Shown: piece by piece, positions 1 through 64,000 of the stretch
Layout: the number at the start of each line of letters is the position of its first letter
How positions within the stretch are numbered: the stretch's first letter is position 1
Origin: Tumebacillus algifaecis
GTDB lineage: Bacteria; Bacillota; Bacilli; Tumebacillales; Tumebacillaceae
Reading direction: 5' to 3'
NCBI RefSeq assembly: GCF_002243515.1
Contig: NZ_CP022657.1
Location: 92,001 to 156,000 of the forward strand
Length of the DNA: 64,000 nt
Made by a program: the position numbers and the translations under genes
The notes under the pieces: generated by a model
Database searches by the model: none
What the model saw: the letters and a program-made list of their open reading frames with translations, nothing else
What the model was told of the DNA's origin: nothing

Positions 1-773
1 ATTTGGACAAAATGACATCTGGGTTCCACGGCTCCGAATTGATCATCCTCGCCGCTCGTCCGGCGGTAGGGAAGACGGCGTTCGCTTTGAACGTCGCACA
101 AAACATCGCCGTGCGCGCCGGGGAAGCGGTGGCGATCTTCTCGCTGGAGATGGGGGCAGAGCAGTTGGTACAGCGGATGCTCTGTGCAGAAGCGAACATC
201 GATGCCGGGAAGATGCGGACAGGCTTTCTCGATGAGGATGACTGGCCGAAACTGACGATGGCGGTCGGAACGCTGTCGGAAGCGCCGATCTTTGTGGACG
301 ATACGCCAGGGATCACCGTGTCGGAGATCCGGGCGAAATGCAGACGGTTAAAAGCGGAGCAGGGTGGCAAACTCGGCATGGTGATGATCGATTACTTGCA
401 GTTGATCCAAGGCAAAGGTCGCGGCGACAACCGTCAGCAGGAGGTCTCCGAAATCTCGCGTACCTTGAAGCTGATCGCGCGTGAGTTGGATGTGCCGGTC
501 ATCGCCCTGTCCCAGCTCTCCCGTTCGGTTGAGTCGCGGCAGGACAAGCGGCCGATGATGTCCGACCTTCGGGAATCGGGCTCCATCGAGCAGGACGCCG
601 ACATCGTCGCCTTCCTGTACCGCGACGACTACTATAACCCGGAGTCGGAGCGCAAAAACATCATCGAAATCATCATCGCCAAGCAACGTTCCGGTCCGAC
701 GGGGACGGTGGAGCTCGTCTTCCTGAAAAACTTTAATAAATTCGTCTCCTTAGAGAGAGCGCCGGGGGCTTAG
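1..773 (+). CDS. dnaB: Replicative DNA helicase DnaB, C-terminal part (5' end outside window)
   Basis: The C-terminal RecA-like motor domain of the replicative helicase that unwinds DNA ahead of the fork. The frame is open from the window edge, so the N-terminal primase-interaction domain lies upstream. Visible motifs are Walker A ([10 protein letters not shown]), Walker B ([10 protein letters not shown]), the [10 protein letters not shown] block and [11 protein letters not shown], all typical of DnaB. It ends in TAG at 771-773, five bases before the next gene, so the two are probably co-transcribed. Its position before purA and walRK matches the origin-proximal order of Bacillales, where the B. 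subtilis gene is called dnaC. Confidence 0.96.
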
Positions 774-777
774 TGCG

Positions 778-1617
778 ATGAGCCGTTTTGAAAATTCCGA
801 TTGGCAAGTCGGCATGCCACTCCCTAGCCGCAAGGACAAGCATGGCCGCAAAAAAGGAAAAGCAAAAAAACAGGACGATCGGGCAGCTCTAGAACAACGC
901 GCAGCAAACGCTGTCGTTCCCAAGCCACCGAAGTCCGAAGTTCCTGCGCCAGTGCTCGAACAGGAAGCGCCACGGCAGGCGGTAGACCCTTTCGTCCACG
1001 ATCAGGCTGCCACGCTGCGCGCACATTGCGCCGCGCAAGATGCGCGGGAAGCCGCGCCGAACACTCATAGCGAGGATCAAGCGGTGCAACTGCGTGAAAT
1101 GAGTTCTGCCCGTACGCAGGAGGAGATGCTGTTCACACAGCAACATGCGGCCGAGCTGCGCGAAATCCTCAAGACGAGAAAACAGGCGGTGGCAGCTACA
1201 GTTGCTCAGCATGAACTCGAGTGGAACGAGGAAGTGCAACAGGCGCATGAAACGCAGGATGCTGACACCGTGCAGGTCGAAGAGGAGACGGAGCCTGTCA
1301 TCGGCAAATGGACCTATCGTCTGCTGATGATTTTCGTGCCACTCGTTTTGATCGGGGTGTTGGCGTATGGCAAGCTTGGCTATGTGCATCAAGTTCCGGA
1401 ACTGGTGCGGGATAACGTGTCGGCCTACGAGCAAGGGGAAGGTTTTCTCGTCCTCAAGCCTTGGTGGTTCGGCCCGCCCGTCTACAAACTGGACGAGTAC
1501 GTCGGAAGCGCGGGCAGCGATTTTTACCGCTATCAATTGAATTTGCGCGACTTCGCCAAAATTGTTGAGGAGCCGATCGTGCTCTGGCGCTTTCAAAAAG
1601 ACTTCTTGCAGAAATAA
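778..1617 (+). CDS. Hypothetical single-pass membrane protein
   Basis: Function not recognised. The 279-residue product has a basic, lysine-rich N-terminus (KHGRKKGKAKK), a long charged Gln/Glu/Ala-rich central region likely to be helical or coiled, one hydrophobic segment near residues 180-200 (LLMIFVPLVLIGVLAY) and a C-terminal domain of about 75 residues rich in Tyr and Trp. There is no N-terminal signal, so the N-terminal part is probably cytoplasmic and the short C-terminal domain outside. The ATG lies 5 bases after the dnaB stop and a terminator follows, so it is likely the last gene of the dnaB transcript. Confidence 0.75.
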   Translation: MSRFENSDWQVGMPLPSRKDKHGRKKGKAKKQDDRAALEQRAANAVVPKPPKSEVPAPVLEQEAPRQAVDPFVHDQAATLRAHCAAQDAREAAPNTHSEDQAVQLREMSSARTQEEMLFTQQHAAELREILKTRKQAVAATVAQHELEWNEEVQQAHETQDADTVQVEEETEPVIGKWTYRLLMIFVPLVLIGVLAYGKLGYVHQVPELVRDNVSAYEQGEGFLVLKPWWFGPPVYKLDEYVGSAGSDFYRYQLNLRDFAKIVEEPIVLWRFQKDFLQK

Positions 1618-1619
1618 GG

Positions 1620-1655
1620 CCCGGTTACTCCCAAGCGGAGCAAGCGGGTTTTTAT
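1620..1655 (+). terminator. Rho-independent terminator after the dnaB transcript
   Basis: Nested helices CCCG/CGGG (1620-1623 with 1645-1648) and CTCC/GGAG (1628-1631 with 1637-1640) are followed by a T-run at 1649-1653. It sits directly after the TAA of the membrane-protein gene. Confidence 0.6.
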
Positions 1656-1778
1656 TTGCTTGTACTGCTGTGCAGGCTCACGTCGAAGCGAAAGGCACCT
1701 ACCCGATTGTTCGCAGGTACTGCTCTGCTCGCTGATAAGCGGTTTGCTCGGTCGAGCTTTGAATACGAATCTTGCATT

Positions 1779-1823
1779 AAATACGAACGATTTATATACA
1801 TAACAAGAATAACGTTCGGAAAA
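1779..1823 (+). promoter_or_regulatory. Candidate PurR box pair upstream of purA
   Basis: Two facing 13-mers resemble the Gram-positive PurBox (AWWWCCGAACWWT). The first is at 1779-1791 (centre CGAA 1784-1787) and the second, inverted, at 1811-1823 (centre TTCG 1815-1818). Each matches about 11 of 13 positions. The second lies just upstream of the -35 of the purA promoter. PurR represses purA in Bacillus; here regulation is inferred from the boxes alone. Confidence 0.55.
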
Positions 1824-1827
1824 CACG

Positions 1828-1856
1828 TTGACATCCCAACCAAACCTTGCTAAACT
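1828..1856 (+). promoter_or_regulatory. Sigma-A promoter of purA
   Basis: A perfect -35 TTGACA (1828-1833) and a -10 TAAACT (1851-1856) are separated by 17 bases, about 55 bases upstream of the GTG start of purA. Confidence 0.75.
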
Positions 1857-1915
1857 CATTATGCTGACTAAGGCACGCTTTTCGTGAGCATGTTAATTTA
1901 TGGAGGTGTTGTCGT

Positions 1916-3208
1916 GTGGCAACAGTAGTCGTTGTAGGAACCCAGTGGGGCGACGAAGGAAAAGGTAAGATTACGGACTTCCTGGCGGAAAAGGCAGGGG
2001 TTGTAGCCCGTTACCAAGGCGGCAACAACGCTGGTCATACCATCTGGATTAACGGAATTGAATATAAACTGCACCTGATCCCGTCCGGGATATTTTATGA
2101 AGAGAAAATCTGCGTGATCGGCAACGGCATGGTCGTCAATCCGGCCGCACTGGTCAAAGAATTGCAATACTTGCATGACAAAGGCGTTTCGACCAAAGGG
2201 TTGCGCATCTCCGATAAAGCACACCTCGTCTTGCCGTACCACCTGAAGCTCGACGAGCTGGAAGAGGAGAGCAAAGGCGAAGCGAAGATCGGCACGACCA
2301 GAAAAGGGATCGGCCCGGCGTACATGGACAAAGCGGCACGCATCGGCATCCGCATGATCGACTTGATGGACAAAGACGATTTTGCAGACATCTTGAAGCG
2401 CAACCTCAAGCAAAAGAATGAGTTGCTGACCAAACTCTATGGGGCAGAGCCGTTCTCCTTCGAAGAGATTTACGAAGAGTTTCTCGGCTATGCAGACCTG
2501 TTGCGTCCGTATGTGACCGACACGTCGGTGGTGCTCAACGAAAAGATCGACCAAGGCATTGACATTCTGTTCGAAGGTGCGCAGGCTTCGATGCTCGACA
2601 TCGACCAAGGCACGTATCCGTATGTCACTTCCTCCAACCCGGTTGCAGGTGGTGTTACCATCGGCTCCGGCGTCGGCCCGACCAAGATCGATAAAGTCAT
2701 CGGTACGGTCAAAGCGTACTCGACCCGCGTCGGCGACGGTCCGTTCCCGACCGAACTGCTCGATGAGACGGGCGATTTCATCCGCACCCAAGGCCGCGAG
2801 TTCGGCACCACCACGGGACGTCCGCGTCGTTGCGGCTGGTTCGATGCGCTGGTCGTCCGCCACGCGCGCCGCGTATCTGGTCTTGATGGCATGGCGCTGA
2901 CCCGCCTCGACATCCTGACTGGCCTGAAGGAACTGAAAGTTTGCGTCGCCTACAACTACAAAGGCGAGACCTTGACCGAGTTCCCGACCGCCTTCCGCGT
3001 GTTGAAAGATTGCGAACCGATCTTCGAAACATTGCCAGGTTGGGACGAAGACATCTCCGGAGTGCGCGCGTTCGACGATCTGCCGGAGAATGCCAAAGCG
3101 TACATCCGCAAGCTGGAAGAGGTCACCAACGTACCGCTCGCGATCCTCTCCGTAGGACCGGGCCGCGAACAAACCATTCCGGTGGTTGAACTTTACACCG
3201 CACGCTAA
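1916..3208 (+). CDS. purA: Adenylosuccinate synthetase
   Basis: Joins IMP and aspartate using GTP to form adenylosuccinate, the first committed step to AMP. The 430-residue product has the normal family length, the N-terminal GTP-binding loop QWGDEGKGK, the NNAGHT motif and the [13 protein letters not shown] region. The start is GTG at 1916, with GGAGG at 1902-1906 at normal spacing. The gene is monocistronic between its own promoter and a hairpin. A pair of PurR-box-like sites upstream suggests purine control. Its place between dnaB and walR is typical of Bacillales. Confidence 0.98.
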
Positions 3209-3222
3209 CGAACACATTATCA

Positions 3223-3257
3223 AACAGCCATCACATACATCTGTATGGATGGCTGTT
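3223..3257 (+). terminator. Hairpin after purA
   Basis: Ten-base arms AACAGCCATC (3223-3232) and GATGGCTGTT (3248-3257) enclose a 15-base loop and are followed by a modest T-rich stretch. Confidence 0.6.
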
Positions 3258-3391
3258 GTTGCATCCTTCGACCGATCCTTTGCCCGATCAGCTGTTGATC
3301 GCATCTGCAAGGTCGGCAAGCACATCGGCTGTTTCCGATGTGGCTTCCATGTTTGCAGATGAATCGCTTTGCGCACTGAGGAGTGAACCCG

Positions 3392-3790
3392 ATGATATCA
3401 CACGAACAAGATCTAATGGCGCAAGTGGGCCTCATCGAACGACTTGAACTGCCCGAACAGGCTCGCGTGCTCGAAGCGGGATGCGGCACAGGGCCGCATT
3501 TGCGGCAACTGGCCCAAGTTCGTCCCAAGTGGCGCTTGACCGGCGTCGATCTCTGCTGTGCCGCGCTTTCGAGCGGTTGCATGATGGCCGCACTGCAAAA
3601 GAGTGGAATCGACTTTCTCCAACTCGATCTCTACAAACTGCCTTATGCGGACGGCTCCTTCGACTTCGTCTACACGCGCGATGTTCTCGATCACCTCACC
3701 GACCCGGAACAGGCCCTGCACGAATTGCGGCGCGTCCTCGCACCGGGCGGCACCTTGCTCCTTTTTGAACAGAGAGAACCCTCTGCCTGA
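3392..3790 (+). CDS. Short class I SAM-dependent methyltransferase
   Basis: Carries the SAM-binding motif I (VLEAGCGTG), an acidic motif II-like VDLC, and the Methyltransf_11 blocks LPYADGSFDFVYTRDVLDHL and LRRVLAPGG. The product is only 132 residues and stops right after the last core strand, while most relatives have a longer C-terminal substrate domain, so it may be truncated or a minimal form. ATG 3392 follows GAGGAG at suitable spacing; an in-frame GTG at 3383 is an alternative. The stop is built into a terminator hairpin. The substrate cannot be told. Confidence 0.75.
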   Translation: MISHEQDLMAQVGLIERLELPEQARVLEAGCGTGPHLRQLAQVRPKWRLTGVDLCCAALSSGCMMAALQKSGIDFLQLDLYKLPYADGSFDFVYTRDVLDHLTDPEQALHELRRVLAPGGTLLLFEQREPSA

Positions 3791-3811
3791 GTCTATGGGC
3801 AGAGGGTTTTT
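3777..3811. terminator. Terminator between convergent genes
   Basis: Eleven-base perfect arms AACCCTCTGCC (3777-3787) and GGCAGAGGGTT (3798-3808), followed by a T-run on the + strand. It lies between the methyltransferase and the converging gene on the - strand and may serve both. Confidence 0.8.
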
Positions 3812-3812
3812 G

Positions 3813-4196
3813 TTAATGATGTCCTTTGTTCTGTTCGACGATTTGCAGCGCCTGTGCGACACGGTCGGTCGGGCAGAGGATGGTGAGCAGCACATCAAGT
3901 CCGGTGATCATGCCGTCCCCATCGCTCAAGCCGGACACCGCTGGGTCAGAGCCGAGCAGAATGCCTGCGCTTTTGTTTTGGGTCAGCGTGTTTTCGATCA
4001 GCGTCTCATGGCCGCCAAAGTTGCCAGTAATCGGGTTGAGCACTTGCTCCGTCGCCTCGCCGGGCTGTGCGCTGACACGGTCGATTTGGAGATCTTCATC
4101 ACCTGTGAGATCCAGTTGCTCCAACAGTTGCTGCTTCGCTTGTTCCGCCAGCGCCTCGGAGTTGAAATAGGCGAGAATCGTTTGTGTCTGTGCCAT
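3813..4196 (-). CDS. Hypothetical small soluble protein
   Basis: A 127-residue protein of unrecognised function. It begins with a segment (ILAYFNSEALAEQAKQQLLEQL) resembling the repeat start of general-stress or flavin-associated small proteins that scan for residues between strands, and has a Gly/Asp-rich centre (GSDPAVSGLSDGDG). There is no signal peptide or membrane segment. AAGGGGGA precedes the ATG. It is transcribed away from walR and shares the intergenic region with it, which is normal for a small independent gene. Confidence 0.7.
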   Translation of the reverse strand: MAQTQTILAYFNSEALAEQAKQQLLEQLDLTGDEDLQIDRVSAQPGEATEQVLNPITGNFGGHETLIENTLTQNKSAGILLGSDPAVSGLSDGDGMITGLDVLLTILCPTDRVAQALQIVEQNKGHH

Positions 4197-4309
4197 AAAA
4201 GCAGTCCCCCTTTACCTCTTGTAGTGTTTCCCATGCCCGAGAAACTAACCGATACCTTGCGCCCCGTGGTACAATAAAGCCTGATACCTTCATCAAAGAG
4301 GTGATAGGA

Positions 4310-5002
4310 ATGGACTATAAGATCTTGGTAGTGGATGACGAACTACCGATTGCCGATATTCTCAAATTCTCCTTGGAAAAGGAAAATTATCAGGTTGTGC
4401 TCGCCCATGACGGGCAAGAAGCGGTCGAGAAAGCGATGGCTGAACAACCCGATCTGATTTTGCTCGACGTGATGCTCCCGAAAAAAGATGGATTTGCCGT
4501 CTGCCGCGAAGTGCGCGCTTTTTCCAGCGTCCCGATCATCATGCTGACCGCGCGTGACAGCGAGATCGATAAAGTGTTGGGGTTGGAAATCGGCGCGGAC
4601 GATTATGTGACTAAGCCGTTTTCCAACCGCGAACTGATGGCGCGCGTCAAAGCAAACTTGCGCCGTCAACAGCAGCCAGAAGTGAAAGCTTCCGAGCAAA
4701 AGCCGAAATACACGGTGGGCGATCTGGTGATCGACACCGCCACCTACGAAGTGAGCAAACACGGACAGGACGCCGGGCTCACGCATCGCGAATTTGAACT
4801 GCTCATCTACCTGATCAAGCATCGCAACACCGTGCTCACCCGCGAACAGCTCTTGCAGGAAGTCTGGGGCTATGACTATTACGGCGATGTTCGGACCGTC
4901 GATGTGACCATTCGCCGTTTGCGCGAGAAGATCGAGGACGACCCGAGCAATCCAGAATACATTTTGACCCGTCGCGGAGTGGGCTACACGCTGAGGAGGT
5001 AG
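4310..5002 (+). CDS. walR: Essential response regulator WalR (YycF)
   Basis: OmpR-family response regulator of the WalRK system controlling cell-wall turnover. The receiver domain covers residues 1-118, with the acidic pair at Asp9/Asp10, phospho-acceptor Asp53 (LLDVMLP) and the TKPF lysine. A winged-helix DNA-binding domain ends in the family hallmark [11 protein letters not shown] prefer ATG 4310, preceded by AAAGAGGTG, over an in-frame GTG at 4301. The gene is 230 codons. Its stop codon lies inside the ribosome site of walK, giving tight coupling. Confidence 0.97.
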
Positions 5003-5008
5003 GGGCAT

Positions 5009-6787
5009 TTGCTGCGCAGCATTCAGTGGAAGCTCGTCTTAATGTATTTGCTGGTGATTCTCGTTGCGATGCAAGTGATCGGCTTTTACTTCATCCAACG
5101 GGTCAACACGCACTTCCTCAATTCGTTTCAGGAAAAAGTATCAGGCCAGCTCCTCGTGCTCGCCGACGTATTGCCACCCTATCTCAGCGATAACCGCCAG
5201 AAGAACAATTTGCAAAATGACATCGGGTTTCTCGCCGACTCCTTTGCCAATGTGGCCGGGGCGGAGATCAACATCATCAACAATCAACAGATTTTGATCG
5301 CCACCTCTGGTAACAAGAACTATTTGGAGCAAAAGAGTTTGCAGCCGGAAGTCACCCGCGCGCTGCTCGGTAATGAAGCGGAGACGATCAAAGTCGATCC
5401 GAAAGATGAGCAACGCTATCTCTATTTCGCCATTCCGGTCAAAGAGGGCAATGCGGTGCTTGGTGCCGTCTATTGCGTGGCGCCGCTGTCATCCGTCTAC
5501 CAGACGATCCACGACATCACCGTGATTTTCTACACGGGGACGGCGATCGCCATTTTGCTGACCGCAGGCTTGATCATCCTGCTTTCTCGCACGATCACCA
5601 ATCCGATCGTGGAAATCACGAAAAAGGCGGGCGCGATGGCGCGTGGCGATTTTGACCAGACGGTGACGGTGCACTCCGATGATGAGATCGGCCAACTCGC
5701 CGAGATGTTCAACGAACTGCGCGTGCGGCTGCGAGAGGCTTTAACAGAAAATAAGCAAGAGAAGGACAAATTGGCAGCGATCCTCCAACACATGTCGGAC
5801 GGCGTGCTGGCGATCGACCGCGAGGGCAGCATCGTCCTCGCCAATCCGGCCGCGGCACGAATGCTCAGTGCAGAGACGGTCGAGGAGCTGTTGGAACGCT
5901 CGCTCGACTCGACGATCATCTTTGGCGAAGAGGGCAACACCGAGATTTTGCTGACCGCTGTCTCCGAATTTACTTTGGAAGGCCCGTCCGGTCGGATCGT
6001 CCAAGCGTACTCGGTCCCCTATCGTGGGGAAGGCGTCGAAGATCGCGGGGCGGTGGTGGTGTTGCGCGACGTGACCGAAGAGGAACATGCGGACCGCGCC
6101 CGCCGCGATTTTGTCGCCAACGTGTCGCATGAGATTCGCACGCCGCTGACGACGATCAAAAGCTACATCGAAGCGCTCGAAGACGGTGCGATCGAATCGC
6201 CCGACTATTCCCGTCGCTTCCTCTCCGTCATTCACGGCGAGACCGAACGCATGGCTCGCTTGGTCAGCGATCTGTTGCAACTGTCCCGTCTCGATTCCAA
6301 TCGCGAAAGCTTGCGCACCGCACCGCACGTGTTGCGCGATCTGGTGCAAAAAGCCTGCTTTCGCTTCACGATGCACCTGCAACGGCAGGAAGTGTCACTC
6401 TCCTTCGAGGTGCCGAGCAATCTGATTGTCAACGTCGATGCTGACAAACTCGACCAGGTGTTTGACAATCTGATCTCCAATGCGGTCAAATACACGCTCA
6501 CCGGTGGGCGCATTCGGGTCAAAGCTCATCGGCCCAGCGGAAAATTCATTCTGGTGCAAGTGATCGACACGGGGATGGGCATCCCAAAACATGACCTGCC
6601 GCTGATCTTTGAGCGTTTTTACCGCGTCGATAAAGCGCGGTCTCGCGCGATGGGCGGAACAGGTCTGGGCCTGTCGATCGCCAAGCAGATCATCGAAATG
6701 CACGGTGGATACATCCGGATCGACAGCGAAGAAGGGCATGGCACGACCGTTTCTTTCACACTGCCTGCCTCGACAGGAGGAGTGTGA
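5009..6787 (+). CDS. walK: Sensor histidine kinase WalK (YycG)
   Basis: Membrane kinase partner of WalR. The 592-residue product has membrane segments at about 9-29 and 172-194, an extracytoplasmic sensor domain between them, a HAMP domain (about 195-247), a PAS domain (about 255-350), a HisKA domain with phospho-acceptor His374 (VSHEIRTPL) and a C-terminal ATPase with N-box (NAVKYT) and G-boxes (DTGMGI, GGTGLGLSI). The start is TTG 5009, eight bases after GAGGAGGT, which overlaps the walR stop. It is followed by walH, walI and walJ in one operon. Confidence 0.97.
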   Translation: MLRSIQWKLVLMYLLVILVAMQVIGFYFIQRVNTHFLNSFQEKVSGQLLVLADVLPPYLSDNRQKNNLQNDIGFLADSFANVAGAEINIINNQQILIATSGNKNYLEQKSLQPEVTRALLGNEAETIKVDPKDEQRYLYFAIPVKEGNAVLGAVYCVAPLSSVYQTIHDITVIFYTGTAIAILLTAGLIILLSRTITNPIVEITKKAGAMARGDFDQTVTVHSDDEIGQLAEMFNELRVRLREALTENKQEKDKLAAILQHMSDGVLAIDREGSIVLANPAAARMLSAETVEELLERSLDSTIIFGEEGNTEILLTAVSEFTLEGPSGRIVQAYSVPYRGEGVEDRGAVVVLRDVTEEEHADRARRDFVANVSHEIRTPLTTIKSYIEALEDGAIESPDYSRRFLSVIHGETERMARLVSDLLQLSRLDSNRESLRTAPHVLRDLVQKACFRFTMHLQRQEVSLSFEVPSNLIVNVDADKLDQVFDNLISNAVKYTLTGGRIRVKAHRPSGKFILVQVIDTGMGIPKHDLPLIFERFYRVDKARSRAMGGTGLGLSIAKQIIEMHGGYIRIDSEEGHGTTVSFTLPASTGGV

Positions 6788-6789
6788 TC

Positions 6790-8154
6790 ATGATCGAAAA
6801 ACTAAAAACCCTGCTGCTCGCTGTTTTGGTCGTGACCTCGTTGCTCTTGTCGCTTGGGATCTGGAGCATCACACCGCAGTATGAGTCGATCGACGGACCG
6901 CAATTTGCCTCGAATGTGACGATTTCCGACCCGAGCTTCGAACGCACGATGAACAATGTTCTCGGGCCGCGCAACATTTTGCTCCATCGAGGTGAGAACA
7001 AACACAATCTCTTATTTCCTGGGCAATCTGGCTATCAAGCGGCGCTCGCGATCCTCAGCAACTCCACTTTTTTTGACATCAAGATCGAGACCAAATTTAA
7101 AGACGAAGGCTGGAAGAAGCTCGTCAATGAGGGCCAAGGCATCCAGTATGAATTTGATGCTGTCGTGCCGATCACGCTGCTGAACGATGCGGATATACTG
7201 CACTTCACCTCGCGGCTGGAGCCGTTTATGAACTTCAAAACGTTCTACCTGCTCCCAGACGGCACCAACGAGTACCGGGCTATTTTTGTCGAAAATGCCG
7301 ATACGATCTACAGCGCAACTGTCGTGTTGCCGCCCGAGGCGTTTGGTCGCTTGTTCGAAGAGCAGAAAGAAGCACCGCTCTATGCGCTACATGGGACCTC
7401 TTTGCTGCACCATTTCTATCTCCCGGTCGAGCGTCCGGTCGTCCACAGCTATTCGATCGACGTCAATCGGGTGATCGAAACGGACCGCTTGGTGGACTCG
7501 TTCTTCCTCGACAAGTCGATGACGCGTCGTGTGGTTGAGCGCGACGGCTCGGAAATCTTCACCGACGGCAACCGCATGGTGCGCGTCGATACGAAGCACC
7601 AGACGATCGAATATCGCAACTTGAACATCGAGGAAAAGCGCGTCAACCAACTGGACGAGGACACCAGCCTGGAGAAAGCGCTCGATTTTGCCAACGCGCA
7701 CGGTGGGTTTCTCGGCTCGGTGTCGATCCATCAGGTGCGCACGATCCGTCCCACCGAGATGGTGTGGGGGCAGTTAGAATTCCGTTCAAACGTGTCGGGA
7801 CTTCCGGTGATCGGTGATTTTTCGTCTGTCGCGGTTCAAGTGGCGCACAACAGCGTTACCGCCATGCGCCGTTCCGCCTATATGTCGGGAGCCAAGCCGG
7901 AGCGCGGTCGAGAGCTGCAATTGCTGTCCAGTGCCGATCTGCTGGAGTTGATCGAGAGCAATGCACTTCTGAAGCTGAACCGTGTCTCTGACGTCTATCT
8001 GGCCTATATGATGGGCGAACTTCATGGGCAGTCGGCCGAGCTGCGTCCCGTGTGGGTGGTCGAGCAATCGGGCGATTACCGCGAAGCAGTTTTTGACGCG
8101 GTGACGGGTGAGCAATTGCGCAGTGAAGGGGGGAAACTTCGTGGATTGGAGTAG
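6790..8154 (+). CDS. walH: WalK-regulating membrane protein WalH (YycH)
   Basis: YycH family protein that, with YycI, binds WalK and modulates its activity in Bacillus. It has one N-terminal membrane helix (LLLAVLVVTSLLLSLGI) followed by a large extracytoplasmic domain, about 455 residues in all. AGGAGG at 6775-6780 fits ATG 6790 better than the overlapping GTG 6784. The 3' end overlaps walI by 14 bases, so the two are translationally coupled. Family assignment rests on length, topology and position directly after walK. Confidence 0.93.
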   Translation: MIEKLKTLLLAVLVVTSLLLSLGIWSITPQYESIDGPQFASNVTISDPSFERTMNNVLGPRNILLHRGENKHNLLFPGQSGYQAALAILSNSTFFDIKIETKFKDEGWKKLVNEGQGIQYEFDAVVPITLLNDADILHFTSRLEPFMNFKTFYLLPDGTNEYRAIFVENADTIYSATVVLPPEAFGRLFEEQKEAPLYALHGTSLLHHFYLPVERPVVHSYSIDVNRVIETDRLVDSFFLDKSMTRRVVERDGSEIFTDGNRMVRVDTKHQTIEYRNLNIEEKRVNQLDEDTSLEKALDFANAHGGFLGSVSIHQVRTIRPTEMVWGQLEFRSNVSGLPVIGDFSSVAVQVAHNSVTAMRRSAYMSGAKPERGRELQLLSSADLLELIESNALLKLNRVSDVYLAYMMGELHGQSAELRPVWVVEQSGDYREAVFDAVTGEQLRSEGGKLRGLE

Positions 8155-9022
8155 AGCCAAGACCTATCTAATCCTGACCTTCCTCTTGCTCGATCTGCTA
8201 CTCGGCTACCAATATTACACCTCGCAGCAGGAAGCGCTCGGCTATGTGCAGTCGTTTAATACACAGCTCGACGAGCTGAAAGAAGTGCTTAAAGAGCGGA
8301 AGATGGTGCTTGTCACCGAAGTACCCAAAGAAACGCCGGTCATGCGTTTCCTCCAAGTTGGGCATCCCAAAGAGCCGCTACCAAACATCGCGGCATCGAT
8401 TCTGGTGGACGAGAAGGTCGTCGAGGACGACCAAAGCAAAGGCACGATGAAATTCAAATCGCTCGAAGGCGAATTTGAAGTGACAAGCGATGGGTATTTC
8501 AAACTTCGCTATCGCCCCGGGCTGATGAAAGCTGATATCGACATTGGGATCAAGCGCGGTCAGTATGTGCTGCAACGCCTTTTGCCAAACGTGTGGAACG
8601 GATCGCTGTACAAGGAGGACATGGCCTTGTACAGTGTGTCTGGAGAGAACACGACACTGCACTATTTGCAAAGCTACCAGCGCTATCCGATCTTCTCGGC
8701 GGTGCTCGAAGTGAATCTGGAGAATGCGGAGATTCTCGGCTATCGACAGAAAGCACTTGAGATCGGGGAAGAAGAGGAGCGTGGCCAGCGCGTCATCTCG
8801 GCGATCGGGGCGGTCCGGACCGTGGCGGAAACGTTCGACCCACAGGAGATCGGCAATCAAACGGGCAACGTCATCATCCATGAGGTCAAGCTGGGCTATT
8901 ATTCGCAGAACTATGTGGGGGCCGATGTCTGGTACCTTGCGCCGATGTGGCGAATTGTGACCGATTACAAAGTGTTTTATGTCAACGCTTTGACGGGCCA
9001 ATTGGAGAACAACGGATCGTAA
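8141..9022 (+). CDS. walI: WalK-regulating membrane protein WalI (YycI)
   Basis: YycI family partner of YycH. It begins with a membrane helix (YLILTFLLLDLLLGYQYY) and continues with an extracytoplasmic domain ending in repeated YcdB/YycI-type strands (WYLAPMWRIVTDYKVFYVNALTGQ). The frame extends upstream to 8108, but GTG 8141 has a GAAGGGGGG ribosome site eight bases away and places the helix at the N-terminus, giving 293 residues. It lies in the wal operon with a 14-base overlap upstream and an 18-base gap downstream. Confidence 0.93.
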   Translation: MDWSRAKTYLILTFLLLDLLLGYQYYTSQQEALGYVQSFNTQLDELKEVLKERKMVLVTEVPKETPVMRFLQVGHPKEPLPNIAASILVDEKVVEDDQSKGTMKFKSLEGEFEVTSDGYFKLRYRPGLMKADIDIGIKRGQYVLQRLLPNVWNGSLYKEDMALYSVSGENTTLHYLQSYQRYPIFSAVLEVNLENAEILGYRQKALEIGEEEERGQRVISAIGAVRTVAETFDPQEIGNQTGNVIIHEVKLGYYSQNYVGADVWYLAPMWRIVTDYKVFYVNALTGQLENNGS

Positions 9023-9040
9023 GAAAGTAGGGGAAAAGTT

Positions 9041-9844
9041 TTGATACGCTTTAGCGTCTTATGCAGTGGCAGTACGGGGAACTCCATCTATGTTGAAACT
9101 GACCAGACCAAAATTTTGATCGACGCCGGGGTGTCCGGCAAGCAGATCACGTCCTCGCTGCAAGAGATCGGGGTTGCTGTTGATGATCTCGATGCACTGC
9201 TCGTCACGCATGAGCATTCCGATCATGTGCGTGGTGTTGGCGTCATGGCCCGCAAATGCAAAGGGCTGGACGTCTTTGCCACCGCAGGCACATGGACAGG
9301 CATGCAAAAGCAGGTCGGTGAGATTGCAGACGACAAGCGGCATGTGTTCGGGGTGGATGACGTGCTCGATTTTGCCGATTTGCGCATCGAGCCGTTCCCG
9401 ATCTCACATGATGCCAACGACCCGGTCGGCTTTTGCTTCTATAATGGGACGAACAAGCTCGCCTTGGCGACCGATCTCGGCTATGCCAGCCAGCGCGTCA
9501 AACAGGCGGTCACAGGTGCGGACGCGCTGATCTTCGAGTCGAACCACGACACCGAAATGCTTCGGATCGGGCCGTACCCGTGGAGCGTCAAGAAGCGCAT
9601 CTTGGGTGACAAAGGCCACCTTTCGAATGAGACGGCAGGTGACGTGCTGTCCGAAGTGATGAGCGGTGATTCGAAAGATGTGTATTTGGCACATTTGAGC
9701 CCAGACAACAACATGCCGGAAATCGCCGAGATCACCGTGCGCGGCGTGTTGACCCAAAACGGCTATCAAGTGGGCAAAGACGTGATGCTTCACGACACCT
9801 ATCGCGACAAGCCGACGCCACTGAAAACGATCAAACGCCTGTAG
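9041..9844 (+). CDS. walJ: Metallo-beta-lactamase-fold protein WalJ (YycJ)
   Basis: YycJ/WalJ family metal-dependent hydrolase. Relatives act as 5'-3' exonucleases linked to DNA repair and to coordination of replication with division. The di-metal signature is His57-x-His59-x-Asp61-His62 (THEHSDHVRG), and a later metal-binding Asp is in LALATDLG. The length of 267 residues is normal. The start is TTG 9041 after GTAGGGGA. It is the last gene of the wal operon, which closes with a terminator. Confidence 0.94.
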   Translation: MIRFSVLCSGSTGNSIYVETDQTKILIDAGVSGKQITSSLQEIGVAVDDLDALLVTHEHSDHVRGVGVMARKCKGLDVFATAGTWTGMQKQVGEIADDKRHVFGVDDVLDFADLRIEPFPISHDANDPVGFCFYNGTNKLALATDLGYASQRVKQAVTGADALIFESNHDTEMLRIGPYPWSVKKRILGDKGHLSNETAGDVLSEVMSGDSKDVYLAHLSPDNNMPEIAEITVRGVLTQNGYQVGKDVMLHDTYRDKPTPLKTIKRL

Positions 9845-9860
9845 ATGGGCAAAAAAAAGG

Positions 9861-9895
9861 ACCCACTTCCCGAGCCAAACGGGGGGTGGGTTTTC
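9861..9895. terminator. Terminator of the wal operon
   Basis: Twelve-base arms at 9861-9872 and 9880-9891, pairing with two G-U pairs, followed by TTTTC on the + strand. The A-run upstream gives a T-run on the other strand, so it may also end the converging small gene. Confidence 0.75.
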
Positions 9896-9935
9896 AATGA
9901 AAGAAGGGGGAGACAAAAGCAAGCTGGCTCACAGC

Positions 9936-10154
9936 TCAGTTGGCATACAGTGAACGATCATCCGCTTCGAGGGAAATGTCAGCATCGAGCTGCCGTGCCT
10001 TTTGAATGACCTGTTGGCGGTCGAGAATCCCTTTCTCGACGAGCAATTCCACGAGAGCGGTCAGGACCAGCGTGTTCTTATAGTCCACTTCCTTCAGATC
10101 GGCCAGTTGGGCGATCAGATCCACTTCGGTTGGCAATCCATTCAGTCGATTCAT
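9936..10154 (-). CDS. Hypothetical 72-residue protein
   Basis: A small, acidic, probably helical protein with no signal or membrane segment (for example TLVLTALVELLVEKG and ISLEADDRSLYAN). Function unknown. The start is set at ATG 10154 because GGAGGGG lies just before it; an upstream in-frame TTG overlaps that ribosome site. It converges on walJ and diverges from htrA. Confidence 0.6.
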   Translation of the reverse strand: MNRLNGLPTEVDLIAQLADLKEVDYKNTLVLTALVELLVEKGILDRQQVIQKARQLDADISLEADDRSLYAN

Positions 10155-10325
10155 CGGGCACCCCTCCAAGTTTCGTTTCGTCCTTGCCTACCGCTTAGTT
10201 TGTCCATTTTGTGAAAAACTATACACATTTTGGCGGAAAAACTTCTATTTACCTGATGAGGAAGTTATTTATGGAGAATTTTCAAACAACTATATGAACG
10301 ATTTTTGACAGACCGAGCGCCCCCC

Positions 10326-10355
10326 TTGAGTCGAGGAAAATATCCTCTGTATAAT
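10326..10355 (+). promoter_or_regulatory. htrA promoter with an inverted repeat in the spacer
   Basis: A -35 TTGAGT (10326-10331) and a perfect -10 TATAAT (10350-10355) are separated by 18 bases. The spacer holds an inverted repeat GAGGA-N5-TCCTC at 10333-10347, a likely operator because a bound protein would cover the promoter. Confidence 0.65.
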
Positions 10356-10392
10356 AAGGGTACACTGACACGTACACTGAGGAGGTTGTCCC

Positions 10393-11562
10393 ATGGGATA
10401 CTATGATGATTTTGATACAAAACCCAAGAAGAACAAAGGCAATTTGGGCACGTGGATCGCAGTTTCCCTCGTGTCTGCACTGATCGGCTCGGCTACCACC
10501 GTTGCACTGGTGCCAATGATGATCAATTCGAACGTGATTGAAACCAAGTCCGCATTTGCAGATAGTAACAACACCAACGGCGGATCGAAAGAAACGATAA
10601 ATGTAGACGTCCAGACCGGAGTGGTCGAGGCGGTAAACAAAGTGAAACCGGCGGTGGTCGGCGTCCTCAACCTGCAGAAGAGCCGCGACTTCTTTGGCCG
10701 AAGCCAAGACGAGCAGACGGCAGGCACCGGCTCTGGTATTCTGTTTGACGATAAGGGCCACATCATCACGAACAACCACGTCGTCGAAGGCGCGGACACA
10801 GTCGAAGTGTCGCTGCAAGACGGCAAGCGCATCAAAGCGAAAGTGCTCGGAGCAGACGCGATGACCGATTTGGCGGTGCTGGAAGTGGACCCGAACGATG
10901 TAAAAGGTTTGACTCCGGCGAAATTCGGCAACTCCGAGTCGCTGAACATCGGTGAGCCAGCCATTGCGATTGGCAACCCGCTCGGGCTGAAATTTGCCCA
11001 GTCGGTCACCGTCGGTGTCATCTCGGCCACCAAGCGTGAAATGCCGATCTACGACGAAAAAGGTTCGGAAGTGTTTTCGCAAAACGTCCTGCAGACAGAC
11101 GCGGCGATCAACCCGGGCAACTCCGGCGGCGCGCTGGTCAACATCAAAGGAGAATTGATCGGAATCAACTCGGCCAAGATCTCTTCGACAGGAGTTGAGG
11201 GGATTGGGTTTGCCATCCCGATCAACGAAGCGCAACCGATCTTGCAACAGCTGATGGAAAAAGGCGAAATTGTGCGTCCCGTGATGGGGATCACCCCGGT
11301 GGCGCTGTCCGAAGTACCGGAAGGCTACCGTGGCAAAGTGCCGGTCGAACAGGGCATCTATGTCTACCAAGTGCATGAAAACGCGAAAAAGGCAGGGCTC
11401 GCAGCGGGTGACGTCATCGTGAAGATCGATGGTGAGGCGACTGAGGACCCGATCCAATTGCGTAAGATTCTGTACAAGAAAAAGCCTGGCGACAAAGTCA
11501 AAGTAGAGTTCTACCATGATAGCGAACTGAAAACGGTCGAAATGACGTTGGCCAAACCGTAA
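10393..11562 (+). CDS. htrA: HtrA-type membrane-anchored serine protease
   Basis: DegP/HtrA protease-chaperone that degrades misfolded proteins outside the membrane. It has a short cytoplasmic tail, a membrane segment near residues 20-42, a trypsin-like domain with the triad His129 (NNHVVEGAD), Asp159 (MTDLAVL) and Ser244 (NPGNSGGAL), and one C-terminal PDZ domain (about 285-375). The length of 389 residues is typical. GAGGAGG precedes ATG 10393. Location after walJ corresponds to htrC (yyxA) of Bacillus. It has its own promoter and terminator. Confidence 0.96.
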   Translation: MGYYDDFDTKPKKNKGNLGTWIAVSLVSALIGSATTVALVPMMINSNVIETKSAFADSNNTNGGSKETINVDVQTGVVEAVNKVKPAVVGVLNLQKSRDFFGRSQDEQTAGTGSGILFDDKGHIITNNHVVEGADTVEVSLQDGKRIKAKVLGADAMTDLAVLEVDPNDVKGLTPAKFGNSESLNIGEPAIAIGNPLGLKFAQSVTVGVISATKREMPIYDEKGSEVFSQNVLQTDAAINPGNSGGALVNIKGELIGINSAKISSTGVEGIGFAIPINEAQPILQQLMEKGEIVRPVMGITPVALSEVPEGYRGKVPVEQGIYVYQVHENAKKAGLAAGDVIVKIDGEATEDPIQLRKILYKKKPGDKVKVEFYHDSELKTVEMTLAKP

Positions 11563-11568
11563 CAACGA

Positions 11569-11612
11569 AGCGGCAGAGCGCCCTGAAAAGGGGTGCTTGC
11601 CGCTGTTTTTTT
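11569..11612 (+). terminator. Terminator after htrA
   Basis: AGCGGCA/TGCCGCT outer arms and CCC/GGG inner arms (11569-11604) are followed by seven T residues. Confidence 0.85.
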
Positions 11613-11673
11613 GGACAAAAACAGGAGAGACTGCTAGTATAAAGTCACCAACACAAGACGAGGTGGAACCACC

Positions 11674-11844
11674 ATGTACGTCGTTTGCAAAGAGCACGTC
11701 GAAATGGCACTTGACGATTTCGTAGAAGAATTTGAAGGCCAAGCACCGGACGTCCACAAACTGGACGACCTTTCCTTCACCGCGTGGCAAGCTCCGGCCA
11801 AGTGTGAATACTGCGAGCAACACCCTAAGTACCTGATCGTCTAA
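11674..11844 (+). CDS. CxxH/CxxC small protein (YyzF-like)
   Basis: A 56-residue protein with the paired motifs VCKEH near the N-terminus and CEYC near the C-terminus, the hallmark of a conserved small Firmicute family found just before rlmH. The four ligands suggest a single metal site. The role is unknown. An AGGTGG ribosome site precedes ATG 11674, and the -10-like TATAAA lies about 40 bases upstream. The gene ends 28 bases before rlmH, so the two are probably co-transcribed. Confidence 0.88.
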   Translation: MYVVCKEHVEMALDDFVEEFEGQAPDVHKLDDLSFTAWQAPAKCEYCEQHPKYLIV

Positions 11845-11872
11845 CCGATCATCGAAGGGAGCATTCCGGGTC

Positions 11873-12352
11873 ATGAACATCAATCTGCTTGCTGTCGGCA
11901 AGCTTAAAGAAAAATATTGGACGGGAGCCGTTGACGAGTATGCGAAGCGGCTCTCTTCGTATTGTAAAGTGCATGTTGTTGAAGTGCCTGACGAGCCGAC
12001 GCCAGATAACGCGTCGGCGGCGCAGGAAGAGATGATCAAGAAAAAGGAAGCGGATAAGCTGCTGGCAAAGGTAGGGGAGCGCGATTATGTGATCGCGCTG
12101 GCGATCGAGGGGAAGGGTCTTACCTCGGAGGACTTTGCTGCACATTTGGACAAGATGGCCTTGCAGGGGTACAGCACGTTTACGTTTATCATCGGTGGCT
12201 CGCTTGGGCTGCATGAGGATGTGCTGAAGCGGGCGAACTATAAGCTGTCGTTTTCGAAGTTTACGTTCCCGCACCAGATGGTGCGGGTGATTTTGCTCGA
12301 GCAAGTGTACCGGGCGTTTCGGATTCAGCGGGGGGAACCGTATCATAAGTGA
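11873..12352 (+). CDS. rlmH: 23S rRNA pseudouridine-1915 N3-methyltransferase
   Basis: SPOUT-family methyltransferase acting on position 1915 of 23S rRNA in the assembled ribosome. At 159 residues it has the normal length, the C-terminal SAM knot (FIIGGSLGLHEDVL) and the conserved tail ending RGEPYHK. Its last 18 bases are the sequence found repeatedly downstream in the window. In staphylococci the same 3' end (orfX) is the SCC attachment site. The coding sequence here is intact. Confidence 0.97.
   Translation: MNINLLAVGKLKEKYWTGAVDEYAKRLSSYCKVHVVEVPDEPTPDNASAAQEEMIKKKEADKLLAKVGERDYVIALAIEGKGLTSEDFAAHLDKMALQGYSTFTFIIGGSLGLHEDVLKRANYKLSFSKFTFPHQMVRVILLEQVYRAFRIQRGEPYHK
12335..12352 (+). repeat. 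rlmH 3'-end repeat, copy 1 (in rlmH; attB-like)
   Basis: The core GAACCGTATCATAAGTGA is the end of rlmH including its stop. Related copies occur at 14522, 23449, 26060, 33123, 37971, 41530, 42182, 44777, 46090 and 52673. The first 30 bases after the stop (TTGATAAATGAGACG) also match copies at 14540, 37989 and 52690. Confidence 0.8.
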
Positions 12353-12363
12353 TTGATAAATGA

Positions 12364-12675
12364 GACGACTATTTCAATGGCAAAGACCTGAATACGGCAC
12401 TGACCAACGCGAAAACGTACGGGCTTGGTGTGGAGATGGAACTGGACCGTGATGCCAAGTTTCTGGGCAGCACAAAGCGGAGCAGCTTTATCAACTACCT
12501 CAATGCTGGCGCGAACGGTTGGTACATGGGCGGTTGGGTCTGGGATGCCCAAAAAGTAAACCGGTATCATACGATTCACGACTTGGTCGACCTGAATGAC
12601 CGACTGTATGACAACATCTATCAATTTGTCAAAGGTACGTATCAGAGCGGTACCGCTCTGCTGAATTCTCGCTAG
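12364..12675 (+). pseudogene. 3' fragment of a DUF4855-type protein gene
   Basis: An open frame begins directly after TGA 12361 and reads YFNGKDLNTALTNAKTYG, GVEMELDRDAK and a C-terminal stretch with YQFVKGTYQ. This resembles the C-terminal part of DUF4855 proteins, which are usually several hundred residues. There is no start or ribosome site at the beginning, and the upstream part is missing, replaced by the rlmH end. I read it as the remains of a gene cut by an insertion at rlmH. A short expressed form from GTG 12430 cannot be excluded. Confidence 0.6.
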
Positions 12676-12690
12676 TCCCTGCTTGCAGAC

Positions 12691-12727
12691 AAATGCCCTC
12701 GTTGCTCATGGAGCAAGAGGGCGTTTG
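12691..12727. terminator. Bidirectional terminator
   Basis: Long arms AAATGCCCTCGTTGCTC and GAGCAAGAGGGCGTTTG meet around ATG. It stands between the DUF4855 fragment and the converging AIM24 gene. Confidence 0.8.
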
Positions 12728-12733
12728 TTCGTT

Positions 12734-13516
12734 TTATGATTCATTTACAGTAGGGCGTGACTTCATTTGCGGTGCCAGCCATACCGTCCCGGTTCCGCGA
12801 TACACATTGACCAACCCTTCGCCCGAAGCTGCCGAGCCGATTAGGGTTTTCCCAGCCCTCTCGACGGTGAAGTCCAGGGACTCCGACCACATGAGCGCAA
12901 AGTTTCCATCGACCTTCAGCACATCATTCCGCAACTCGACAACGATAACTTCTTCGGTAGGAATCGGCGCTTCGAGAGCCAGGATGCCTTTACCTTTGGC
13001 GCTTAGATTAAACAGTCCTTCTCCGCCAAGTGCGGCAGAGGAGATGTTCTTGCGCGCAGAGACGGAGAGTTCCAGCGTCGTCTCGCACGCCAAGAACATG
13101 CCGTCCTCGATCACAATATGGTCGTTGTCCACATCGATGATCCAGAGATACTTATAGGTGGTTTCCAGCAGAATCGTACCGGTCCCTTTGTAGAGAGGTT
13201 TGATTGCACTGGTCGAAGTCACTGCACTGGAGACTAGATTGCGCATAAAGCCTCCCACACTTTTTATACCTGTGGTCATTTCAATATTGCCAACCATATA
13301 CTGCATGGCCCCTGCTTTCAGCATAACCTCACTGTTTTCCAATTCGATCATCAGCTGCTTGTTGCGCATATTGCTCTTGCTCATGAAATAATTGGTTTGT
13401 GCCTCCTCAAAAGTGGTGCTCAGATCCTCTTTATACTCGATTACCGTAAATCTTCCAATTTGTTCCTTTATCACAACATTGCTGTTGTCTCTCAGATTGT
13501 TTATCGTAAACGCCAT
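12734..13516 (-). CDS. AIM24 family protein
   Basis: A 260-residue protein of the AIM24 (formerly DUF124) family, all-beta proteins of uncertain role. The repeated family signature GTGTILLE/GTGTVWLAP, with glycine-rich GGEGLFNLSAKGKG and SGEGLVNVYRGTG turns, is clear. There are no membrane segments. It is followed by a strong terminator. It is the first complete gene after rlmH and probably belongs to the accessory region. Confidence 0.85.
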   Translation of the reverse strand: MAFTINNLRDNSNVVIKEQIGRFTVIEYKEDLSTTFEEAQTNYFMSKSNMRNKQLMIELENSEVMLKAGAMQYMVGNIEMTTGIKSVGGFMRNLVSSAVTSTSAIKPLYKGTGTILLETTYKYLWIIDVDNDHIVIEDGMFLACETTLELSVSARKNISSAALGGEGLFNLSAKGKGILALEAPIPTEEVIVVELRNDVLKVDGNFALMWSESLDFTVERAGKTLIGSAASGEGLVNVYRGTGTVWLAPQMKSRPTVNES

Positions 13517-13948
13517 AATGATGGAAGCCTCCTGTGGCAGTTATGATCGCGAAGATGTGCAAACCTTCCTTCAAGACGTTGATATTCGACAAAAAAAGGC
13601 AGGTCACCTTCCATACTGAATAATCAATTAAACCAGAGTAAAGATGAGTGAATCGTGAACATGTCTATATACCAGAAAGGTGAAAGACGCTTCCTGAGCA
13701 CAGCTGCCATACTTTGGGTGGTTTTTCTTTTGCCATGAAATCGCAGTTTTATCTTGAAAAGGGAAGGGGTGGTTTTGACCAAAATGCCTATATTAATTTT
13801 GAAATAGGGGGGAAGCACTTCTTGCGATCGACCGCGAACCTCTACAGTCCGACAACATAGAAAATACCCTCCATTGGAGGGTATAGTAAAATAACATATA
13901 TCGGGATAGGACCTTATTTTTGGTAAACAACGCGTGGAAAAATCCTAT
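13517..13948. other. Intergenic region with one hairpin
   Basis: No convincing gene. Short frames lack ribosome sites and family resemblance. The only structure seen is the perfect hairpin at 13864-13884. Confidence 0.5.
13864..13884 (-). terminator. Terminator of the ACT-domain gene
   Basis: Ten-base perfect arms ATACCCTCCA and TGGAGGGTAT around one base. On the - strand it is followed by a TTTTC stretch, fitting the gene ending at 13949. Confidence 0.65.
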
Positions 13949-14338
13949 CTATTCCACTACATGCCCATGTTGGCGCAACACATCACATGCCGCTTCAAGG
14001 ACCGCTTCTTTTACAAGGAGGTAATCAGTGTCATATGTCGAAATTGCAAATATGCTGATACCAGCCTCTGCGAGTGGAGAGGTCAATCCAGCGAGAATCC
14101 CAGTCAGTGAAAAATCAAGTGTGCCTGCAACTTGCAACCCGCGCCATGATTCTTCGATTTTACCTTCAAATGACTCTGGAACCCATCGGCTCTCAATTGT
14201 CACCGACAACTCATCAGCCGTCCGCGTGATCGACAGAAAACCGTCCGCTTCTAAAGCCCACACTGGAATTGTTTCTGGCACTGGCACCTGTACAACCGAT
14301 AGAAGTTCTGGTAATACTTTCAGGGTTAATGCATTCAT
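13949..14338 (-). CDS. ACT domain-containing protein (COG3603 type)
   Basis: A 129-residue two-ACT-like protein. It shows the conserved start LTLKVLPE, then FLSITRTADELS, and the signature LDFSLTGILAGLTSPLAEAGISIF followed by STYDTDYLLVK. Such proteins bind small molecules, usually amino acids, and are thought to be regulators. The start is ATG 14338; a second ATG nine bases upstream lies too close to the GAAGGGA ribosome site, and the longer frame further upstream has no support. It is monocistronic. Confidence 0.88.
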   Translation of the reverse strand: MNALTLKVLPELLSVVQVPVPETIPVWALEADGFLSITRTADELSVTIESRWVPESFEGKIEESWRGLQVAGTLDFSLTGILAGLTSPLAEAGISIFAISTYDTDYLLVKEAVLEAACDVLRQHGHVVE

Positions 14339-14501
14339 CGGTTTCATTCCCTTCGTTTTACATAAACACATGATACAAAATGACTGCCGCACTATGAAAC
14401 TGTTTTGTTCGTCAATCAGCAATATTGTACAGGGAAGTATCTTTGTGTTCAAAGAGTAATTCTTACAGTACAAAATGTCAATCAAGGGAGTCAATTCAGT
14501 A

Positions 14502-14664
14502 GTGCTTGCTGCCGTTACGGTGAGCCGTATCATAAGTAATTGAGTAATGAGACGTTGTGAGGAGACCTCGCCAACTATACCTTCGGGTTGGCTGAGGTCT
14601 TTTTGTGTTGAGGTTTTGCGCGGGATTTCTATATGGAGGTTGATCTTGTCGAGTTTGCGTTGCG
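14502..14664 (+). repeat. rlmH 3'-end repeat, copy 2, with terminator
   Basis: The core GAGCCGTATCATAAGTAA is at 14522-14539. Positions 14502-14539 are identical over 38 bases to 23429-23466. Downstream, a hairpin at 14563-14606 (GAGACCTCGCC...GGCTGAGGTC plus T-run) and the next 55 bases are shared with the copies at 37971 and 52673. The shared tail can be read as the end of a coding frame (VDLVEFALRGQ) and may be a gene remnant. Confidence 0.85.
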
Positions 14665-14885
14665 GGGTCAGGAGACGACATTGGAGTTAAAGATTCTCGG
14701 GAAAGCGAACTAATAGACAATGTGAGCCAAAATGCTTCATTCAGTATTAATCTTACAAATAGTGCACTGCCTTATTTGGGATGTGATATCATTAATAATG
14801 ATTGCTTAGGGACTTGTGTTTTACAGTTGAACATACATGACTCACTCTGGAGGGTAACAAGACGACTGTCGATTACACGGCCACT

Positions 14886-15143
14886 ATGTCGTTTTGGGAA
14901 AACCCTATTGGAAGACGGATTCTCGAACTAATGAATGAAAAGGGAAGTGCATTCTCCATTCGTGCGTTTGCAGATTGGTTAGGAGAGAACCGTGAAACAT
15001 TTAGGCAAACGCTTTTGGGTAATCGTCCGATCTCGTTGGGACATACGATATTTCCAGCGCTCAAAATATACATGGGGCGGTACTCAGACAGTAAACGTTT
15101 ACGCTACTTACGGAAACTAAGCATGATTTGGAGGGTATTGTAA
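14886..15143 (+). CDS. Small hypothetical protein, possibly DNA-binding
   Basis: An 85-residue basic product. The central part (FSIRAFADWLGENRETFRQ) could form a helix-turn-helix, but I see no clear family match. No good ribosome site stands before ATG 14886, so the start is uncertain. It ends 13 bases before the next gene, suggesting a two-gene unit. Confidence 0.5.
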   Translation: MSFWENPIGRRILELMNEKGSAFSIRAFADWLGENRETFRQTLLGNRPISLGHTIFPALKIYMGRYSDSKRLRYLRKLSMIWRVL

Positions 15144-15156
15144 AGGAGGGGATTGA

Positions 15157-15771
15157 TTGAAGAAGTTAAATCTGTGGTGGTTTTTAGTTCTGATTGGTAT
15201 TGGTGCAGGTGCTGTTCTTTATGTGGATGACAGGCGAGAAGCGCAGCATAAGCAAGAGTATGTTACTCATGTTGCAAGGGCGATATCCTACGTCGGGATG
15301 GCGGAATTAGAAGCCCAGCAGATTCTGGACCGTTGGGAAGAGTCTACTCCGTTTGAAGTGCTCAACTCCATGTTATCCATCTCCTCATCTCTCCATGCTG
15401 CAGAGGTCGAGTCAGACTCATTGGGAGGATATCTACGGTACCATGACGACTTGAATTGGGGCGGCAGCTCTACCTTTATCTCTTATCTTTTTAAGTTCTA
15501 CAAAGATGTAGTAGACAGGAGATTTCGCGAATCGTGGCAATATGGTCATCTTTCGAATCTTAACGGCGATGAAGCGGTGTATTGGGGTTCCATACGTCAG
15601 GATCTCACGGTTTTGCAAAGGGATCTTCATCACCTAGCTTCCGTAGACAGCAAGGTGTTTGAAGAAAATGATCGGTCGAAACTGTACCAATTCTGGATTG
15701 ACTGGACTTCTACTCTACAATTTCGAGAACCACATGAACGTTATCAGCAGATGTATAGCATGACCCCTTGA
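15157..15771 (+). CDS. Hypothetical membrane-anchored protein
   Basis: A 204-residue protein with an N-terminal hydrophobic segment (LWWFLVLIGIGAGAVLYV) acting as a signal anchor, followed by a charged, probably helical outer domain with many aromatic residues. No family recognised. The start is TTG 15157 with GGAGGGG seven bases upstream. A terminator follows. It may be co-transcribed with the small gene before it. Confidence 0.6.
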   Translation: MKKLNLWWFLVLIGIGAGAVLYVDDRREAQHKQEYVTHVARAISYVGMAELEAQQILDRWEESTPFEVLNSMLSISSSLHAAEVESDSLGGYLRYHDDLNWGGSSTFISYLFKFYKDVVDRRFRESWQYGHLSNLNGDEAVYWGSIRQDLTVLQRDLHHLASVDSKVFEENDRSKLYQFWIDWTSTLQFREPHERYQQMYSMTP

Positions 15772-15807
15772 TGCTACTACAAAACGTGTTAAGTTGAGTT
15801 GAAGAAG

Positions 15808-15837
15808 AGGCTGACCCATGATTGGGTCGGCCTTTTT
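15808..15837 (+). terminator. Terminator
   Basis: Arms AGGCTGACCCA and TGGGTCGGCCT followed by a T-run, after the membrane-anchored protein gene. Confidence 0.8.
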
Positions 15838-16233
15838 ATGCTGACTCGCGTACAAATGTTGTGGTGAGGCATACGAGGCATTATCGAGGTTAGTTGGCAG
15901 GAAAATTTGCACATGCTATGGCTGAAATAGTAGAAGCAGATGATCAGAATTTGATTGAAGGGCAAGATTTAGATGAAATCTATCAAATTACGCAGAATTG
16001 TAATTCCACCGATCTTGACCATAATTTCTCTTCTCTCGGAGGGGTTGTCCGTTGGAAGTGGGGAATTTTCAACTGTTTATGTTGAGGATTATACAACCGT
16101 TGTTCACCTCAAAAGGGTGACAGATTAGAGTAAGACAAAGTTAGACCTCCAAGGCTGCCGGGTATCAAGGGAGGTATAATTTTTATTTAGTCACACAATA
16201 AACCTCCTCTTTTCAACTTGTATTCATCTTCTG
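15838..16233. other. Region without a clear gene
   Basis: A 63-codon frame starting TTG 15894 (AGKFAHAMAEIVEADDQNL...) has a weak GAGG site and may be a gene fragment; I cannot place it. A hairpin built on GACCTCC/GGAGGT near 16142-16176 belongs to a small family seen again at 17063, 33373 and 37003. Confidence 0.4.
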
Positions 16234-16239
16234 TATAAT
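16211..16239 (+). promoter_or_regulatory. Probable promoter of the 16267 gene
   Basis: A perfect -10 TATAAT (16234-16239) with a weak -35 TTTCAA (16211-16216) at 17 bases; the start codon is 28 bases downstream. Confidence 0.5.
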
Positions 16240-16266
16240 GATGTTATTAAATCTAGGAGGTTACCG

Positions 16267-16713
16267 ATGAGAATACGAGAGCAAGATTTTTTTCATGGTG
16301 CAGCACTGACTCGTATAGTTGAACACCAGTCGTTTAAGGCTCTTAACAAAGCTGATGAACGTTATGGTCATTACCTAATTAATGCGGACACTAGAATTTT
16401 CGTAAAGTATAGAAGTAATGAGGAGTCTCCATGGCAATTTAATTTCACAGCTACGGAATTAGAGGGGATAAGGGAAGACCTAGTTGCCGGAGCGCGTGTT
16501 TTTCTCTGTCTCGTCTGTGGTGAGACTACGATTTGTGCACTTGACTCTGAAGAAATCACGACGCTCTTAGATATAAACTCTACAGTTCAACAACGTATCA
16601 GCGTTGAAGTACGACAGGTCAGAGGTTCCATGTGGCTTAGTGGGAGCCTTGGAAACCTGGATCGATCGATTCCGCACAACGCATTCCCGAACAAACTCTT
16701 CCAATCCCTATAG
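16267..16713 (+). CDS. Hypothetical protein, 148 residues
   Basis: Not recognised. A soluble, mixed alpha/beta sequence with a VFLCLVCGETTICAL strand pair containing two cysteines. It has a well placed ribosome site (AGGAGG at 16255-16260) and its own likely promoter, so it is probably real. It is the first of a group of uncharacterised genes ending in a NucS-like nuclease, which invites comparison with defence islands. Confidence 0.65.
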   Translation: MRIREQDFFHGAALTRIVEHQSFKALNKADERYGHYLINADTRIFVKYRSNEESPWQFNFTATELEGIREDLVAGARVFLCLVCGETTICALDSEEITTLLDINSTVQQRISVEVRQVRGSMWLSGSLGNLDRSIPHNAFPNKLFQSL

Positions 16714-16778
16714 CTTCAGGCTTGATCAGACATACGGTTAGACTTGCTCCTTACACTTAGTGCTTAGGAAGTGCAAAC

Positions 16779-17027
16779 ATGCCAAATTCAGATCTTTTTA
16801 AGCAGGAGATAGAACAGATTTTGGGAAGAGCACGTACAGAAGGGCGAGAGTCGGTAGATATTTGCTCAGGTGACCTTCATCGAAGTGTAGGTGGGTATCC
16901 GTCTAGAAATCACAGAATGGTTAGTTGCTGTCAAGTGATGTACTCAATGATGAAGCCAGCAGACTTAATTCTCGAAGCCCCGCCAAAAGGGAAAGGTGCC
17001 TCTCTAAAGGTTCGATATTTCCTTTGA
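16779..17027 (+). CDS. Small conserved-looking hypothetical protein
   Basis: An 82-residue protein with a compact motif block VDICSGDLHRSVGGYPSRNH, then HRMVSCCQVMY and a PPKGKGASLKVRY tail. This arrangement recurs in small proteins of many bacteria as far as I recall, but no function is known to me. An AGGAAG ribosome site lies before the ATG. A hairpin terminator at 17063 follows. Confidence 0.6.
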   Translation: MPNSDLFKQEIEQILGRARTEGRESVDICSGDLHRSVGGYPSRNHRMVSCCQVMYSMMKPADLILEAPPKGKGASLKVRYFL

Positions 17028-17062
17028 GCGTAGTGTCTTTTGTTCGTCAAATGTGTAGCAAA

Positions 17063-17095
17063 AGACCTCCTGGCTTACAAGCTCAAGGGAGGTCT
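17063..17095 (+). terminator. Hairpin, AGACCTCC/GGAGGTCT family
   Basis: Eight-base arms AGACCTCC (17063-17070) and GGAGGTCT (17088-17095). Similar hairpins occur at 33373 and 37003. Confidence 0.55.
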
Positions 17096-17135
17096 GCTTC
17101 AGCTATAATATGATTTGTGAATAAGTTGCCACGCT

Positions 17136-17471
17136 TCATTCAACTTCGGACAGAAAAGCGTAGGCAAGCTCTCTTCCTCTACCGAACTTCTGTAATAATT
17201 TCACTTCTGCTTCTTGCAATTTTGAAAGCATGTCAACAGGAGCCTCTACCCCTTCAAAATACTTTCTGCCTTTCTCGTGGCCGGTTTCAACATAGCCCCA
17301 AATAGAAGGTTTGAATACACACACGAAATTCCATCGATTAATACCGACAGTATACTGAATAAATTTTAAACGGCCAGCTGCCGTTCGCCAATGTCCACAT
17401 ATCGCATCATAATGCGATTTTCCGTCCTTCAACCCATTATGGATTTTAAGCATAACAATCCCTTCCTTCAT
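17136..17471 (-). CDS. Hypothetical protein, 111 residues
   Basis: Not recognised. A basic soluble protein with a tryptophan-containing core (VGINRWNFVCVFKPSIWGY). Two starts are possible: ATG 17471, with GAGAGGG six bases away, or ATG 17453, with GGAAGGGA. It lies opposite to its neighbours and diverges from the 17559 gene. Confidence 0.55.
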   Translation of the reverse strand: MKEGIVMLKIHNGLKDGKSHYDAICGHWRTAAGRLKFIQYTVGINRWNFVCVFKPSIWGYVETGHEKGRKYFEGVEAPVDMLSKLQEAEVKLLQKFGRGRELAYAFLSEVE

Positions 17472-17558
17472 CGATAACCCTCTCTTTCGGTTAAAATAGA
17501 ACTCATTTCTTTTTTTACCGGAAACTATTCATTCACATGATAGAAAGGGTGTACTTCG

Positions 17559-18314
17559 GTGAGAACTACTCCATACAATCAATTGAAGAAAATCGCGAAA
17601 GGAAACGCTAAGGAAATGAAAGTGAGTTATAGATATGTCACGGATGCACTTGAGCAGTTATATAGCATTCAATATAGGATTGCAGCGCATCATTTCGCGT
17701 TTATATCAAATGGTTTTACGTCACGATATATTTATGAAGGACTGGCATGGACGGCCTATTTCAAAAATATGCATACCTTGTACACAATCATCGAACTTAT
17801 GAAGAAGGGACTGGTCGGGTCATTGAGGATCCTCCTCAGATATGTGTACGAGTTTCTGGTAATAGGAAAATACACAGTGATTAGCAAAAACCATAGGTTA
17901 GCAGAGATGTGGGAGGCTGGGGATGAAGTACGGATGGAGCGGGATGTTTTTAAAAAGATCCGATATCCAAGGTCTGAATCCTTGAAACACTTATGGAAAA
18001 ACCTCTGTAGACTTGCTCATGGAACAATATTTTCACAGCAAGGAAGTTTAGACATAAAGGACATACGCAACGAGCTATCTTTCGACTTCATTGTAGTTGC
18101 GATGCTTTTAGAAATGAATTATCACTACCTCAATACGCATCTGATTACATCGAAGCTCAGATATTATGTGAGTTACTACAATGCAGAAGAATTTAAGAAG
18201 ATGAAGAAACAAAGGAAAAAGGCGAAACAAATCATGAAAGTCCTTCGGACATATATGAAACCGGAAGCGAAAAGCGCCGTATACGATTATAAACGTACAT
18301 GGCAAGTTAGGTGA
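17559..18314 (+). CDS. Hypothetical protein, 251 residues
   Basis: Not recognised with confidence. An alpha-helical, aromatic-rich, basic protein. The segment GLVGSLRILLRYVYEFLVIGKY and the RLAHGT block resemble HEPN-like or DUF5677-type abortive-infection proteins, an impression that a profile search would have to test. GTG 17559 is the likely start. It stands 27 bases before the next gene, and both precede a nuclease gene. Confidence 0.6.
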   Translation: MRTTPYNQLKKIAKGNAKEMKVSYRYVTDALEQLYSIQYRIAAHHFAFISNGFTSRYIYEGLAWTAYFKNMHTLYTIIELMKKGLVGSLRILLRYVYEFLVIGKYTVISKNHRLAEMWEAGDEVRMERDVFKKIRYPRSESLKHLWKNLCRLAHGTIFSQQGSLDIKDIRNELSFDFIVVAMLLEMNYHYLNTHLITSKLRYYVSYYNAEEFKKMKKQRKKAKQIMKVLRTYMKPEAKSAVYDYKRTWQVR

Positions 18315-18341
18315 TATCCGAACCTGTCAGGGGGCGCAAAT

Positions 18342-18854
18342 GTGACAAACAAAGAGTATCAAGAAATGGTAGAAAAGAAATTCAAGAAAAAGTTAAGAGA
18401 AGTCATGCACGATCTGTGTGTGAAACGAAGTGTCGTTGCTTATGAAGGCGCAGAGATTCTTGGTGTGCCCAAGAAGACTTTTGAGGCTTGGAGAACTAGG
18501 TATAGATTTGGGCCACTACAACTTCAAGCAGACTATGCTGAGAAGCAAAGTAAAGAACAGATCGAAGCCTACAGTGAAGAATTGAAAGATGTTGATATCC
18601 TACGCTCTTTTCAACTGCAGGATGAGACGTCTTTAGCCGGCTTCCAGGAGGTGCTACTGCGATATTTGGAGTTGTACAAAGCCAAACGTATTACAGTCGA
18701 CTCAGGCAGCACGGAAGAGATGTTGCTAATGATGAGAATTAGAATTTTTGAAGAAATCTTGCAACTACTTGATTCGTATTTGCAGGGGGAGCATCATGAT
18801 AAATTCATGAGAGCAGCAAACTTCTTACTCATGAAGATGAACCGCTCAAATTAA
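18342..18854 (+). CDS. Hypothetical protein with HTH-like N-terminus
   Basis: A 170-residue product. The segment SVVAYEGAEILGVPKKTFEAWRTRY looks like a helix-turn-helix of the MerR/transposase type. The rest is helical and charged. Start GTG 18342 with AGGGGG eight bases upstream. It ends 21 bases before the NucS-like gene, so 17559-19946 may be one transcript. Confidence 0.55.
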   Translation: MTNKEYQEMVEKKFKKKLREVMHDLCVKRSVVAYEGAEILGVPKKTFEAWRTRYRFGPLQLQADYAEKQSKEQIEAYSEELKDVDILRSFQLQDETSLAGFQEVLLRYLELYKAKRITVDSGSTEEMLLMMRIRIFEEILQLLDSYLQGEHHDKFMRAANFLLMKMNRSN

Positions 18855-18875
18855 CCATCGACAAGGGGAGAGAGT

Positions 18876-19946
18876 ATGCCGATCGAAGTAGGAATTTGGA
18901 ATGTCAGTAATGGCGTGAAACGCGTAAATTTCACCCCAATTGCATCAGAAAAGAAGCTCGAAGAGATCTTGGAAAAGGATATCTCGATCATATCGGATGA
19001 TCTGTTGTTAGTAGGCAGACAAATCCCAACTGCATACGGCAAATACATAGATTTGTTGGCGATTGACCAAGAAGGCAACATTGTCATCATGGAATTAAAA
19101 AAGCAGAGAACACCACGTGATGTGGTGGCCCAGATCATTGACTATGCCAGTTGGATTCAATCGTTGTCCTATGACGAGATCGTGCAAATCTACGAAGACA
19201 ATAACGGAGCACCGTTAGAGGAAGCGTTTATTGCGAAATTCAATACGGGGCTGCCGGAGGAAATCAACAAATCTCACCAAATGATCATTGTTAGCGCGGA
19301 ACTGGATTATGAGACGGAAAGAATCATTCAATATCTTTCCACGAATTATGGTGTTCCGGTCAACGCTGTATTTTTCCGTTACTTCAAAGAAGGCCCAGAG
19401 GAGTTTATCTCGAGAAGTTGGCTGATTGATCCAAACGTCGTGGAAGAAAAGTCTTCGATATCGAAACAGGACAATAAAAAAGAAAAATGGAACCAACAGG
19501 ATTTTGTGGTGAATTTCGATGATGACCAGTACCGCAGCTGGAGTGATGCTGTGAAATATGGCTTTGTTTCAGCCGGTAACGGGAAGTGGTACAGCAGGAC
19601 GCTTGATTCATTGTTTGTTGGTGCGCGAGTTTTTTGTATGATTCCCAAAAGCGGTTATGTCGCGGTAGGGAAAGTAACGTCCAGCTCTGTCCCACTGAAG
19701 GATGCAGAAGTAGAAGTGGATGGTGTGACGATGAAACTAATCGATTGTGATCTTCAGGCGAGTAATATGAAACACGATCTAAATGATCTCGATCGCTGTG
19801 AATACGTTGTGAGAATTGAGTGGACTAAGACAGTAACTAAAGAGGATGCATTCTGGATCGCAGGATTAAGAGCTAATCAAAACAGCGCGAATAAATTACG
19901 GCATCAATACACCATTGAAAAAGTCTCGGAGTTTTTCGGTTTGTAA
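18876..19946 (+). CDS. NucS/DUF91-type PD-(D/E)xK nuclease
   Basis: The N-terminal half is a restriction-like nuclease domain: YIDLLAIDQEG with Asp59, MELKK with Glu73 and Lys75, and a following QIIDYASWI helix, as in the DUF91/NucS family. The C-terminal part (about 200-356) has a separate domain with WSDAVKYGF and WIAGLRANQNS blocks, of unknown role. The length is 356 residues. A GGGGAG site precedes ATG 18876. Possible roles are mismatch or foreign-DNA cleavage. The neighbours are uncharacterised. Confidence 0.82.
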   Translation: MPIEVGIWNVSNGVKRVNFTPIASEKKLEEILEKDISIISDDLLLVGRQIPTAYGKYIDLLAIDQEGNIVIMELKKQRTPRDVVAQIIDYASWIQSLSYDEIVQIYEDNNGAPLEEAFIAKFNTGLPEEINKSHQMIIVSAELDYETERIIQYLSTNYGVPVNAVFFRYFKEGPEEFISRSWLIDPNVVEEKSSISKQDNKKEKWNQQDFVVNFDDDQYRSWSDAVKYGFVSAGNGKWYSRTLDSLFVGARVFCMIPKSGYVAVGKVTSSSVPLKDAEVEVDGVTMKLIDCDLQASNMKHDLNDLDRCEYVVRIEWTKTVTKEDAFWIAGLRANQNSANKLRHQYTIEKVSEFFGL

Positions 19947-20039
19947 CATGAGAAGGCAACACGCTTGAAGCCATCTGAGCTCCTATGTTAGAATTAACTT
20001 ACGGAACTTGCATAAAATAAAAAGAGACCATAGATGCTG

Positions 20040-20100
20040 TCAACACCTACGGTCGGTTTACACAACTGATACCCCGAAGGGTGTCGGCTCATATGGGATT
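20040..20100 (-). repeat. Repeat paired with the toxin leader sequence
   Basis: On the - strand this reads ATGAGCCGACACCCTT...TATCAGTTGTGT, matching the sequence upstream of the toxin gene (20283 onward) in inverted orientation. A hairpin GACCATAGATG/CACCTACGGTC is followed on the - strand by TTTTTATTTT. Another copy lies at 39340-39400. These may be antitoxin-RNA or terminator elements. Confidence 0.45.
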
Positions 20101-20139
20101 CAAAGAATAGATCGCCTGAGCGCCAACTCAGAGGGCGAT

Positions 20140-20259
20140 CTATTTCTTTTTGTTTTGATTGTCTAACATGTGTTTCATGATTGTCACTACCAAAGTCAAA
20201 GCTGCTACGAGGAACAACCCAAACTGGAGCATGAGCGAAATCATTTCATGTGTCGACAT
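20140..20259 (-). CDS. Putative holin-like type I toxin (TxpA/BsrG style)
   Basis: A 39-residue single-span hydrophobic peptide beginning MSTHEMISLM, with core LQFGLFLVAALTLVVTIMKH and a lysine tail NQNKKK. This is the form of small membrane toxins of type I toxin-antitoxin pairs in Firmicutes. GGGGTGAG stands five bases before the ATG. As in that family the stop overlaps a terminator hairpin (20108-20146, AATAGATCGCC/GGCGATCTATT). The transposon at 20313 sits just upstream and appears to separate the gene from its promoter. Confidence 0.7.
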   Translation of the reverse strand: MSTHEMISLMLQFGLFLVAALTLVVTIMKHMLDNQNKKK

Positions 20260-20377
20260 TCTCTCACCCCCTTTCGATAGGGGATGAGCCGATCACCCTT
20301 GAGGAGCCTATTTGTAACAGCCGATTCTAAATGACCAAAAGCTGACGCTATTGCCTGTCCAAAGGTTGACGGATATA

Positions 20378-21025
20378 ATGACCACCATACATATCCTAGA
20401 ACAGGAAAAGGACGCCTCTGAAAGATGTGCCACTGCGCCAACAGTTGCACCAGAGTCGTCCCCCAAAAAAACCATATGGTTATTGTATCTCATTATCAAA
20501 TTGAAGAAAAGCTTGGTGTTTTTCATACGGAGTGCAGAGAAGCATATTTGCCCAATATGTGAAGATGACTTGTACACAATCGGGAGTCGGAGGCGCGTCG
20601 GGCGAAAGCCAACCGGCGATCAGATCACCTACATAATTCGTCGTTTGCGTTGCAAAGGTTGCGAGCGGATTCATCATGAATTACCGGATTTGCTCGTCCC
20701 TTACAAACGTTATGAAACCGAATGCCTCGAATCAGTTGTGTCTAATAGACAGGCTCCAGACGTAGCAGCAGATGAATCGACCTTGTACCGCTGGCGCGTT
20801 TGGTTCGGGAAGTGTTGGCAGTATTGGGTGAATTGTTTATTAACAATTGCGTCGCGTTCAGGAAATCCGGTGGAGGCATTGTCCGTACCTTCATCATCTG
20901 CACTCCAACGGATCGGACATTTTGTCGGACAAGGCGTCGGATGGCTGGCGAGAGTTGTCCGCCCCATCGTTCATTCTCAATTATGGGTACATACCCGTTT
21001 TGCCTTCTTGTCCGACATCCCTTGA
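20378..21025 (+). CDS. DUF6431-type zinc-ribbon protein of the transposon
   Basis: A protein of about 215 residues with a zinc ribbon (CPICEDDL and CKGCERIHHELPDLLVPY), as in proteins that accompany this transposon type. It likely helps target or assemble the transposase, though no function is established to my knowledge. The start is uncertain: ATG 20378 lacks a strong ribosome site. It lies 44 bases before the transposase gene in the same direction. Confidence 0.7.
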   Translation: MTTIHILEQEKDASERCATAPTVAPESSPKKTIWLLYLIIKLKKSLVFFIRSAEKHICPICEDDLYTIGSRRRVGRKPTGDQITYIIRRLRCKGCERIHHELPDLLVPYKRYETECLESVVSNRQAPDVAADESTLYRWRVWFGKCWQYWVNCLLTIASRSGNPVEALSVPSSSALQRIGHFVGQGVGWLARVVRPIVHSQLWVHTRFAFLSDIP

Positions 21026-21069
21026 TATATGGTGAATCTACATCCTATTGGAAAGGACTGTAGACTCCT

Positions 21070-22425
21070 ATGAATAACGAAAAAAAGGCGGAAGAAGTCG
21101 CCGCAGAGCGCATGCAACTGATCTCTCCGCTAGTAGCCGAAGGGATTGACCCTGGCAAAGCCAAGGAACTGAAGAAAGCCATTTGTGAACAGACGGGCTT
21201 ATCCGAGCGAACTCTTCGACGCTATTTGTCTGCCTATCGAACCGACGGCTTCGCTGGACTTCGACCTCAAGGAATGGGAAAGCGGCGATCAGCCGAAGCG
21301 ATCACTCCTTATCTGCTAGAGCAAGCGATTCTGCTTCGTCGAGAAGTACCAAGTCGCAGTGTCGCGCAAATCATTCAGATACTCGAATGGGAAGGTTTGG
21401 CCAAGCCCGGTGAGATTAAGCGTAGCACGTTGCAAGAGAAATTGATGGAGCGCGGCTACAGCACTCGCCATATGCGACTTTACTCAACCGCCGGCCTTGC
21501 GGCCAGACGCTTTCAACACAAACAGCGCAACCGCTTGTGGCAAAGCGATATCAAGTTCGGGCCCTATCTACCGATTGGTGAAGGCGGAGCTAACAAGCAG
21601 GTGTACCTCGTTGCATTCATCGACGATGCGACACGTTATGTGTTACATGCCGCATTCTATCCGACACTCGATCAAACGATTGTGGAAGACTGTTTCCGTT
21701 ACGCAATCCAAACAAGTGGCGTTCCTGAATCTGTCTACTTTGATAACGGCAAGCAATTTCGAACCAAAAGCATGACTCGCACATGCGCCAAACTAGGTAT
21801 TCGCCTTCGCTTTACGAGACCATATGCAGCCGAATCCAAGGGGAAGATCGAGCGTTTCAACCGAGTCATAGACAGTTTCCTTGCGGAAGTGATGTTGGAA
21901 AAGCCGCAAACACTCGACCAACTCAATGAATTGTTTCAAGTTTGGCTCACCGAATGTTACCAGACCAAGCCCCACTCCGCACTTGATGACAGTTCAAGCC
22001 CTCAGGTAGCGTTCCGTAGCGACTCGACACCGCTCCGACTCGTCGAAGAATCAATTATCGCGGATGCGTTCCTACACAGCGAATCCCGAAAAGTGGACAA
22101 GGCTGGTTGTATCAGCTTTATGGGTAAAAAATACGAGGTTGGGCTCCCGTTCATCGGGCATAGAGTGGAAGTCGTCTACGACCCGCGTGACATCTCAACA
22201 ATTACCATTGAATATGGCAATCACACGCCGTGGCAGGCGAAAGAGCTGACCATCGGTGAATGGGCAGGACAACGCCCCTCGTTGCCATCGACAATTGAAA
22301 CAGTTTCAGCAAATGGTTCGCGGTTATTGGTCGCTGCAGAGAAGAAGAATCAAGTTCGAAAAGAACGTCAGACACGCGCTGTCTCGTTCCGTAAGATGCG
22401 GGAGGAGGCACAGCCGGATGTTTGA
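21070..22425 (+). CDS. DDE transposase (integrase core)
   Basis: A 451-residue transposase. It has an N-terminal HTH region (GLSERTLRRYLSAY, FAGLRPQGMGKRR), then a retroviral-integrase core with Asp160 (LWQSDIKFGP), Asp225 (VYFDNGKQF) and Glu261 (KGKIERFNRV). The last two are separated by 35 residues, the DD35E spacing. A C-terminal Mu-type beta domain follows. Its 3' end overlaps the ATPase gene. The frame is intact, so the element may be active. Confidence 0.92.
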   Translation: MNNEKKAEEVAAERMQLISPLVAEGIDPGKAKELKKAICEQTGLSERTLRRYLSAYRTDGFAGLRPQGMGKRRSAEAITPYLLEQAILLRREVPSRSVAQIIQILEWEGLAKPGEIKRSTLQEKLMERGYSTRHMRLYSTAGLAARRFQHKQRNRLWQSDIKFGPYLPIGEGGANKQVYLVAFIDDATRYVLHAAFYPTLDQTIVEDCFRYAIQTSGVPESVYFDNGKQFRTKSMTRTCAKLGIRLRFTRPYAAESKGKIERFNRVIDSFLAEVMLEKPQTLDQLNELFQVWLTECYQTKPHSALDDSSSPQVAFRSDSTPLRLVEESIIADAFLHSESRKVDKAGCISFMGKKYEVGLPFIGHRVEVVYDPRDISTITIEYGNHTPWQAKELTIGEWAGQRPSLPSTIETVSANGSRLLVAAEKKNQVRKERQTRAVSFRKMREEAQPDV

Positions 22426-23218
22426 AGCGTTTTACGAAATGACGAGAACACCTTTTTCACGCGACATGCCGACTCATGAGTTGTATGCTTCAGATGTTTT
22501 GGAAGAAACGCTGGAGAGGTTGGCATATACCGCCGAAAGGCAATGGTTTTCAGTTGTGACAGGTGACTGCGGAACGGGTAAAACAACGACGATCCGCCGG
22601 TTTGCAGATGTACTTGACTCATCGAGATTCAAATTGCTCTATTTATCTGATTCGAAGCTAACGCCACGCCATTTTTACAAAGGATTGCTCGAACAATTGG
22701 GGTGTGAAGCGAAGTTTTATCGAGGAGACAGTAAGCGACAATTGCATCGGGAAATTGAATTGATGCGAGGAGTTCATCGCTTACAGCCTGTAGTGGTGGT
22801 TGACGAGGCGCATTTGTTGGACAAGGAGATGTTCGAAGAAGTGCGATTTTTGCTCAACTTCAGAATGGACGCTCAGAGTCCTATGGCCTTGATCCTGGTC
22901 GGGCAAAATGAGTTGTGGGAACGTCTGCAACTGCAGACGTTCACGGCTATTCGCCAAAGAATTGATCTGCAATGCAAACTTGTTCACTACGACCGCTCAC
23001 AAGTGGGAGCATATATCTCACGTCATTTGGAATATGCCGGCGTTAGCCGGGATCTTTTTACGGACGGTGCGATCGATGAGATTTACCGTTATTCGAGCGG
23101 TACAGTTCGCTTGGTGAACAAAGCGGCGACACATAGTCTGATCTACGGTGCAGCGAACAAGCACCGGATCATTGACGACCACATGATAAAACGGGTGATC
23201 GAGGGAGAATTGACTTAA
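22418..23218 (+). CDS. ExeA/TniB-like AAA ATPase of the transposon
   Basis: A 266-residue ATPase with Walker A GDCGTGKTT (about 49-57), Walker B VVVVDEAHLL and an arginine-rich sensor region, matching the ExeA family. Its likely role is target selection or transpososome control, like MuB/TniB. ATG 22418 has GGGAGGAGG nine bases upstream and overlaps the transposase stop by eight bases. The longer frame upstream is shadow. Confidence 0.9.
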   Translation: MFEAFYEMTRTPFSRDMPTHELYASDVLEETLERLAYTAERQWFSVVTGDCGTGKTTTIRRFADVLDSSRFKLLYLSDSKLTPRHFYKGLLEQLGCEAKFYRGDSKRQLHREIELMRGVHRLQPVVVVDEAHLLDKEMFEEVRFLLNFRMDAQSPMALILVGQNELWERLQLQTFTAIRQRIDLQCKLVHYDRSQVGAYISRHLEYAGVSRDLFTDGAIDEIYRYSSGTVRLVNKAATHSLIYGAANKHRIIDDHMIKRVIEGELT

Positions 23219-23428
23219 TTCTCCCGCTTTTCCTTTCAGGGGTGGCACCGCTAACGCGGTCATCATTTCCGTCAACTCTTGGACAGCAAAGCCTGTCAGT
23301 TTACGGACATTATAGGGCAGTAGTAACACCTATTCAGTTGTGTTGATAGTATTCTAGCATAGGAGAATGAACTTCGGAATGGATGTTCTTTAGCAGGAGA
23401 TAAAAAGTTTATTTGTCGCTGACAGTTT

Positions 23429-23466
23429 GTGCTTGCTGCCGTTACGGTGAGCCGTATCATAAGTAA
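23429..23466 (+). repeat. rlmH 3'-end repeat, copy 3
   Basis: The core GAGCCGTATCATAAGTAA (23449-23466) is identical to copy 2, and the 38-base block is identical to 14502-14539. Twenty-one bases later comes a terminator hairpin. Confidence 0.85.
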
Positions 23467-23487
23467 CCACATAGTTGGGTGAGAGAA

Positions 23488-23528
23488 GAAGCATCGAAGA
23501 CGAGTTCAATGTCTTTGATGCTTCTTTG
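23488..23528 (+). terminator. Terminator after repeat copy 3
   Basis: Arms GAAGCATCGAAGAC and GTCTTTGATGCTTC followed by TTTGTTTT. Confidence 0.75.
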
Positions 23529-23613
23529 TTTTGGGTTGGTGGATGGGAGGCGTGATTTGAAAGATGATGGTGTGGAGCAGGTCTTTGTGTTTTCTGATGA
23601 GGACGAAGAAATA

Positions 23614-23639
23614 CGATAATTATTTATTGTAAAACGATA
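23614..23639 (+). promoter_or_regulatory. Conserved element upstream of the DUF2975/HTH pair
   Basis: A 26-base block starting CGATAATTATTTATTGT and ending ACGATA. It recurs with one change at 52913-52938, at a similar distance from the second DUF2975/HTH pair. It is the likely promoter or autoregulatory site. Confidence 0.5.
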
Positions 23640-23687
23640 TATCAGGTGTTAGAATCAAAATGCGAAGAACTAATGGAGGTGCTTTGT

Positions 23688-24167
23688 ATGAAACGTGAAA
23701 CACTTTTTTTAAAGGCAGCGGTTATTCTGATGGGTATTCCTGTTCTTGTTTTGTGTATATTTTTTGTACCTGCCATCTCGAATTTTATGGCAGGATTATA
23801 TCCTGAGGCAGCCTATCTACAATATCTGATTATGATCGGGTTGTATGCAACGGTGATACCGTTTTACATTACTTTGTATCAAACTTATAAACTGTTAGGC
23901 CATATTGATCAAAACAAGTATTTCTCGGAATTATCTTTCAAAGCTCTAAAGAATATAAAATACTGTGCCACTGCAATCAGTATTTTGCATGTACTAAACA
24001 TGCCACTGTTTTACCTCATGGCGAGGCGAGTCGACCCGCCAATTATCATGCCAGTCGGATGGAGCATGATTTTTGCCGCACTTGTGATTGCAGTCTTTGC
24101 TGCTGTTCTTCAAAAGCTAGTAAAGCATGCCATCGATATAAAATCAGAAAATGATTTAACGGTCTGA
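23688..24167 (+). CDS. DUF2975 family membrane protein
   Basis: A 159-residue protein with four predicted membrane segments (starting TLFLKAAVILMGIPVLVL), typical of DUF2975 proteins encoded beside small Xre regulators (YoaS/YozG of Bacillus). The start is ATG 23688 with GGAGG eight bases upstream; the longer frame includes the leader. The stop is 10 bases before the HTH start. Role unknown. A second copy is at 52986-53468. Confidence 0.85.
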   Translation: MKRETLFLKAAVILMGIPVLVLCIFFVPAISNFMAGLYPEAAYLQYLIMIGLYATVIPFYITLYQTYKLLGHIDQNKYFSELSFKALKNIKYCATAISILHVLNMPLFYLMARRVDPPIIMPVGWSMIFAALVIAVFAAVLQKLVKHAIDIKSENDLTV

Positions 24168-24177
24168 GGTGAATAAC

Positions 24178-24402
24178 ATGGCAATAATAATCAATATTGA
24201 TGTGATGCTGGCGAAAAGGAAAATGAGCGTAACAGAACTTTCGGAGAGGGTTGGAATCACAATGGCTAACCTTTCGATCTTGAAAAATGGAAAGGCAAAA
24301 GCAATTAGGCTTTCAACCTTAGAGGCAATTTGCAAAGCATTAGAATGCCAGCCCGGGGATCTTTTAGAGTACAAAATTGAAGAAGGTACTGATGGGGAAT
24401 AA
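24178..24402 (+). CDS. Small Xre-family regulator (YozG-like)
   Basis: A 74-residue protein that is essentially one helix-turn-helix domain (VTELSERVGITMANLSIL, AIRLSTLEAICKALECQPGD). The start is ATG 24178, six bases after GAGGTG. It is co-transcribed with DUF2975 and probably controls that pair. The first ~190 bases are nearly identical to the gene at 53479, far closer than the two DUF2975 partners are to each other. Confidence 0.88.
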   Translation: MAIIINIDVMLAKRKMSVTELSERVGITMANLSILKNGKAKAIRLSTLEAICKALECQPGDLLEYKIEEGTDGE

Positions 24403-24582
24403 TCACAAATACGGAGTGACGAAGCCACCATTTATTGAGAATGGTGGCTTTACACATCTGGTGGAGATCAAATCCTGATCCGCACCTTCCGATGAAACAC
24501 TGAGGACAGGTGGGACTCATACAGGCCATGTCAGGGTGTGCTATGATGAAAGGAAGGAGGGCGTAGCCCTCCACTTCAATTT

Positions 24583-25236
24583 TTACACGTTGTGAGCTGC
24601 CACTTTGGAGAAGTGCGCAGCGGCTTCTTCCGCTTCTTTGTATGCTTTATTTAATATCTCATCTCTATCGATAATTGCAGTACCTTGTACTCGGATGATT
24701 TGGTAATCTTTCACGCCCAAGAAATTGAACATGGATTTGAGGTATTTATGCGAGTATTCAACTTCGGTATACCAATCGTTGTTCGTATAAATACCGCCGC
24801 TGCCTTGGATTACAAGCAAGCTTCTGCCATCGTTCAGCAGTCCGACCGAACCATTCTCTGTATACTTAAAAGTCTCGCGGGCGATCAAGACGTTATCCAT
24901 ATAGTCTTTGAGCTTCGATGGTATGTTGAAATTATGCAGAGGCATGGCGATGACATACTTGCGGGCGCTTTTGAATTGCTGTAATACTTCAGTCATACGA
25001 GCGGTCACTTTTTGCTCTTCTACGGTTATTGGTTCACCCTTCGCCAATTTATCCCAAGCACTTAATACCATTTGATCGATTGCAGGTACTTCGTCGCTGT
25101 ACAGATTGATTTGTTCGATCGTCTCATGGGGGGCTGATTGTTTATAAACCTTCAAAAAATGGTCGAGGACATTCAAGCTGAAAGAAGATGCCGAATCGAT
25201 TTCCGGGTGTGCATTGATAACAAGCGTTTTGGTCAT
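24583..25236 (-). CDS. azoR: FMN-dependent NADH-azoreductase
   Basis: Flavodoxin-like quinone/azo reductase of 217 residues, using NADH and FMN to reduce quinones and azo compounds. The phosphate loop NAHPEIDSASSFSLN, the flavin contact MPLHNFNIPSKLKDYMDNV and the IQGSGGIY loop are visible. It diverges from an Rrf2-type regulator gene. A very good promoter and a palindrome sit in the shared region, so control by that regulator is likely. Confidence 0.92.
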   Translation of the reverse strand: MTKTLVINAHPEIDSASSFSLNVLDHFLKVYKQSAPHETIEQINLYSDEVPAIDQMVLSAWDKLAKGEPITVEEQKVTARMTEVLQQFKSARKYVIAMPLHNFNIPSKLKDYMDNVLIARETFKYTENGSVGLLNDGRSLLVIQGSGGIYTNNDWYTEVEYSHKYLKSMFNFLGVKDYQIIRVQGTAIIDRDEILNKAYKEAEEAAAHFSKVAAHNV

Positions 25237-25277
25237 GGTAACCTCTCCTTAGTAATCATGGTGATTCCAAATCGTCG

Positions 25278-25337
25278 ACAACATTTATCGACGATAAGTT
25301 GTATCCGTAATATAATCTGATTGTCGGGTCCTGTCAA
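25278..25337 (-). promoter_or_regulatory. azoR promoter and operator
   Basis: On the - strand: -35 TTGACA (25337-25332) and -10 TATATT (25314-25309) with a 17-base spacer. Immediately downstream lies the imperfect palindrome ACAACTTATCG/CGATAAATGTTGT (25302-25278), positioned to block transcription. The natural candidate is the divergently encoded Rrf2 protein. Confidence 0.7.
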
Positions 25338-25445
25338 TTCCTTTAGCTTTGGCAAATAAGGATAAGTGCCCCTCATTTGACATGAAAACCAAGGAACCTC
25401 GGGGAGACTCGTGTTACTTTTTACAACTAGAAAGTTGGTGTATGT

Positions 25446-25949
25446 ATGCAGTATAGTATCGGCGTTGAATATGCACTACATTGCCTTGTTTATTTAATCG
25501 ATACTCCGCCTGATTCCACCATTGGAATCAAAGACCTTTCCGCTTTTCAAGGGGTTTCAGAGACGTATCTCTCCAAGATCTTTAGTAAATTGACGAAGGC
25601 GGGCATCGTTAGCTCCGTGCCGGGAGCTAAGGGTGGCTATAAGCTAGCGAAGTCTCCAGATGATATCTCGTTTTGGGACGTTGTTGAAGCCGTTGAAGGT
25701 GTGAAGCCTATCTTTCAATGTAAAAATATTATCGAAAACGGATGTCTTTATCGGGACAAACCGAATGAGGCTTGTTCCACAGAAGCTCCGCCCTGTACGA
25801 TCAACTTAGTTATGCTTGAAGCGGAAAATAATATGCGCCAATTTCTACGCGGCAAGACTCTGACATGGTTGAATGAAGAGCTTGAACGGGTTTTACCCAA
25901 TAAGATACGCCAAGAAACACGGGAATTTTTCGACAAGCCCAATAACTAA
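25446..25949 (+). CDS. Rrf2 family transcriptional regulator
   Basis: A 167-residue winged-helix regulator (SIGVEYALHCLVYLI at the N-terminus, VSETYLSKIFSKLTKAGIVSS recognition region, GAKGGYKLA wing). The C-terminal part has cysteines (FQCKN, NGCLYR, EACS, PPCTI), the positions where Rrf2 proteins sense redox or metal clusters. It is divergent from azoR. ATG 25446 lacks a strong ribosome site. A terminator follows. Confidence 0.9.
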   Translation: MQYSIGVEYALHCLVYLIDTPPDSTIGIKDLSAFQGVSETYLSKIFSKLTKAGIVSSVPGAKGGYKLAKSPDDISFWDVVEAVEGVKPIFQCKNIIENGCLYRDKPNEACSTEAPPCTINLVMLEAENNMRQFLRGKTLTWLNEELERVLPNKIRQETREFFDKPNN

Positions 25950-25956
25950 TAAATCC

Positions 25957-25991
25957 CCTCTAAAGCTTCTCAATGAGAAGGCTTAGAGAGG
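25957..25991 (+). terminator. Terminator after the Rrf2 gene
   Basis: Long arms CCTCTAAAGCTTCTCA and TGAGAAGGCTTAGAGAGG meet with almost no loop; little T-run follows. Confidence 0.6.
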
Positions 25992-26046
25992 ATGTTAGGC
26001 AGTGTGCCCCTTCCAAACAGGGAGGGGTATAGTCTATTTCTCACGT

Positions 26047-26077
26047 AGAGCGATACGCTGAATCGTATCGTATTTAG
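26047..26077 (+). repeat. rlmH 3'-end-like repeat, diverged copy
   Basis: TAGAGCGATACGCTGAATCG then TATCGTATTTAG. The upstream part TAGAGCGATACGNTGA is shared with copies at 37957, 40068 and 41517. A terminator follows at 26114. Confidence 0.55.
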
Positions 26078-26113
26078 GGTGTGTTAAATGATGGAAAAAA
26101 CATCGAAATTAAT

Positions 26114-26155
26114 AAAAGCAGTCTCTACCGATTTCGGTGGGACTGCTTTTTCTCT
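26114..26155 (+). terminator. Terminator
   Basis: Arms AAAAGCAGTCTCTACCG and CGGTGGGACTGCTTTT followed by T-rich sequence. Confidence 0.75.
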
Positions 26156-26179
26156 TTCATAGCGCGGAAAATAAACCAC

Positions 26180-26244
26180 TTGACTTCTGGTATACATTTG
26201 CATACATTAGGTATATCGACGCTGTATACAAATGCATACACTTG
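26180..26244 (+). promoter_or_regulatory. Promoter with two operator repeats for the ABC exporter operon
   Basis: -35 TTGACT (26180-26185) and -10 TACATT (26203-26208) are 17 bases apart. Two related near-palindromic blocks, GTATACATTTGCATAC at 26190 and GTATACAAATGCATAC at 26224, overlap the promoter and leader. A repressor dimer binding both would shut off the operon. Confidence 0.65.
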
Positions 26245-26256
26245 GAGGCGAGGATC

Positions 26257-26565
26257 ATGAGGAATTCAGATGGGAGCATGGAAGATGACAAGCATCATGC
26301 TTGTGAGCATAAGGGTAGGCGGCACGATCATCATGGGGCGAAGACCTTCCGCAGAGGGCGGGCATTGGACTTCCTGAATCGGTTGACGGTGAGGCGGGAC
26401 CTGTTAAAGCAGCAACTCGATGCGCCAGAGTTTCAGGAGATCAAGCTCATACTCCAAGGGGAGTTAAAAGCGCTTGATCTGGTGATTGAGGAGTATTCCC
26501 AACACTTCGAGCTTCATGAATACGCAAAACCCCAGGAACCTGAGCAAGAGGAAGGAAAGTCATAA
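26257..26565 (+). CDS. Small His-rich protein heading the exporter operon
   Basis: A 102-residue protein with a histidine-rich start (KHHACEHKGRRHDHHG), then a basic stretch and a helical region (FQEIKLILQGELKALDLVIEEY). It could be a small regulator or accessory protein; the histidines suggest metal contact. Start ATG 26257 after GAGGCGAGG. It ends two bases before the first ABC gene, so it belongs to that operon. No family recognised. Confidence 0.65.
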   Translation: MRNSDGSMEDDKHHACEHKGRRHDHHGAKTFRRGRALDFLNRLTVRRDLLKQQLDAPEFQEIKLILQGELKALDLVIEEYSQHFELHEYAKPQEPEQEEGKS

Positions 26566-26567
26566 TC

Positions 26568-28325
26568 ATGTGGGGATTACGAGCCTTTCTAAAGCCATAT
26601 TGGAAATTTGCCTTGCTTGGTCCGCTTTTTATGCTATTTGAAGTGTTTTTTGATTTGCTACAGCCGATGCTGGCCGCTCGTATTGTGAACTTCGGTGTGG
26701 TCGAACGTGATTTCACGTATATTGAGCACACCGGATTCATGATGGTTGCAGTGGCGCTGTTATCGTTACTTACGGGCGTTGCCTGTAATTTCTTCGCCAG
26801 CCGCGCCTCGCAAAATTTCGGTGCCGATATTCGAGAGGCATTATTCAAGAAGATCCAGACGTTCTCGTTTGAAAATATGGACGCCTTTCAATCAGGTTCA
26901 CTCATTACACGAATGACCAACGATGTGGTACAGGTACAGAACCTGATGCAGACCTTGCTACAAGGCTTGGTGAGGGCGCCGGGCTTGCTCATTGGTAGTG
27001 TCGTGATGGCGCTTCTCATCAATCAGAAGCTGGGGCTCATTCTGCTGGGCACGCTGGTCCTGCTTGTGGTGGTGCTCGTTTTGCTCATCCGGTTTTCGGC
27101 TCCGCTCTTTATGGGGGTTCAGGCCAAACTTGATGCGGTGAATACAAGAATGCAAGAAAATCTCGCAGGCATCCGGGTTGTCAAGGCGTTCGACCGATCT
27201 GATTTTGAAACAAAGCGGTTCACCAAGGTCAATCGGGACTACACCGAAATCTCGATCAAAGCGGCGCGTTACATTGCATTGAACCTGCCAATCGTAACCA
27301 TCATTATGAACACATGCCTCGTTATCATCCTCTTGTATGGCGGGAATTTGGTATGGATGAAATCGGTGCAGGTGGGCGACTTGGTGGCTTTTGTGAATTA
27401 TGTGGTTCAGGTCCTGTCTTCCCTGATCATGGTGAGCGGGCTTTTGATGGGTCTCTCGCAGTCCAATGTGTCCGCAAAGCGCATCCTGGAAGTCTTGAAC
27501 ACACAGCCTCGGATTGAAACGGCGATGCAGAATTCGGTAGCATCCGTTCCGGCTCAGCATGTGAAATTTGAGAATGTGGCTTTTTCCTATTCGGGGTCGG
27601 CCGATTCCAAAGAGCTGGTGCTGAGGGACATCAATCTGGAGGCGGAACAAGGCGAGACGGTTGCCATCATCGGTGCGACAGGAGCGGGGAAATCGACGCT
27701 TGTCCAGTTGATCCCGAGACTGTACGATGCCACGTCGGGCTCCATTCGAATGGACGGCCAAGATATCCGTGAGCTTCCACTCCTTGAGCTTCGTCGCCAG
27801 ATCGGGATGATTCTCCAAGAGTCGTTTCTGTTTACCGGCACGATCCGGGACAATATCGCATTTGGCAAATCGGACGCGACACAGGAGGAAATTGAGGTCG
27901 CCGCGAAGATCGCACAGGCGCATGACTTCATCTCACGGCTCTCAGATGGCTATGATACGGTGCTGGGGCAGAAGGGTGTGAATCTATCCGGTGGGCAGAA
28001 GCAGCGTATCTCCATCGCTCGGGCGTTGTTGATCAAGCCGCCGATCCTCATCATGGATGACAGCACGAGCGCCCTAGACCTTGGAACTGAGAAGCTACTC
28101 CAGCATGCGCTCAGAGATCTCATGAAGAACAGTATCACGTTCTTGATCGCGCAACGCATCACGTCTGTGATCGAAGCCGAGAAGATTCTGGTCATCGAAG
28201 AAGGGGCGATCGTGGGCAGTGGTGCGCATGACGAGTTGATGAGTTCATGCGAGGTTTACATGGACATTTACCGATCCCAATTCGGTCAGCAGGAGGTGCC
28301 GGATGTCCAACAACAATTCAGCTAA
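26568..28325 (+). CDS. ABC exporter half-transporter, degenerate ATP site
   Basis: A 585-residue fused membrane/ATPase half-transporter. Six membrane helices are followed by an ATPase with Walker A GATGAGKSTL, signature LSGGQKQR and Walker B ILIMDDSTSALD. The usual catalytic Glu after Walker B is Asp, and the H-loop His is Gln (LIAQRITS). Such loss is typical of the degenerate partner in heterodimeric exporters such as BmrC/BmrD or TM287/288. Its 3' end overlaps the partner gene by 23 bases. Confidence 0.94.
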   Translation: MWGLRAFLKPYWKFALLGPLFMLFEVFFDLLQPMLAARIVNFGVVERDFTYIEHTGFMMVAVALLSLLTGVACNFFASRASQNFGADIREALFKKIQTFSFENMDAFQSGSLITRMTNDVVQVQNLMQTLLQGLVRAPGLLIGSVVMALLINQKLGLILLGTLVLLVVVLVLLIRFSAPLFMGVQAKLDAVNTRMQENLAGIRVVKAFDRSDFETKRFTKVNRDYTEISIKAARYIALNLPIVTIIMNTCLVIILLYGGNLVWMKSVQVGDLVAFVNYVVQVLSSLIMVSGLLMGLSQSNVSAKRILEVLNTQPRIETAMQNSVASVPAQHVKFENVAFSYSGSADSKELVLRDINLEAEQGETVAIIGATGAGKSTLVQLIPRLYDATSGSIRMDGQDIRELPLLELRRQIGMILQESFLFTGTIRDNIAFGKSDATQEEIEVAAKIAQAHDFISRLSDGYDTVLGQKGVNLSGGQKQRISIARALLIKPPILIMDDSTSALDLGTEKLLQHALRDLMKNSITFLIAQRITSVIEAEKILVIEEGAIVGSGAHDELMSSCEVYMDIYRSQFGQQEVPDVQQQFS

Positions 28326-30165
28326 TCGTTCACATGATAATAAAGGGGCCGCGAATTTAGACCAGATGGGCTTTCATTCGAATCGTGGGCCTCGTCCAGG
28401 TGAAGTGCAGAAGATCAGATCAAAGGACGCGAAGGGAACGGTGCGTCGAATCTGGCATTATCTGAAGCTACATCGTCGGTCGTTGATCGTGGTGGTTGTT
28501 TGTACAGCATTGAGCACTCTATTTTCCCTGCTCGGTCCTTACCTAATCGGCAAAACGATCGATCAATATATCATCCCCCATCAATTTGACGGGATGATCC
28601 GCATGGGCTTGCTCTTATTGAGTGTGTATTTGTTGGGGGCCGTCTCGACGTGGGTGCAACAGTATATGGCTTCGAGCTTGTCACAGGATACGGTTCGGGA
28701 TATGCGCCAGGACTTGTTCAAGCAATACCAGCGGCTGCCTGTGCAGTTTTTTGATCAAAGGGTTCATGGCGAACTGATGAGCCGTACGACCAATGACATT
28801 TCGAACGTCTCCAATACGCTGAACCAGACGGTGGTTCAACTGATCTCCAGCGTGTTGATCCTAGTGGGCAGCTTGGTGATGATGTTGAGCCTTAGTTTGT
28901 GGATGACGCTGATCACCATTCTCACAGTTCCGCTCTTCGCCTTCGTCGCTAAACGCATCACGAAGTACACGAGGGTGTTTTTCTCCGAACAGCAGAAGTG
29001 CTTGGGAGAAGTAAACGGATTTGTACAGGAAAACATATCCGGACTGAAGGTGATCAAGGTGTTCGGCAGGGAGTCTAAGTCTGTCGAGCAGTTTCGCGAG
29101 ATGAATGAGCGATTGCGCTCGATTGGCATCAAGACGCAAACCCTCTCCGGATCAATGGGACCGATCATGAATACCATGCGCAATTTGAGCTTTGTCGTGA
29201 TCGCGATATCTGGAGGCATCTTTGCCTATCATGAGTTGATTACGATTGGGGTTATCGTAGCTTTCCTGACTTATTCCAACCAATTCAGCCAGCCGATCAA
29301 CCAGTTGGCCAATCAGTACAATCTACTCCAGTCCGCGATTGCCGGGGCTGAACGTGTATTTGAAGTGCTGGATCAGGAGCCGGAAACGACAGAAGAAATT
29401 CCGTTCGCGCCGAAGCATCCGTTCAAGGGCGAAGTGGTGTTTGATCGTGTGAATTTCGGGTATAAGCCGGATGTTGCGGTGCTGAAGAATTTGTCTCTTC
29501 ACGCCTCACCCGGTCAGATGATTGCCTTGGTCGGCCCAACAGGCGCCGGTAAAACGACCATCATTAATCTGTTGACGCGATTCTATGAAATTCAGTCTGG
29601 GCAGATCTTGATCGACGGCGAAAATATTCGACAGATCGACAAGCATGCATTAAGGCAGCAAATTGGACTGGTTTTGCAGGACGCCTATGTGTTCTCCGGA
29701 ACGATACGGGATAATATTCGATATGGACGGCTAGACGCAACGGATGAGGAAGTGGAACAAGCGGCCTGGCTCGCCAATGCGGACACGTTCATCCGAAAGC
29801 TGCCAAATGGTTATGACACCTACCTGAGCGCAGAGGGCGGCAATCTAAGCCAAGGACAGCGGCAGTTGCTTACCATTGCCCGAGCTGCGCTTGCGAATCC
29901 GGCGATACTTATCCTAGATGAAGCGACGAGTAGTGTGGATACGCGAACGGAGCTTCATATTCAAGAGGCAATGAAAACTCTGATGAAGGGGAGAACTAGC
30001 TTCGTCATTGCCCATCGTCTAAGCACGATCCGGGAGGCGGATAAAATTCTCGTTATTAATGATGGAACGATTATGGAACAGGGTTCGCATGAGGAGCTGT
30101 TGGAGCAGAAAGGCTTTTATGCGAATTTGTATCTCAATCAGTTCACACAGGGACAGGTGAGTTAA
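28303..30165 (+). CDS. ABC exporter half-transporter, consensus ATP site
   Basis: A 620-residue partner of the preceding half-transporter. It has a hydrophilic N-terminal extension of about 50 residues, six membrane helices, and a complete ATPase: Walker A GPTGAGKTTI, signature LSQGQRQ, Walker B ILILDEATSSVD with catalytic Glu, H-loop IAHRLST. Together they form one canonical and one degenerate site, the layout of multidrug exporters. ATG 28303 with AGGAGGTG upstream lies inside the preceding gene. Confidence 0.94.
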   Translation: MSNNNSANRSHDNKGAANLDQMGFHSNRGPRPGEVQKIRSKDAKGTVRRIWHYLKLHRRSLIVVVVCTALSTLFSLLGPYLIGKTIDQYIIPHQFDGMIRMGLLLLSVYLLGAVSTWVQQYMASSLSQDTVRDMRQDLFKQYQRLPVQFFDQRVHGELMSRTTNDISNVSNTLNQTVVQLISSVLILVGSLVMMLSLSLWMTLITILTVPLFAFVAKRITKYTRVFFSEQQKCLGEVNGFVQENISGLKVIKVFGRESKSVEQFREMNERLRSIGIKTQTLSGSMGPIMNTMRNLSFVVIAISGGIFAYHELITIGVIVAFLTYSNQFSQPINQLANQYNLLQSAIAGAERVFEVLDQEPETTEEIPFAPKHPFKGEVVFDRVNFGYKPDVAVLKNLSLHASPGQMIALVGPTGAGKTTIINLLTRFYEIQSGQILIDGENIRQIDKHALRQQIGLVLQDAYVFSGTIRDNIRYGRLDATDEEVEQAAWLANADTFIRKLPNGYDTYLSAEGGNLSQGQRQLLTIARAALANPAILILDEATSSVDTRTELHIQEAMKTLMKGRTSFVIAHRLSTIREADKILVINDGTIMEQGSHEELLEQKGFYANLYLNQFTQGQVS

Positions 30166-30181
30166 TCAAATAACGACAGGG

Positions 30182-30281
30182 AAAGAAGCGATCAAGAAGA
30201 AGGAAGCAGGGAAGTTGCTTGGTCATCGAGGGGAAAAGCATTTCGTCGGGGGAGTTCGCCGATGTGCTGAACTGGGGAAGG
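30182..30281 (+). pseudogene. Fragment of a second rlmH with internal deletion
   Basis: The sequence GAAGCGATCAAGAAGAAGGA parallels the interior of rlmH at about 12031-12050. It reads EAIKKKEAGKLL, then, after loss of about a dozen residues, VIEGKSISSGEFADVLN, matching EEMIKKKEADKLL and AIEGKGLTSEDFAAHLD of the intact gene. No start or end is present. It shows that material from another rlmH locus was carried into this region. Confidence 0.65.
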
Positions 30282-30550
30282 GGTATAACGTAATAGTCCG
30301 CTTTTCCTTTTGTAAAATAAAAATCTATTTATGCTTTTCTCTTGACTCTTGCGGTGCCCTGATGTAAGCATTAAGATACAGCATCCAGTTGCATACCCAT
30401 AACGATAAAGGGTCTGAATAAGACCGACAACAGTATCGGGTCAGTTTGGCTCTTGAACCAGCCTAAGTTGTCCCAATAGACGTCCGCAACCACATTTGAA
30501 AAGTCTGAGGAATTAAACGTCGGACGCACACAAAGACGAGGAGATGAGTT

Positions 30551-31213
30551 ATGAAACTTTTGCTTACAGCCGGAGGTATCAGTAACAATAGCATACATGA
30601 CGCATTGGTTGACATGCTGGACAAACCGATTGCCGAGTCGAGCGCCCTTTGCATAACCACTGCGTCGTACGCATTACGCGGTGGTGCAGGTCTTGCATGG
30701 CAGTTCTTCAATGGACAGGCCGGCGCACCGATGACTGAGCTGGGCTGGAAGTCCATGGGCGTGCTGGAGCTCACTGCGCTGCCCAGCATCGATAAAGAGC
30801 TTTGGGTTCCTATGGTCAAGGAGACTGACGTTCTACTCGTGAATGGCGGTGACCCGTTGTTTTTGTCTTACTGGATGCAGCAGTCCGGACTGGCAGACCT
30901 CTTGCCGTCGCTGCGGTTAGTCTATGTAGGAATGAGTGCTGGGAGCATGGTGATGGCACCTAACATCGGGGAATTCTTCGTTGGCTGGACTCCACCCAAC
31001 GGTGGTGATGAAACGCTGGGTCTGGTTGATTTTGCGATGTTCCCGCATCTGGATCACGAGATGCTGCCGTATAATACGATGGCGAATGCGGAGAGATGGG
31101 CAGCTGGGATGCAGGGGCCAGCGTATGCAATGGATGATCAAACCGCCATCAAAGTGATCGATGGAGCGGTCGAAGTTGTATCCGAAGGGCATTGGAAACT
31201 GTTTACGCCATGA
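30551..31213 (+). CDS. Peptidase S51 / PepE-like protein
   Basis: A 220-residue class I glutamine-amidotransferase-fold protein. The nucleophile elbow YVGMSAGSM carries Ser in place of Cys as in peptidase E (dipeptidase, Asp-X bonds). The strand start LLLTAGGISN and the VNGGDPLFLSYW block fit the family, and a His is in FPHLDHE. GAGGAG precedes ATG 30551. Monocistronic, in the accessory region. Confidence 0.85.
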   Translation: MKLLLTAGGISNNSIHDALVDMLDKPIAESSALCITTASYALRGGAGLAWQFFNGQAGAPMTELGWKSMGVLELTALPSIDKELWVPMVKETDVLLVNGGDPLFLSYWMQQSGLADLLPSLRLVYVGMSAGSMVMAPNIGEFFVGWTPPNGGDETLGLVDFAMFPHLDHEMLPYNTMANAERWAAGMQGPAYAMDDQTAIKVIDGAVEVVSEGHWKLFTP

Positions 31214-31919
31214 TCTAACTATGCTGCTAGCTTTTTGGGTGCAATCTCGAATGCACCGAGTACTTCAAGTCAATGTTGAGGTATTCCAAGGGATTCCTTT
31301 CAAATACCAATGGCGGAGAATCGAAGACTTCGATTTTGTTGATGTTTGATCGACTTGTTCGGTGACAACCTAGCAGTGATGTACTCGGAGGTCATTTTAT
31401 AAAATTGCATCCCTTAACATGTCATTGGCGATTCCAAGCGAGTCGCCTTTTTGTTGTGTGTGGATGGTCGATAAATCGAGTGGGTAGCGGGCGTAGATCG
31501 GGCAGATCGGCGCGGGAATACTGTTTCCGTTCGCCCTGTGTTTGAAGCCCTGATTACGCTTGGGCAGTGCCGGTCTTAACCCTGTGCTTACTTGGGGTTT
31601 TCAGCGGTACGCCGATAACCACCGACAGCGATATTCGACTTGCAGCCGTATACAGGAGGAAAAGAAAAAGGATCGGACTTAAGCCCGACCCGTGTGCCGT
31701 TTTCCGTGAATAATTCACTTTCTTTAGAACAGGAGCTCATGGAATTAATATATGGTTGAAATTCTGCCACATACGGTGTTGCATTTTATAGCGTGTAACC
31801 GGCGAGGAGAGTTGAATATGCGTGGAGGACTTGCCGTAGGGTATCGCGGCGTCGATGAACGCTTCCATCGTTTTGACCGACTCCGTGACGAGCTTAACGA
31901 GGTAGCTATTTAGCTGAAA
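31214..31919. other. Long region without a convincing gene
   Basis: Only short frames without good ribosome sites. A hairpin GGCGA/TCGCC plus T-run at 31427-31452 looks like a terminator. A stretch near 31270-31349 (VEVFQGIPFKYQWRRIEDFDF) and one at 31818-31913 look like gene fragments, which I cannot place. Confidence 0.4.
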
Positions 31920-33008
31920 TTACCCCACGAGCTCCCCATTAATCGCAATCCGGTTGGCGCCGTAGGACTTGGCGAGATACATCGATTCGTCCGCCGCGCG
32001 AATGAGATCGAGCTCCGTCTTGCCTCCTGCCCAAAGCGTACAGCCGACGCTGGTGGACATCGGCAGTTGAAACTCCTTAATCCGCATCGGCGACTCTAGT
32101 TGCCCGGTCAAACGCTTGGCCACCTGCATCAAGCCGTCGTAGCCATCATTCAGCCATGCCGCGACCACGAACTCATCTCCGCCTACGCGCGCGATCAGAT
32201 CGGATTCGCGAACCGCTTTCTTGATGCGATTCGCGAATTCTACAAGCACGAGATCGCCGACCTCATGTCCGTAAGTATCGTTGCATTGCTTGAATTTATT
32301 CAAATCGAGGTAGAACACCCCGAATATGCCTTCATCTCGACTGGCCCGATTCATCCAACCTTGGAATCGATCGCTAAAGCCTCTACGATTCAGCAGTCCC
32401 GTCAGAATGTCGCGCTCTGTCAATTGAATAAGCTCGCTCTCTAGTTTTTCGCGTCGTTCAATTTCGGCTCTTAATTGAACCAATAATTGCTCGTAATCGT
32501 TCAGAATCCGAATTTTGTCGTCGTAGTTAATTTGCTTGCCTAGCTCCGAGCCCAGGGCGAGCGATAACAACTGCAACGTCTCGATGTCGCGGCTGGAGAA
32601 AGCATCGGGACGGCCGGAGATGACTTTCAACACGCCGACGGCGTTGCTAGATTCGAACAGGGGAATGCAGACCATGCTCCGCGCGCCGACCTTCATACAC
32701 GCTTCCTTGTTGACGCGATCGTCCTGCTGCGTATCCGGTGAATACAAGATTTCCTTCACCGTAACGCACAAGCCCGACAAGCTGCCGTTCTTATTTATTC
32801 GAATTCCGAGATGAGGCTGCAAGGTGCCGCTGACGGCGGCATAAACCATTTCATCGCCCGCCAGCATCTCGATGGTAGAACCGTCGGCATCGGTTAATAG
32901 GCACATCCGATCGCAGATCGTCTGCATAAACAGCTTCAAATCAAAGTTAGATAACAGTATCTGCTGTTGGACTTCCATTATGACTTTAAGGTGAGGGTTC
33001 TCAAACAT
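31920..33008 (-). CDS. GAF-GGDEF diguanylate cyclase
   Basis: Makes cyclic di-GMP from two GTP. The 362-residue product has an N-terminal GAF-type sensor (about 10-160), a coiled linker, and a GGDEF domain with the intact active loop RVGGDEF and an RxxD inhibitory site (RESD) five residues before it, so product inhibition is expected. No membrane segment, so it senses a cytoplasmic signal. GGAGG-like sequence precedes the ATG. Confidence 0.92.
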   Translation of the reverse strand: MFENPHLKVIMEVQQQILLSNFDLKLFMQTICDRMCLLTDADGSTIEMLAGDEMVYAAVSGTLQPHLGIRINKNGSLSGLCVTVKEILYSPDTQQDDRVNKEACMKVGARSMVCIPLFESSNAVGVLKVISGRPDAFSSRDIETLQLLSLALGSELGKQINYDDKIRILNDYEQLLVQLRAEIERREKLESELIQLTERDILTGLLNRRGFSDRFQGWMNRASRDEGIFGVFYLDLNKFKQCNDTYGHEVGDLVLVEFANRIKKAVRESDLIARVGGDEFVVAAWLNDGYDGLMQVAKRLTGQLESPMRIKEFQLPMSTSVGCTLWAGGKTELDLIRAADESMYLAKSYGANRIAINGELVG

Positions 33009-33122
33009 CGTCCCAACTCCTCCATGATTCGCATAGTAATCTGTCGGCCATCATTAAGTAATATGCTAGCACTTTTAACTAGATTTGTCAGCCGAGCTCC
33101 GGACTTTGGGGACAGTAGGGGG

Positions 33123-33140
33123 GAACCCTATCATGAGTAA
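33123..33140 (+). repeat. rlmH 3'-end repeat, copy at 33123
   Basis: GAACCCTATCATGAGTAA, preceded by AGGGGG. In frame it reads RGEPYHE then stop, almost the RGEPYHK end of rlmH. No longer rlmH sequence precedes it. Confidence 0.7.
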
Positions 33141-33732
33141 AATGGGGAAGTGATGGTATGGCAGATTGGTGGCTTGAGGACATGTGTGGAAATTTACACT
33201 AGGCTTCATTCACACGCCTGACCAGTCGGGATTGCTGAGAACCCCCGATCATTTGTTAATATTGCAGGGCTACTAATTGCTTTTGCGGGCCAGAGGAGTA
33301 TAGATATTGGTGCAGACGGTTTGTATGAATGCGATGTTAAATACTTTCGTGAATTTCCATTGCTTAGACCTCCGTGGCCGTCCAAGCTCAAGGGAGGTCT
33401 ACTTCTTTTGTCAGGTTGAGCATACCGATCTAACCCCTATCTTGAGGGGATGAGCCGACCACCCTTGAGGAGCTATTCAGTTGTGTTGATCGTACTCTAT
33501 CATAGGAGAAACCAACGGGGAACGTTAGTTCTATAGATGGTTATGAATAGGGATTTTACCGAACTCGATTTCGAAAGTGATTTTTTTATGATAGATGTGT
33601 TTTGGCGTAACCCTTATTAACAGGCGTTATCAGGATATTTTTTATAAAAAGACATGCATGAGAATATAACAAGACTTCACTTCACAAGATGACAGAAACA
33701 TCAAGGGAAATTGTACGGAGGGTGTAATCATA
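33141..33732. other. Region with relics, no intact gene
   Basis: Holds the toxin-locus relic (33365-33511) and AT-rich sequence. No open frame with a ribosome site was found. Confidence 0.4.
33365..33511 (-). pseudogene. Relic of a type I toxin locus
   Basis: 33430-33511 matches the leader of the toxin at 20140-20259 (ATGAGCCGA, CACCCTTGAGGAGC, TATTCAGTTGTGTTGAT) including a -10-like TGATAGAGT on the - strand. Most of the coding part is missing; what remains can be read as a QKK-stop end followed by an AGACCTCC/GGAGGTCT hairpin (33373-33400). It provides the uninterrupted version of the sequence split by the transposon at 20313. Confidence 0.5.
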
Positions 33733-34440
33733 GAGTAAGTGTTCGGTTGTATTCGGGTCAGTACAGAGACCCAAGCTAAGAGTGTTTAGGGTATCAATTG
33801 AGTCATTGTTTTGAACACTTCCCGGCTTTGGAGAAGCGACACAGCAAAAGTGTTGATCAAAAGGGAACTTGAGAAGTTGTACGTTGGTGTAATCAGAATT
33901 GAGCAACCAAACTACAGCATACATACCAAAGACCCGAATGATTTTCTGATTAACGGAATGATGGAACTCTTGGAAGCTTATGATCGAATGTCCACAAATC
34001 TAATATTGGAACGAGGGAGAAAGGCGAAAGTAAAAGCCTGAGTAAAAGCAAGTGGGGAAACTCCGATAGGCTACAAGTGGTAACATGATGATGAGAAAAA
34101 ACCGATCATTGTAATTGATGAACGGTTTGCTGGAATCGTCAAAATATTTAAATAATACTTAAGGGTTGGAAGTATCGGAAAAGTAAAGAAGTACCTGATC
34201 TAGATGGGAAATAAAATCAACCGTGGGGAAGACTTCACTGATAAGCCGATCCGTAATATTTTGAAAAATGAAATTCTATATAGAAAAGGAGACATGGAAC
34301 AATTTTGAGGTAAGCCGGACGGCATGAAGCGATCATAAACAGAATCACATTCGGGAAAGTACAAACGAAATTGGAGTAACAGAACAAGAGGAACACCGAA
34401 TAAGTCATCAGAGGGGATACCTATTAGGGGTTTAAGGTAA
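33733..34440 (+). pseudogene. Decayed serine recombinase (resolvase/recombinase family)
   Basis: One frame reads CIRVSTETQAKSV (resolvase start), then, after an in-frame loss of about 60 residues, VIVLNTSRLWRSDTAKVLI, IEQPNYSIHTKDPNDFLING, a GRKAKVKA hinge and a recombinase domain (PIGYKW, GSIGKVKKYL, DKPIRNILKNEILY). In-frame stops are at 33736, 33787, 33799, 34039, 34081, 34153, 34201, 34306 and 34336, with no frameshift. Every stop fits a C-to-T change of CAA, CAG or CGA. It could be a lost integrase of one of the cassettes. Confidence 0.75.
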
Positions 34441-34637
34441 GTGAATAGTATTTCGCATTCACTTCTACGCCCTAATAACATATAAAATATAAAACGATTA
34501 ATTTAAAAAATAGGTTGCAGGACTCTTATATAACTGCGGTATAATTAAGAAGTGACCAATTTATGGGGGATTTGTGGTAATACGTCTACCAACTAAGTGT
34601 GAAAGCTTAGTTGATACTTTTTGGGAGTGTGAGAATA

Positions 34638-36809
34638 TTGATCAAAATTGAAAGCCTGCAGATAGAGAACTTTAGGAGCATACGGTCGATCCGTTTAGAA
34701 AATCTGTCCGATGTAAATATATTTATCGGTAAAAACAACGCAGGGAAATCAAATATCCTTCGTGCTATTAATTGTTTTACTAATGCGATTCATTTAGAGG
34801 TAGCCTACTCGACTGGAATATTCACAATTGAAGATATTAATCTAAACAATGACATATCGATAATTGGGATCATAAGAGTAAGGAATCACAAGATTTTGAT
34901 TTGTGTAAGGAGTTTGATAATTAACGGAGAGGTACTATGTCTTATCCTCCCTTTCAGGCTTTTCGAGAATAATAGCCAATTTGATTTCGGGGGATTAATA
35001 GTTAAAATGAATGATACTGTGGAGGAATACGCCAAGGTTATTACGAGGGTAGTACACTCCTACAGGAGGTTAAATTCCCATAACGAAATCATGTATGAAC
35101 TCAAAGAGGATATGACTAAGATTCTCAACAAAGGTCTAAAAGTACCACCCTACGAGGCGATTGACTATATAGAGAAAAATTTTCAATTCTCTCAAAGGAC
35201 ATTTGGATCTATTAGGCAGCATCAGTTCGCTACGGATAATATTGAAGAGGAATTAGTGTTTTTCCTCAATAGAGAAATTGAGGGTCGTAAAGCGGCTATT
35301 GATCGTAATACGAAAATGCTACTATCTTATGGAGAGGACGTATTAAAGTTTTGGACAGTCAATTACTATAGTCAAAATAGAGCATCTGTAGGTCGAGATT
35401 TTATTTGGGAAAAAGGCAGAATAACGATGCGTCCATTGGTTACATCTGGGAATGTTTTATATCAAAATGAAATTAAGTCTGAATTAGATGAGAAGGATGT
35501 AAGTGCACTTTTCACTTTGAAAAACAGAAAAGAGCATCATCAAAGGTGGGAAAATATAAAAAAGGCTGCTAAGAAGGTACTCGACATTGAATTAGATGTC
35601 TTTTGGAATGAAGAGCAGGTCCCCACGATTGATGTTGATAAAAAATGGGTCAATCTGAATGGAACAGGCATCCGTGAAGTACTTCGAACCATCCTTGATT
35701 TAAATCTAGAGGACGTAGATATTGCACTAATGGAGGAGCCGGAAATCCACTTGCATTTTGACCTTGAACTGAAGCTCAGTCAATATCTCCTCTCTAAAAG
35801 CCAAGATACGCAAATTTTCATAACAACACATTCCACTGCATTTGTAGAAAATGCACAAAACCAATCCGTCTTCCTTGTGAAAAAAGATGTTATCGAGACC
35901 CGAGAGCAAATAATCACCCAGGTTTCTCCATTACCTGCAAATAACCTAATTGATGCAGCCAAGGAGCTCGGAGTAAACGTTAATGCTCTGCTGATTCAAA
36001 AGGTTCTTGTATACGTAGAAGGAAAGACTGACCGATTCATAATGGAGAGCTATCTTAGAAAGTATCATGACAATATTTATAACAGTATCGGATTCGTGGA
36101 TATGAAAGGCGAGTCCAATTTCGAGCATTATGCTGAAGCCTCCTCCATGAAAGTCTTCGAGAATAGCCAACTTAAAACGTTTTTCATTCTCGACTCTGAC
36201 AATAGGACAGATGCCTCGATGGAACAAAAAAAGAAGGACCACCCGGAAGGCAGTAAACTTCATTTCTGGACAGGTAGCTGTATTGAGACATTGTTCCTAT
36301 CTCCCGAGATATTGCTAAAGTTTATTCACTCTAAAACGAATAATCCTGAAATTAGCTTGAAAGAAGTAACTGAGAAACAAGAAAAGATTTTGAATGACCT
36401 GAAACTTAGTGCCTTTAGAAAGTATCTTCGCGAAGAGTATTTACGGCCGGTCTCTCTCAAAAGATCTAAGAAGAAGTGGGAACCTGTTCATGATTTTGAA
36501 CAAGTGAGGGCATGGTTTACAAACAAAAAGCAGGAACTTCAGGAAAAGGCAAACCGAGAAGTGGATGTGGACAGTGCCTTTCAGTCATTCAACGATAATT
36601 GGGAGGCCGACAAGTTCAAGCGAGTCCCTGGAGATAAGTTCCTAGAAGTTTTTTGCAAGGAATTCGGTTCATTTACCTACGACAAAGACTTGAACAATGT
36701 GGATCACTTAATAGGCTCTTTAGAACATACTGAATGGCCAAAGGAATTCGTGGAAGTCATGGCTCGAGTGGTTGGTGCAGTTCGTGAATCTGGTGCCGGT
36801 AACGACTAA
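34638..36809 (+). CDS. OLD-family ATP-dependent nuclease (AAA + TOPRIM)
   Basis: About 723 residues. An N-terminal SMC-like ATPase (FIGKNNAGKSNILRAI Walker A; a late Walker B ALMEEPEIHLH) and a C-terminal TOPRIM nuclease (VLVYVEGKTDRFIMESY, then FILDSDN) are the layout of OLD proteins, several of which defend against phage. The start is probably TTG 34638 after GGGAG; the frame is open to 34611. No UvrD-like helicase follows, so it is not a Gabija pair but a stand-alone OLD protein. Low GC suggests transfer. A strong terminator follows. Confidence 0.88.
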   Translation: MIKIESLQIENFRSIRSIRLENLSDVNIFIGKNNAGKSNILRAINCFTNAIHLEVAYSTGIFTIEDINLNNDISIIGIIRVRNHKILICVRSLIINGEVLCLILPFRLFENNSQFDFGGLIVKMNDTVEEYAKVITRVVHSYRRLNSHNEIMYELKEDMTKILNKGLKVPPYEAIDYIEKNFQFSQRTFGSIRQHQFATDNIEEELVFFLNREIEGRKAAIDRNTKMLLSYGEDVLKFWTVNYYSQNRASVGRDFIWEKGRITMRPLVTSGNVLYQNEIKSELDEKDVSALFTLKNRKEHHQRWENIKKAAKKVLDIELDVFWNEEQVPTIDVDKKWVNLNGTGIREVLRTILDLNLEDVDIALMEEPEIHLHFDLELKLSQYLLSKSQDTQIFITTHSTAFVENAQNQSVFLVKKDVIETREQIITQVSPLPANNLIDAAKELGVNVNALLIQKVLVYVEGKTDRFIMESYLRKYHDNIYNSIGFVDMKGESNFEHYAEASSMKVFENSQLKTFFILDSDNRTDASMEQKKKDHPEGSKLHFWTGSCIETLFLSPEILLKFIHSKTNNPEISLKEVTEKQEKILNDLKLSAFRKYLREEYLRPVSLKRSKKKWEPVHDFEQVRAWFTNKKQELQEKANREVDVDSAFQSFNDNWEADKFKRVPGDKFLEVFCKEFGSFTYDKDLNNVDHLIGSLEHTEWPKEFVEVMARVVGAVRESGAGND

Positions 36810-36879
36810 GCTTATTTAGAGTGATAACTTCAGATTGACTGTGTTCTTGAGCCGATTAGTAAACAAGGATAGATTGGAG

Positions 36880-36929
36880 AAGGAAGTATCCAAGATAAGT
36901 CCAATATCTTGGATGCTTCCTTACTTTTC
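36880..36929 (+). terminator. Terminator after the OLD gene
   Basis: Eighteen-base arms AAGGAAGTATCCAAGATA and TATCTTGGATGCTTCCTT with one G-U pair, then a T-rich run. Confidence 0.8.
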
Positions 36930-37002
36930 AATTGGTAACCAGAGATAAAGTCTTGAATGGCAGCAAGCTATGGTTTGTGTAGTTTTGCCGTAGAATGCAA
37001 AA

Positions 37003-37038
37003 GAAGACCTCCTTGCCTAGCAGGCTAAAGAGGTCTTC
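37003..37038 (-). terminator. Hairpin downstream of the 37110 gene
   Basis: Arms GAAGACCT and AGGTCTTC; the same general type as 17063 and 33373. Confidence 0.5.
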
Positions 37039-37109
37039 ATCAGGTTATTTTACGTAGATTGAAAGGTCTCATAACTGATAAGTTCTTCCTAGTATGAACC
37101 AATGCAAAG

Positions 37110-37871
37110 CTACGACCAAACAACTTCATGAAATTGTATACTGTACTCCAACAGATACAAATTCGGTACAATAGAAGCTGCGTAGCGAAGTTGTTCGGAG
37201 CACTGGGGAGTTATGATAAGTCCGTGTACTGCTTTTCCCTGTGCCAAATGTTGTTTTACCCAACCTATGTAACGAGCAATCTGACCGAGGACTTGATCTG
37301 TTGTTTTGTTATTCTTCAACTCGATCACAACAAAATCACCGAATTGATCAACACATAGGAGATCAATAATTCCGGTAGGGATCGAATACTCTATTCCCAA
37401 TTTCCCAGTAGAGTCCTGAAATAGAGAGAGGTAGTGACCTTTCAGAATTTCCATTTCTGATATCGTACTTGCGATTGCATCACGAAGATGTGATTCTAGT
37501 TGAAAGGTCAACAGAATGTCTGGTTTCTCGACAGTGACCTTAGTTGGACGATAACTATTATTCCCAACTTTCTCAATGCGCCAATGACCATGTATTTTCT
37601 GATCATAGAGAGAAAGCATCTGATCCCCATTGTCGTATAATAGGTCAAAACGCTTATTGCAAATCCGATCTTCGTTGTTGAACTTCGCATTTGTTCTATG
37701 TGGGTGATTAACGGTGAGACCATCGATAAATGCTGCGGAATTACCAGTCTGGATGGAACACAGTTGGGCAAATCTCTTAAAAAGTGTTCTACGGCTAATG
37801 GAGTTTTGTGAACTTAACACGATTTTCTGAATTTCGTCCAAATGTTTTTTAGTGGGCTGTTTCCTGGCCAT
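37110..37871 (-). CDS. NucS/DUF91-like PD-(D/E)xK nuclease
   Basis: A 253-residue protein. The C-terminal third is a restriction-fold nuclease: Asp170 in TGIIDLLCVDQFG, Glu184 and Lys186 in VVIELKNNK, and Gln197 in LGQIARYIGWV. The N-terminal part is unknown. It shares the core with the 18876 nuclease but has a different architecture. It faces the OLD gene, so the two form a convergent pair of DNA-acting genes in one module between repeat copies at 33123 and 37971. Confidence 0.82.
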   Translation of the reverse strand: MARKQPTKKHLDEIQKIVLSSQNSISRRTLFKRFAQLCSIQTGNSAAFIDGLTVNHPHRTNAKFNNEDRICNKRFDLLYDNGDQMLSLYDQKIHGHWRIEKVGNNSYRPTKVTVEKPDILLTFQLESHLRDAIASTISEMEILKGHYLSLFQDSTGKLGIEYSIPTGIIDLLCVDQFGDFVVIELKNNKTTDQVLGQIARYIGWVKQHLAQGKAVHGLIITPQCSEQLRYAASIVPNLYLLEYSIQFHEVVWS

Positions 37872-37956
37872 ACATACACCTCCAACTACATTATTGATAT
37901 GAGGGATATTACCTAAACATGATCATATGTTTATCATTGCACTAGTGTTTCTCGCT

Positions 37957-38120
37957 TAGAGCGATACGCTGAGCCCTTTTATAAGTACTTGGGGAATGAG
38001 ACGTTGTGAGGAGACCACGCCAACTATACCTTTTGGTTGGCTGAGGTCTTTTTGTGTTGGGGTTTTGCGCGGGATTTCTATATGGAGGTTGATCTTCTCG
38101 AGTTTGCTTTGAGGGGTCAG
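37957..38120 (+). repeat. rlmH 3'-end repeat, copy at 37971, with terminator
   Basis: TAGAGCGATACGCTGAGCCC then TTTTATAAGTAC. From 37995 the sequence matches 14545 onward for about 110 bases, including the hairpin 38012-38053 (GAGACCACGCC...GGCTGAGGTC plus T-run) and the VDLLEFALRGQ-like tail. Confidence 0.8.
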
Positions 38121-38324
38121 GGTGATGTCCTTGAGCAGCGTTTTATGGAACATTTTTTTCTTGTTTGTAATGGTCCTGCTGTTTGAAGGGGGCTTGTATA
38201 TGCCCGTTGTAGGTGCATTAGTCATGACCAATACGGGAGGGCAAGATGGACGAATACGGGGGCGGTGTGGTGTCAGGATATGGTAAGATGGAGACAATGG
38301 AAACTAGGGAGAGGGGGCAAGAGG

Positions 38325-38528
38325 ATGGTTGTTCAAGCAAATATGCCAGTCTCTGAGGTTGTATCGGCGTGGACGGAAACTAAGTCGGTGTTTATCCGTT
38401 ACGGGGTTCCGATTGATGCCGGCTCCACTTTGTCAGAGGTTGTCCCAGAGGATGTCTTGCCCGTTCTGCTGAGAGACTTGAATCAGGCAATAGGGAGTTC
38501 AGCGGTCACTTGCATTGAAGGTGGCTGA
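38325..38528 (+). CDS. DUF1858-like small protein
   Basis: A 67-residue protein (PVSEVVSAWTETKSVFIRYGVP, then LLRDLN) resembling DUF1858 domains. Most members carry a Cys pair after the conserved Gly; here that place reads PIDAGSTL with no Cys, so the redox function of the family is doubtful. ATG 38325 follows GAGGGGGC. Confidence 0.6.
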   Translation: MVVQANMPVSEVVSAWTETKSVFIRYGVPIDAGSTLSEVVPEDVLPVLLRDLNQAIGSSAVTCIEGG

Positions 38529-38564
38529 CGGATTCCCTCTAGAGAGTAGGTTGCTCTCAAAAAA

Positions 38565-38591
38565 GAGCCTGCCCGTGGTTTGGGCAGACTC
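38565..38591 (-). terminator. Hairpin with T-run on the - strand
   Basis: GAGCCTGCCC/GGGCAGACTC, followed on the - strand by TTTTTT. It may end transcription coming from 38684. Confidence 0.6.
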
Positions 38592-38644
38592 GCACTTCGC
38601 ACTTAGCGCGATACGGTTTGCGCGGGGAACGGGCGGGATGGAAA

Positions 38645-38675
38645 GAAAGACAAGCTATTTTTAAGCTTGTCTTTC
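38645..38675 (-). terminator. Terminator of the 38684 gene
   Basis: Twelve-base perfect arms GAAAGACAAGCT and AGCTTGTCTTTC, nine bases after the stop of the - strand gene. Confidence 0.7.
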
Positions 38676-38683
38676 CGGAATGG

Positions 38684-39136
38684 TTATCCAGTTGTTGTAT
38701 TGCGCTCGATGACTTTGCCACTGAAGTTGATCGGCCCGACAACCTGTGCGGTCGTATTAGCAGTAGCGTTCTCGACGGTCAAGGTGTAGCGATGAGTGCC
38801 GGCGCGCGGTTTCAGATCGATGGCTTGGAAGGCAATCGTGTAGAACTCTTCAGATCCTGCAGACTCCACACCTTGTTGCGTGCGGAAGATCTCCACATTG
38901 TCACGGAATACGCGAAACACCAGTTGTGCGATATTACGAACGCCTCTTACACCGACGGTTGCCAGAAGCTCCACCGTGTTACGGCGTCTGGTCGTCGTTC
39001 CGCGTTGCACATTCAGACGAATCGTGGCCAGACGCAGCCGACGCGGAGCACGTGGAATCGTAGTTGCAGTTCCAGTATTCGTACGGTTCCGTGGCTGGAC
39101 AGCTTGGTAATCTTGAATTTCAATTTTTCTTGGCAT
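38684..39136 (-). CDS. Hypothetical beta-rich protein
   Basis: A 150-residue protein with many Thr, Asn and Arg and alternating hydrophobic strands (TVELLATVGVRGVRNIAQLVFRVF). It resembles small spore-surface or exosporium-like beta proteins in composition, an impression only. No signal peptide. The start is ATG 39136 after GGAGGTG; the frame upstream is leader. Two hairpins follow. Confidence 0.6.
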   Translation of the reverse strand: MPRKIEIQDYQAVQPRNRTNTGTATTIPRAPRRLRLATIRLNVQRGTTTRRRNTVELLATVGVRGVRNIAQLVFRVFRDNVEIFRTQQGVESAGSEEFYTIAFQAIDLKPRAGTHRYTLTVENATANTTAQVVGPINFSGKVIERNTTTG

Positions 39137-39339
39137 GGTAAACTTCACCTCCTGCAATAGGATATGAGGAGGTTTGAGTTTCGGTGTGGACAAGTATCGA
39201 ACGTGATCTGTCTATTTTATGGCGAATCGTATCCTCACTCGTATCGTCAGTAAGGGAAGCGAATCTTTGTAGCAATTACAGGCGATGTGTTAGAAGAAGG
39301 CTATAAGCAGTGCATAGGATAAAAAAAAGACCATAGGTG

Positions 39340-39395
39340 CTACGAACAACTACGGTCGGTTGACACAACTGATACCCTGTAAGGGCGTCGGCTTA
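39340..39395 (+). repeat. Copy of the toxin-associated repeat
   Basis: GACCATAGGTG...CTACGGTC hairpin followed by GACACAACTGATACCC and GGGCGTCGGCTTA, matching 20040-20100. No toxin frame adjoins it, so it is a relic. Confidence 0.5.
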
Positions 39396-39465
39396 ATGCG
39401 AAATAGTTGAAGCAGAGTGCTGTGTGTTGTTGGTTTAGATTCTGACAGTTTGGGGAGTGGTACTA

Positions 39466-40068
39466 ATGGGAAATACAGACATCTTTGAAATGATGGCGAA
39501 TCGATATGACACTTCTGAAAGAATCCAAATTGCTAAGGTAGCAGCAGATGCCATTCGTGAATTTGTAGTTGATGCAAGAAGCAAGAACGCTATTGATTTT
39601 GGGTGCGGAACGGGTCTTGTTGGAATGAACTTATTAGGTGACTTCAACTCGATACTTTTTCTGGATACCTCGCAAAATATGATCAATCGGATCAAACAAA
39701 AAATCACCGAATTTGATATCCGGAATGCAGATACGTTATGCTTTGATTTCGAAAAGGAAGATCGATCGGACTTACATGCTGACTACATTTTCATGGCTCA
39801 GGTTCTACTCCATATTCCTGATACGGAATCAGTTTTATCAAAGCTATATGATGTCCTACCTGTAGGAGGGCATTTACTAATCGTAGACTTTAATAAAAAC
39901 GAAAACATAGCCTCAGATCTGGTTCATAACGGATTTGATCAAGAAAACCTTACCAAGCTTATGAGCAAAATAGGCTATCGAGAAATCCAATCCAAAACGA
40001 TCTATTCAGGGAGTAACATATTCATGAACCACGACGCATCATTGTTTGTACTAGATGCTCAGAAATAG
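39466..40068 (+). CDS. Class I SAM-dependent methyltransferase
   Basis: A 200-residue methyltransferase with motif I AIDFGCGTGLVG, an acidic LDTSQNM after the second strand, and DYIFMAQVLLHIPD. It has the Methyltransf_11/12 layout used on small molecules. ATG 39466 with GGGGAG ten bases before; an in-frame GTG 39457 is an alternative. Its 3' end runs into a TAGAGCGATA repeat half-site. Substrate unknown. Confidence 0.82.
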   Translation: MGNTDIFEMMANRYDTSERIQIAKVAADAIREFVVDARSKNAIDFGCGTGLVGMNLLGDFNSILFLDTSQNMINRIKQKITEFDIRNADTLCFDFEKEDRSDLHADYIFMAQVLLHIPDTESVLSKLYDVLPVGGHLLIVDFNKNENIASDLVHNGFDQENLTKLMSKIGYREIQSKTIYSGSNIFMNHDASLFVLDAQK

Positions 40069-40167
40069 AGCGATATGGTGAAAGAGAATATTGCCAACAT
40101 GAAAGACATGAATCGAACTGGGAGAGAAGCTAGTGTCTGTCTGGAGAAAATCAACATATAAAAACAT

Positions 40168-40215
40168 TTGCGCTGTCCAGATCTTTATGCTTTAATAAAA
40201 CTTACGAACGTTCGT
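40168..40215 (+). promoter_or_regulatory. Promoter and palindromic operator of the TetR-SMR operon
   Basis: -35 TTGCGC (40168-40173), -10 TTTAAT (40191-40196), spacer 17. A perfect 12-base palindrome ACGAACGTTCGT (40204-40215) follows at once, a typical TetR operator position for autorepression. Confidence 0.72.
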
Positions 40216-40238
40216 CAGTTACATCGGAGGGAAATTCG

Positions 40239-40820
40239 ATGACGTCAATAAAAATTAGAGATGTTGCGCTTCGTCATTTTGCTCGAAATGGTTACGAGGG
40301 AGCCTCACTTGCCAACATTGCTGATGAGGTAGGGATTAAAAAGCAGTCGATTTATAACCACTACAACGGCAAGGATGATTTGTTTTTCGCTGTTTTTAAA
40401 GACGTAGCGGTGAGAGAGATGCTTTTTGTTCAAGATTATCTGGAGCGAAATAGTACGCTGTCTCTGGAAAATAAGCTGTACGGCTTCTTGAAGGAATACA
40501 GAAAGCGACACGAGCAAGAAGATGATACAAAATTCTTTCTACGCATGTCATTTTTCCCACCTGGTCATCTAGAAAAGGAAATTACCGTTTATACCATTGA
40601 CCACGTTGATAGATTGGAACAGTTGCTCGTACCGGTCTTTGAAATGGCGGCAAGTAAAGGTGAGTTGCATCCCGCTGTTTCCAATATGCGGGCCTCCGCA
40701 TCTTTTACCGCGATGCTAGATAGCATCTTTGTCGAGATGCTCTATGGCGATGCGGAGCGATCTATGAAGAGACTCGACGCGTCATGGTTCGTTTACTGGC
40801 GAGGCGTAAAGAACAACTAG
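40239..40820 (+). CDS. TetR family repressor of the SMR pump
   Basis: A 193-residue TetR-type regulator with the N-terminal HTH (GASLANIADEVGIKKQSIYNHY) and a ligand-binding C-terminal domain. It probably binds the palindrome upstream of its own gene and releases it when a pump substrate binds. GGAGGG precedes ATG 40239. The SMR genes follow after 13 bases, so all three form one operon. Confidence 0.92.
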   Translation: MTSIKIRDVALRHFARNGYEGASLANIADEVGIKKQSIYNHYNGKDDLFFAVFKDVAVREMLFVQDYLERNSTLSLENKLYGFLKEYRKRHEQEDDTKFFLRMSFFPPGHLEKEITVYTIDHVDRLEQLLVPVFEMAASKGELHPAVSNMRASASFTAMLDSIFVEMLYGDAERSMKRLDASWFVYWRGVKNN

Positions 40821-40833
40821 AGGAGGAGCGACC

Positions 40834-41175
40834 GTGAATCGCAGTTGGCTTTACATTTTTATTGGTGTGGTTTTCGAAGTATGTTGGGTCATCGGATTTA
40901 AACACGCAGACAGCTTGATTACGTGGTTGGGGACAGTTATCGCGCTTGCAATTTCATTTGTCCTCGTACTCCTTGCTTCTTCCAAGTTACCTGTAGGCAC
41001 GGTTTACGCCGTATTTACAGGAATGGGGACTGGTGGTACCGTGCTTGCCGAAATCCTTTTGTTTGATGAACCTGTTAAGATCACAAAGCTCCTGCTAATT
41101 GTATTGCTGTTGGCGGGCGTGCTGGGATTGAAGTTGGTCGGTAACTCGTCTGACTCCAAGGAGGCAGCACACTAA
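40834..41175 (+). CDS. SMR family efflux subunit 1 (YkkC/EbrA-like)
   Basis: A 113-residue four-helix small multidrug resistance protein with the conserved Glu in helix 1 (FIGVVFEVCWVIGFKHAD) and the GTVYAVFTGMGTGGTV signature. Proton-driven export of cationic compounds or guanidinium is the family role. It is the first of a pair that likely forms an asymmetric dimer. Start GTG 40834 after GGAGGAGC. It shares TAATG with the next gene. Confidence 0.92.
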   Translation: MNRSWLYIFIGVVFEVCWVIGFKHADSLITWLGTVIALAISFVLVLLASSKLPVGTVYAVFTGMGTGGTVLAEILLFDEPVKITKLLLIVLLLAGVLGLKLVGNSSDSKEAAH

Positions 41176-41489
41176 TGGCATGGATATCGTTACTATTAGC
41201 TGGCATGTTTGAAGTTGTTGGTGTGCTTGGGATGAACCGAATCAAGCGTGATAATAATGCAATGGCTTATCTTCTTTTCATCACTGGTCTCATTTTGAGT
41301 TTTGGATTCTTGAGTTATGCATTGAGAAGCCTGCCTATGGGTACGGCATACGGGATATGGACAGGGATCGGTACTGTCGGCGCTACACTAGTTGGTATGT
41401 TCTTCTTTGCGGAATCGAAGGATTGGCGTCGTATCCTGTTTATTGCCATGGTACTAGGTGCATCCGTCGGACTAAAGCTCCTTTCTTGA
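41175..41489 (+). CDS. SMR family efflux subunit 2 (YkkD/EbrB-like)
   Basis: A 104-residue partner with Glu in helix 1 (LLLAGMFEVVGVLGMNRIK) and the GTAYGIWTGIGTVGATLVG signature. The ATG overlaps the stop of the first subunit (TAATG), giving coupled synthesis as expected for a paired SMR such as YkkCD. Here control seems to be by TetR; I saw no guanidine riboswitch. Confidence 0.92.
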   Translation: MAWISLLLAGMFEVVGVLGMNRIKRDNNAMAYLLFITGLILSFGFLSYALRSLPMGTAYGIWTGIGTVGATLVGMFFFAESKDWRRILFIAMVLGASVGLKLLS

Positions 41490-41516
41490 TCTATGAGCAA
41501 ACTAGGTTATCGAGAT

Positions 41517-41603
41517 AGAGCGATACGATGAGCTATATCATAAATAAACGTGTAACAAGAGAAGACCTCACAACAATTCGATCGTCTGTGAGGTCTGTTT
41601 TTT
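41517..41603 (+). repeat. rlmH 3'-end repeat, copy at 41530, with terminator
   Basis: AGAGCGATACGATGAGCTATATCATAAATAAA pattern, core 41530-41547. A terminator hairpin AGACCTCACA/TGTGAGGTCT plus T-run (41563-41603) follows 15 bases later. Confidence 0.75.
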
Positions 41604-41616
41604 GTCGCAGAATGGA

Positions 41617-42054
41617 TTACTTTCGGTTAAAAATTCCTTTTCCAGTTTCCCCGTTGATCGGCAGTGAGGAATGTTGGTGTGAGATGGTCCACGTTTCATT
41701 TTCTTTTCGTAAACCGAAAGTGAAGCGGTTGGTGACCTGACGCAGTTTCTCGCCCGATTGATTGTAAGCGGCGAATGTCACATTGCAACGAATGAATGCG
41801 AGACTCAAATTTTCCTCTGCTGCTACATCGTGGAATTCTACTTTGAGCAGAACACCCTCCTCATGGAGACCATGAAACCATTCCTTCGTACTTTCCGTCC
41901 ATTGGGAACGGTCAACACACTCCCAGTCATCCCAACAATCATAAATGTGGAAGTCAGAAGCGTATAAGGAGACATACTTCTCAACATCTTTCTCAAAAAC
42001 CGCAGATTTGTAATTTTCCAAAACACCTTGAATTTCTTGGTTGGCTACGCTCAT
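41617..42054 (-). CDS. SnoaL/NTF2-like small protein
   Basis: A 145-residue alpha+beta protein with the NTF2-like pattern: helix VLENYKSAVFEKDVEKYVSLY, then FHIYDCWDDWECVDRSQW, then strands ending in NRFTFGLRKENETWTISHQHSS. Members bind or isomerise small ligands; the substrate is unknown. It stands alone between two repeat copies. The ATG at 42054 has GGGATGCGT upstream, a weak site. Confidence 0.8.
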   Translation of the reverse strand: MSVANQEIQGVLENYKSAVFEKDVEKYVSLYASDFHIYDCWDDWECVDRSQWTESTKEWFHGLHEEGVLLKVEFHDVAAEENLSLAFIRCNVTFAAYNQSGEKLRQVTNRFTFGLRKENETWTISHQHSSLPINGETGKGIFNRK

Positions 42055-42173
42055 GGACGCATCCCCTATTCAGAATATTTTACTCATTATAATGGCGTTG
42101 ATATATTAACACCCAAAAATAGGGGCGTCAATAAATATCATTGGCAGCGTGACTACTTGCGTTTCTCACTAAC

Positions 42174-42268
42174 GATACGGTGAACCGTATCACAAATAAC
42201 GCATGTTTTTGGTGCGGTCTAGCAAAATAGAAGCCCGTAGGTCGAGACGATTCGATCTACGGGCTCAA
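42174..42268 (+). repeat. rlmH 3'-end repeat, copy at 42182, with terminator
   Basis: ACGATACGGTGAACCGTATC then ACAAATAA (core 42182-42199). The next 60 bases, including GCATGTTTTTGGTGCGG and the hairpin GCCCGTAGGTCGA/TCGATCTACGGGC (42233-42264), are repeated at 46106-46172. Confidence 0.8.
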
Positions 42269-42373
42269 CTGAATATTCCCAGTAACTGTGTTCCCACCCA
42301 CCAACTTGGATGCATGAGGAAGTACTCCTCTTTCGATTTTTAAAATTCAATTGCATGTGTGATAGAATCGAAT

Positions 42374-42930
42374 CTAACTGTCCTTGTGCAGGGAAAATAG
42401 TGAAATGGCACGACGGAGTAAATTCGTCTTTGCCAGCTCTATTAAGTCATTCCCATGATGGTTCAATACAGCTTTTAGCATCCAGAGTGTGAATCCATGT
42501 GCCTGTTCAAATGATATTTTGGGTGGCAAGGATAATTCCTGACGATTTACCACGATATCCACGATTGCAGGCTCATCGCTTGCAAACGCCTGCTTTATGA
42601 CTTCTTCGAGATCTTCGGGATTTTCTACGCGGAAACCTTCGATTCCAATGGCTTTCGCTATGTTTGCGAAGTTTTGCGCAACAAGATCCGTACCGGATTC
42701 CAAATATCCGGCTGCTTTTATTTCTAATTCAACGAAGCTAAGTGCACTATTGTTGAAAACGACAATCTTAACCGGTAATTTATGCTGTACAAGAGTGATG
42801 AGATCACCCAGTAGCATCACAGTCCACCATCACCTGCTAGGGCAATGACCTGTCGATTCGGTTTTGCTACTTTTGCACCCCATATACAACATTCGCTCCA
42901 AGAGATAGCGAGTCATTTTTTATGCTCTGA
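42374..42930 (-). pseudogene. C-terminal fragment of a TPP enzyme (pyruvate oxidase type)
   Basis: On the - strand one frame reads AKPNRQVIALAGDGGL, the TPP-binding GDG motif, then shifts frame to MLLGDLITLVQHKLPVKIVV and continues through NNSALSFVELE and AIVDIVV to a stop at 42374. This is the C-terminal third of pyruvate oxidase/quinone-dependent pyruvate dehydrogenase. The N-terminal two thirds are absent and a frameshift breaks the TPP motif, so it is dead. Confidence 0.8.
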
Positions 42931-43076
42931 ACTGTCGATTTTTATTGACCACATGTGTCGATTCTATACTGGCCGATGACACCATGTGGACGCGACTGAT
43001 AGAAGTGGATGGAAAGTCAGCGAATTTATATGCTAAGTTTCTCCGTTGCACTGGAATAAATAGTGTGCTAGTATCT

Positions 43077-43099
43077 AGATGTCTAATAATTAGACATCT
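43077..43099 (+). promoter_or_regulatory. Perfect 23-base inverted repeat, likely operator
   Basis: Eleven-base arms AGATGTCTAAT and ATTAGACATCT around one base. It lies just upstream of the SDR remnant and SDR gene, and a MarR gene ends the same group, so MarR binding is a reasonable guess. Confidence 0.6.
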
Positions 43100-43117
43100 A
43101 AGTATTTGGCGAGCCTA

Positions 43118-43444
43118 TTACCATTGGTGTCATACGGTGCTTCGAAGGCGGCTGTTGTAAATCATACCAAATATATTACTACCCAATATGGGAAGAATAA
43201 CATTCGTTGAAACGCAGTCGCGCCTGGTTTGATTTTGACGCCGGCAGCCAAGAATAAGATGCCTTCGGAGGTATTGGATATCTTCGCGAAAAATATTGCG
43301 CTGCCTTACCACGGAGAATCGGATGATATCGGCTATACCGTTCTGTTCTTGGCTTTAGATGAATCCAAGTCTATTACTGGGCAGACGATACAGGTAGAGG
43401 GCGGACATTATATGGCCAACCCAACCGTCCCTGATTTCGAATGA
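43118..43444 (+). pseudogene. C-terminal remnant of an SDR oxidoreductase
   Basis: In one frame: LVSYGASKAAVVNHTKY (the catalytic YxxSK region), YGKNNIR, an in-frame TGA at about 43208, then NAVAPGLILTPAA and a normal SDR end (ESKSITGQTIQVEGGHY). The N-terminal half with the NAD site is missing. It is directly followed by an intact SDR of a different sequence. Confidence 0.75.
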
Positions 43445-43525
43445 TTCATGAAAATGGCACAGCGTGAATAGCAGCCACAACAAGTTGGACGGCGTTTCAA
43501 CCAAATTAAGTAAGGAGGATGTAGT

Positions 43526-44260
43526 ATGGGGAGATTAGACAATAAAGTAGCCATCATTACCGGCGGGGCTTCAGGTATCGGCGAAAGCATGGGTGATCTG
43601 TTTGCACAAGAAGGGGCTATCGTTATTGCCGCGGACATTAATGAGGCAGCGCTTGAGAAAGTAAGTCAGAAACAGAATGTTTACGGAATGAAATTGAATG
43701 TTGCTTCTGATGAGGATTGGCAGGCGCTGGCACAGGAAGTAAATGATCGCTTTGGTAAAATTGATATTCTTGTCAACAACGCAGGCATCTCTTCTGAAAA
43801 ACCATATGAGCAAATCAATGTTGAGGATTGGCAGAAAATGCTCTCCATTAATGGCTTTGGTCCCTTCGCCGGGATGAAGCATGTCGCTCCTTATATGGCA
43901 GCCCAAAAGAAAGGCTCCATCATCAATATCTCTTCCTACACGGCTCTGATCGGTCAAGGTTTTAATCACTACTCTGCATCTAAAGGCGCGGTACGCGCAT
44001 TATCGAAAGCGGCTGCTACAACCTTTGGCCGTCAAGGCATTCGGGTAAACGCTCTTTTCCCTGGGATCATTGAAACGCCAATGACTCAAGCATTAAGTAC
44101 CTCAAAGGACTTGCTGGATCGATTAATCCAGGCAACGCCTCTGCAACGTTTGGGCCAAGCCATCGATATTGCCCAAGCGGCGTTGTTCCTGGCTTCTGAT
44201 GATTCGTCGTACATTACAGGTTCAGAATTGGTCATTGATGGTGGATACTCAGCCCAATAA
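43526..44260 (+). CDS. SDR family NAD(P)-dependent oxidoreductase
   Basis: A 244-residue short-chain dehydrogenase with the cofactor loop TGGASGIGE, NNAG, catalytic Ser in INISSYTAL and YSASK. It resembles 3-oxoacyl-reductase or glucose-1-dehydrogenase-type enzymes; the substrate is not clear. ATG 43526 follows AAGGAGGATG. It is followed by a MarR gene, probably its regulator. Confidence 0.93.
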   Translation: MGRLDNKVAIITGGASGIGESMGDLFAQEGAIVIAADINEAALEKVSQKQNVYGMKLNVASDEDWQALAQEVNDRFGKIDILVNNAGISSEKPYEQINVEDWQKMLSINGFGPFAGMKHVAPYMAAQKKGSIINISSYTALIGQGFNHYSASKGAVRALSKAAATTFGRQGIRVNALFPGIIETPMTQALSTSKDLLDRLIQATPLQRLGQAIDIAQAALFLASDDSSYITGSELVIDGGYSAQ

Positions 44261-44326
44261 CGTGTAAGATTATGACAGTCCTTAGTTTATTTAAGGACTG
44301 TCCTTTATTTTACCTAGGAGGATGTT

Positions 44327-44770
44327 ATGGAGGAGCAGACCCTATTCGAACTCGTACACAATATGGATAATTTCACCAAACAAATGATTATGCAGTGGAA
44401 CAGAACATTCAGTGAGGACCTCGGGATCTCTCACGTTCTTGTGCTCGCCCATCTAAAGCAAAACGGAAAGAGCCGGCCTTCGGACCTTGCAAAAATATTA
44501 GGACTTACCCCTCCTACGCTCAGTTATTTATCAGAAAAACTTGTCGAGAAGAAATTAGCCGTCAGAATGGTGAATGAGTCTGATCGTCGAATTAATTATT
44601 TGGGCATTACCGATAAAGGTGACGAAGTCCTCCAAAGAGCATCACTTGAGGGGCAAAAGCTGCGTACAAATTTATTCGAAAAGTTAACCGAAGAGGAGAG
44701 GGTACAGCTAGCAAACCTTTATAAAAAGCTGAGTATTATTCAACACAATGAAAATTCTCACCTAGAATGA
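44327..44770 (+). CDS. MarR family transcriptional regulator
   Basis: A 147-residue winged-helix dimer (SRPSDLAKILGLTPPTLSYLSEKLVEK recognition region; ESDRRINYLGITDKG wing). GGAGG stands before ATG 44327. It is 66 bases after the SDR gene in the same direction. Its 3' end merges with the repeat core at 44777. Confidence 0.9.
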   Translation: MEEQTLFELVHNMDNFTKQMIMQWNRTFSEDLGISHVLVLAHLKQNGKSRPSDLAKILGLTPPTLSYLSEKLVEKKLAVRMVNESDRRINYLGITDKGDEVLQRASLEGQKLRTNLFEKLTEEERVQLANLYKKLSIIQHNENSHLE

Positions 44771-44794
44771 TGCGGTGAACCGTGTCATCGAAAA
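44768..44794 (+). repeat. rlmH 3'-end-like repeat, copy at 44777
   Basis: GATGCGGTGAACCGTGTCAT then CGAAAAA; diverged but collinear with copy 42182. A strong terminator follows at 44858. Confidence 0.6.
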
Positions 44795-44857
44795 ACAGCA
44801 TCACAGAGCGATCCGCTACTGGACCCACTGGTAGCTGTTCCTGAGCAGTTTCGAAGC

Positions 44858-44890
44858 ACAAAAGGGCCTGAAGTTTTCAGGCCCTTTTGT
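44858..44890. terminator. Bidirectional terminator
   Basis: Fourteen-base perfect arms ACAAAAGGGCCTGA and TCAGGCCCTTTTGT around five bases, with T-runs on both strands. It separates two MarR genes that converge. Confidence 0.85.
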
Positions 44891-44904
44891 CATGACTCGA
44901 TGTT

Positions 44905-45333
44905 CTAATAAAAAACTTTCTTTTGCAGCAGATCCAGTGCACGTTCGACTTCTTTCAATTCTTCGTTGGAAACCTGTGCAATTCGTTTTAAGAATTGTGA
45001 TTCGATACGTTGAAACGCTTCTTCCATCATCGCTTGGCCTCGCATCGTAAGCCGAATATATTGTTTACGTCGATCCTCGAGATCGGGAACTTTTTCGCAG
45101 AGTTGCTTTTCGATTAATTTTCGCAGTTCACGGCTTGTGTTCGGGAGAGACGTATGCAAGCATTCACTGATTGCACTGATCGTAACCGCTTCACAGATGG
45201 CCAGATGTTCAAGGATCTTATATTGAAGGGGAGTGACTTCCTCGGCTTGTACGTCTTTTGTCATGTCATTTGTGACTTGATGTACCGATGACGTGAAGGT
45301 CACGAACTTTTTGAAGAGCGCCTGTTTATCCAT
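44905..45333 (-). CDS. MarR family regulator divergent from an oxidoreductase
   Basis: A 142-residue MarR protein (CEAVTISAISECLHTSLPNTSRELRKLIEK; wing DLEDRRKQYIRLT). The start is ATG 45333 with GAGGTGG upstream; the upstream in-frame part has no site of its own. It diverges from the NAD(P)H oxidoreductase at 45454, with two near-identical 18-base blocks between them that look like its operators. Confidence 0.9.
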   Translation of the reverse strand: MDKQALFKKFVTFTSSVHQVTNDMTKDVQAEEVTPLQYKILEHLAICEAVTISAISECLHTSLPNTSRELRKLIEKQLCEKVPDLEDRRKQYIRLTMRGQAMMEEAFQRIESQFLKRIAQVSNEELKEVERALDLLQKKVFY

Positions 45334-45380
45334 AGAACCACCTCTTCTCACAAGGTATCAAATTAGTTATCCGAAAACAA

Positions 45381-45440
45381 TTATCATTTGACAACTAAAA
45401 ACCGAATATGATACCGTTGTTGTTATCAAAAGACAACTAA
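45381..45440 (+). promoter_or_regulatory. Repeated putative MarR operator
   Basis: TTATCATTTGACAACTAA (45381-45398) and TTATCAAAAGACAACTAA (45423-45440) lie in the divergent region between the MarR and oxidoreductase genes. The second overlaps the approach to the oxidoreductase ribosome site. Confidence 0.6.
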
Positions 45441-45453
45441 TGAGGTGTTGCAT

Positions 45454-46041
45454 TTGAAAACGCTGGTGATTTACACGCATCCTAACCATCAGAGCTTGAG
45501 TTATGCCTTTTTGCAAGAAGTCTTGCGCGGGTGCGAGGAGAATTCGAACATCGAAGCGGTGAAGGTACTGGATTTATATAAAGAGCAATTCAACCCGATC
45601 CTCGTGTTTAATGAAAACAAACGCCGAAGAGACATGCATGTGGACCCTGAATTTGCTGAGTACAGGGAGCAACTCCGATGGGCGGATAAGATCGTACTCG
45701 TTTATCCCATCTGGTGGGGGCGTCCCCCGGCTATGCTGATGGGGTTTATCGATCAAATGTTTGCTTCGGGATTCGCTTATCAGGAGCATGGCGGACTGCT
45801 TCCCGAAGGACTTTTAAAAGGAAAGTCGGTCGTTTGCATTTCCAGTATGAAGGGTCCAACCTTCTATCCATTATTCTGGTTGAACAATGCCCACAAAATC
45901 CTCATGAGGAAGGCGCTCTTCAACTATGTCGGCATCAAGCGAATAAAGTTCTTTGAATTTGGCAATATGGAAAGCCCGCGGGGAAGGCATCGGGAGAAGC
46001 TGGACAAAGTGTATCGGTACTTCAGAAAAATTGACCGTTAA
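45454..46041 (+). CDS. NAD(P)H-dependent flavin oxidoreductase (MdaB/YwrO-like)
   Basis: A 195-residue flavodoxin-fold reductase. The phosphate loop THPNHQSLSYAFL, the YPIWWGRPPAMLMGFIDQMF flavin contact and FAYQEHG loop are typical of quinone or nitro-reductases. The start is TTG 45454, six bases after GAGGTG. It is divergent from a MarR regulator, the usual arrangement for quinone- or oxidant-induced reductases. Confidence 0.9.
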   Translation: MKTLVIYTHPNHQSLSYAFLQEVLRGCEENSNIEAVKVLDLYKEQFNPILVFNENKRRRDMHVDPEFAEYREQLRWADKIVLVYPIWWGRPPAMLMGFIDQMFASGFAYQEHGGLLPEGLLKGKSVVCISSMKGPTFYPLFWLNNAHKILMRKALFNYVGIKRIKFFEFGNMESPRGRHREKLDKVYRYFRKIDR

Positions 46042-46089
46042 GGCAGGAAACTGCGTTTATCTGCAGGAAGTGGCTGAGATTCTAAAGGT

Positions 46090-46172
46090 GTACTTATCAT
46101 AAGTAGAGCATGTTTTTTGGTGCGGTTTAGAAAATAGAAGCCCGTAGGTCGAGAGGAGTCGGCCTACGGGCT
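46090..46172 (+). repeat. rlmH 3'-end repeat, copy at 46090, with terminator
   Basis: GTACTTATCATAAGTAGA, then GCATGTTTTTTGGTGCGG and the hairpin GCCCGTAGGTCGA.../GGCCTACGGGC, as at 42182-42268. Confidence 0.78.
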
Positions 46173-46281
46173 TGTTTGGTTCATTCCACGCGAACGCGAG
46201 CACCATGGAGAAGTCCCACGCACAAAGATCAGACAGGGAAATCGACCCGCTCAGATCAGTTTTGTCTTTCCAGATGCGATC

Positions 46282-47082
46282 TTATGAAGTCTTGAAGAAG
46301 GTCGAGAATGCTTTACCCAGCTCATCAGCACTCTCGGAGATCAGGAACAAGACATACTTTCCGTTTGTAATAATCTTGTAGTTTTTGGCGTTCTCGTATT
46401 GGTCTGGAAGGTAGAATTCAAATTGCTTCTGGACGACGGTTGCGCGCTTTTCGATCGCGAGTTTGACAGTCGCAATCTCTTTTTCATCTTTCACTTTGAA
46501 AATTGCGATTTCGTTGGTCTTCACGTTCATCAGGGGATAACGGACTGTGAATTCTTCCAGCAGGGCCGGATCGAGACCGTAGGTGTCTTTCAGCTGGTCG
46601 ATCTTCATCTCGATGAGCATCGGTTGTTTGACTCGCTCCAACATCTCGTCTGCCATTTCCTTGACGGACGGCTTGGTTTCGACAGCGGGCTCCTTGCTCG
46701 CACCGGGGTCTTTGCTAGGAGGTTGCTCCTTGCCTGGGGCCGGGTCTTTGCTTGGAGTTTGCCCTTTGTTTGGAGCTTGCTCCTTGTTGGGCGCTGGTTT
46801 CTGTTGCTTGTCCTTGTTCGCGACAGGCTCCTTGCCAGGCACTGGTGTTGGGGTCGGTTTTGCTTCTGTACCAGGTGCAGCGTCCACGCTGGGAGCTTCA
46901 GTGTCAGGGCTCGATTCCTTTTCTGGAGCTGTTTCGGTGTTAGGGTTAGCTTCGGCGCTCGGGGAACCGTCATTTGTCACTGTTTCCTGATTGTTGACCG
47001 CTTCTTCCTTGCTGGAACAAGCGCTGAGCAGACCCGCTGTCAAAGTTGTAGCTACGAGGAGGGCAATCGCTTTCGATTTCAT
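46282..47082 (-). CDS. DUF4358-type lipoprotein with Pro/Lys-rich spacer
   Basis: A lipoprotein of about 266 residues: signal peptide with lipobox LLSACS, then a low-complexity spacer of Pro, Lys, Glu and Ala with repeated PxKxPAPxKE units (about residues 25-140), then a DUF4358 domain ending in GKAFSTFFKTS. ATG 47082 has AAAGGAG nine bases before. It is the third gene of an operon with DHHW and MBOAT proteins, a set linked to O-acylation of surface polymers; its part is unknown. Confidence 0.85.
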   Translation of the reverse strand: MKSKAIALLVATTLTAGLLSACSSKEEAVNNQETVTNDGSPSAEANPNTETAPEKESSPDTEAPSVDAAPGTEAKPTPTPVPGKEPVANKDKQQKPAPNKEQAPNKGQTPSKDPAPGKEQPPSKDPGASKEPAVETKPSVKEMADEMLERVKQPMLIEMKIDQLKDTYGLDPALLEEFTVRYPLMNVKTNEIAIFKVKDEKEIATVKLAIEKRATVVQKQFEFYLPDQYENAKNYKIITNGKYVLFLISESADELGKAFSTFFKTS

Positions 47083-47100
47083 TGAGTTCATTCTCCTTTA

Positions 47101-48246
47101 CTAGTCATCTACTTTCAAGATGGCAGTGTTCTCGACAAAGGTGGCGGTATTGAAGAGCAACAGCACATTTTGAATGCCGTTGTCGGCCAAATAATCGCTG
47201 ATGTTGCCGTTATAGTACCGAATGTCGATTACATGAATGTCCGGTATGTGGAGGGCGAGGAATGGGATCACGCTATGTGCGTAGGAGTCCTTGATGACCA
47301 ACAGATTCTCTTGTCTAATCGCTTTTTGCTCGAGCTGACTTGTGATCCTCATCAAGGCATGGACCCCACCGAGGAAGTACGAGTATTGATCCTTCTTCTT
47401 CAGAGCACGAGCATCGTACAGGCTTGTGAATGTCTCATCTGTATCGGCGATGTACATCTCGGTCGCGACAGGTGTTGATGGCGTATAGACTTGAATCGAA
47501 TCAGGAGTTACGCCAGTGAATTGACCCCGGGTATGGTAGCTTCCAAGGAACGACTCGCTAACCGTTCGAATCTGGAAGTCCTGCTGAGCGATCGGTTGCC
47601 AGCCCATCTGCTGGGCATAGGCCGCATAAGCCAAGTAAGCCCCGTATGTCGTCCAATGATGATCGGTCCGATAGTAAATCGGTTCGGAAGCGTGCGGAGT
47701 CAGGAAGTCAAAGCCGTTCAAAAACGAGACGCTGCCCTGAACATACTTAGCAACCGATTGATTGACCTGATCGAGCGGGTATACGGGAGCGAGCCAAGGC
47801 AAACGATTCGCGTACAGTCCAACCGATGTTGGCGCAAGCATGAGAGTGACGTTCGTTTCGGGGTGGCGATCGGCGAATCTCGTCACCGCTTCCCCATATT
47901 GCTGAACCTTTGCCGCATCAGGTGTTGCAAACTTTTCGAACAGATAGCCGTCTTTCCCCAGATAAATCCCGTTGTTTTCTTGCTGTAGGCGGAGTTGCTC
48001 AACGGCAGATTTGACCAACACCCATCTGTCCCGGAACGGAAAGTGATCGGTTACGAATCGCTCCGCCTCTTCCGCATATTTCTTGGACCAAACGCTTTCC
48101 CATGACAGTTGGGGGACCTTTTGCAAATAGCGGTTTTCAAGATCGGAGAACTGCTGCAGGGGCAGAAAGAAAAAAGTGAGGGGGAGGAGATAGAGCGTTC
48201 CAATAAACCCTCCGACCAATAATCGATCAGTCCACCGTTTCATCAA
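47101..48246 (-). CDS. DHHW family protein (AlgJ/AlgX-like)
   Basis: A 381-residue protein with one N-terminal membrane anchor (LLVGGFIGTLYLLPLTFFFL) and an SGNH-like outer domain bearing the family motif YRTDHHWTTYGAY, plus LVIKDSYAHS. Relatives hand acyl groups to polysaccharides at the cell surface together with an MBOAT protein. It starts 18 bases after the MBOAT stop. GGAGGTGAT precedes the ATG. Confidence 0.9.
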   Translation of the reverse strand: MMKRWTDRLLVGGFIGTLYLLPLTFFFLPLQQFSDLENRYLQKVPQLSWESVWSKKYAEEAERFVTDHFPFRDRWVLVKSAVEQLRLQQENNGIYLGKDGYLFEKFATPDAAKVQQYGEAVTRFADRHPETNVTLMLAPTSVGLYANRLPWLAPVYPLDQVNQSVAKYVQGSVSFLNGFDFLTPHASEPIYYRTDHHWTTYGAYLAYAAYAQQMGWQPIAQQDFQIRTVSESFLGSYHTRGQFTGVTPDSIQVYTPSTPVATEMYIADTDETFTSLYDARALKKKDQYSYFLGGVHALMRITSQLEQKAIRQENLLVIKDSYAHSVIPFLALHIPDIHVIDIRYYNGNISDYLADNGIQNVLLLFNTATFVENTAILKVDD

Positions 48247-48264
48247 CGATCACCTCCTGACTGG

Positions 48265-49650
48265 TTAGAACCGGAAGTATAAGAAGGGGTTGAATGTCGA
48301 GTCTACCAAGTAGGCGACCGATAGGAACAAGAGCAATCCATACCAAGGCACGGCCAGCAACGATCGGATGCTATTGCTTGTTGGCTGCTTATGAGGTAAC
48401 GAGGCGATGACCAGCACGAGCAACAAGATCGCGTTCGTATACGTGAGGTAAAGAGTCGTGTTCTCCCACAGAGGCTGTTGATTGAGCCCGATCATCGCTT
48501 GCAGATAGTGCAGCACTATGGGAAGTTGATCGAAGGCGAACAATACCCATCCAACAAGAATCAGCAAAAGCGCATACACATGTCGCACCCAGCGTGGCAG
48601 ACGCTTCAGCAACTGCAAGCCCCACCATTTTTCAAACAGCAGTATCACACCGAAGTAGAGCCCCCACAACATGAAATTCCAGCTGGCCCCATGCCAGATC
48701 CCAGTAAGCAACCAGACGATGAGAATGTTGCGCATTTGAATCCAAAGTCCCCGACGATTGCCGCCCAACGGGATGTATACGTAGGTGCGAAACCAACTGC
48801 CCAGGGAGATATGCCATCGCCGCCAAAAATCGGTGATGCTCTGCGCGCGATAAGGCGAATCGAAGTTCTCCTTGAATCGGAAGCCGAACATGAGGCCGAG
48901 GCCAATCGCCATGTCGGAATACCCGCTAAAGTCGAAGTAGATCTGAAAAGCAAAAGCGATGATGCCAAGCCAAGCGGTGAACATGGGCAGCGCATCAGGA
49001 GGCGTGCTCGATATGGTGTGCCAGAGCAGTCCAATGTTATTGGCAAGCAAGACTTTTTTCGCCAGCCCGATAATGAAGCGCCGGATGCCCTCCGCGAACA
49101 TCTCCAGATTGACCGAGCGCTTGTTCAGTTGCTCGGCAAGCGAATTGTACTGAACGATGGGGCCAGCTACCAATTGCGGAAACAAGGCAACATAAGTAGC
49201 GAAGTCAAGCCAATTGCGCTGCGCTTTTGCAGTACCTCGATACACGTCGATGATGTAGGAGATCGATTGAAACGTGTAAAATGAGATTCCGATCGGGAGC
49301 GGCAAGTCGGTCAGCGGAATGTCAGTGCCGAGCAGTTGATTCACATTCTGGATGAGAAAGTCGGCATATTTGAAATACGACAAGACCCCGAGGTTCATGA
49401 CGACAGAACAGACCACGATCCATTTGCGTTGAATCTGATTCCACTTCGGGCTGCCAAGGAGCTGGCCGAAGCTGTAATCCATCAGGGTGGACAGCAACAG
49501 CAAGACGATGTAAACTGGCTCACCCCATGCGTAGAAGACGAGACTGGACAGAAACAGGACGAGATTTTTGACTCGCCCTGGTGAAACGTAGTACAGAGCG
49601 AGGACGGCCGGCAGGAACAAGAACAGAAACAGCAGACTGCTAAATACCAT
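48265..49650 (-). CDS. MBOAT family O-acyltransferase (AlgI-like)
   Basis: A 461-residue multi-spanning protein moving acyl (acetyl) groups across the membrane for polysaccharide O-acylation. MBOAT signature segments are visible: FQIYFDFSGYSDMAIGLG, TDFWRRWHISLGSWFRTYVY and the catalytic-His region LLTGIWHGASWNFMLWG. It heads the - strand operon with DHHW and DUF4358 proteins. The polymer is not indicated here. Confidence 0.95.
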   Translation of the reverse strand: MVFSSLLFLFLFLPAVLALYYVSPGRVKNLVLFLSSLVFYAWGEPVYIVLLLLSTLMDYSFGQLLGSPKWNQIQRKWIVVCSVVMNLGVLSYFKYADFLIQNVNQLLGTDIPLTDLPLPIGISFYTFQSISYIIDVYRGTAKAQRNWLDFATYVALFPQLVAGPIVQYNSLAEQLNKRSVNLEMFAEGIRRFIIGLAKKVLLANNIGLLWHTISSTPPDALPMFTAWLGIIAFAFQIYFDFSGYSDMAIGLGLMFGFRFKENFDSPYRAQSITDFWRRWHISLGSWFRTYVYIPLGGNRRGLWIQMRNILIVWLLTGIWHGASWNFMLWGLYFGVILLFEKWWGLQLLKRLPRWVRHVYALLLILVGWVLFAFDQLPIVLHYLQAMIGLNQQPLWENTTLYLTYTNAILLLVLVIASLPHKQPTSNSIRSLLAVPWYGLLLFLSVAYLVDSTFNPFLYFRF

Positions 49651-49970
49651 GGCCGGTTACATATACACGACGAAGTTGTCGCAGGCTTGTTTTTTCATCC
49701 GGTATACTCTCCTGATGCAGTATGAAGGTTGACACGTCTGATAACGGATACTGAAGGCGACTCTATAGAAAATGATGCATAATCCTTCCATAAAGTTTCA
49801 TTGTGTATATATTTTTTGGACTTTACTAATGGGTACCGAAATATTGAATAGGGTATGCAAACAAGAAATTGCACGGATGGTTTGCGAAAGAAAGCGTTCG
49901 TTTCGTTGCGAAATGGCAGAGCAAGAAACGGCTTAGAGAAGAGTGACCTTGGGGACGAGGGGATTCAACT
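49651..49970. other. Intergenic region, nothing recognised
   Basis: Upstream region of the MBOAT operon. Neither a convincing promoter nor a gene was identified. Confidence 0.4.
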
Positions 49971-50198
49971 GTGAGTGGGGAAGAAAGGAACGCAAAGGCA
50001 AGGCGTGTGTTTCCGAAAGAGGTGGATGTCCATTACCTCGATCAGGTTGCGGAGCAGGGATTTGAGACGTTCCAGGCTTGCCTCATCAACGAGAAAGTGA
50101 TTCTCCAAGTTGCGAGGAAATCGCAAGGAACGGTCGGACGATTTCTCCATCAACTGGTGGACATTAGGTGCAATCAATTATCGGATAATATAGAGTAG
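49971..50198 (+). CDS. Small hypothetical protein
   Basis: A 75-residue charged product (EVDVHYLDQVAEQGFETFQACLIN) starting GTG 49971. It has no clear ribosome site and no recognised family, so it may be spurious, but its amino-acid composition looks protein-like. Confidence 0.4.
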   Translation: MSGEERNAKARRVFPKEVDVHYLDQVAEQGFETFQACLINEKVILQVARKSQGTVGRFLHQLVDIRCNQLSDNIE

Positions 50199-50304
50199 CG
50201 GAAACATAAATAATTTATTAAAGATTTATCGTTGACATTATTGTGTTATATTTTGTATTATTACAAATAAAGAAATATACAAAATACTAAGAGGTGATTT
50301 TATA

Positions 50305-50742
50305 ATGAAAAAAGCAACGATGATCTTGGTTTCCGCCCTTGCGTTGACGATGGCACCGATGACCGCGATGGCAGCACCGCAAGATGCAAAGGCTGCGGTC
50401 GTGACCACGGACGGCGTAGTAAATCTGGACTTCTTCTGCCAAGGATGGTCTACATCAACTTCCATGTTCTTGACGTTTGACTTCAATCCGTATACGGATT
50501 ACTCGAAGAGCTTCTACGTCTCGGGCTACCAGGGCCCGGCCAATGGAGATACGCTGGCACCGAAAGTACGTTATGACTTGGTCAACACGGCCAACAATCT
50601 GACGGTTGCCACATTCACCGTAAACGGCACGGGTAGCTTTAGCAACGTGTTCTCACTTGTCGGACCGGGCTCGTATCGTGTAAAAGCGACAGTGATCACC
50701 GGCACGGGCACGTATGCCGGCGGCTGGATGCAAGTGAACTAA
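50305..50742 (+). CDS. Secreted hypothetical protein
   Basis: A 145-residue protein with a clear signal peptide (KKATMILVSALALTMAPMTAMA, cleavage likely after AMA-AP) and a beta-rich mature part with Gly/Thr turns. There are no known domains. AAGAGGTGAT precedes ATG 50305, and the upstream sequence is very AT-rich. A strong terminator follows. Confidence 0.75.
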   Translation: MKKATMILVSALALTMAPMTAMAAPQDAKAAVVTTDGVVNLDFFCQGWSTSTSMFLTFDFNPYTDYSKSFYVSGYQGPANGDTLAPKVRYDLVNTANNLTVATFTVNGTGSFSNVFSLVGPGSYRVKATVITGTGTYAGGWMQVN

Positions 50743-50829
50743 GCAGATCTGGAACGCAAAGAAAGCACCTTCGAGATGAACATATCTCTGTCATGTGGAC
50801 AGTGGATAAAAAGCACCTTTTGCTAAATG

Positions 50830-50875
50830 AAACGACCTGAGTCCGGCATTCGTCGGACTCAGGTCGTTTCGTTTT
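50830..50875. terminator. Strong bidirectional terminator
   Basis: Sixteen-base arms AAACGACCTGAGTCCG and CGGACTCAGGTCGTTT with T-runs on both sides, between the secreted protein and the converging aldo/keto reductase. Confidence 0.85.
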
Positions 50876-50896
50876 TCTCTGCGATCTTGTCAATCC

Positions 50897-51736
50897 TTAA
50901 AAATCAAAATTGTCCGGGTCAGGGCCAACACGACGATTCTGGTTCAAATTATCAATCTGCTGCATCTCTGCAGGTGTGAGTTCAAAATCGAAGACGGATG
51001 CATTCTCCACGATGCGATTTTCTTTGATCGATTTCGGGATGGTGATGACTTCGTTTTGCAAATCCCAACGCAGAATGATTTGGGCGATCGATTTGCGGTG
51101 GTTGTCAGCAATTTCTTGTAAGACCGGATTGTCGAGCAATTGGCCTTGCATGAGCGGAGACCATGCTTCCAATTGGATGTCCTGTTGCTTGCAATACGCA
51201 TGAAGTTCCTTTTGAGTCAACATCGGGTGGTATTCCACTTGGTTGATCATCGGTTTGATCTCCGCATCTTTCAGCAAGTCTTCAAGGTGATGGATTTGAA
51301 AATTGCTGACCCCAATTGCTTTGACGCGCCCTTCTTTATACAGGGTTTCGAGCGCTCGCCAGGCGTCTTTATATTTGCCTTGTACCGGCCAGTGGATGAG
51401 GTAGAGATCTAAGTACTCCAATCCGAGTTTTTGTAAGCTCGCCTCATAGGCTTTGAGTGTCGAATCGTAGCCGAGATCGGAATTCCAAACTTTCGACGTG
51501 ATAAAGAGATCTTCGCGAGTGATTCCGGTTGCTTGTATCCCTTCGCGAATGCCTTGTCCGACTCCCGACTCATTTGCGTAGATCGCTGCCGTATCCACGC
51601 TGCGATACCCATGTTGAATCGCGGTTTTCACCGCGTTGACGAGTTCAGAGCCTTCCTCTACTTTGAATACACCAAGGCCCAGCCAAGGCATTTTTACACC
51701 GTTAGACAAAGTGGTTGTTGATTGTGTGATGTTCAT
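50897..51736 (-). CDS. Aldo/keto reductase
   Basis: A 279-residue NADPH-dependent AKR with the GYRSVDTAAIYANE motif (catalytic Asp and Tyr), LYLIHWP (active-site His), GVSNF and IPKSIKENRI (cofactor site). It resembles the Bacillus YvgN/YtbE group that reduces glyoxals and aldehydes. ATG 51736 with GGAGG upstream; the longer frame is leader. A truncated MFS gene lies upstream. Confidence 0.93.
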   Translation of the reverse strand: MNITQSTTTLSNGVKMPWLGLGVFKVEEGSELVNAVKTAIQHGYRSVDTAAIYANESGVGQGIREGIQATGITREDLFITSKVWNSDLGYDSTLKAYEASLQKLGLEYLDLYLIHWPVQGKYKDAWRALETLYKEGRVKAIGVSNFQIHHLEDLLKDAEIKPMINQVEYHPMLTQKELHAYCKQQDIQLEAWSPLMQGQLLDNPVLQEIADNHRKSIAQIILRWDLQNEVITIPKSIKENRIVENASVFDFELTPAEMQQIDNLNQNRRVGPDPDNFDF

Positions 51737-51784
51737 TCTTAAAGCGACCTCCATTTTATGATTTCATCCTGCTGTCATACAAAT

Positions 51785-52245
51785 CTACGTGTTTCGCTCC
51801 AAAGATCGGCTCCATCCGGTAAGCACAACGGCGCACAGCACCATGAGTCCCCCGACCCAAGGCGTATGGATGAGCCCGATCGAATCGGTGATCACCCCGC
51901 CAAAATAGGCACCAAATGCAATGCCGGCGTTGAACGCTGCGATGTTCAGGGCAGAAGCAACGTCGACTCCGCTAGGCACAAATCGCTCTGCTAACTGCAC
52001 CACATAAAGTTGCAGGCCGGGCACATTCATAAAAGCGAACAACCCCATGAGGATGATCGTCAGCAGGCCCGCAGCTTTATAAGGTGCCGTGAAGGTGAGG
52101 GCGAAGAGGACAATGGCTTGTATAAGAAACATGTAGAACAACGCTCGAATCGGATTTCTGTTCGACACTTTCCCGCCGATCACGTTGCCGATCGCAATGG
52201 CAATGCCGTAGACGAGTAAAAGGATTGTCACCGTTGTCGCCTGAT
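51785..52245 (-). pseudogene. C-terminal fragment of an MFS transporter
   Basis: About 150 residues with four or five membrane helices (TILLLVYGIAIAIGNVIGGKVSN, NIAAFNAGIAFGAYFGGV), the C-terminal half of a drug-efflux MFS protein of the AraJ/YdhP kind. The N-terminal half is missing: the frame is cut at about 52240, where it meets a fragment of an HxlR regulator read on the other strand. Confidence 0.78.
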
Positions 52246-52479
52246 GCCGGGCATTACTCAAAAAATGTTGACTCAGCAATTACGGGAATTGGAGGAAGAC
52301 GGGATCATCAATCGCATCACCTATAATCAAGTCCCACCCAAAGTAGAATATGAGCTCACTGAGTATGGATGGGGATTGGATCACATCTTAAACGCCCTCT
52401 GCTCATGGGGGAGAACCATATTATCAAGGTGTATGGGGATAAGAAGGCGATGTTGGAGGATAGTATTTTGAATCAGTAA
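52241..52479 (+). pseudogene. C-terminal fragment of an HxlR family regulator
   Basis: Reads PGITQKMLTQQLRELEEDG, YELTEYGWGLDHILNALCSWG, typical of HxlR, then a +1 shift within a G-run and continues ENHIIKVYGDKKAMLED to a stop at 52477. The DNA-binding N-terminal part is missing. MFS and HxlR genes are often divergent, so a deletion across their shared promoter would explain this joint. Confidence 0.75.
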
Positions 52480-52672
52480 GATCAAGTAGGAAGTCATATG
52501 GGAGTTAAACCGTCGGAAGGAACAGGTGAAGCTTCTGGATGGAAAAGAGTTGAAGGTCATGTAGCACGAATCGTTAAAGCTGTTGACGGTGACACCGGAG
52601 CTAAGAACGCGGTCATACTTTTGAATGTGAAGAAATAGAAGTTGAACAAACATGCGATAAAGTTGACATGAT
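52480..52672. other. Short region with a possible gene remnant
   Basis: A broken frame (RRKEQVKLLDGKELKVM, stop, HESLKLLTVTPELRTRSYF) looks protein-like but is not recognised. Confidence 0.3.
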
Positions 52673-52836
52673 GTGCCGTATCATAAGCATTTGAGAAATG
52701 AGTCGTTAAGAGGAGACCGCGCCAATTTGACCGTATGGTTGGCTGCGGTCTTTTCGCGATTGAGGGTTTTTACGTTGGATTCCTATCTGGAGGTTGGTGT
52801 TGTCGAGCTTGTGTTGCGAGGTCAGGGTGATGTCAT
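52673..52836 (+). repeat. rlmH 3'-end repeat, copy at 52673, with terminator
   Basis: GTGCCGTATCATAAGCAT, then TTGAGAAATGAGTCGTTAAG and a hairpin at 52713-52754 (GACCGCGCCAA...TTGGCTGCGGTC), and the VELVLRGQGDV-like tail. It is collinear with copies at 14522 and 37971. Confidence 0.82.
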
Positions 52837-52912
52837 GCCAACGCGCCATTTGTGCAGGTTGATGGAGGTCTATTTGAATCGGCTGAGCATGAAGAGCAGA
52901 GCATATAATAAT

Positions 52913-52938
52913 CGATAATTATTTATTGTGAAACGATA
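52913..52938 (+). promoter_or_regulatory. Conserved element upstream of the second DUF2975/HTH pair
   Basis: Same 26-base block as 23614-23639 with one change. Confidence 0.5.
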
Positions 52939-52985
52939 AATCGCATGATAGAATAATGTTGCAATCACTAATGGAGGTGCTTTTT

Positions 52986-53468
52986 GTGAAACGAGGAACA
53001 ACACTCTTTTTAAAGGTAGCTGTTATTCTTATCGGAATCCCAGTTCTTGCTATGTGCATATTTTTGCTGCCTGAGATCGCGAATTATGCGGCAGAATTGT
53101 ATCCGGAAATTTCCTATATGAAATATTACGTTTTACTCGATTTGTACGCAACGGCGATACCTTTTTACTTCGCTCTGTATCAGTCATTTAAACTATTGAT
53201 ATACATTGACAGGAATAAGGCCTTTTCGGAATTATCTGTACAGGCTTTGAAAAAAATAAAACAATGTGCAATCACATTCAGTGGCTTATATGTGGTCGGT
53301 ATGCCATTCATCTATCTCATTGCGGAGAAAGACGATGCCCCAGGTATCATCGTTATCGGAATGGTCATGATTTTTGCCTCGATGGTAATTGCCGTTTTTG
53401 CTGCTGTTCTCCAAAGACTTTTAAAAGAAGCTATTGATATAAAAGCAGAAAATGACTTAACGGTCTGA
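52986..53468 (+). CDS. DUF2975 family membrane protein, second copy
   Basis: A 160-residue paralog of 23688-24167 with the same four-helix layout and C-terminal end (AIDIKAENDLTV), but clearly diverged in the middle. The start is GTG 52986 with GGAGG eight bases upstream, by analogy with the first copy. It is followed after 10 bases by the HTH gene. Confidence 0.83.
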   Translation: MKRGTTLFLKVAVILIGIPVLAMCIFLLPEIANYAAELYPEISYMKYYVLLDLYATAIPFYFALYQSFKLLIYIDRNKAFSELSVQALKKIKQCAITFSGLYVVGMPFIYLIAEKDDAPGIIVIGMVMIFASMVIAVFAAVLQRLLKEAIDIKAENDLTV

Positions 53469-53478
53469 GGTGAATAAC

Positions 53479-53694
53479 ATGGCAATAATAATCAATATTG
53501 ATGTGATGCTGGCGAAAAGGAAAATGAGCGTAACAGAACTTTCGGAGAGGGTTGGAATCACAATGGCTAACCTTTCGATCTTGAAAAATGGAAAGGCAAA
53601 AGCAATTAGGCTTTCAACTTTAGAGGCAATTTGCAAAGCATTAGAATGTCAACCGGGGGATATTTTAGAGTACAAAATGGAAGATGATACGTAA
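53479..53694 (+). CDS. Small Xre-family regulator, second copy
   Basis: A 71-residue HTH protein, nearly identical in DNA to 24178-24402 except at the 3' end. Its stop codon lies inside the target duplication (GTAAGGG) of the IS21 element, so the insertion happened exactly at the end of the gene and left it intact. Confidence 0.87.
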   Translation: MAIIINIDVMLAKRKMSVTELSERVGITMANLSILKNGKAKAIRLSTLEAICKALECQPGDILEYKMEDDT

Positions 53695-53765
53695 GGGTGT
53701 GTTTCGCAACTGAAAAGTGCAGAGTATCGCGGCCATTTTGTGCATAGCACCGCCAACATCGAAAT

Positions 53766-55990
<2,225 letters not shown>

Positions 55991-56151
55991 CCTCTCGATC
56001 CCCCTTGGTCGTCGCAAACCGTAGGGTAAGTTAGTAGATCGATGTTGGCAAGTGCTTTTTTTATGCCAAAATGTCGCGGGCAAAGTCTGCACTTTTACGC
56101 CGCGACATTCTGCAATTTCATTATGCGATAAACAGTAAGGGGTCAATATGG

Positions 56152-56182
56152 AAAATAGGGTGGGGCTTCCCACCCTATTTTG
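56152..56182. terminator. Hairpin next to the IS21 end
   Basis: Arms AAAATAGGGTGGG and CCCACCCTATTTT. It lies downstream of the RidA gene on the - strand and may be its terminator. Confidence 0.7.
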
Positions 56183-56198
56183 GCTGCGAATCGTAGTC

Positions 56199-56597
56199 TT
56201 AGACTCTAGCTGCCCATATTTCAACTTCGATTCTGATTTCTGGTAATCCTAATTCAGAAAGATAACCAATCGTCATTGCCGGATAATTTTGCCCAAACAA
56301 TTTCTCCCACTCTGTGTTCAAATAATACCAATCAATTTTTTGGGTAGCCCAAATGTTTACTTTGATAATATGTTCCGCTGTTAATTCCTCAGACTGTAGC
56401 ACAGCTTGGATATTGTCAAAAGTATTCTTGATCTGTTCGTTCATATCATCGGGAAGCTCACCATTCTGATCAACCCCGATTTGACCAGAAGCAACGTACA
56501 GCTCGGAATTCCTCGGAATTTTGGTGATATGTGTGTACTTACCGACTGGACTATACATATCGACTGGGTTTTTTCTAGTTATTTTGGAGTTTTCCAT
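56199..56597 (-). CDS. RidA family protein
   Basis: A 132-residue RidA/YjgF-type protein that removes reactive enamine/imine intermediates, or a relative with another small-molecule role. The pattern LYVASGQIGVDQNGELPDDMNEQ, then NIQAVLQSEELTAEHIIKVNIWAT, and the C-terminal strand RIEVEIWAARV fit the family. The conserved Arg that binds the substrate carboxylate is likely in EIRIEVE. ATG 56597 with GAGGTT upstream. Confidence 0.85.
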   Translation of the reverse strand: MENSKITRKNPVDMYSPVGKYTHITKIPRNSELYVASGQIGVDQNGELPDDMNEQIKNTFDNIQAVLQSEELTAEHIIKVNIWATQKIDWYYLNTEWEKLFGQNYPAMTIGYLSELGLPEIRIEVEIWAARV

Positions 56598-56633
56598 TAA
56601 TAAGAACCTCGCATTCTGGAGATTTTCTGGCAT

Positions 56634-57340
56634 TTCGTCTATTCTTGTTTAAACGCACTGCGCCAGTAAAAATGATTTCTGTTATTAAAGAGAATGTATT
56701 GAATAGATTATAGCCAATGTAATAGTTTGCGTCAAAATCTTTGGAATGGCGATGATATAAATTTACTCGCAAGTTGTATCATAGCGGATGGAGGCGACTG
56801 TCACGGCGTCACTTCTTCGTCCTCATCTTGACGTGTACTTCTGGCTGTCCGACCAGCAACAGAGTGCAAAAGGGGATTACGTCCATGTCTCGATTCCGAA
56901 TGTAGCGTAGCTCCGGAATCAGTTAGCATAACCGATACGTTTAGGGTATCGGCTCAATAGCAGGAAATAGATCGCCAGAGTCATCAACTCATGGGTGGTC
57001 TTTTTTTGTTCGGCAAATCCAATCGATGTTACATGATCGTCTCGTTCAATAGTAGGGATGAGTTGTGAAACAAGAGATACTCGGCATAAGTTAAATCATT
57101 TCTATGATCTCATCCCTATGCGGACTCTACACGTTGGTTCGCAATCAAGGCTTGCTGGTATTCTGCAAGATGCGTCAATAGAACACGTATCTAAAACGAG
57201 ATAAATTTGTTTGGGGAAATCACGCTCGATGGAAGTGGATAGGATGGCCCTTACATCAACTTTCCTTCATGATGAATACCCAGCTAACACAGCGCTCAGT
57301 ACGTGTTTTTATATATTATTTTTGTTATATGGTAGTTGTT
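56634..57340. other. Long region without an intact gene
   Basis: Holds a degenerate GTATCATA motif near 56777, a toxin relic (56921-57060) and otherwise no recognised feature. It marks the change from the repeat-divided region to the phosphonate-type operon. Confidence 0.45.
56921..57060 (-). pseudogene. Second type I toxin relic
   Basis: On the - strand the sequence ACGATCATGTAACATCGATT parallels ACAATCATGAAACACATGTT of the toxin at 20140-20259, with the Lys codon AAA changed to a stop. It ends in an A-rich PNKK-like tail and a terminator hairpin (GACCACCC.../GGCGATCTATT). The associated repeat GATACGTTTAGGGTATCGGCTCA follows. It is inactive. Confidence 0.5.
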
Positions 57341-57400
57341 GTATAATAATAAATTTTATAGTATCCTCAATATAAGGAATAAGTAATAATGTTATTATAC
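57341..57400 (+). promoter_or_regulatory. AT-rich leader with inverted repeat before the operon
   Basis: GTATAATAA (57341-57349) and TTATTATAC (57392-57400) are inverted copies framing an AT-rich stretch. TATAAT-like sequences here are the likely promoter, but no good -35 could be fixed. The repeat could be an operator. Confidence 0.4.
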
Positions 57401-57420
57401 CTTTCGGAGGTGCATTGAAA

Positions 57421-58047
57421 ATGGTCACTTTCAGCGATCAGATCGCATCAGCACTGCTTGAGATCAAGGCGGTACTCTCGAACCCGACAAAGCCGTTTAT
57501 CTTGGAGGGGGGAAGACGATGCCCAATTTATTTTGACAATCGGATGACCATCTCATATCCGCGAGTGCGAGAGTTGATCGCAGATGCATTCGTAGACTTG
57601 ATCCGCAAACAATATCCCGATGTCGAAATGATCGCAGGTGTCGCGACGGCCGGGATTCCACACGCGACTTTGGTCGCATCTAAACTGAATCTCCCCATGA
57701 TCTACGTCCGCACGTCACCGAAAAAGCATGGTACTGAGAGTCTCATCGAAGGTGTGCTTCCGGAAGGTAAAAAGGTCGTGATCTTGGAAGACCTCGTATC
57801 CACTGGCAATTCTGCTCCGATCGTGGTTGGTGGCGTCCGCCAAGGGGGCGGTGAGGTGCTGGGAGTGGTAACGATCTTTACCCACGGTTTTCAAAGTATT
57901 CAGGATAATTACGACAAGATTGATTGTGAACTTCATACACTGACAGACTACCATGCCCTGCTGGAGATGGCGTCTCAAGCGAAGTATTTCAATGACGAAG
58001 AGTTGAAACAAATCAACCGATGGCGCGAATCACCGGATGCTTACTGA
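57421..58047 (+). CDS. pyrE: Orotate phosphoribosyltransferase homolog (PyrE-like)
   Basis: A 208-residue type I PRTase close to Bacillus PyrE: MIAGVATAGIPHATLVA, IYVRTSPKKHG (flexible loop lysines) and the PRPP loop VVILEDLVSTGNSA (about 119-132). The region that is usually SGxxSPxYxDNR reads GGRRCPIYFDNR, so the orotate/ribose pocket is altered. It stands first in a phosphonate-type operon and away from other pyr genes, which suggests a special substrate and not the general pyrimidine role. GGAGG precedes ATG 57421; TTG 57415 is a less likely start. Confidence 0.85.
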   Translation: MVTFSDQIASALLEIKAVLSNPTKPFILEGGRRCPIYFDNRMTISYPRVRELIADAFVDLIRKQYPDVEMIAGVATAGIPHATLVASKLNLPMIYVRTSPKKHGTESLIEGVLPEGKKVVILEDLVSTGNSAPIVVGGVRQGGGEVLGVVTIFTHGFQSIQDNYDKIDCELHTLTDYHALLEMASQAKYFNDEELKQINRWRESPDAY

Positions 58048-58080
58048 TGGAATTTAGTTGTTAATTAAGGAGGTTTGCGC

Positions 58081-58887
58081 ATGTACCGGATCGGGATAAT
58101 AAGCGACGGACGTCTCAAGAAGTGGCTGGAGCACGCAGTCACAGCACAAGATGATATGGTTTTGGCGCAGCAAGAGGATCATGAGGTGGATGCTTGGATC
58201 TCAACTCTGCCTGCTGCACTGACACATTTGGACAAGCCTGTGATTTACTGCGGAGTTGATGACGATTCAGCATTGTATCGAATTCCCAATGCGCCTGCAA
58301 CATCCCTCAGCCGTGTGTTAGCTGGAATTCCTAGAGTAAAACATGTCGCGGTAACTGCCGTCCAGCCAACGGATGCCCTCAGCAAAAAAGGACCTGTCGA
58401 TGCGCTTTCACCAACAGTCCCCTCATGGCTGACACAAGTGCAATGGCCGAAAGGGGCTACCCACAGTGGACAGTCTGTCCGTGCACAACATACGCGTTCT
58501 TGGTTGGTCGGATGTCAGATCGAAACAGCAACACCAGTAACGATCGCGGAGATACTGGATCGTCTACATACATTGCCTCGTGTGCTCCTCACGCCACCCG
58601 GACTGCAATTTGCAGACACGGCAGTTGTATCTGAATTTTTCCGCGACCAGGGTCGTGCCGATGGTGGATTTTATGAAACGGTCGTTCTCGTTGATTCGGT
58701 TGAGTTCGCAGAGAGTGGGCACATTCTGTTATGGTGCGTCGCTCATGAGATTGCGCCGATTCCGGAGACCATTGACTATGTTCGCAGTGTTCTGAGTCCT
58801 CACAGCTTGTCTGAAATTACTACAGTTCAGACCGACCACTCGCTTGGACTGTTGCAAAATCTGTTACCAGTAGGAGAGGGGCAGTGA
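58081..58887 (+). CDS. Degenerate paralog of type II GAPDH
   Basis: A 268-residue protein not matched by any named family on reading. It aligns by eye with the following GAPDH-like protein: YRIGIISDGRLKKWLEHAVTAQDDM against VRIGVIGCGTIGKRVADAVRLQSDM, and PETIDYVRSVL...TDHSLGLL against PETIDCIRAVM...TDSALGIQ. It lacks the GxGxxG loop and the SCNTTG catalytic Cys. It is probably a non-catalytic partner subunit or has a new role. AAGGAGG before ATG 58081; its stop overlaps the next start (ATGA type). Confidence 0.7.
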   Translation: MYRIGIISDGRLKKWLEHAVTAQDDMVLAQQEDHEVDAWISTLPAALTHLDKPVIYCGVDDDSALYRIPNAPATSLSRVLAGIPRVKHVAVTAVQPTDALSKKGPVDALSPTVPSWLTQVQWPKGATHSGQSVRAQHTRSWLVGCQIETATPVTIAEILDRLHTLPRVLLTPPGLQFADTAVVSEFFRDQGRADGGFYETVVLVDSVEFAESGHILLWCVAHEIAPIPETIDYVRSVLSPHSLSEITTVQTDHSLGLLQNLLPVGEGQ

Positions 58888-59942
58888 TGATGAAATCGGT
58901 ACGAATTGGCGTGATCGGATGCGGCACAATTGGCAAACGAGTGGCAGACGCGGTCCGGCTGCAATCCGATATGCAACTCGTCGGGATCGGACTTCGCACT
59001 CCAAACCCGACCGCCCTATCCGCACACTTGTCTGGAATACCCCTGTTTTGCACAGATCCGATGCGATTTGATCGTTTCGAAAAGGGTGGATTGCCTTGTG
59101 CAGGTGGCCTGCGCGATCTTTTGTCCCAAGTGGATGTGATCCTTGATTGTACACAGGCCGGGGAAGGTGCCAAACGCTTAGCTTTATATCAAGAAATGGG
59201 TGTGAAATCGATCTTCCAAGGCGGCGAAAAGCACGCCACCACTGGCCTGACGTTTAGCACGTTCGGTAACTTCGAGGATGCGATCGGTCGTTCTGCTGTT
59301 CGCGTCGGCAGTTGTAACACGACAGGGCTGGTGCGTCTTCTCAGCACGTTGGACAGATATTGGGGTGTCAAACATGCAGAAGGTTCGCTCGTTCGTTGTT
59401 CCACCGACCCGGACAAGGCGGAAAACGGATTGCCAAACGGGGCCGCACCAGTATTCGGCTTGTCACATCATGGACCGGATGCCCAACTTGTGATGCCGAC
59501 GCTGTCGATCTTCACACAGGCAGTGGCCGTTCCGATGTTTTTCTCACATGTTCAGATGATGAGCGTCAAGCTGAACAAACCGGCCGATCGTGACGAGGTC
59601 ATGAACGTCTTGTGCAACACTCCGCGCATACTCGTGGAATCGCATCGTAAAGTTGGCAAGACAACTGCACAATTGAGCCATTATTATGCGGAAACCCCTC
59701 GCATGCGCGGCGACCGTCAAGAATTGTTGCTGTGGGAAGAATCAATCGTCGTGGAAGGCGATCAGTTGCACGCGATGACATCGATTGATATGCAATGCAT
59801 CACGATTCCAGAGACCATTGACTGCATCCGAGCAGTGATGGGGCTAGAGACAGAGCGCAATCGTTGTATGTGGCAGACCGATTCGGCACTCGGAATTCAG
59901 AAACACGAGGTATGTTACCAGCCATCCTCATTGACTGTGTAA
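58887..59942 (+). CDS. Type II (archaeal-type) glyceraldehyde-3-phosphate dehydrogenase homolog
   Basis: A 351-residue protein of the archaeal GAPDH kind: Rossmann GVIGCGTIGKRVADAV, catalytic Cys143 in GSCNTTGL, SHHGPDAQLVMP with the family His, and the ending IPETIDCIRAVM. It interconverts acyl phosphate and aldehyde with NAD(P). Bacteria normally use type I GAPDH, so an extra type II enzyme in an operon with PEP mutase points to a glyceraldehyde-3-phosphate analogue as substrate. ATG 58887 overlaps the preceding stop. Confidence 0.85.
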   Translation: MMKSVRIGVIGCGTIGKRVADAVRLQSDMQLVGIGLRTPNPTALSAHLSGIPLFCTDPMRFDRFEKGGLPCAGGLRDLLSQVDVILDCTQAGEGAKRLALYQEMGVKSIFQGGEKHATTGLTFSTFGNFEDAIGRSAVRVGSCNTTGLVRLLSTLDRYWGVKHAEGSLVRCSTDPDKAENGLPNGAAPVFGLSHHGPDAQLVMPTLSIFTQAVAVPMFFSHVQMMSVKLNKPADRDEVMNVLCNTPRILVESHRKVGKTTAQLSHYYAETPRMRGDRQELLLWEESIVVEGDQLHAMTSIDMQCITIPETIDCIRAVMGLETERNRCMWQTDSALGIQKHEVCYQPSSLTV

Positions 59943-59953
59943 GGGGGGAACTT

Positions 59954-60610
59954 TTGAAAATCTTCATTGATACAGCGAATATCGAGGAAGTTAAAGCGGC
60001 TTACGATCTGGGTGTGATTGCTGGCGTGACCACCAACCCCAGCTTGGCGGCCAAAGAAGGACGAGCGTTTGAGGATGTGCTCCATGATATTTTGGGCATT
60101 GTGGACGGTCCAGTGAGTGCGCAAGTCACCGATACAGAAGCAAAAGGGATGATCGCACAAGGTGAAGACTTTGCGGCTCTGTCGGATAAGGTCACAGTCA
60201 AGGTACCGATGGGGCTTGAAGGCCTGAAAGCGGTGGCTCATTTTGCGAAACGTGGTATCAAAACCAACGTCACGTTGATCTTTACCATCAATCAGGCATT
60301 GATGGCATCCCGGGCGGGTGCCACTTTCGTCAGTCCGTTCATCAATCGGCTGGAAAACGTCAACCACGATGGTTTGCAGTTGATCGAAGGCATTGCAGAT
60401 CTGTTTACAACTCATGCGATACCGACTGAAATCATTGCAGCGAGCATTCGCACTCCTTATCATGTCACCAAAGCAGCGCAAGCTGGAGCTCACATTGGCA
60501 CGATGCCATATGATGTGATTCGTCAACTGGTGCAACATCCATTGACCGATCAAGGTGTCAAAAAGTTTTTGGATGACTGGAGCAAGTATCAAGCTGCGGT
60601 ACTAGCGTAA
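59954..60610 (+). CDS. fsa: Transaldolase / fructose-6-phosphate aldolase family protein
   Basis: A 218-residue class I aldolase of the small transaldolase (FSA/TalC/MipB) group: FIDTANIEEVKAAYDLGVIAGVTTNP at the start, Schiff-base Lys83 in TVKVPMG, then TNVTLIFTINQALMASRAGA and SPFINRLEN. It moves or adds a dihydroxyacetone (or similar) unit to an aldehyde. The start is TTG 59954 after AAGGGGGG. Here the aldehyde may be a phosphonate analogue from the GAPDH-like step. Confidence 0.9.
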   Translation: MKIFIDTANIEEVKAAYDLGVIAGVTTNPSLAAKEGRAFEDVLHDILGIVDGPVSAQVTDTEAKGMIAQGEDFAALSDKVTVKVPMGLEGLKAVAHFAKRGIKTNVTLIFTINQALMASRAGATFVSPFINRLENVNHDGLQLIEGIADLFTTHAIPTEIIAASIRTPYHVTKAAQAGAHIGTMPYDVIRQLVQHPLTDQGVKKFLDDWSKYQAAVLA

Positions 60611-60631
60611 CGTTTGGAGGAGGAGCCGGGG

Positions 60632-61303
60632 ATGAATGGCAAACAATTGGCGGGGGAACAAGCCGCTCAGTACGTTGAGAACGGAATGATCGTCGGCCTA
60701 GGGACAGGCTCGACAGTTTACTATTCAATCGTTGCGCTTGGTCGAAGAATTCGCGAGGGTCTGCAAATTCAATGCATTCCAACATCCAAGCAGACGGAGC
60801 ACTTGGCAAATGAGTTGAGTATTCCGCTCATCTCGTTGAAAGACGTGGAAAAACTGGACATCACAATTGATGGTGCTGACGAAATTGACCCCAACCTGAA
60901 CTTGATAAAAGGCGGTGGCGGTGCATTGTTCCGCGAAAAACTGATCGCATCCTTATCAGATCGGTTGGTGATCGTTGCTGATCAAGTCAAGACGGTCGAG
61001 CGTCTCGGCGCATTCTGTGTGCCGGTCGAAGTGGTTCCGTTCGCCACCGATGTAGTGGCTCGCACAATCAGCACAATGGATGGATCGGCAACATTACGAT
61101 GTGACCAAGAAGACGTCCCGTTCGTCACAGATAATGGGAACTACATTTTGGATTGTAATTTTGGTCACATCGAACAGCCTCTTCAATTGGATCGTGAATT
61201 AAAACAGCATATTGGCGTTGTCGAGACCGGCTTGTTTGTTGATATGGTTGGTGTTGCCCTGGTGGGTTCGCCCGATGGAGTATCAGTATTGGAACGCAAA
61301 TAA
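60632..61303 (+). CDS. rpiA: Ribose-5-phosphate isomerase A
   Basis: A 223-residue RpiA interconverting ribose- and ribulose-5-phosphate. It shows GLGTGSTVYYSI, the active-site DGADEID and KGGGGALFREK, with the C-terminal VVETGLFVDM. ATG 60632 follows GGAGGAGGAG; TTG 60614 is less likely. Its place between aldolase and PEP mutase suggests it isomerises a pentose phosphonate. Confidence 0.93.
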   Translation: MNGKQLAGEQAAQYVENGMIVGLGTGSTVYYSIVALGRRIREGLQIQCIPTSKQTEHLANELSIPLISLKDVEKLDITIDGADEIDPNLNLIKGGGGALFREKLIASLSDRLVIVADQVKTVERLGAFCVPVEVVPFATDVVARTISTMDGSATLRCDQEDVPFVTDNGNYILDCNFGHIEQPLQLDRELKQHIGVVETGLFVDMVGVALVGSPDGVSVLERK

Positions 61304-61344
61304 TGAGCTTTCCTACAATCAGCCAGGAGAGGATGGAATGACCA

Positions 61345-62283
61345 TTGATTAGAAAATCCACAAAACTACGCCAATTGTTGCAAGAAGATCGCTGCCTGAA
61401 GATCATTGGTGCCAATGATGGCATGACAGCGATTCTCGGAGAACGTGAAGGTTTCGATGGTCTGTGGGCAAGTGGATTGGCAATCTCGACTTCATACGGT
61501 GTGCCTGATGCGAGCATCTTGACGATGACCGAATTTCTCGATGCCGCTAGCATGATGAACAAAGCGTCAAGCCTCCCGATCATTGCCGACTGTGACACTG
61601 GATTTGGAGAGGTCAACAACATCATCCGGATGATTCGGGAGTATGAAAATGCGGGCATCGCCGCAGTTTGCATCGAAGACAAGAACTTCCCGAAGCGCAA
61701 CAGCTTCTTGGAAGGGCATGACCTCGCAGATATGTATGAGTTTGCTGCTAAAATCCACATAGCGAAGGCGGCACAGACCGACCCGGATTTTGTAGTCATT
61801 GCACGACTTGAGTCACTGATCGCTGGAATGGGTTTGGAAGATGCCTTGACCCGCGCACAGATGTACGCAGATGCCGGTGCGGATGCGATCTTGGTCCACT
61901 CCAAATCCAAAGAAGCAACAGAAGTGTTGGCGTTTGCCGCACGGTGGAAAAAGATTGGCCGCAAGACTCCGTTGATCATCGTACCCACCACCTACTATAC
62001 ACTCACCTTCCAGCAAGCAGAGATGGCGGGTTTCAGTATGGTGATCTATGCCAACCAGTTGCTGCGCAGTGCGGTTAAAGCAATGGAGGAGGCATTGTTG
62101 GTGATCAACGAGCATGGCAACACCGAACCGCTGGAAGCACAAATGAGTACGGTAAAAGAAGTGTTTTCCCTAGTCAAAACACAGGAGGCTACAGCCAAAG
62201 AAACTTCATTTGATCAACTGGTCTCCCGTCTTCGTGAACAAGAGATGACACAAGACCTGCTCTCGGTTGGTGAATCGTCATGA
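61345..62283 (+). CDS. pepM: Phosphoenolpyruvate mutase (phosphonate-forming)
   Basis: Rearranges PEP to phosphonopyruvate, making the C-P bond. The 312-residue ICL/PEPM protein has the metal/substrate block WASGLAISTSYGVPDAS, Asp82 and Asp84 in DCDTGFG, the diagnostic loop EDKNFPKRNS (Glu111, Lys113, Lys117, Asn119, Ser120), Arg154 in ARLES and His185 in VHSK. This is the PEP mutase signature and not that of isocitrate or methylisocitrate lyase; phosphonopyruvate hydrolase remains a lesser alternative. Start TTG 61345. The stop overlaps the dehydrogenase start (ATGA). Confidence 0.9.
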   Translation: MIRKSTKLRQLLQEDRCLKIIGANDGMTAILGEREGFDGLWASGLAISTSYGVPDASILTMTEFLDAASMMNKASSLPIIADCDTGFGEVNNIIRMIREYENAGIAAVCIEDKNFPKRNSFLEGHDLADMYEFAAKIHIAKAAQTDPDFVVIARLESLIAGMGLEDALTRAQMYADAGADAILVHSKSKEATEVLAFAARWKKIGRKTPLIIVPTTYYTLTFQQAEMAGFSMVIYANQLLRSAVKAMEEALLVINEHGNTEPLEAQMSTVKEVFSLVKTQEATAKETSFDQLVSRLREQEMTQDLLSVGESS

Positions 62284-63206
62284 ACGTATTACTGCTTGGC
62301 ACTTTTGACGATACGTTTCAACAGATGATCGCCCGGGATCATCAAGTCCAGATTCTTGCCAAGCGCGATGACGACAAGACATTAGGGATGATAGGGCAAG
62401 CGGAGATGGTCGTCATTCGTAGTCCACATCGGATCACCGATGAGATGATACGAGCCGCAGCTCATTTGCGCTGGATTATCCGAGGCGGATCAGGAACAGA
62501 CAATATCTCATCCCTGTATCGTGAGAAAAACATCGCACTGATCTGTGTACCGGCCAATGCTCGTTCCGTGGCCGAACTGTCGCTTGGGATGATGCTGAGC
62601 CTGTACAGACAACTTCGTCAGGCACATCGTTCGCTTCAGGAAGGGAAATGGCTTAAAAATGAGTTGAGCGGGTTTGAAGTTCAAGGGAAAAAGCTGGGGA
62701 TAATCGGTTTTGGCAACATCGGGCAGACGCTTGGACAGATGGCTCACCTGCTAGGGATGCATGTAAATGTTTCAGACCGATCGATGTACAAAGCGGATAA
62801 AGCTCGTCTGCTCGAAGCAATCAATGCAGTGGCGATGGACTCGGAGAGTCTGCTGTCTGATTCCGATATTGTCGTGCTCTGCACACCGTTGACTTCGGAA
62901 ACGCATCATATGATCTGTCGCGAAACGCTTGCACTGATGAAGACGACTGCGATCTTGATCAACATTGGAAGGGGTGGATTGGTGAACACAGACGACCTGT
63001 ATCAGCATCTCGTGCAAAAGAAAATTGCTGGTGCAGGACTCGACGTTTTTGAAACTGAGCCGCCAAGTCACCACCCAATTTTTGATTTAGAAAACGTGAT
63101 CTGCACGCCGCATATCGGGGCACAGACCCGAGATGCAAAGAAACGAATCGGCGATCGCATGATCGAGATTGTGATGGAGATCGTATCGAACCGGCGTTGC
63201 TCATGA
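62280..63206 (+). CDS. D-2-hydroxyacid dehydrogenase (probable phosphonopyruvate reductase)
   Basis: A 308-residue dehydrogenase of the D-3-phosphoglycerate/D-lactate kind: Rossmann GIIGFGNIGQTLG, substrate Arg in INIGRGGLVN, Glu in DVFETEPP and catalytic His in CTPHIGA. It lacks the ACT domain of biosynthetic SerA. It directly follows and overlaps PEP mutase by four bases. PEP mutase equilibrium favours PEP, so a coupled enzyme must consume phosphonopyruvate; reduction to phosphonolactate fits, and no decarboxylase gene is seen in the window. Confidence 0.85.
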   Translation: MNVLLLGTFDDTFQQMIARDHQVQILAKRDDDKTLGMIGQAEMVVIRSPHRITDEMIRAAAHLRWIIRGGSGTDNISSLYREKNIALICVPANARSVAELSLGMMLSLYRQLRQAHRSLQEGKWLKNELSGFEVQGKKLGIIGFGNIGQTLGQMAHLLGMHVNVSDRSMYKADKARLLEAINAVAMDSESLLSDSDIVVLCTPLTSETHHMICRETLALMKTTAILINIGRGGLVNTDDLYQHLVQKKIAGAGLDVFETEPPSHHPIFDLENVICTPHIGAQTRDAKKRIGDRMIEIVMEIVSNRRCS

Positions 63207-64000
63207 ACGAAGTGCAGATCACCGACATTGAGTGGCATGGCAAGCGAGCATTGTGCCGAGTGGATTTGAATGTCCCCTATCAAAACGGCAAGATAACGGA
63301 TGACACTCGGATTCGCGGTGCGCTTGGCACCATCGAGTATTTGATCGAACGGGGTGCAAAAGTCATTTTGCTCACCCATCTGGGCTATCCAAAAGGGAAA
63401 GTGGTGTCGGAATTGCGTGTTGACCCGATTGCATCGCGGTTATCGGAACTGTTGCAGGTCCCGGTGCGTAAATGCGATGAGACAGTGGGCGAAACGGCAC
63501 TTCGCGAAATCGAGGGCCTGCAACCTGGCGATGTGCTGTTGCTTGAAAACGTGCGATTCTTAGCAGGTGAAGAGAGCAACTCCCAGGAACTCGCACGGCA
63601 ATACGCCGAGCTTGGAGATGTGTTCGTATTGGATGCGTTTGCCACGATTCATCGCCGCCACGCGTCGATCATCGGAATCTCTACTCATCTGCCGGCCGTG
63701 AGTGGCTTGTTGATGCAACGCGAGTTGCGGGAGTTGCGAAGAGTGACCGAATCACCGGAGTCACCATTTACGGCGATCATGGGCGGTGCAAAAGTCAAGG
63801 ACAAGATCGAAGTGATCGAACGTCTGCTAGAAACCACAGACCAACTGTTGATCGGTGGAGCCATTGCCAATACATTTCTGGCGGCGCAGGGATTGGAAGT
63901 CGGCTGTTCCCTGTACGACGAGGGAAAAATCGAACGTGCGGCAGTGATTCTGCAACTGGCACAACAGAAACAGAGGACGTTGTTGTTACCAGTCGATGTA
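63203..64000 (+). CDS. pgk: Phosphoglycerate kinase homolog (3' end outside window)
   Basis: PGK-like N-terminal domain and start of the C-terminal domain: CRVDLNVPYQNGKITDDTRIR, LLLENVRF, HRRHAS and MGGAKVKDK. The usual SHLGRP motif reads THLGYP, replacing an Arg that contacts the 3-phosphoglycerate phosphate, and NDAFGTAH reads LDAFATIH. The other basic-patch residues are kept. This suggests an altered acid substrate, such as phosphonolactate. ATG 63203 overlaps the preceding stop (ATGA). The frame is open to the window end. Confidence 0.9.
   Translation, partial: MNEVQITDIEWHGKRALCRVDLNVPYQNGKITDDTRIRGALGTIEYLIERGAKVILLTHLGYPKGKVVSELRVDPIASRLSELLQVPVRKCDETVGETALREIEGLQPGDVLLLENVRFLAGEESNSQELARQYAELGDVFVLDAFATIHRRHASIIGISTHLPAVSGLLMQRELRELRRVTESPESPFTAIMGGAKVKDKIEVIERLLETTDQLLIGGAIANTFLAAQGLEVGCSLYDEGKIERAAVILQLAQQKQRTLLLPVDV

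Follow-up and report, generated by a model that had tools for sequence, protein, structure and literature searches.

Introduction

Type II GAPDHs are phosphorylating enzymes of the archaeal type, such as those of Methanothermus fervidus (1CF2) and of Pyrococcus horikoshii (2CZC), and those known to us are homotetramers without a degenerate partner. Enzymes of the catalytic plus pseudo-subunit type include HisG/HisZ, PRPP synthetase with the PRPP-synthetase-associated proteins, and chloroplast GapA/GapB. In the literature, we found no description of such a pair for type II GAPDH.

FrbC, FrbA, FrbB, and PEP mutase make up the typical content of FR-900098/fosmidomycin-type phosphonate clusters, and valinophos is an example of the phosphonolactate branch, in which a 2-hydroxyacid dehydrogenase acts on phosphonopyruvate. 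We know of no FR-900098/fosmidomycin-type cluster that continues to GAPDH, ribulose-phosphate 3-epimerase (Rpe), PRPP synthetase, and a phosphoribosyltransferase. Phosphonopyruvate can be drawn off by either a 2-hydroxyacid dehydrogenase or a homocitrate-synthase-like enzyme, and the homologation step of FR-900098-type clusters has been described (PMC12871164). The open-access literature, outside which most subscription papers lie, yielded no paper that connects PEP mutase to PRPP synthetase, to a phosphoribosyltransferase, or to a GAPDH pseudoenzyme, which is a weak absence; in a 2026 review (PMC13302981) and a 2025 genome-mining paper (PMC12723261), the terms searched brought up no such clusters.

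A PEP mutase operon with a run of central metabolic genes

The stretch analysed here (the window) is 64,000 nucleotides long and corresponds to C1:92001-156000 of the 4.5-Mb genome of Tumebacillus algifaecis. Its operon of interest lies on the + strand, runs past the window end, and carries the following genes in this order (coordinates marked L002 belong to the locus read beyond the window):

57421..58047, + strand: PyrE-type orotate phosphoribosyltransferase, opening the operon (NCBIfam NF001729, 5e-51; TIGR00336, 1e-35)
58081..58887, + strand: pseudo-GAPDH, 268 aa (NF003251, 5e-16; PDB profile, 6.8e-18; residue map; modelled fold)
58887..59942, + strand: intact type II GAPDH, 351 aa (NF003251, 1e-105; motif survey)
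59954..60610, + strand: fructose-6-phosphate aldolase/TalC-type transaldolase, FSA (TIGR00875, 4e-83)
60614..61303, + strand: ribose-5-phosphate isomerase A, RpiA (NF001924, 2e-84)
61345..62283, + strand: PEP mutase, the C-P bond former, with EDKNFPKRNS (TIGR02320, 5e-97)
62280..63206, + strand: D-2-hydroxyacid dehydrogenase, proposed phosphonopyruvate reductase (PF02826, 2e-58; TIGR01327, 1e-73, below its cut-off)
63203..64000, + strand, whole gene L002:6204-7388: phosphoglycerate kinase, PGK, crossing the window end (NF010569, 2e-137)
L002:about 7409-8326, beyond the window: PRPP synthetase (TIGR01251, 2e-56)
L002:about 8320-9012, beyond the window: Rpe
L002:about 9028-9984, beyond the window: EamA-type exporter (PF00892, 3.5e-28)

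The PEP mutase scores 324.4 bits against TIGR02320 (cut-off 319.55) and has the EDKxxxxxNS motif, and the dehydrogenase gene adjoining it is predicted to draw off phosphonopyruvate. The PEP mutase operon context named in the original prediction was right, and the operon is longer than the window could display. Neither a nucleotide kinase gene nor homologation genes occur in the operon. Rfam gave no match in 56500-64000, and promoter-like and terminator-like sites around the operon did not stand clearly above shuffled sequence. Directly upstream lies an IS21-type istA/istB pair on the − strand (53766-56224), whose istA ORF overlaps the end of a RidA-like ORF (56199-56633), the whole region spanning 53766-56633. 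Downstream, on the − strand, is a gene for a 1067-aa protein with a broken partial duplicate alongside (L002:10293-13496 and 14439-15761), and a 1178-aa ORF (L002:15875-19411), with a SIR2-type-like start followed by an NTPase-like region, appears to resemble a defence-type protein.

Several genes of the operon have counterparts elsewhere in the genome. A second PyrE (C1:3062608) is 50% identical to that of the operon and a second FSA 60%, while the housekeeping PGK is 48% identical, the housekeeping Rpe 43-44%, and two housekeeping PRPP synthetases 27-28%. Since these copies, RpiB, and type I GAPDHs sit elsewhere, PyrE, PGK, Rpe, PRPP synthetase, and FSA of the operon are extra; its RpiA is the sole RpiA of the genome, with RpiB also present as in relatives. 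The operon looks imported, because its GAPDH is the only type II GAPDH over the cut-off among 399 genomes sampled from the class, and just one of 398 genomes sampled from the phylum has an operon-type PRPP synthetase (E<=1e-45). The pseudo-GAPDH is likewise absent from all other genomes among these 398 and from six family relatives. When the phylum was scanned with the pseudo-GAPDH, six weak matches appeared in addition to its own genome, of which five are ordinary type II GAPDHs and the sixth (G147, L006) is a chance match in an ffh/rimM/trmD region. Single-protein queries, which reach close relatives only, returned nothing in two scans of 85,000 genomes.

The same genome encodes a second PEP mutase (C1:2703329-2704195; L057:13252-14199) that is 53% identical and carries EDKVFPKMNS. 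A thymidylate-kinase-like gene lies directly downstream, with divergent NTP_transf_5 and MFS genes, and the region, possibly a second phosphonate locus, has gene types in common with the Streptomyces and Bradyrhizobium clusters described below.

An intact and a degenerate type II GAPDH in tandem

In our sequence analyses, the second protein of the pair proved to be a complete type II GAPDH. It scores 353.6 bits against NF003251 (cut-off 185), matches a solved type II GAPDH over its full length (2e-70), and retains GxGxxG, the catalytic Cys in SCNTT, and the equivalent of His219. Its ATG start at 58887, near which further in-frame starts occur (GTG 58884, ATG 58890), gives a one-base overlap with the stop codon of the pseudo-GAPDH gene. 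The substrate-region motif is RCSTD instead of RR[AGS][ATS]D; RC[SA]TD occurs in the GAPDHs of all three clusters (window, Bradyrhizobium, Streptomyces) and RR in every other type II GAPDH read, RR being conserved but not known as strictly defining.

The first protein is read from an intact frame of 268 aa with an ATG start and the ribosome-binding site AAGGAGG. Against NF003251 it gives an E value of 5.1e-16 across residues 73-259, at 58.6 bits and so short of the cut-off of 185; against the type II GAPDHs of the PDB, it reaches 1.2e-9 as a single sequence and 6.8e-18 with a two-member profile. No Pfam match was obtained for it. The original prediction held that this protein keeps the N- and C-terminal pattern of its neighbour, and a local GAPDH HMM indeed matches residues 3-38, which form the N-terminal strand-helix, as well as residues 67-260, the C-terminal domain and C-terminal helix being kept (IPETID, QTDxSLGL). 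The losses it named were also borne out: GxGxxG is missing, and the position of the catalytic Cys, which we take to be Cys140 in the numbering of 1CF2, is Ala in the window copy and Pro in the Bradyrhizobium copy. Further losses had not been foreseen. The catalytic His219, whose place was found by counting onward from Cys140 along 1CF2, is an invariant Trp, and about half of the Rossmann domain, roughly 70 residues, is gone. TRxW, EFFRD, and GPxD are residues common to the pseudo-GAPDHs and absent from GAPDH.

Modelling from a two-sequence alignment gave a pLDDT of 37, which rose to 64 (pTM 0.66) when GAPDH rows from viral contigs were included. The resulting model is closest to the four solved type II GAPDHs (Z 18.5-19.3), the next structures scoring about 13. 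An unrelated fold, the outcome that would have spoken against the original prediction, was not found; as GAPDH rows were in the alignment of the model, the fold match is support and not fully independent proof. The pseudo-GAPDH is a diverged true homologue of type II GAPDH and no chance pattern. Homology and residue maps support the proposal of tandem paralogues, one probably active and the other probably inactive, in a PEP mutase operon.

Type II GAPDH genes are scattered on bacterial plasmids (L011, L012, L061-L068), often near genes for P-type ATPases, AarF/UbiB, and alpha-glucan phosphorylase, and are present on IMG/VR viral contigs as well (L080-L093). In the stretches read, no pseudo-GAPDH stands beside the type II GAPDHs of other plasmids or viral contigs. 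An arsenate-type GAPDH of the kind encoded in ars operons was considered and dropped, there being no ars genes in the operon.

Recurrence of the pair in other PEP mutase clusters

The original prediction had suggested looking for the pair in other PEP mutase operons, and it was found in a PEP mutase cluster on a Bradyrhizobium plasmid and probably in another on a Streptomyces plasmid. On Bradyrhizobium japonicum plasmid NZ_CP066352, a 295-aa 'hypothetical protein' is 31% identical to the pseudo-GAPDH (2e-17), and its gene overlaps by 4 bases that of a type II GAPDH, which is 41% identical to the window GAPDH. This cluster also comprises a homocitrate-synthase-like enzyme, large and small aconitase subunits, PEP mutase, an IDH-like enzyme, and a D-2-hydroxyacid dehydrogenase; further genes encode NTP_transf_5, a phosphoribosyltransferase, PRPP synthetase, Rpe, a weak CoaE-like match, a PhyH dioxygenase, and an IMPase-type protein. 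An intact frame together with 31% identity across phyla is indicative that the pseudo-GAPDH is under selection.

Streptomyces scopuliridis plasmid NZ_CP109092 carries an intact type II GAPDH and a probable degenerate partner. The cluster here has a homocitrate-synthase-like enzyme, AcnA aconitase, PEP mutase, and an IDH-like enzyme, accompanied by PhyH, IMPase, TMK-like, and NDK-like proteins, PRPP synthetase, the type II GAPDH, and a hypoxanthine phosphoribosyltransferase. The probable pseudo-GAPDH (229 aa) is 26% identical by blastp (1e-5, in a small set), keeps TRxW, and scores 18.9 bits with the HMM, for which 0/1000 shuffles were reported. Since it has no match to the GAPDH profile itself, we count it as a weak third member. 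Its gene is not beside that of GAPDH; it stands directly before the PRPP synthetase gene and overlaps it. In neither the Bradyrhizobium nor the Streptomyces cluster did we see PGK, RpiA, or transaldolase, so host enzymes would have to serve.

Two enzymes set the three clusters apart. Their PRPP synthetases share the loop DDLCSSGST and group at 96/94 in the tree; that of the window (191.4 bits against TIGR01251, cut-off 113) is 46% identical to the Bradyrhizobium enzyme and lacks the canonical ribose-phosphate loop [DE]DMIDT[AG]GT, whereas the housekeeping copies are canonical (DDMIDTAGT-like). A branch supported at 100/99 sets their GAPDHs off in the tree, with the caution that those of Streptomyces and Bradyrhizobium sit on long branches. 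The Rpe of the window is also closer to that of Bradyrhizobium (55% identity) than to its own housekeeping copy (44%). Phage records held only ordinary PRPP synthetases (28% identity), and scans of viral contigs with alignments of pseudo-GAPDH and PRPP synthetase gave no relatives. Direct observations are the genes present, their homology, the residues lost, the return of the pair in other phyla, and the special groups formed by GAPDH and PRPP synthetase.

A proposed phosphonate route to a PRPP analogue

From this gene content, we are inclined, with modest confidence, to read the operon as a pathway dedicated to phosphonates, one that repeats central metabolism as far as a PRPP or nucleotide analogue, the pseudo-GAPDH being most likely a non-catalytic partner of the GAPDH. 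Its reactions, substrate, complex, and product are what we infer. PEP mutase would convert PEP to phosphonopyruvate, which the hydroxyacid dehydrogenase would reduce to phosphonolactate, an analogue of 3-phosphoglycerate. The operon PGK would activate the carboxyl group, and the intact type II GAPDH would reduce the acyl phosphate to the phosphonate counterpart of glyceraldehyde 3-phosphate. This triose analogue could then reach ribose 5-phosphonate by way of transaldolase, host transketolase, Rpe, and RpiA, the special PRPP synthetase would make a PRPP analogue, and PyrE would join it with orotate to an orotidylate-like phosphonate; the EamA protein may export the nucleotide-like product. It is the contiguity of enzymes that map onto the series from 3-phosphoglycerate through PRPP to a nucleotide, together with a PEP mutase bearing EDKxxxxxNS, that counts in favour of a pathway.

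The reduced (hydroxy) form of 2-oxo-4-phosphonobutyrate is the isosteric methylene analogue of 3-phosphoglycerate, which is established chemistry. In the Bradyrhizobium and Streptomyces clusters, FR-900098-type homologation of phosphonopyruvate to 2-oxo-4-phosphonobutyrate would come first. The window has no homologation genes, and the sugar predicted for it would therefore fall one atom short of the phosphate; this, the absence of a nucleotide kinase gene from its operon, and the reliance of the other two clusters on host PGK, RpiA, and transaldolase weigh against the pathway. The two entries, with and without homologation, fit the two ways of drawing off phosphonopyruvate that have been described (PMC12871164). 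That two different entries converge on the core from GAPDH to PRPP synthetase is our strongest argument for C-P analogues of triose and pentose phosphates as its substrates. The phosphoribosyltransferases, of orotate type in the window and of hypoxanthine type in Streptomyces, suggest different bases, with orotate predicted for the window and probably a purine for Streptomyces. The fuller proposition, that in at least three phyla gluconeogenesis, the non-oxidative pentose phosphate pathway, and PRPP synthesis exist as a complete phosphonate copy leading to C-P analogues of PRPP and nucleotides, with a catalytic plus dead-subunit GAPDH adapted to a phosphonate aldehyde, is more tentative, and we would place it slightly below an even chance.

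Role of the pseudo-GAPDH and alternative explanations

Having lost the usual cofactor loop as well as the two catalytic residues, the pseudo-GAPDH should be incapable of GAPDH chemistry. Through coupled translation it may enter a hetero-oligomer, in which it would stabilise the GAPDH or tune or channel the phosphonate substrate. Such a mixed oligomer is the leading idea, at about an even chance, because the C-terminal domain is conserved and the genes are coupled by overlap in both the window and Bradyrhizobium. The main rival is a link to PRPP synthetase, on account of the Streptomyces gene order. The overlap of the pseudo-GAPDH and PRPP synthetase genes in Streptomyces and, more generally, the TRxW, EFFRD, and GPxD residues foreign to GAPDH, would suit a protein that acts freely within the same phosphonate-sugar pathway, as a binding or regulatory protein, as an enzyme with a different catalytic role, or as a partner of PRPP synthetase. 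We regard this as the less likely reading, given that the protein keeps the GAPDH C-terminal domain and helix and is coupled to GAPDH in two of the clusters.

Resistant copies of a target are found in many producers. Conceivably, then, the pathway makes a phosphonate, and the duplicates of glycolytic and pentose enzymes serve self-resistance as copies of its targets and do not build it, as the further PyrE, PGK, Rpe, FSA, and PRPP synthetase genes elsewhere in the genome would allow. This is improbable, as the duplication extends over a whole series of pathway enzymes and resistance copies of an entire route would be unusual; moreover, the GAPDH belongs to the rare type II and the altered PRPP synthetase loop is shared by clusters from three phyla. 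Still less probable is an ordinary sugar-phosphate or nucleotide salvage operon whose PEP mutase homologue has another activity. Type II GAPDH does occur near PRPP synthetase on some metal-resistance and nucleotide-salvage plasmids, with thymidine-phosphorylase-like genes, but the GAPDHs of those plasmids have RR and no pseudo-GAPDH alongside, the PEP mutase of the operon exceeds the curated PEP_mutase cut-off with EDKxxxxxNS present, and the two further clusters add FR-900098-type homologation genes. Finally, loss of both catalytic residues and of part of a domain might mark the first gene as a functionless, decaying GAPDH duplicate, a reading we rejected as highly improbable in view of the cross-phylum Bradyrhizobium homologue (31% identical) at the same place in the same pair, the intact frame, the ribosome-binding site, and the conserved novel residues.

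Comparison with known systems

If the phosphonate route to PRPP is as proposed, nature would make nucleotide phosphonates, whose chemistry underlies tenofovir-type synthetic antivirals, by rerouted central metabolism in several phyla. They would constitute an undescribed class of phosphonate natural products with predictable targets, namely PRPP- and nucleotide-using enzymes, and the combination of PEP mutase, a DDLCSSGST PRPP synthetase, an RC-type type II GAPDH, and a pseudo-GAPDH would serve as a mining signature. To our knowledge, a phosphonate version of the path to PRPP would be new.

PEP mutase is common to the window operon and the FR-900098/fosmidomycin-type clusters, whereas the homocitrate-synthase-like, aconitase, and IDH-like enzymes of the latter are present in the Bradyrhizobium and Streptomyces clusters but not in the window operon. 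With the phosphonolactate branch, the window shares the succession of PEP mutase and D-2-hydroxyacid dehydrogenase; in contrast to that branch, it continues with PGK, GAPDH, pentose enzymes, and PRPP synthetase. Compared with the M. fervidus and P. horikoshii enzymes, the fold is the same and the intact protein has Cys140, His219, and GxGxxG, but the cluster GAPDHs have RC for RR, and the pseudo-GAPDH is without the cofactor loop and both catalytic residues. The original prediction had suggested a hetero-oligomer, and a pseudo-subunit for type II GAPDH would, if real, be the first example. Its nearest parallels are HisG/HisZ, the PRPP-synthetase-associated proteins, and GapA/GapB, in which a diverged or dead paralogue regulates or completes a catalytic oligomer, as is proposed here; unlike the window pair, GapA and GapB are both catalytic.
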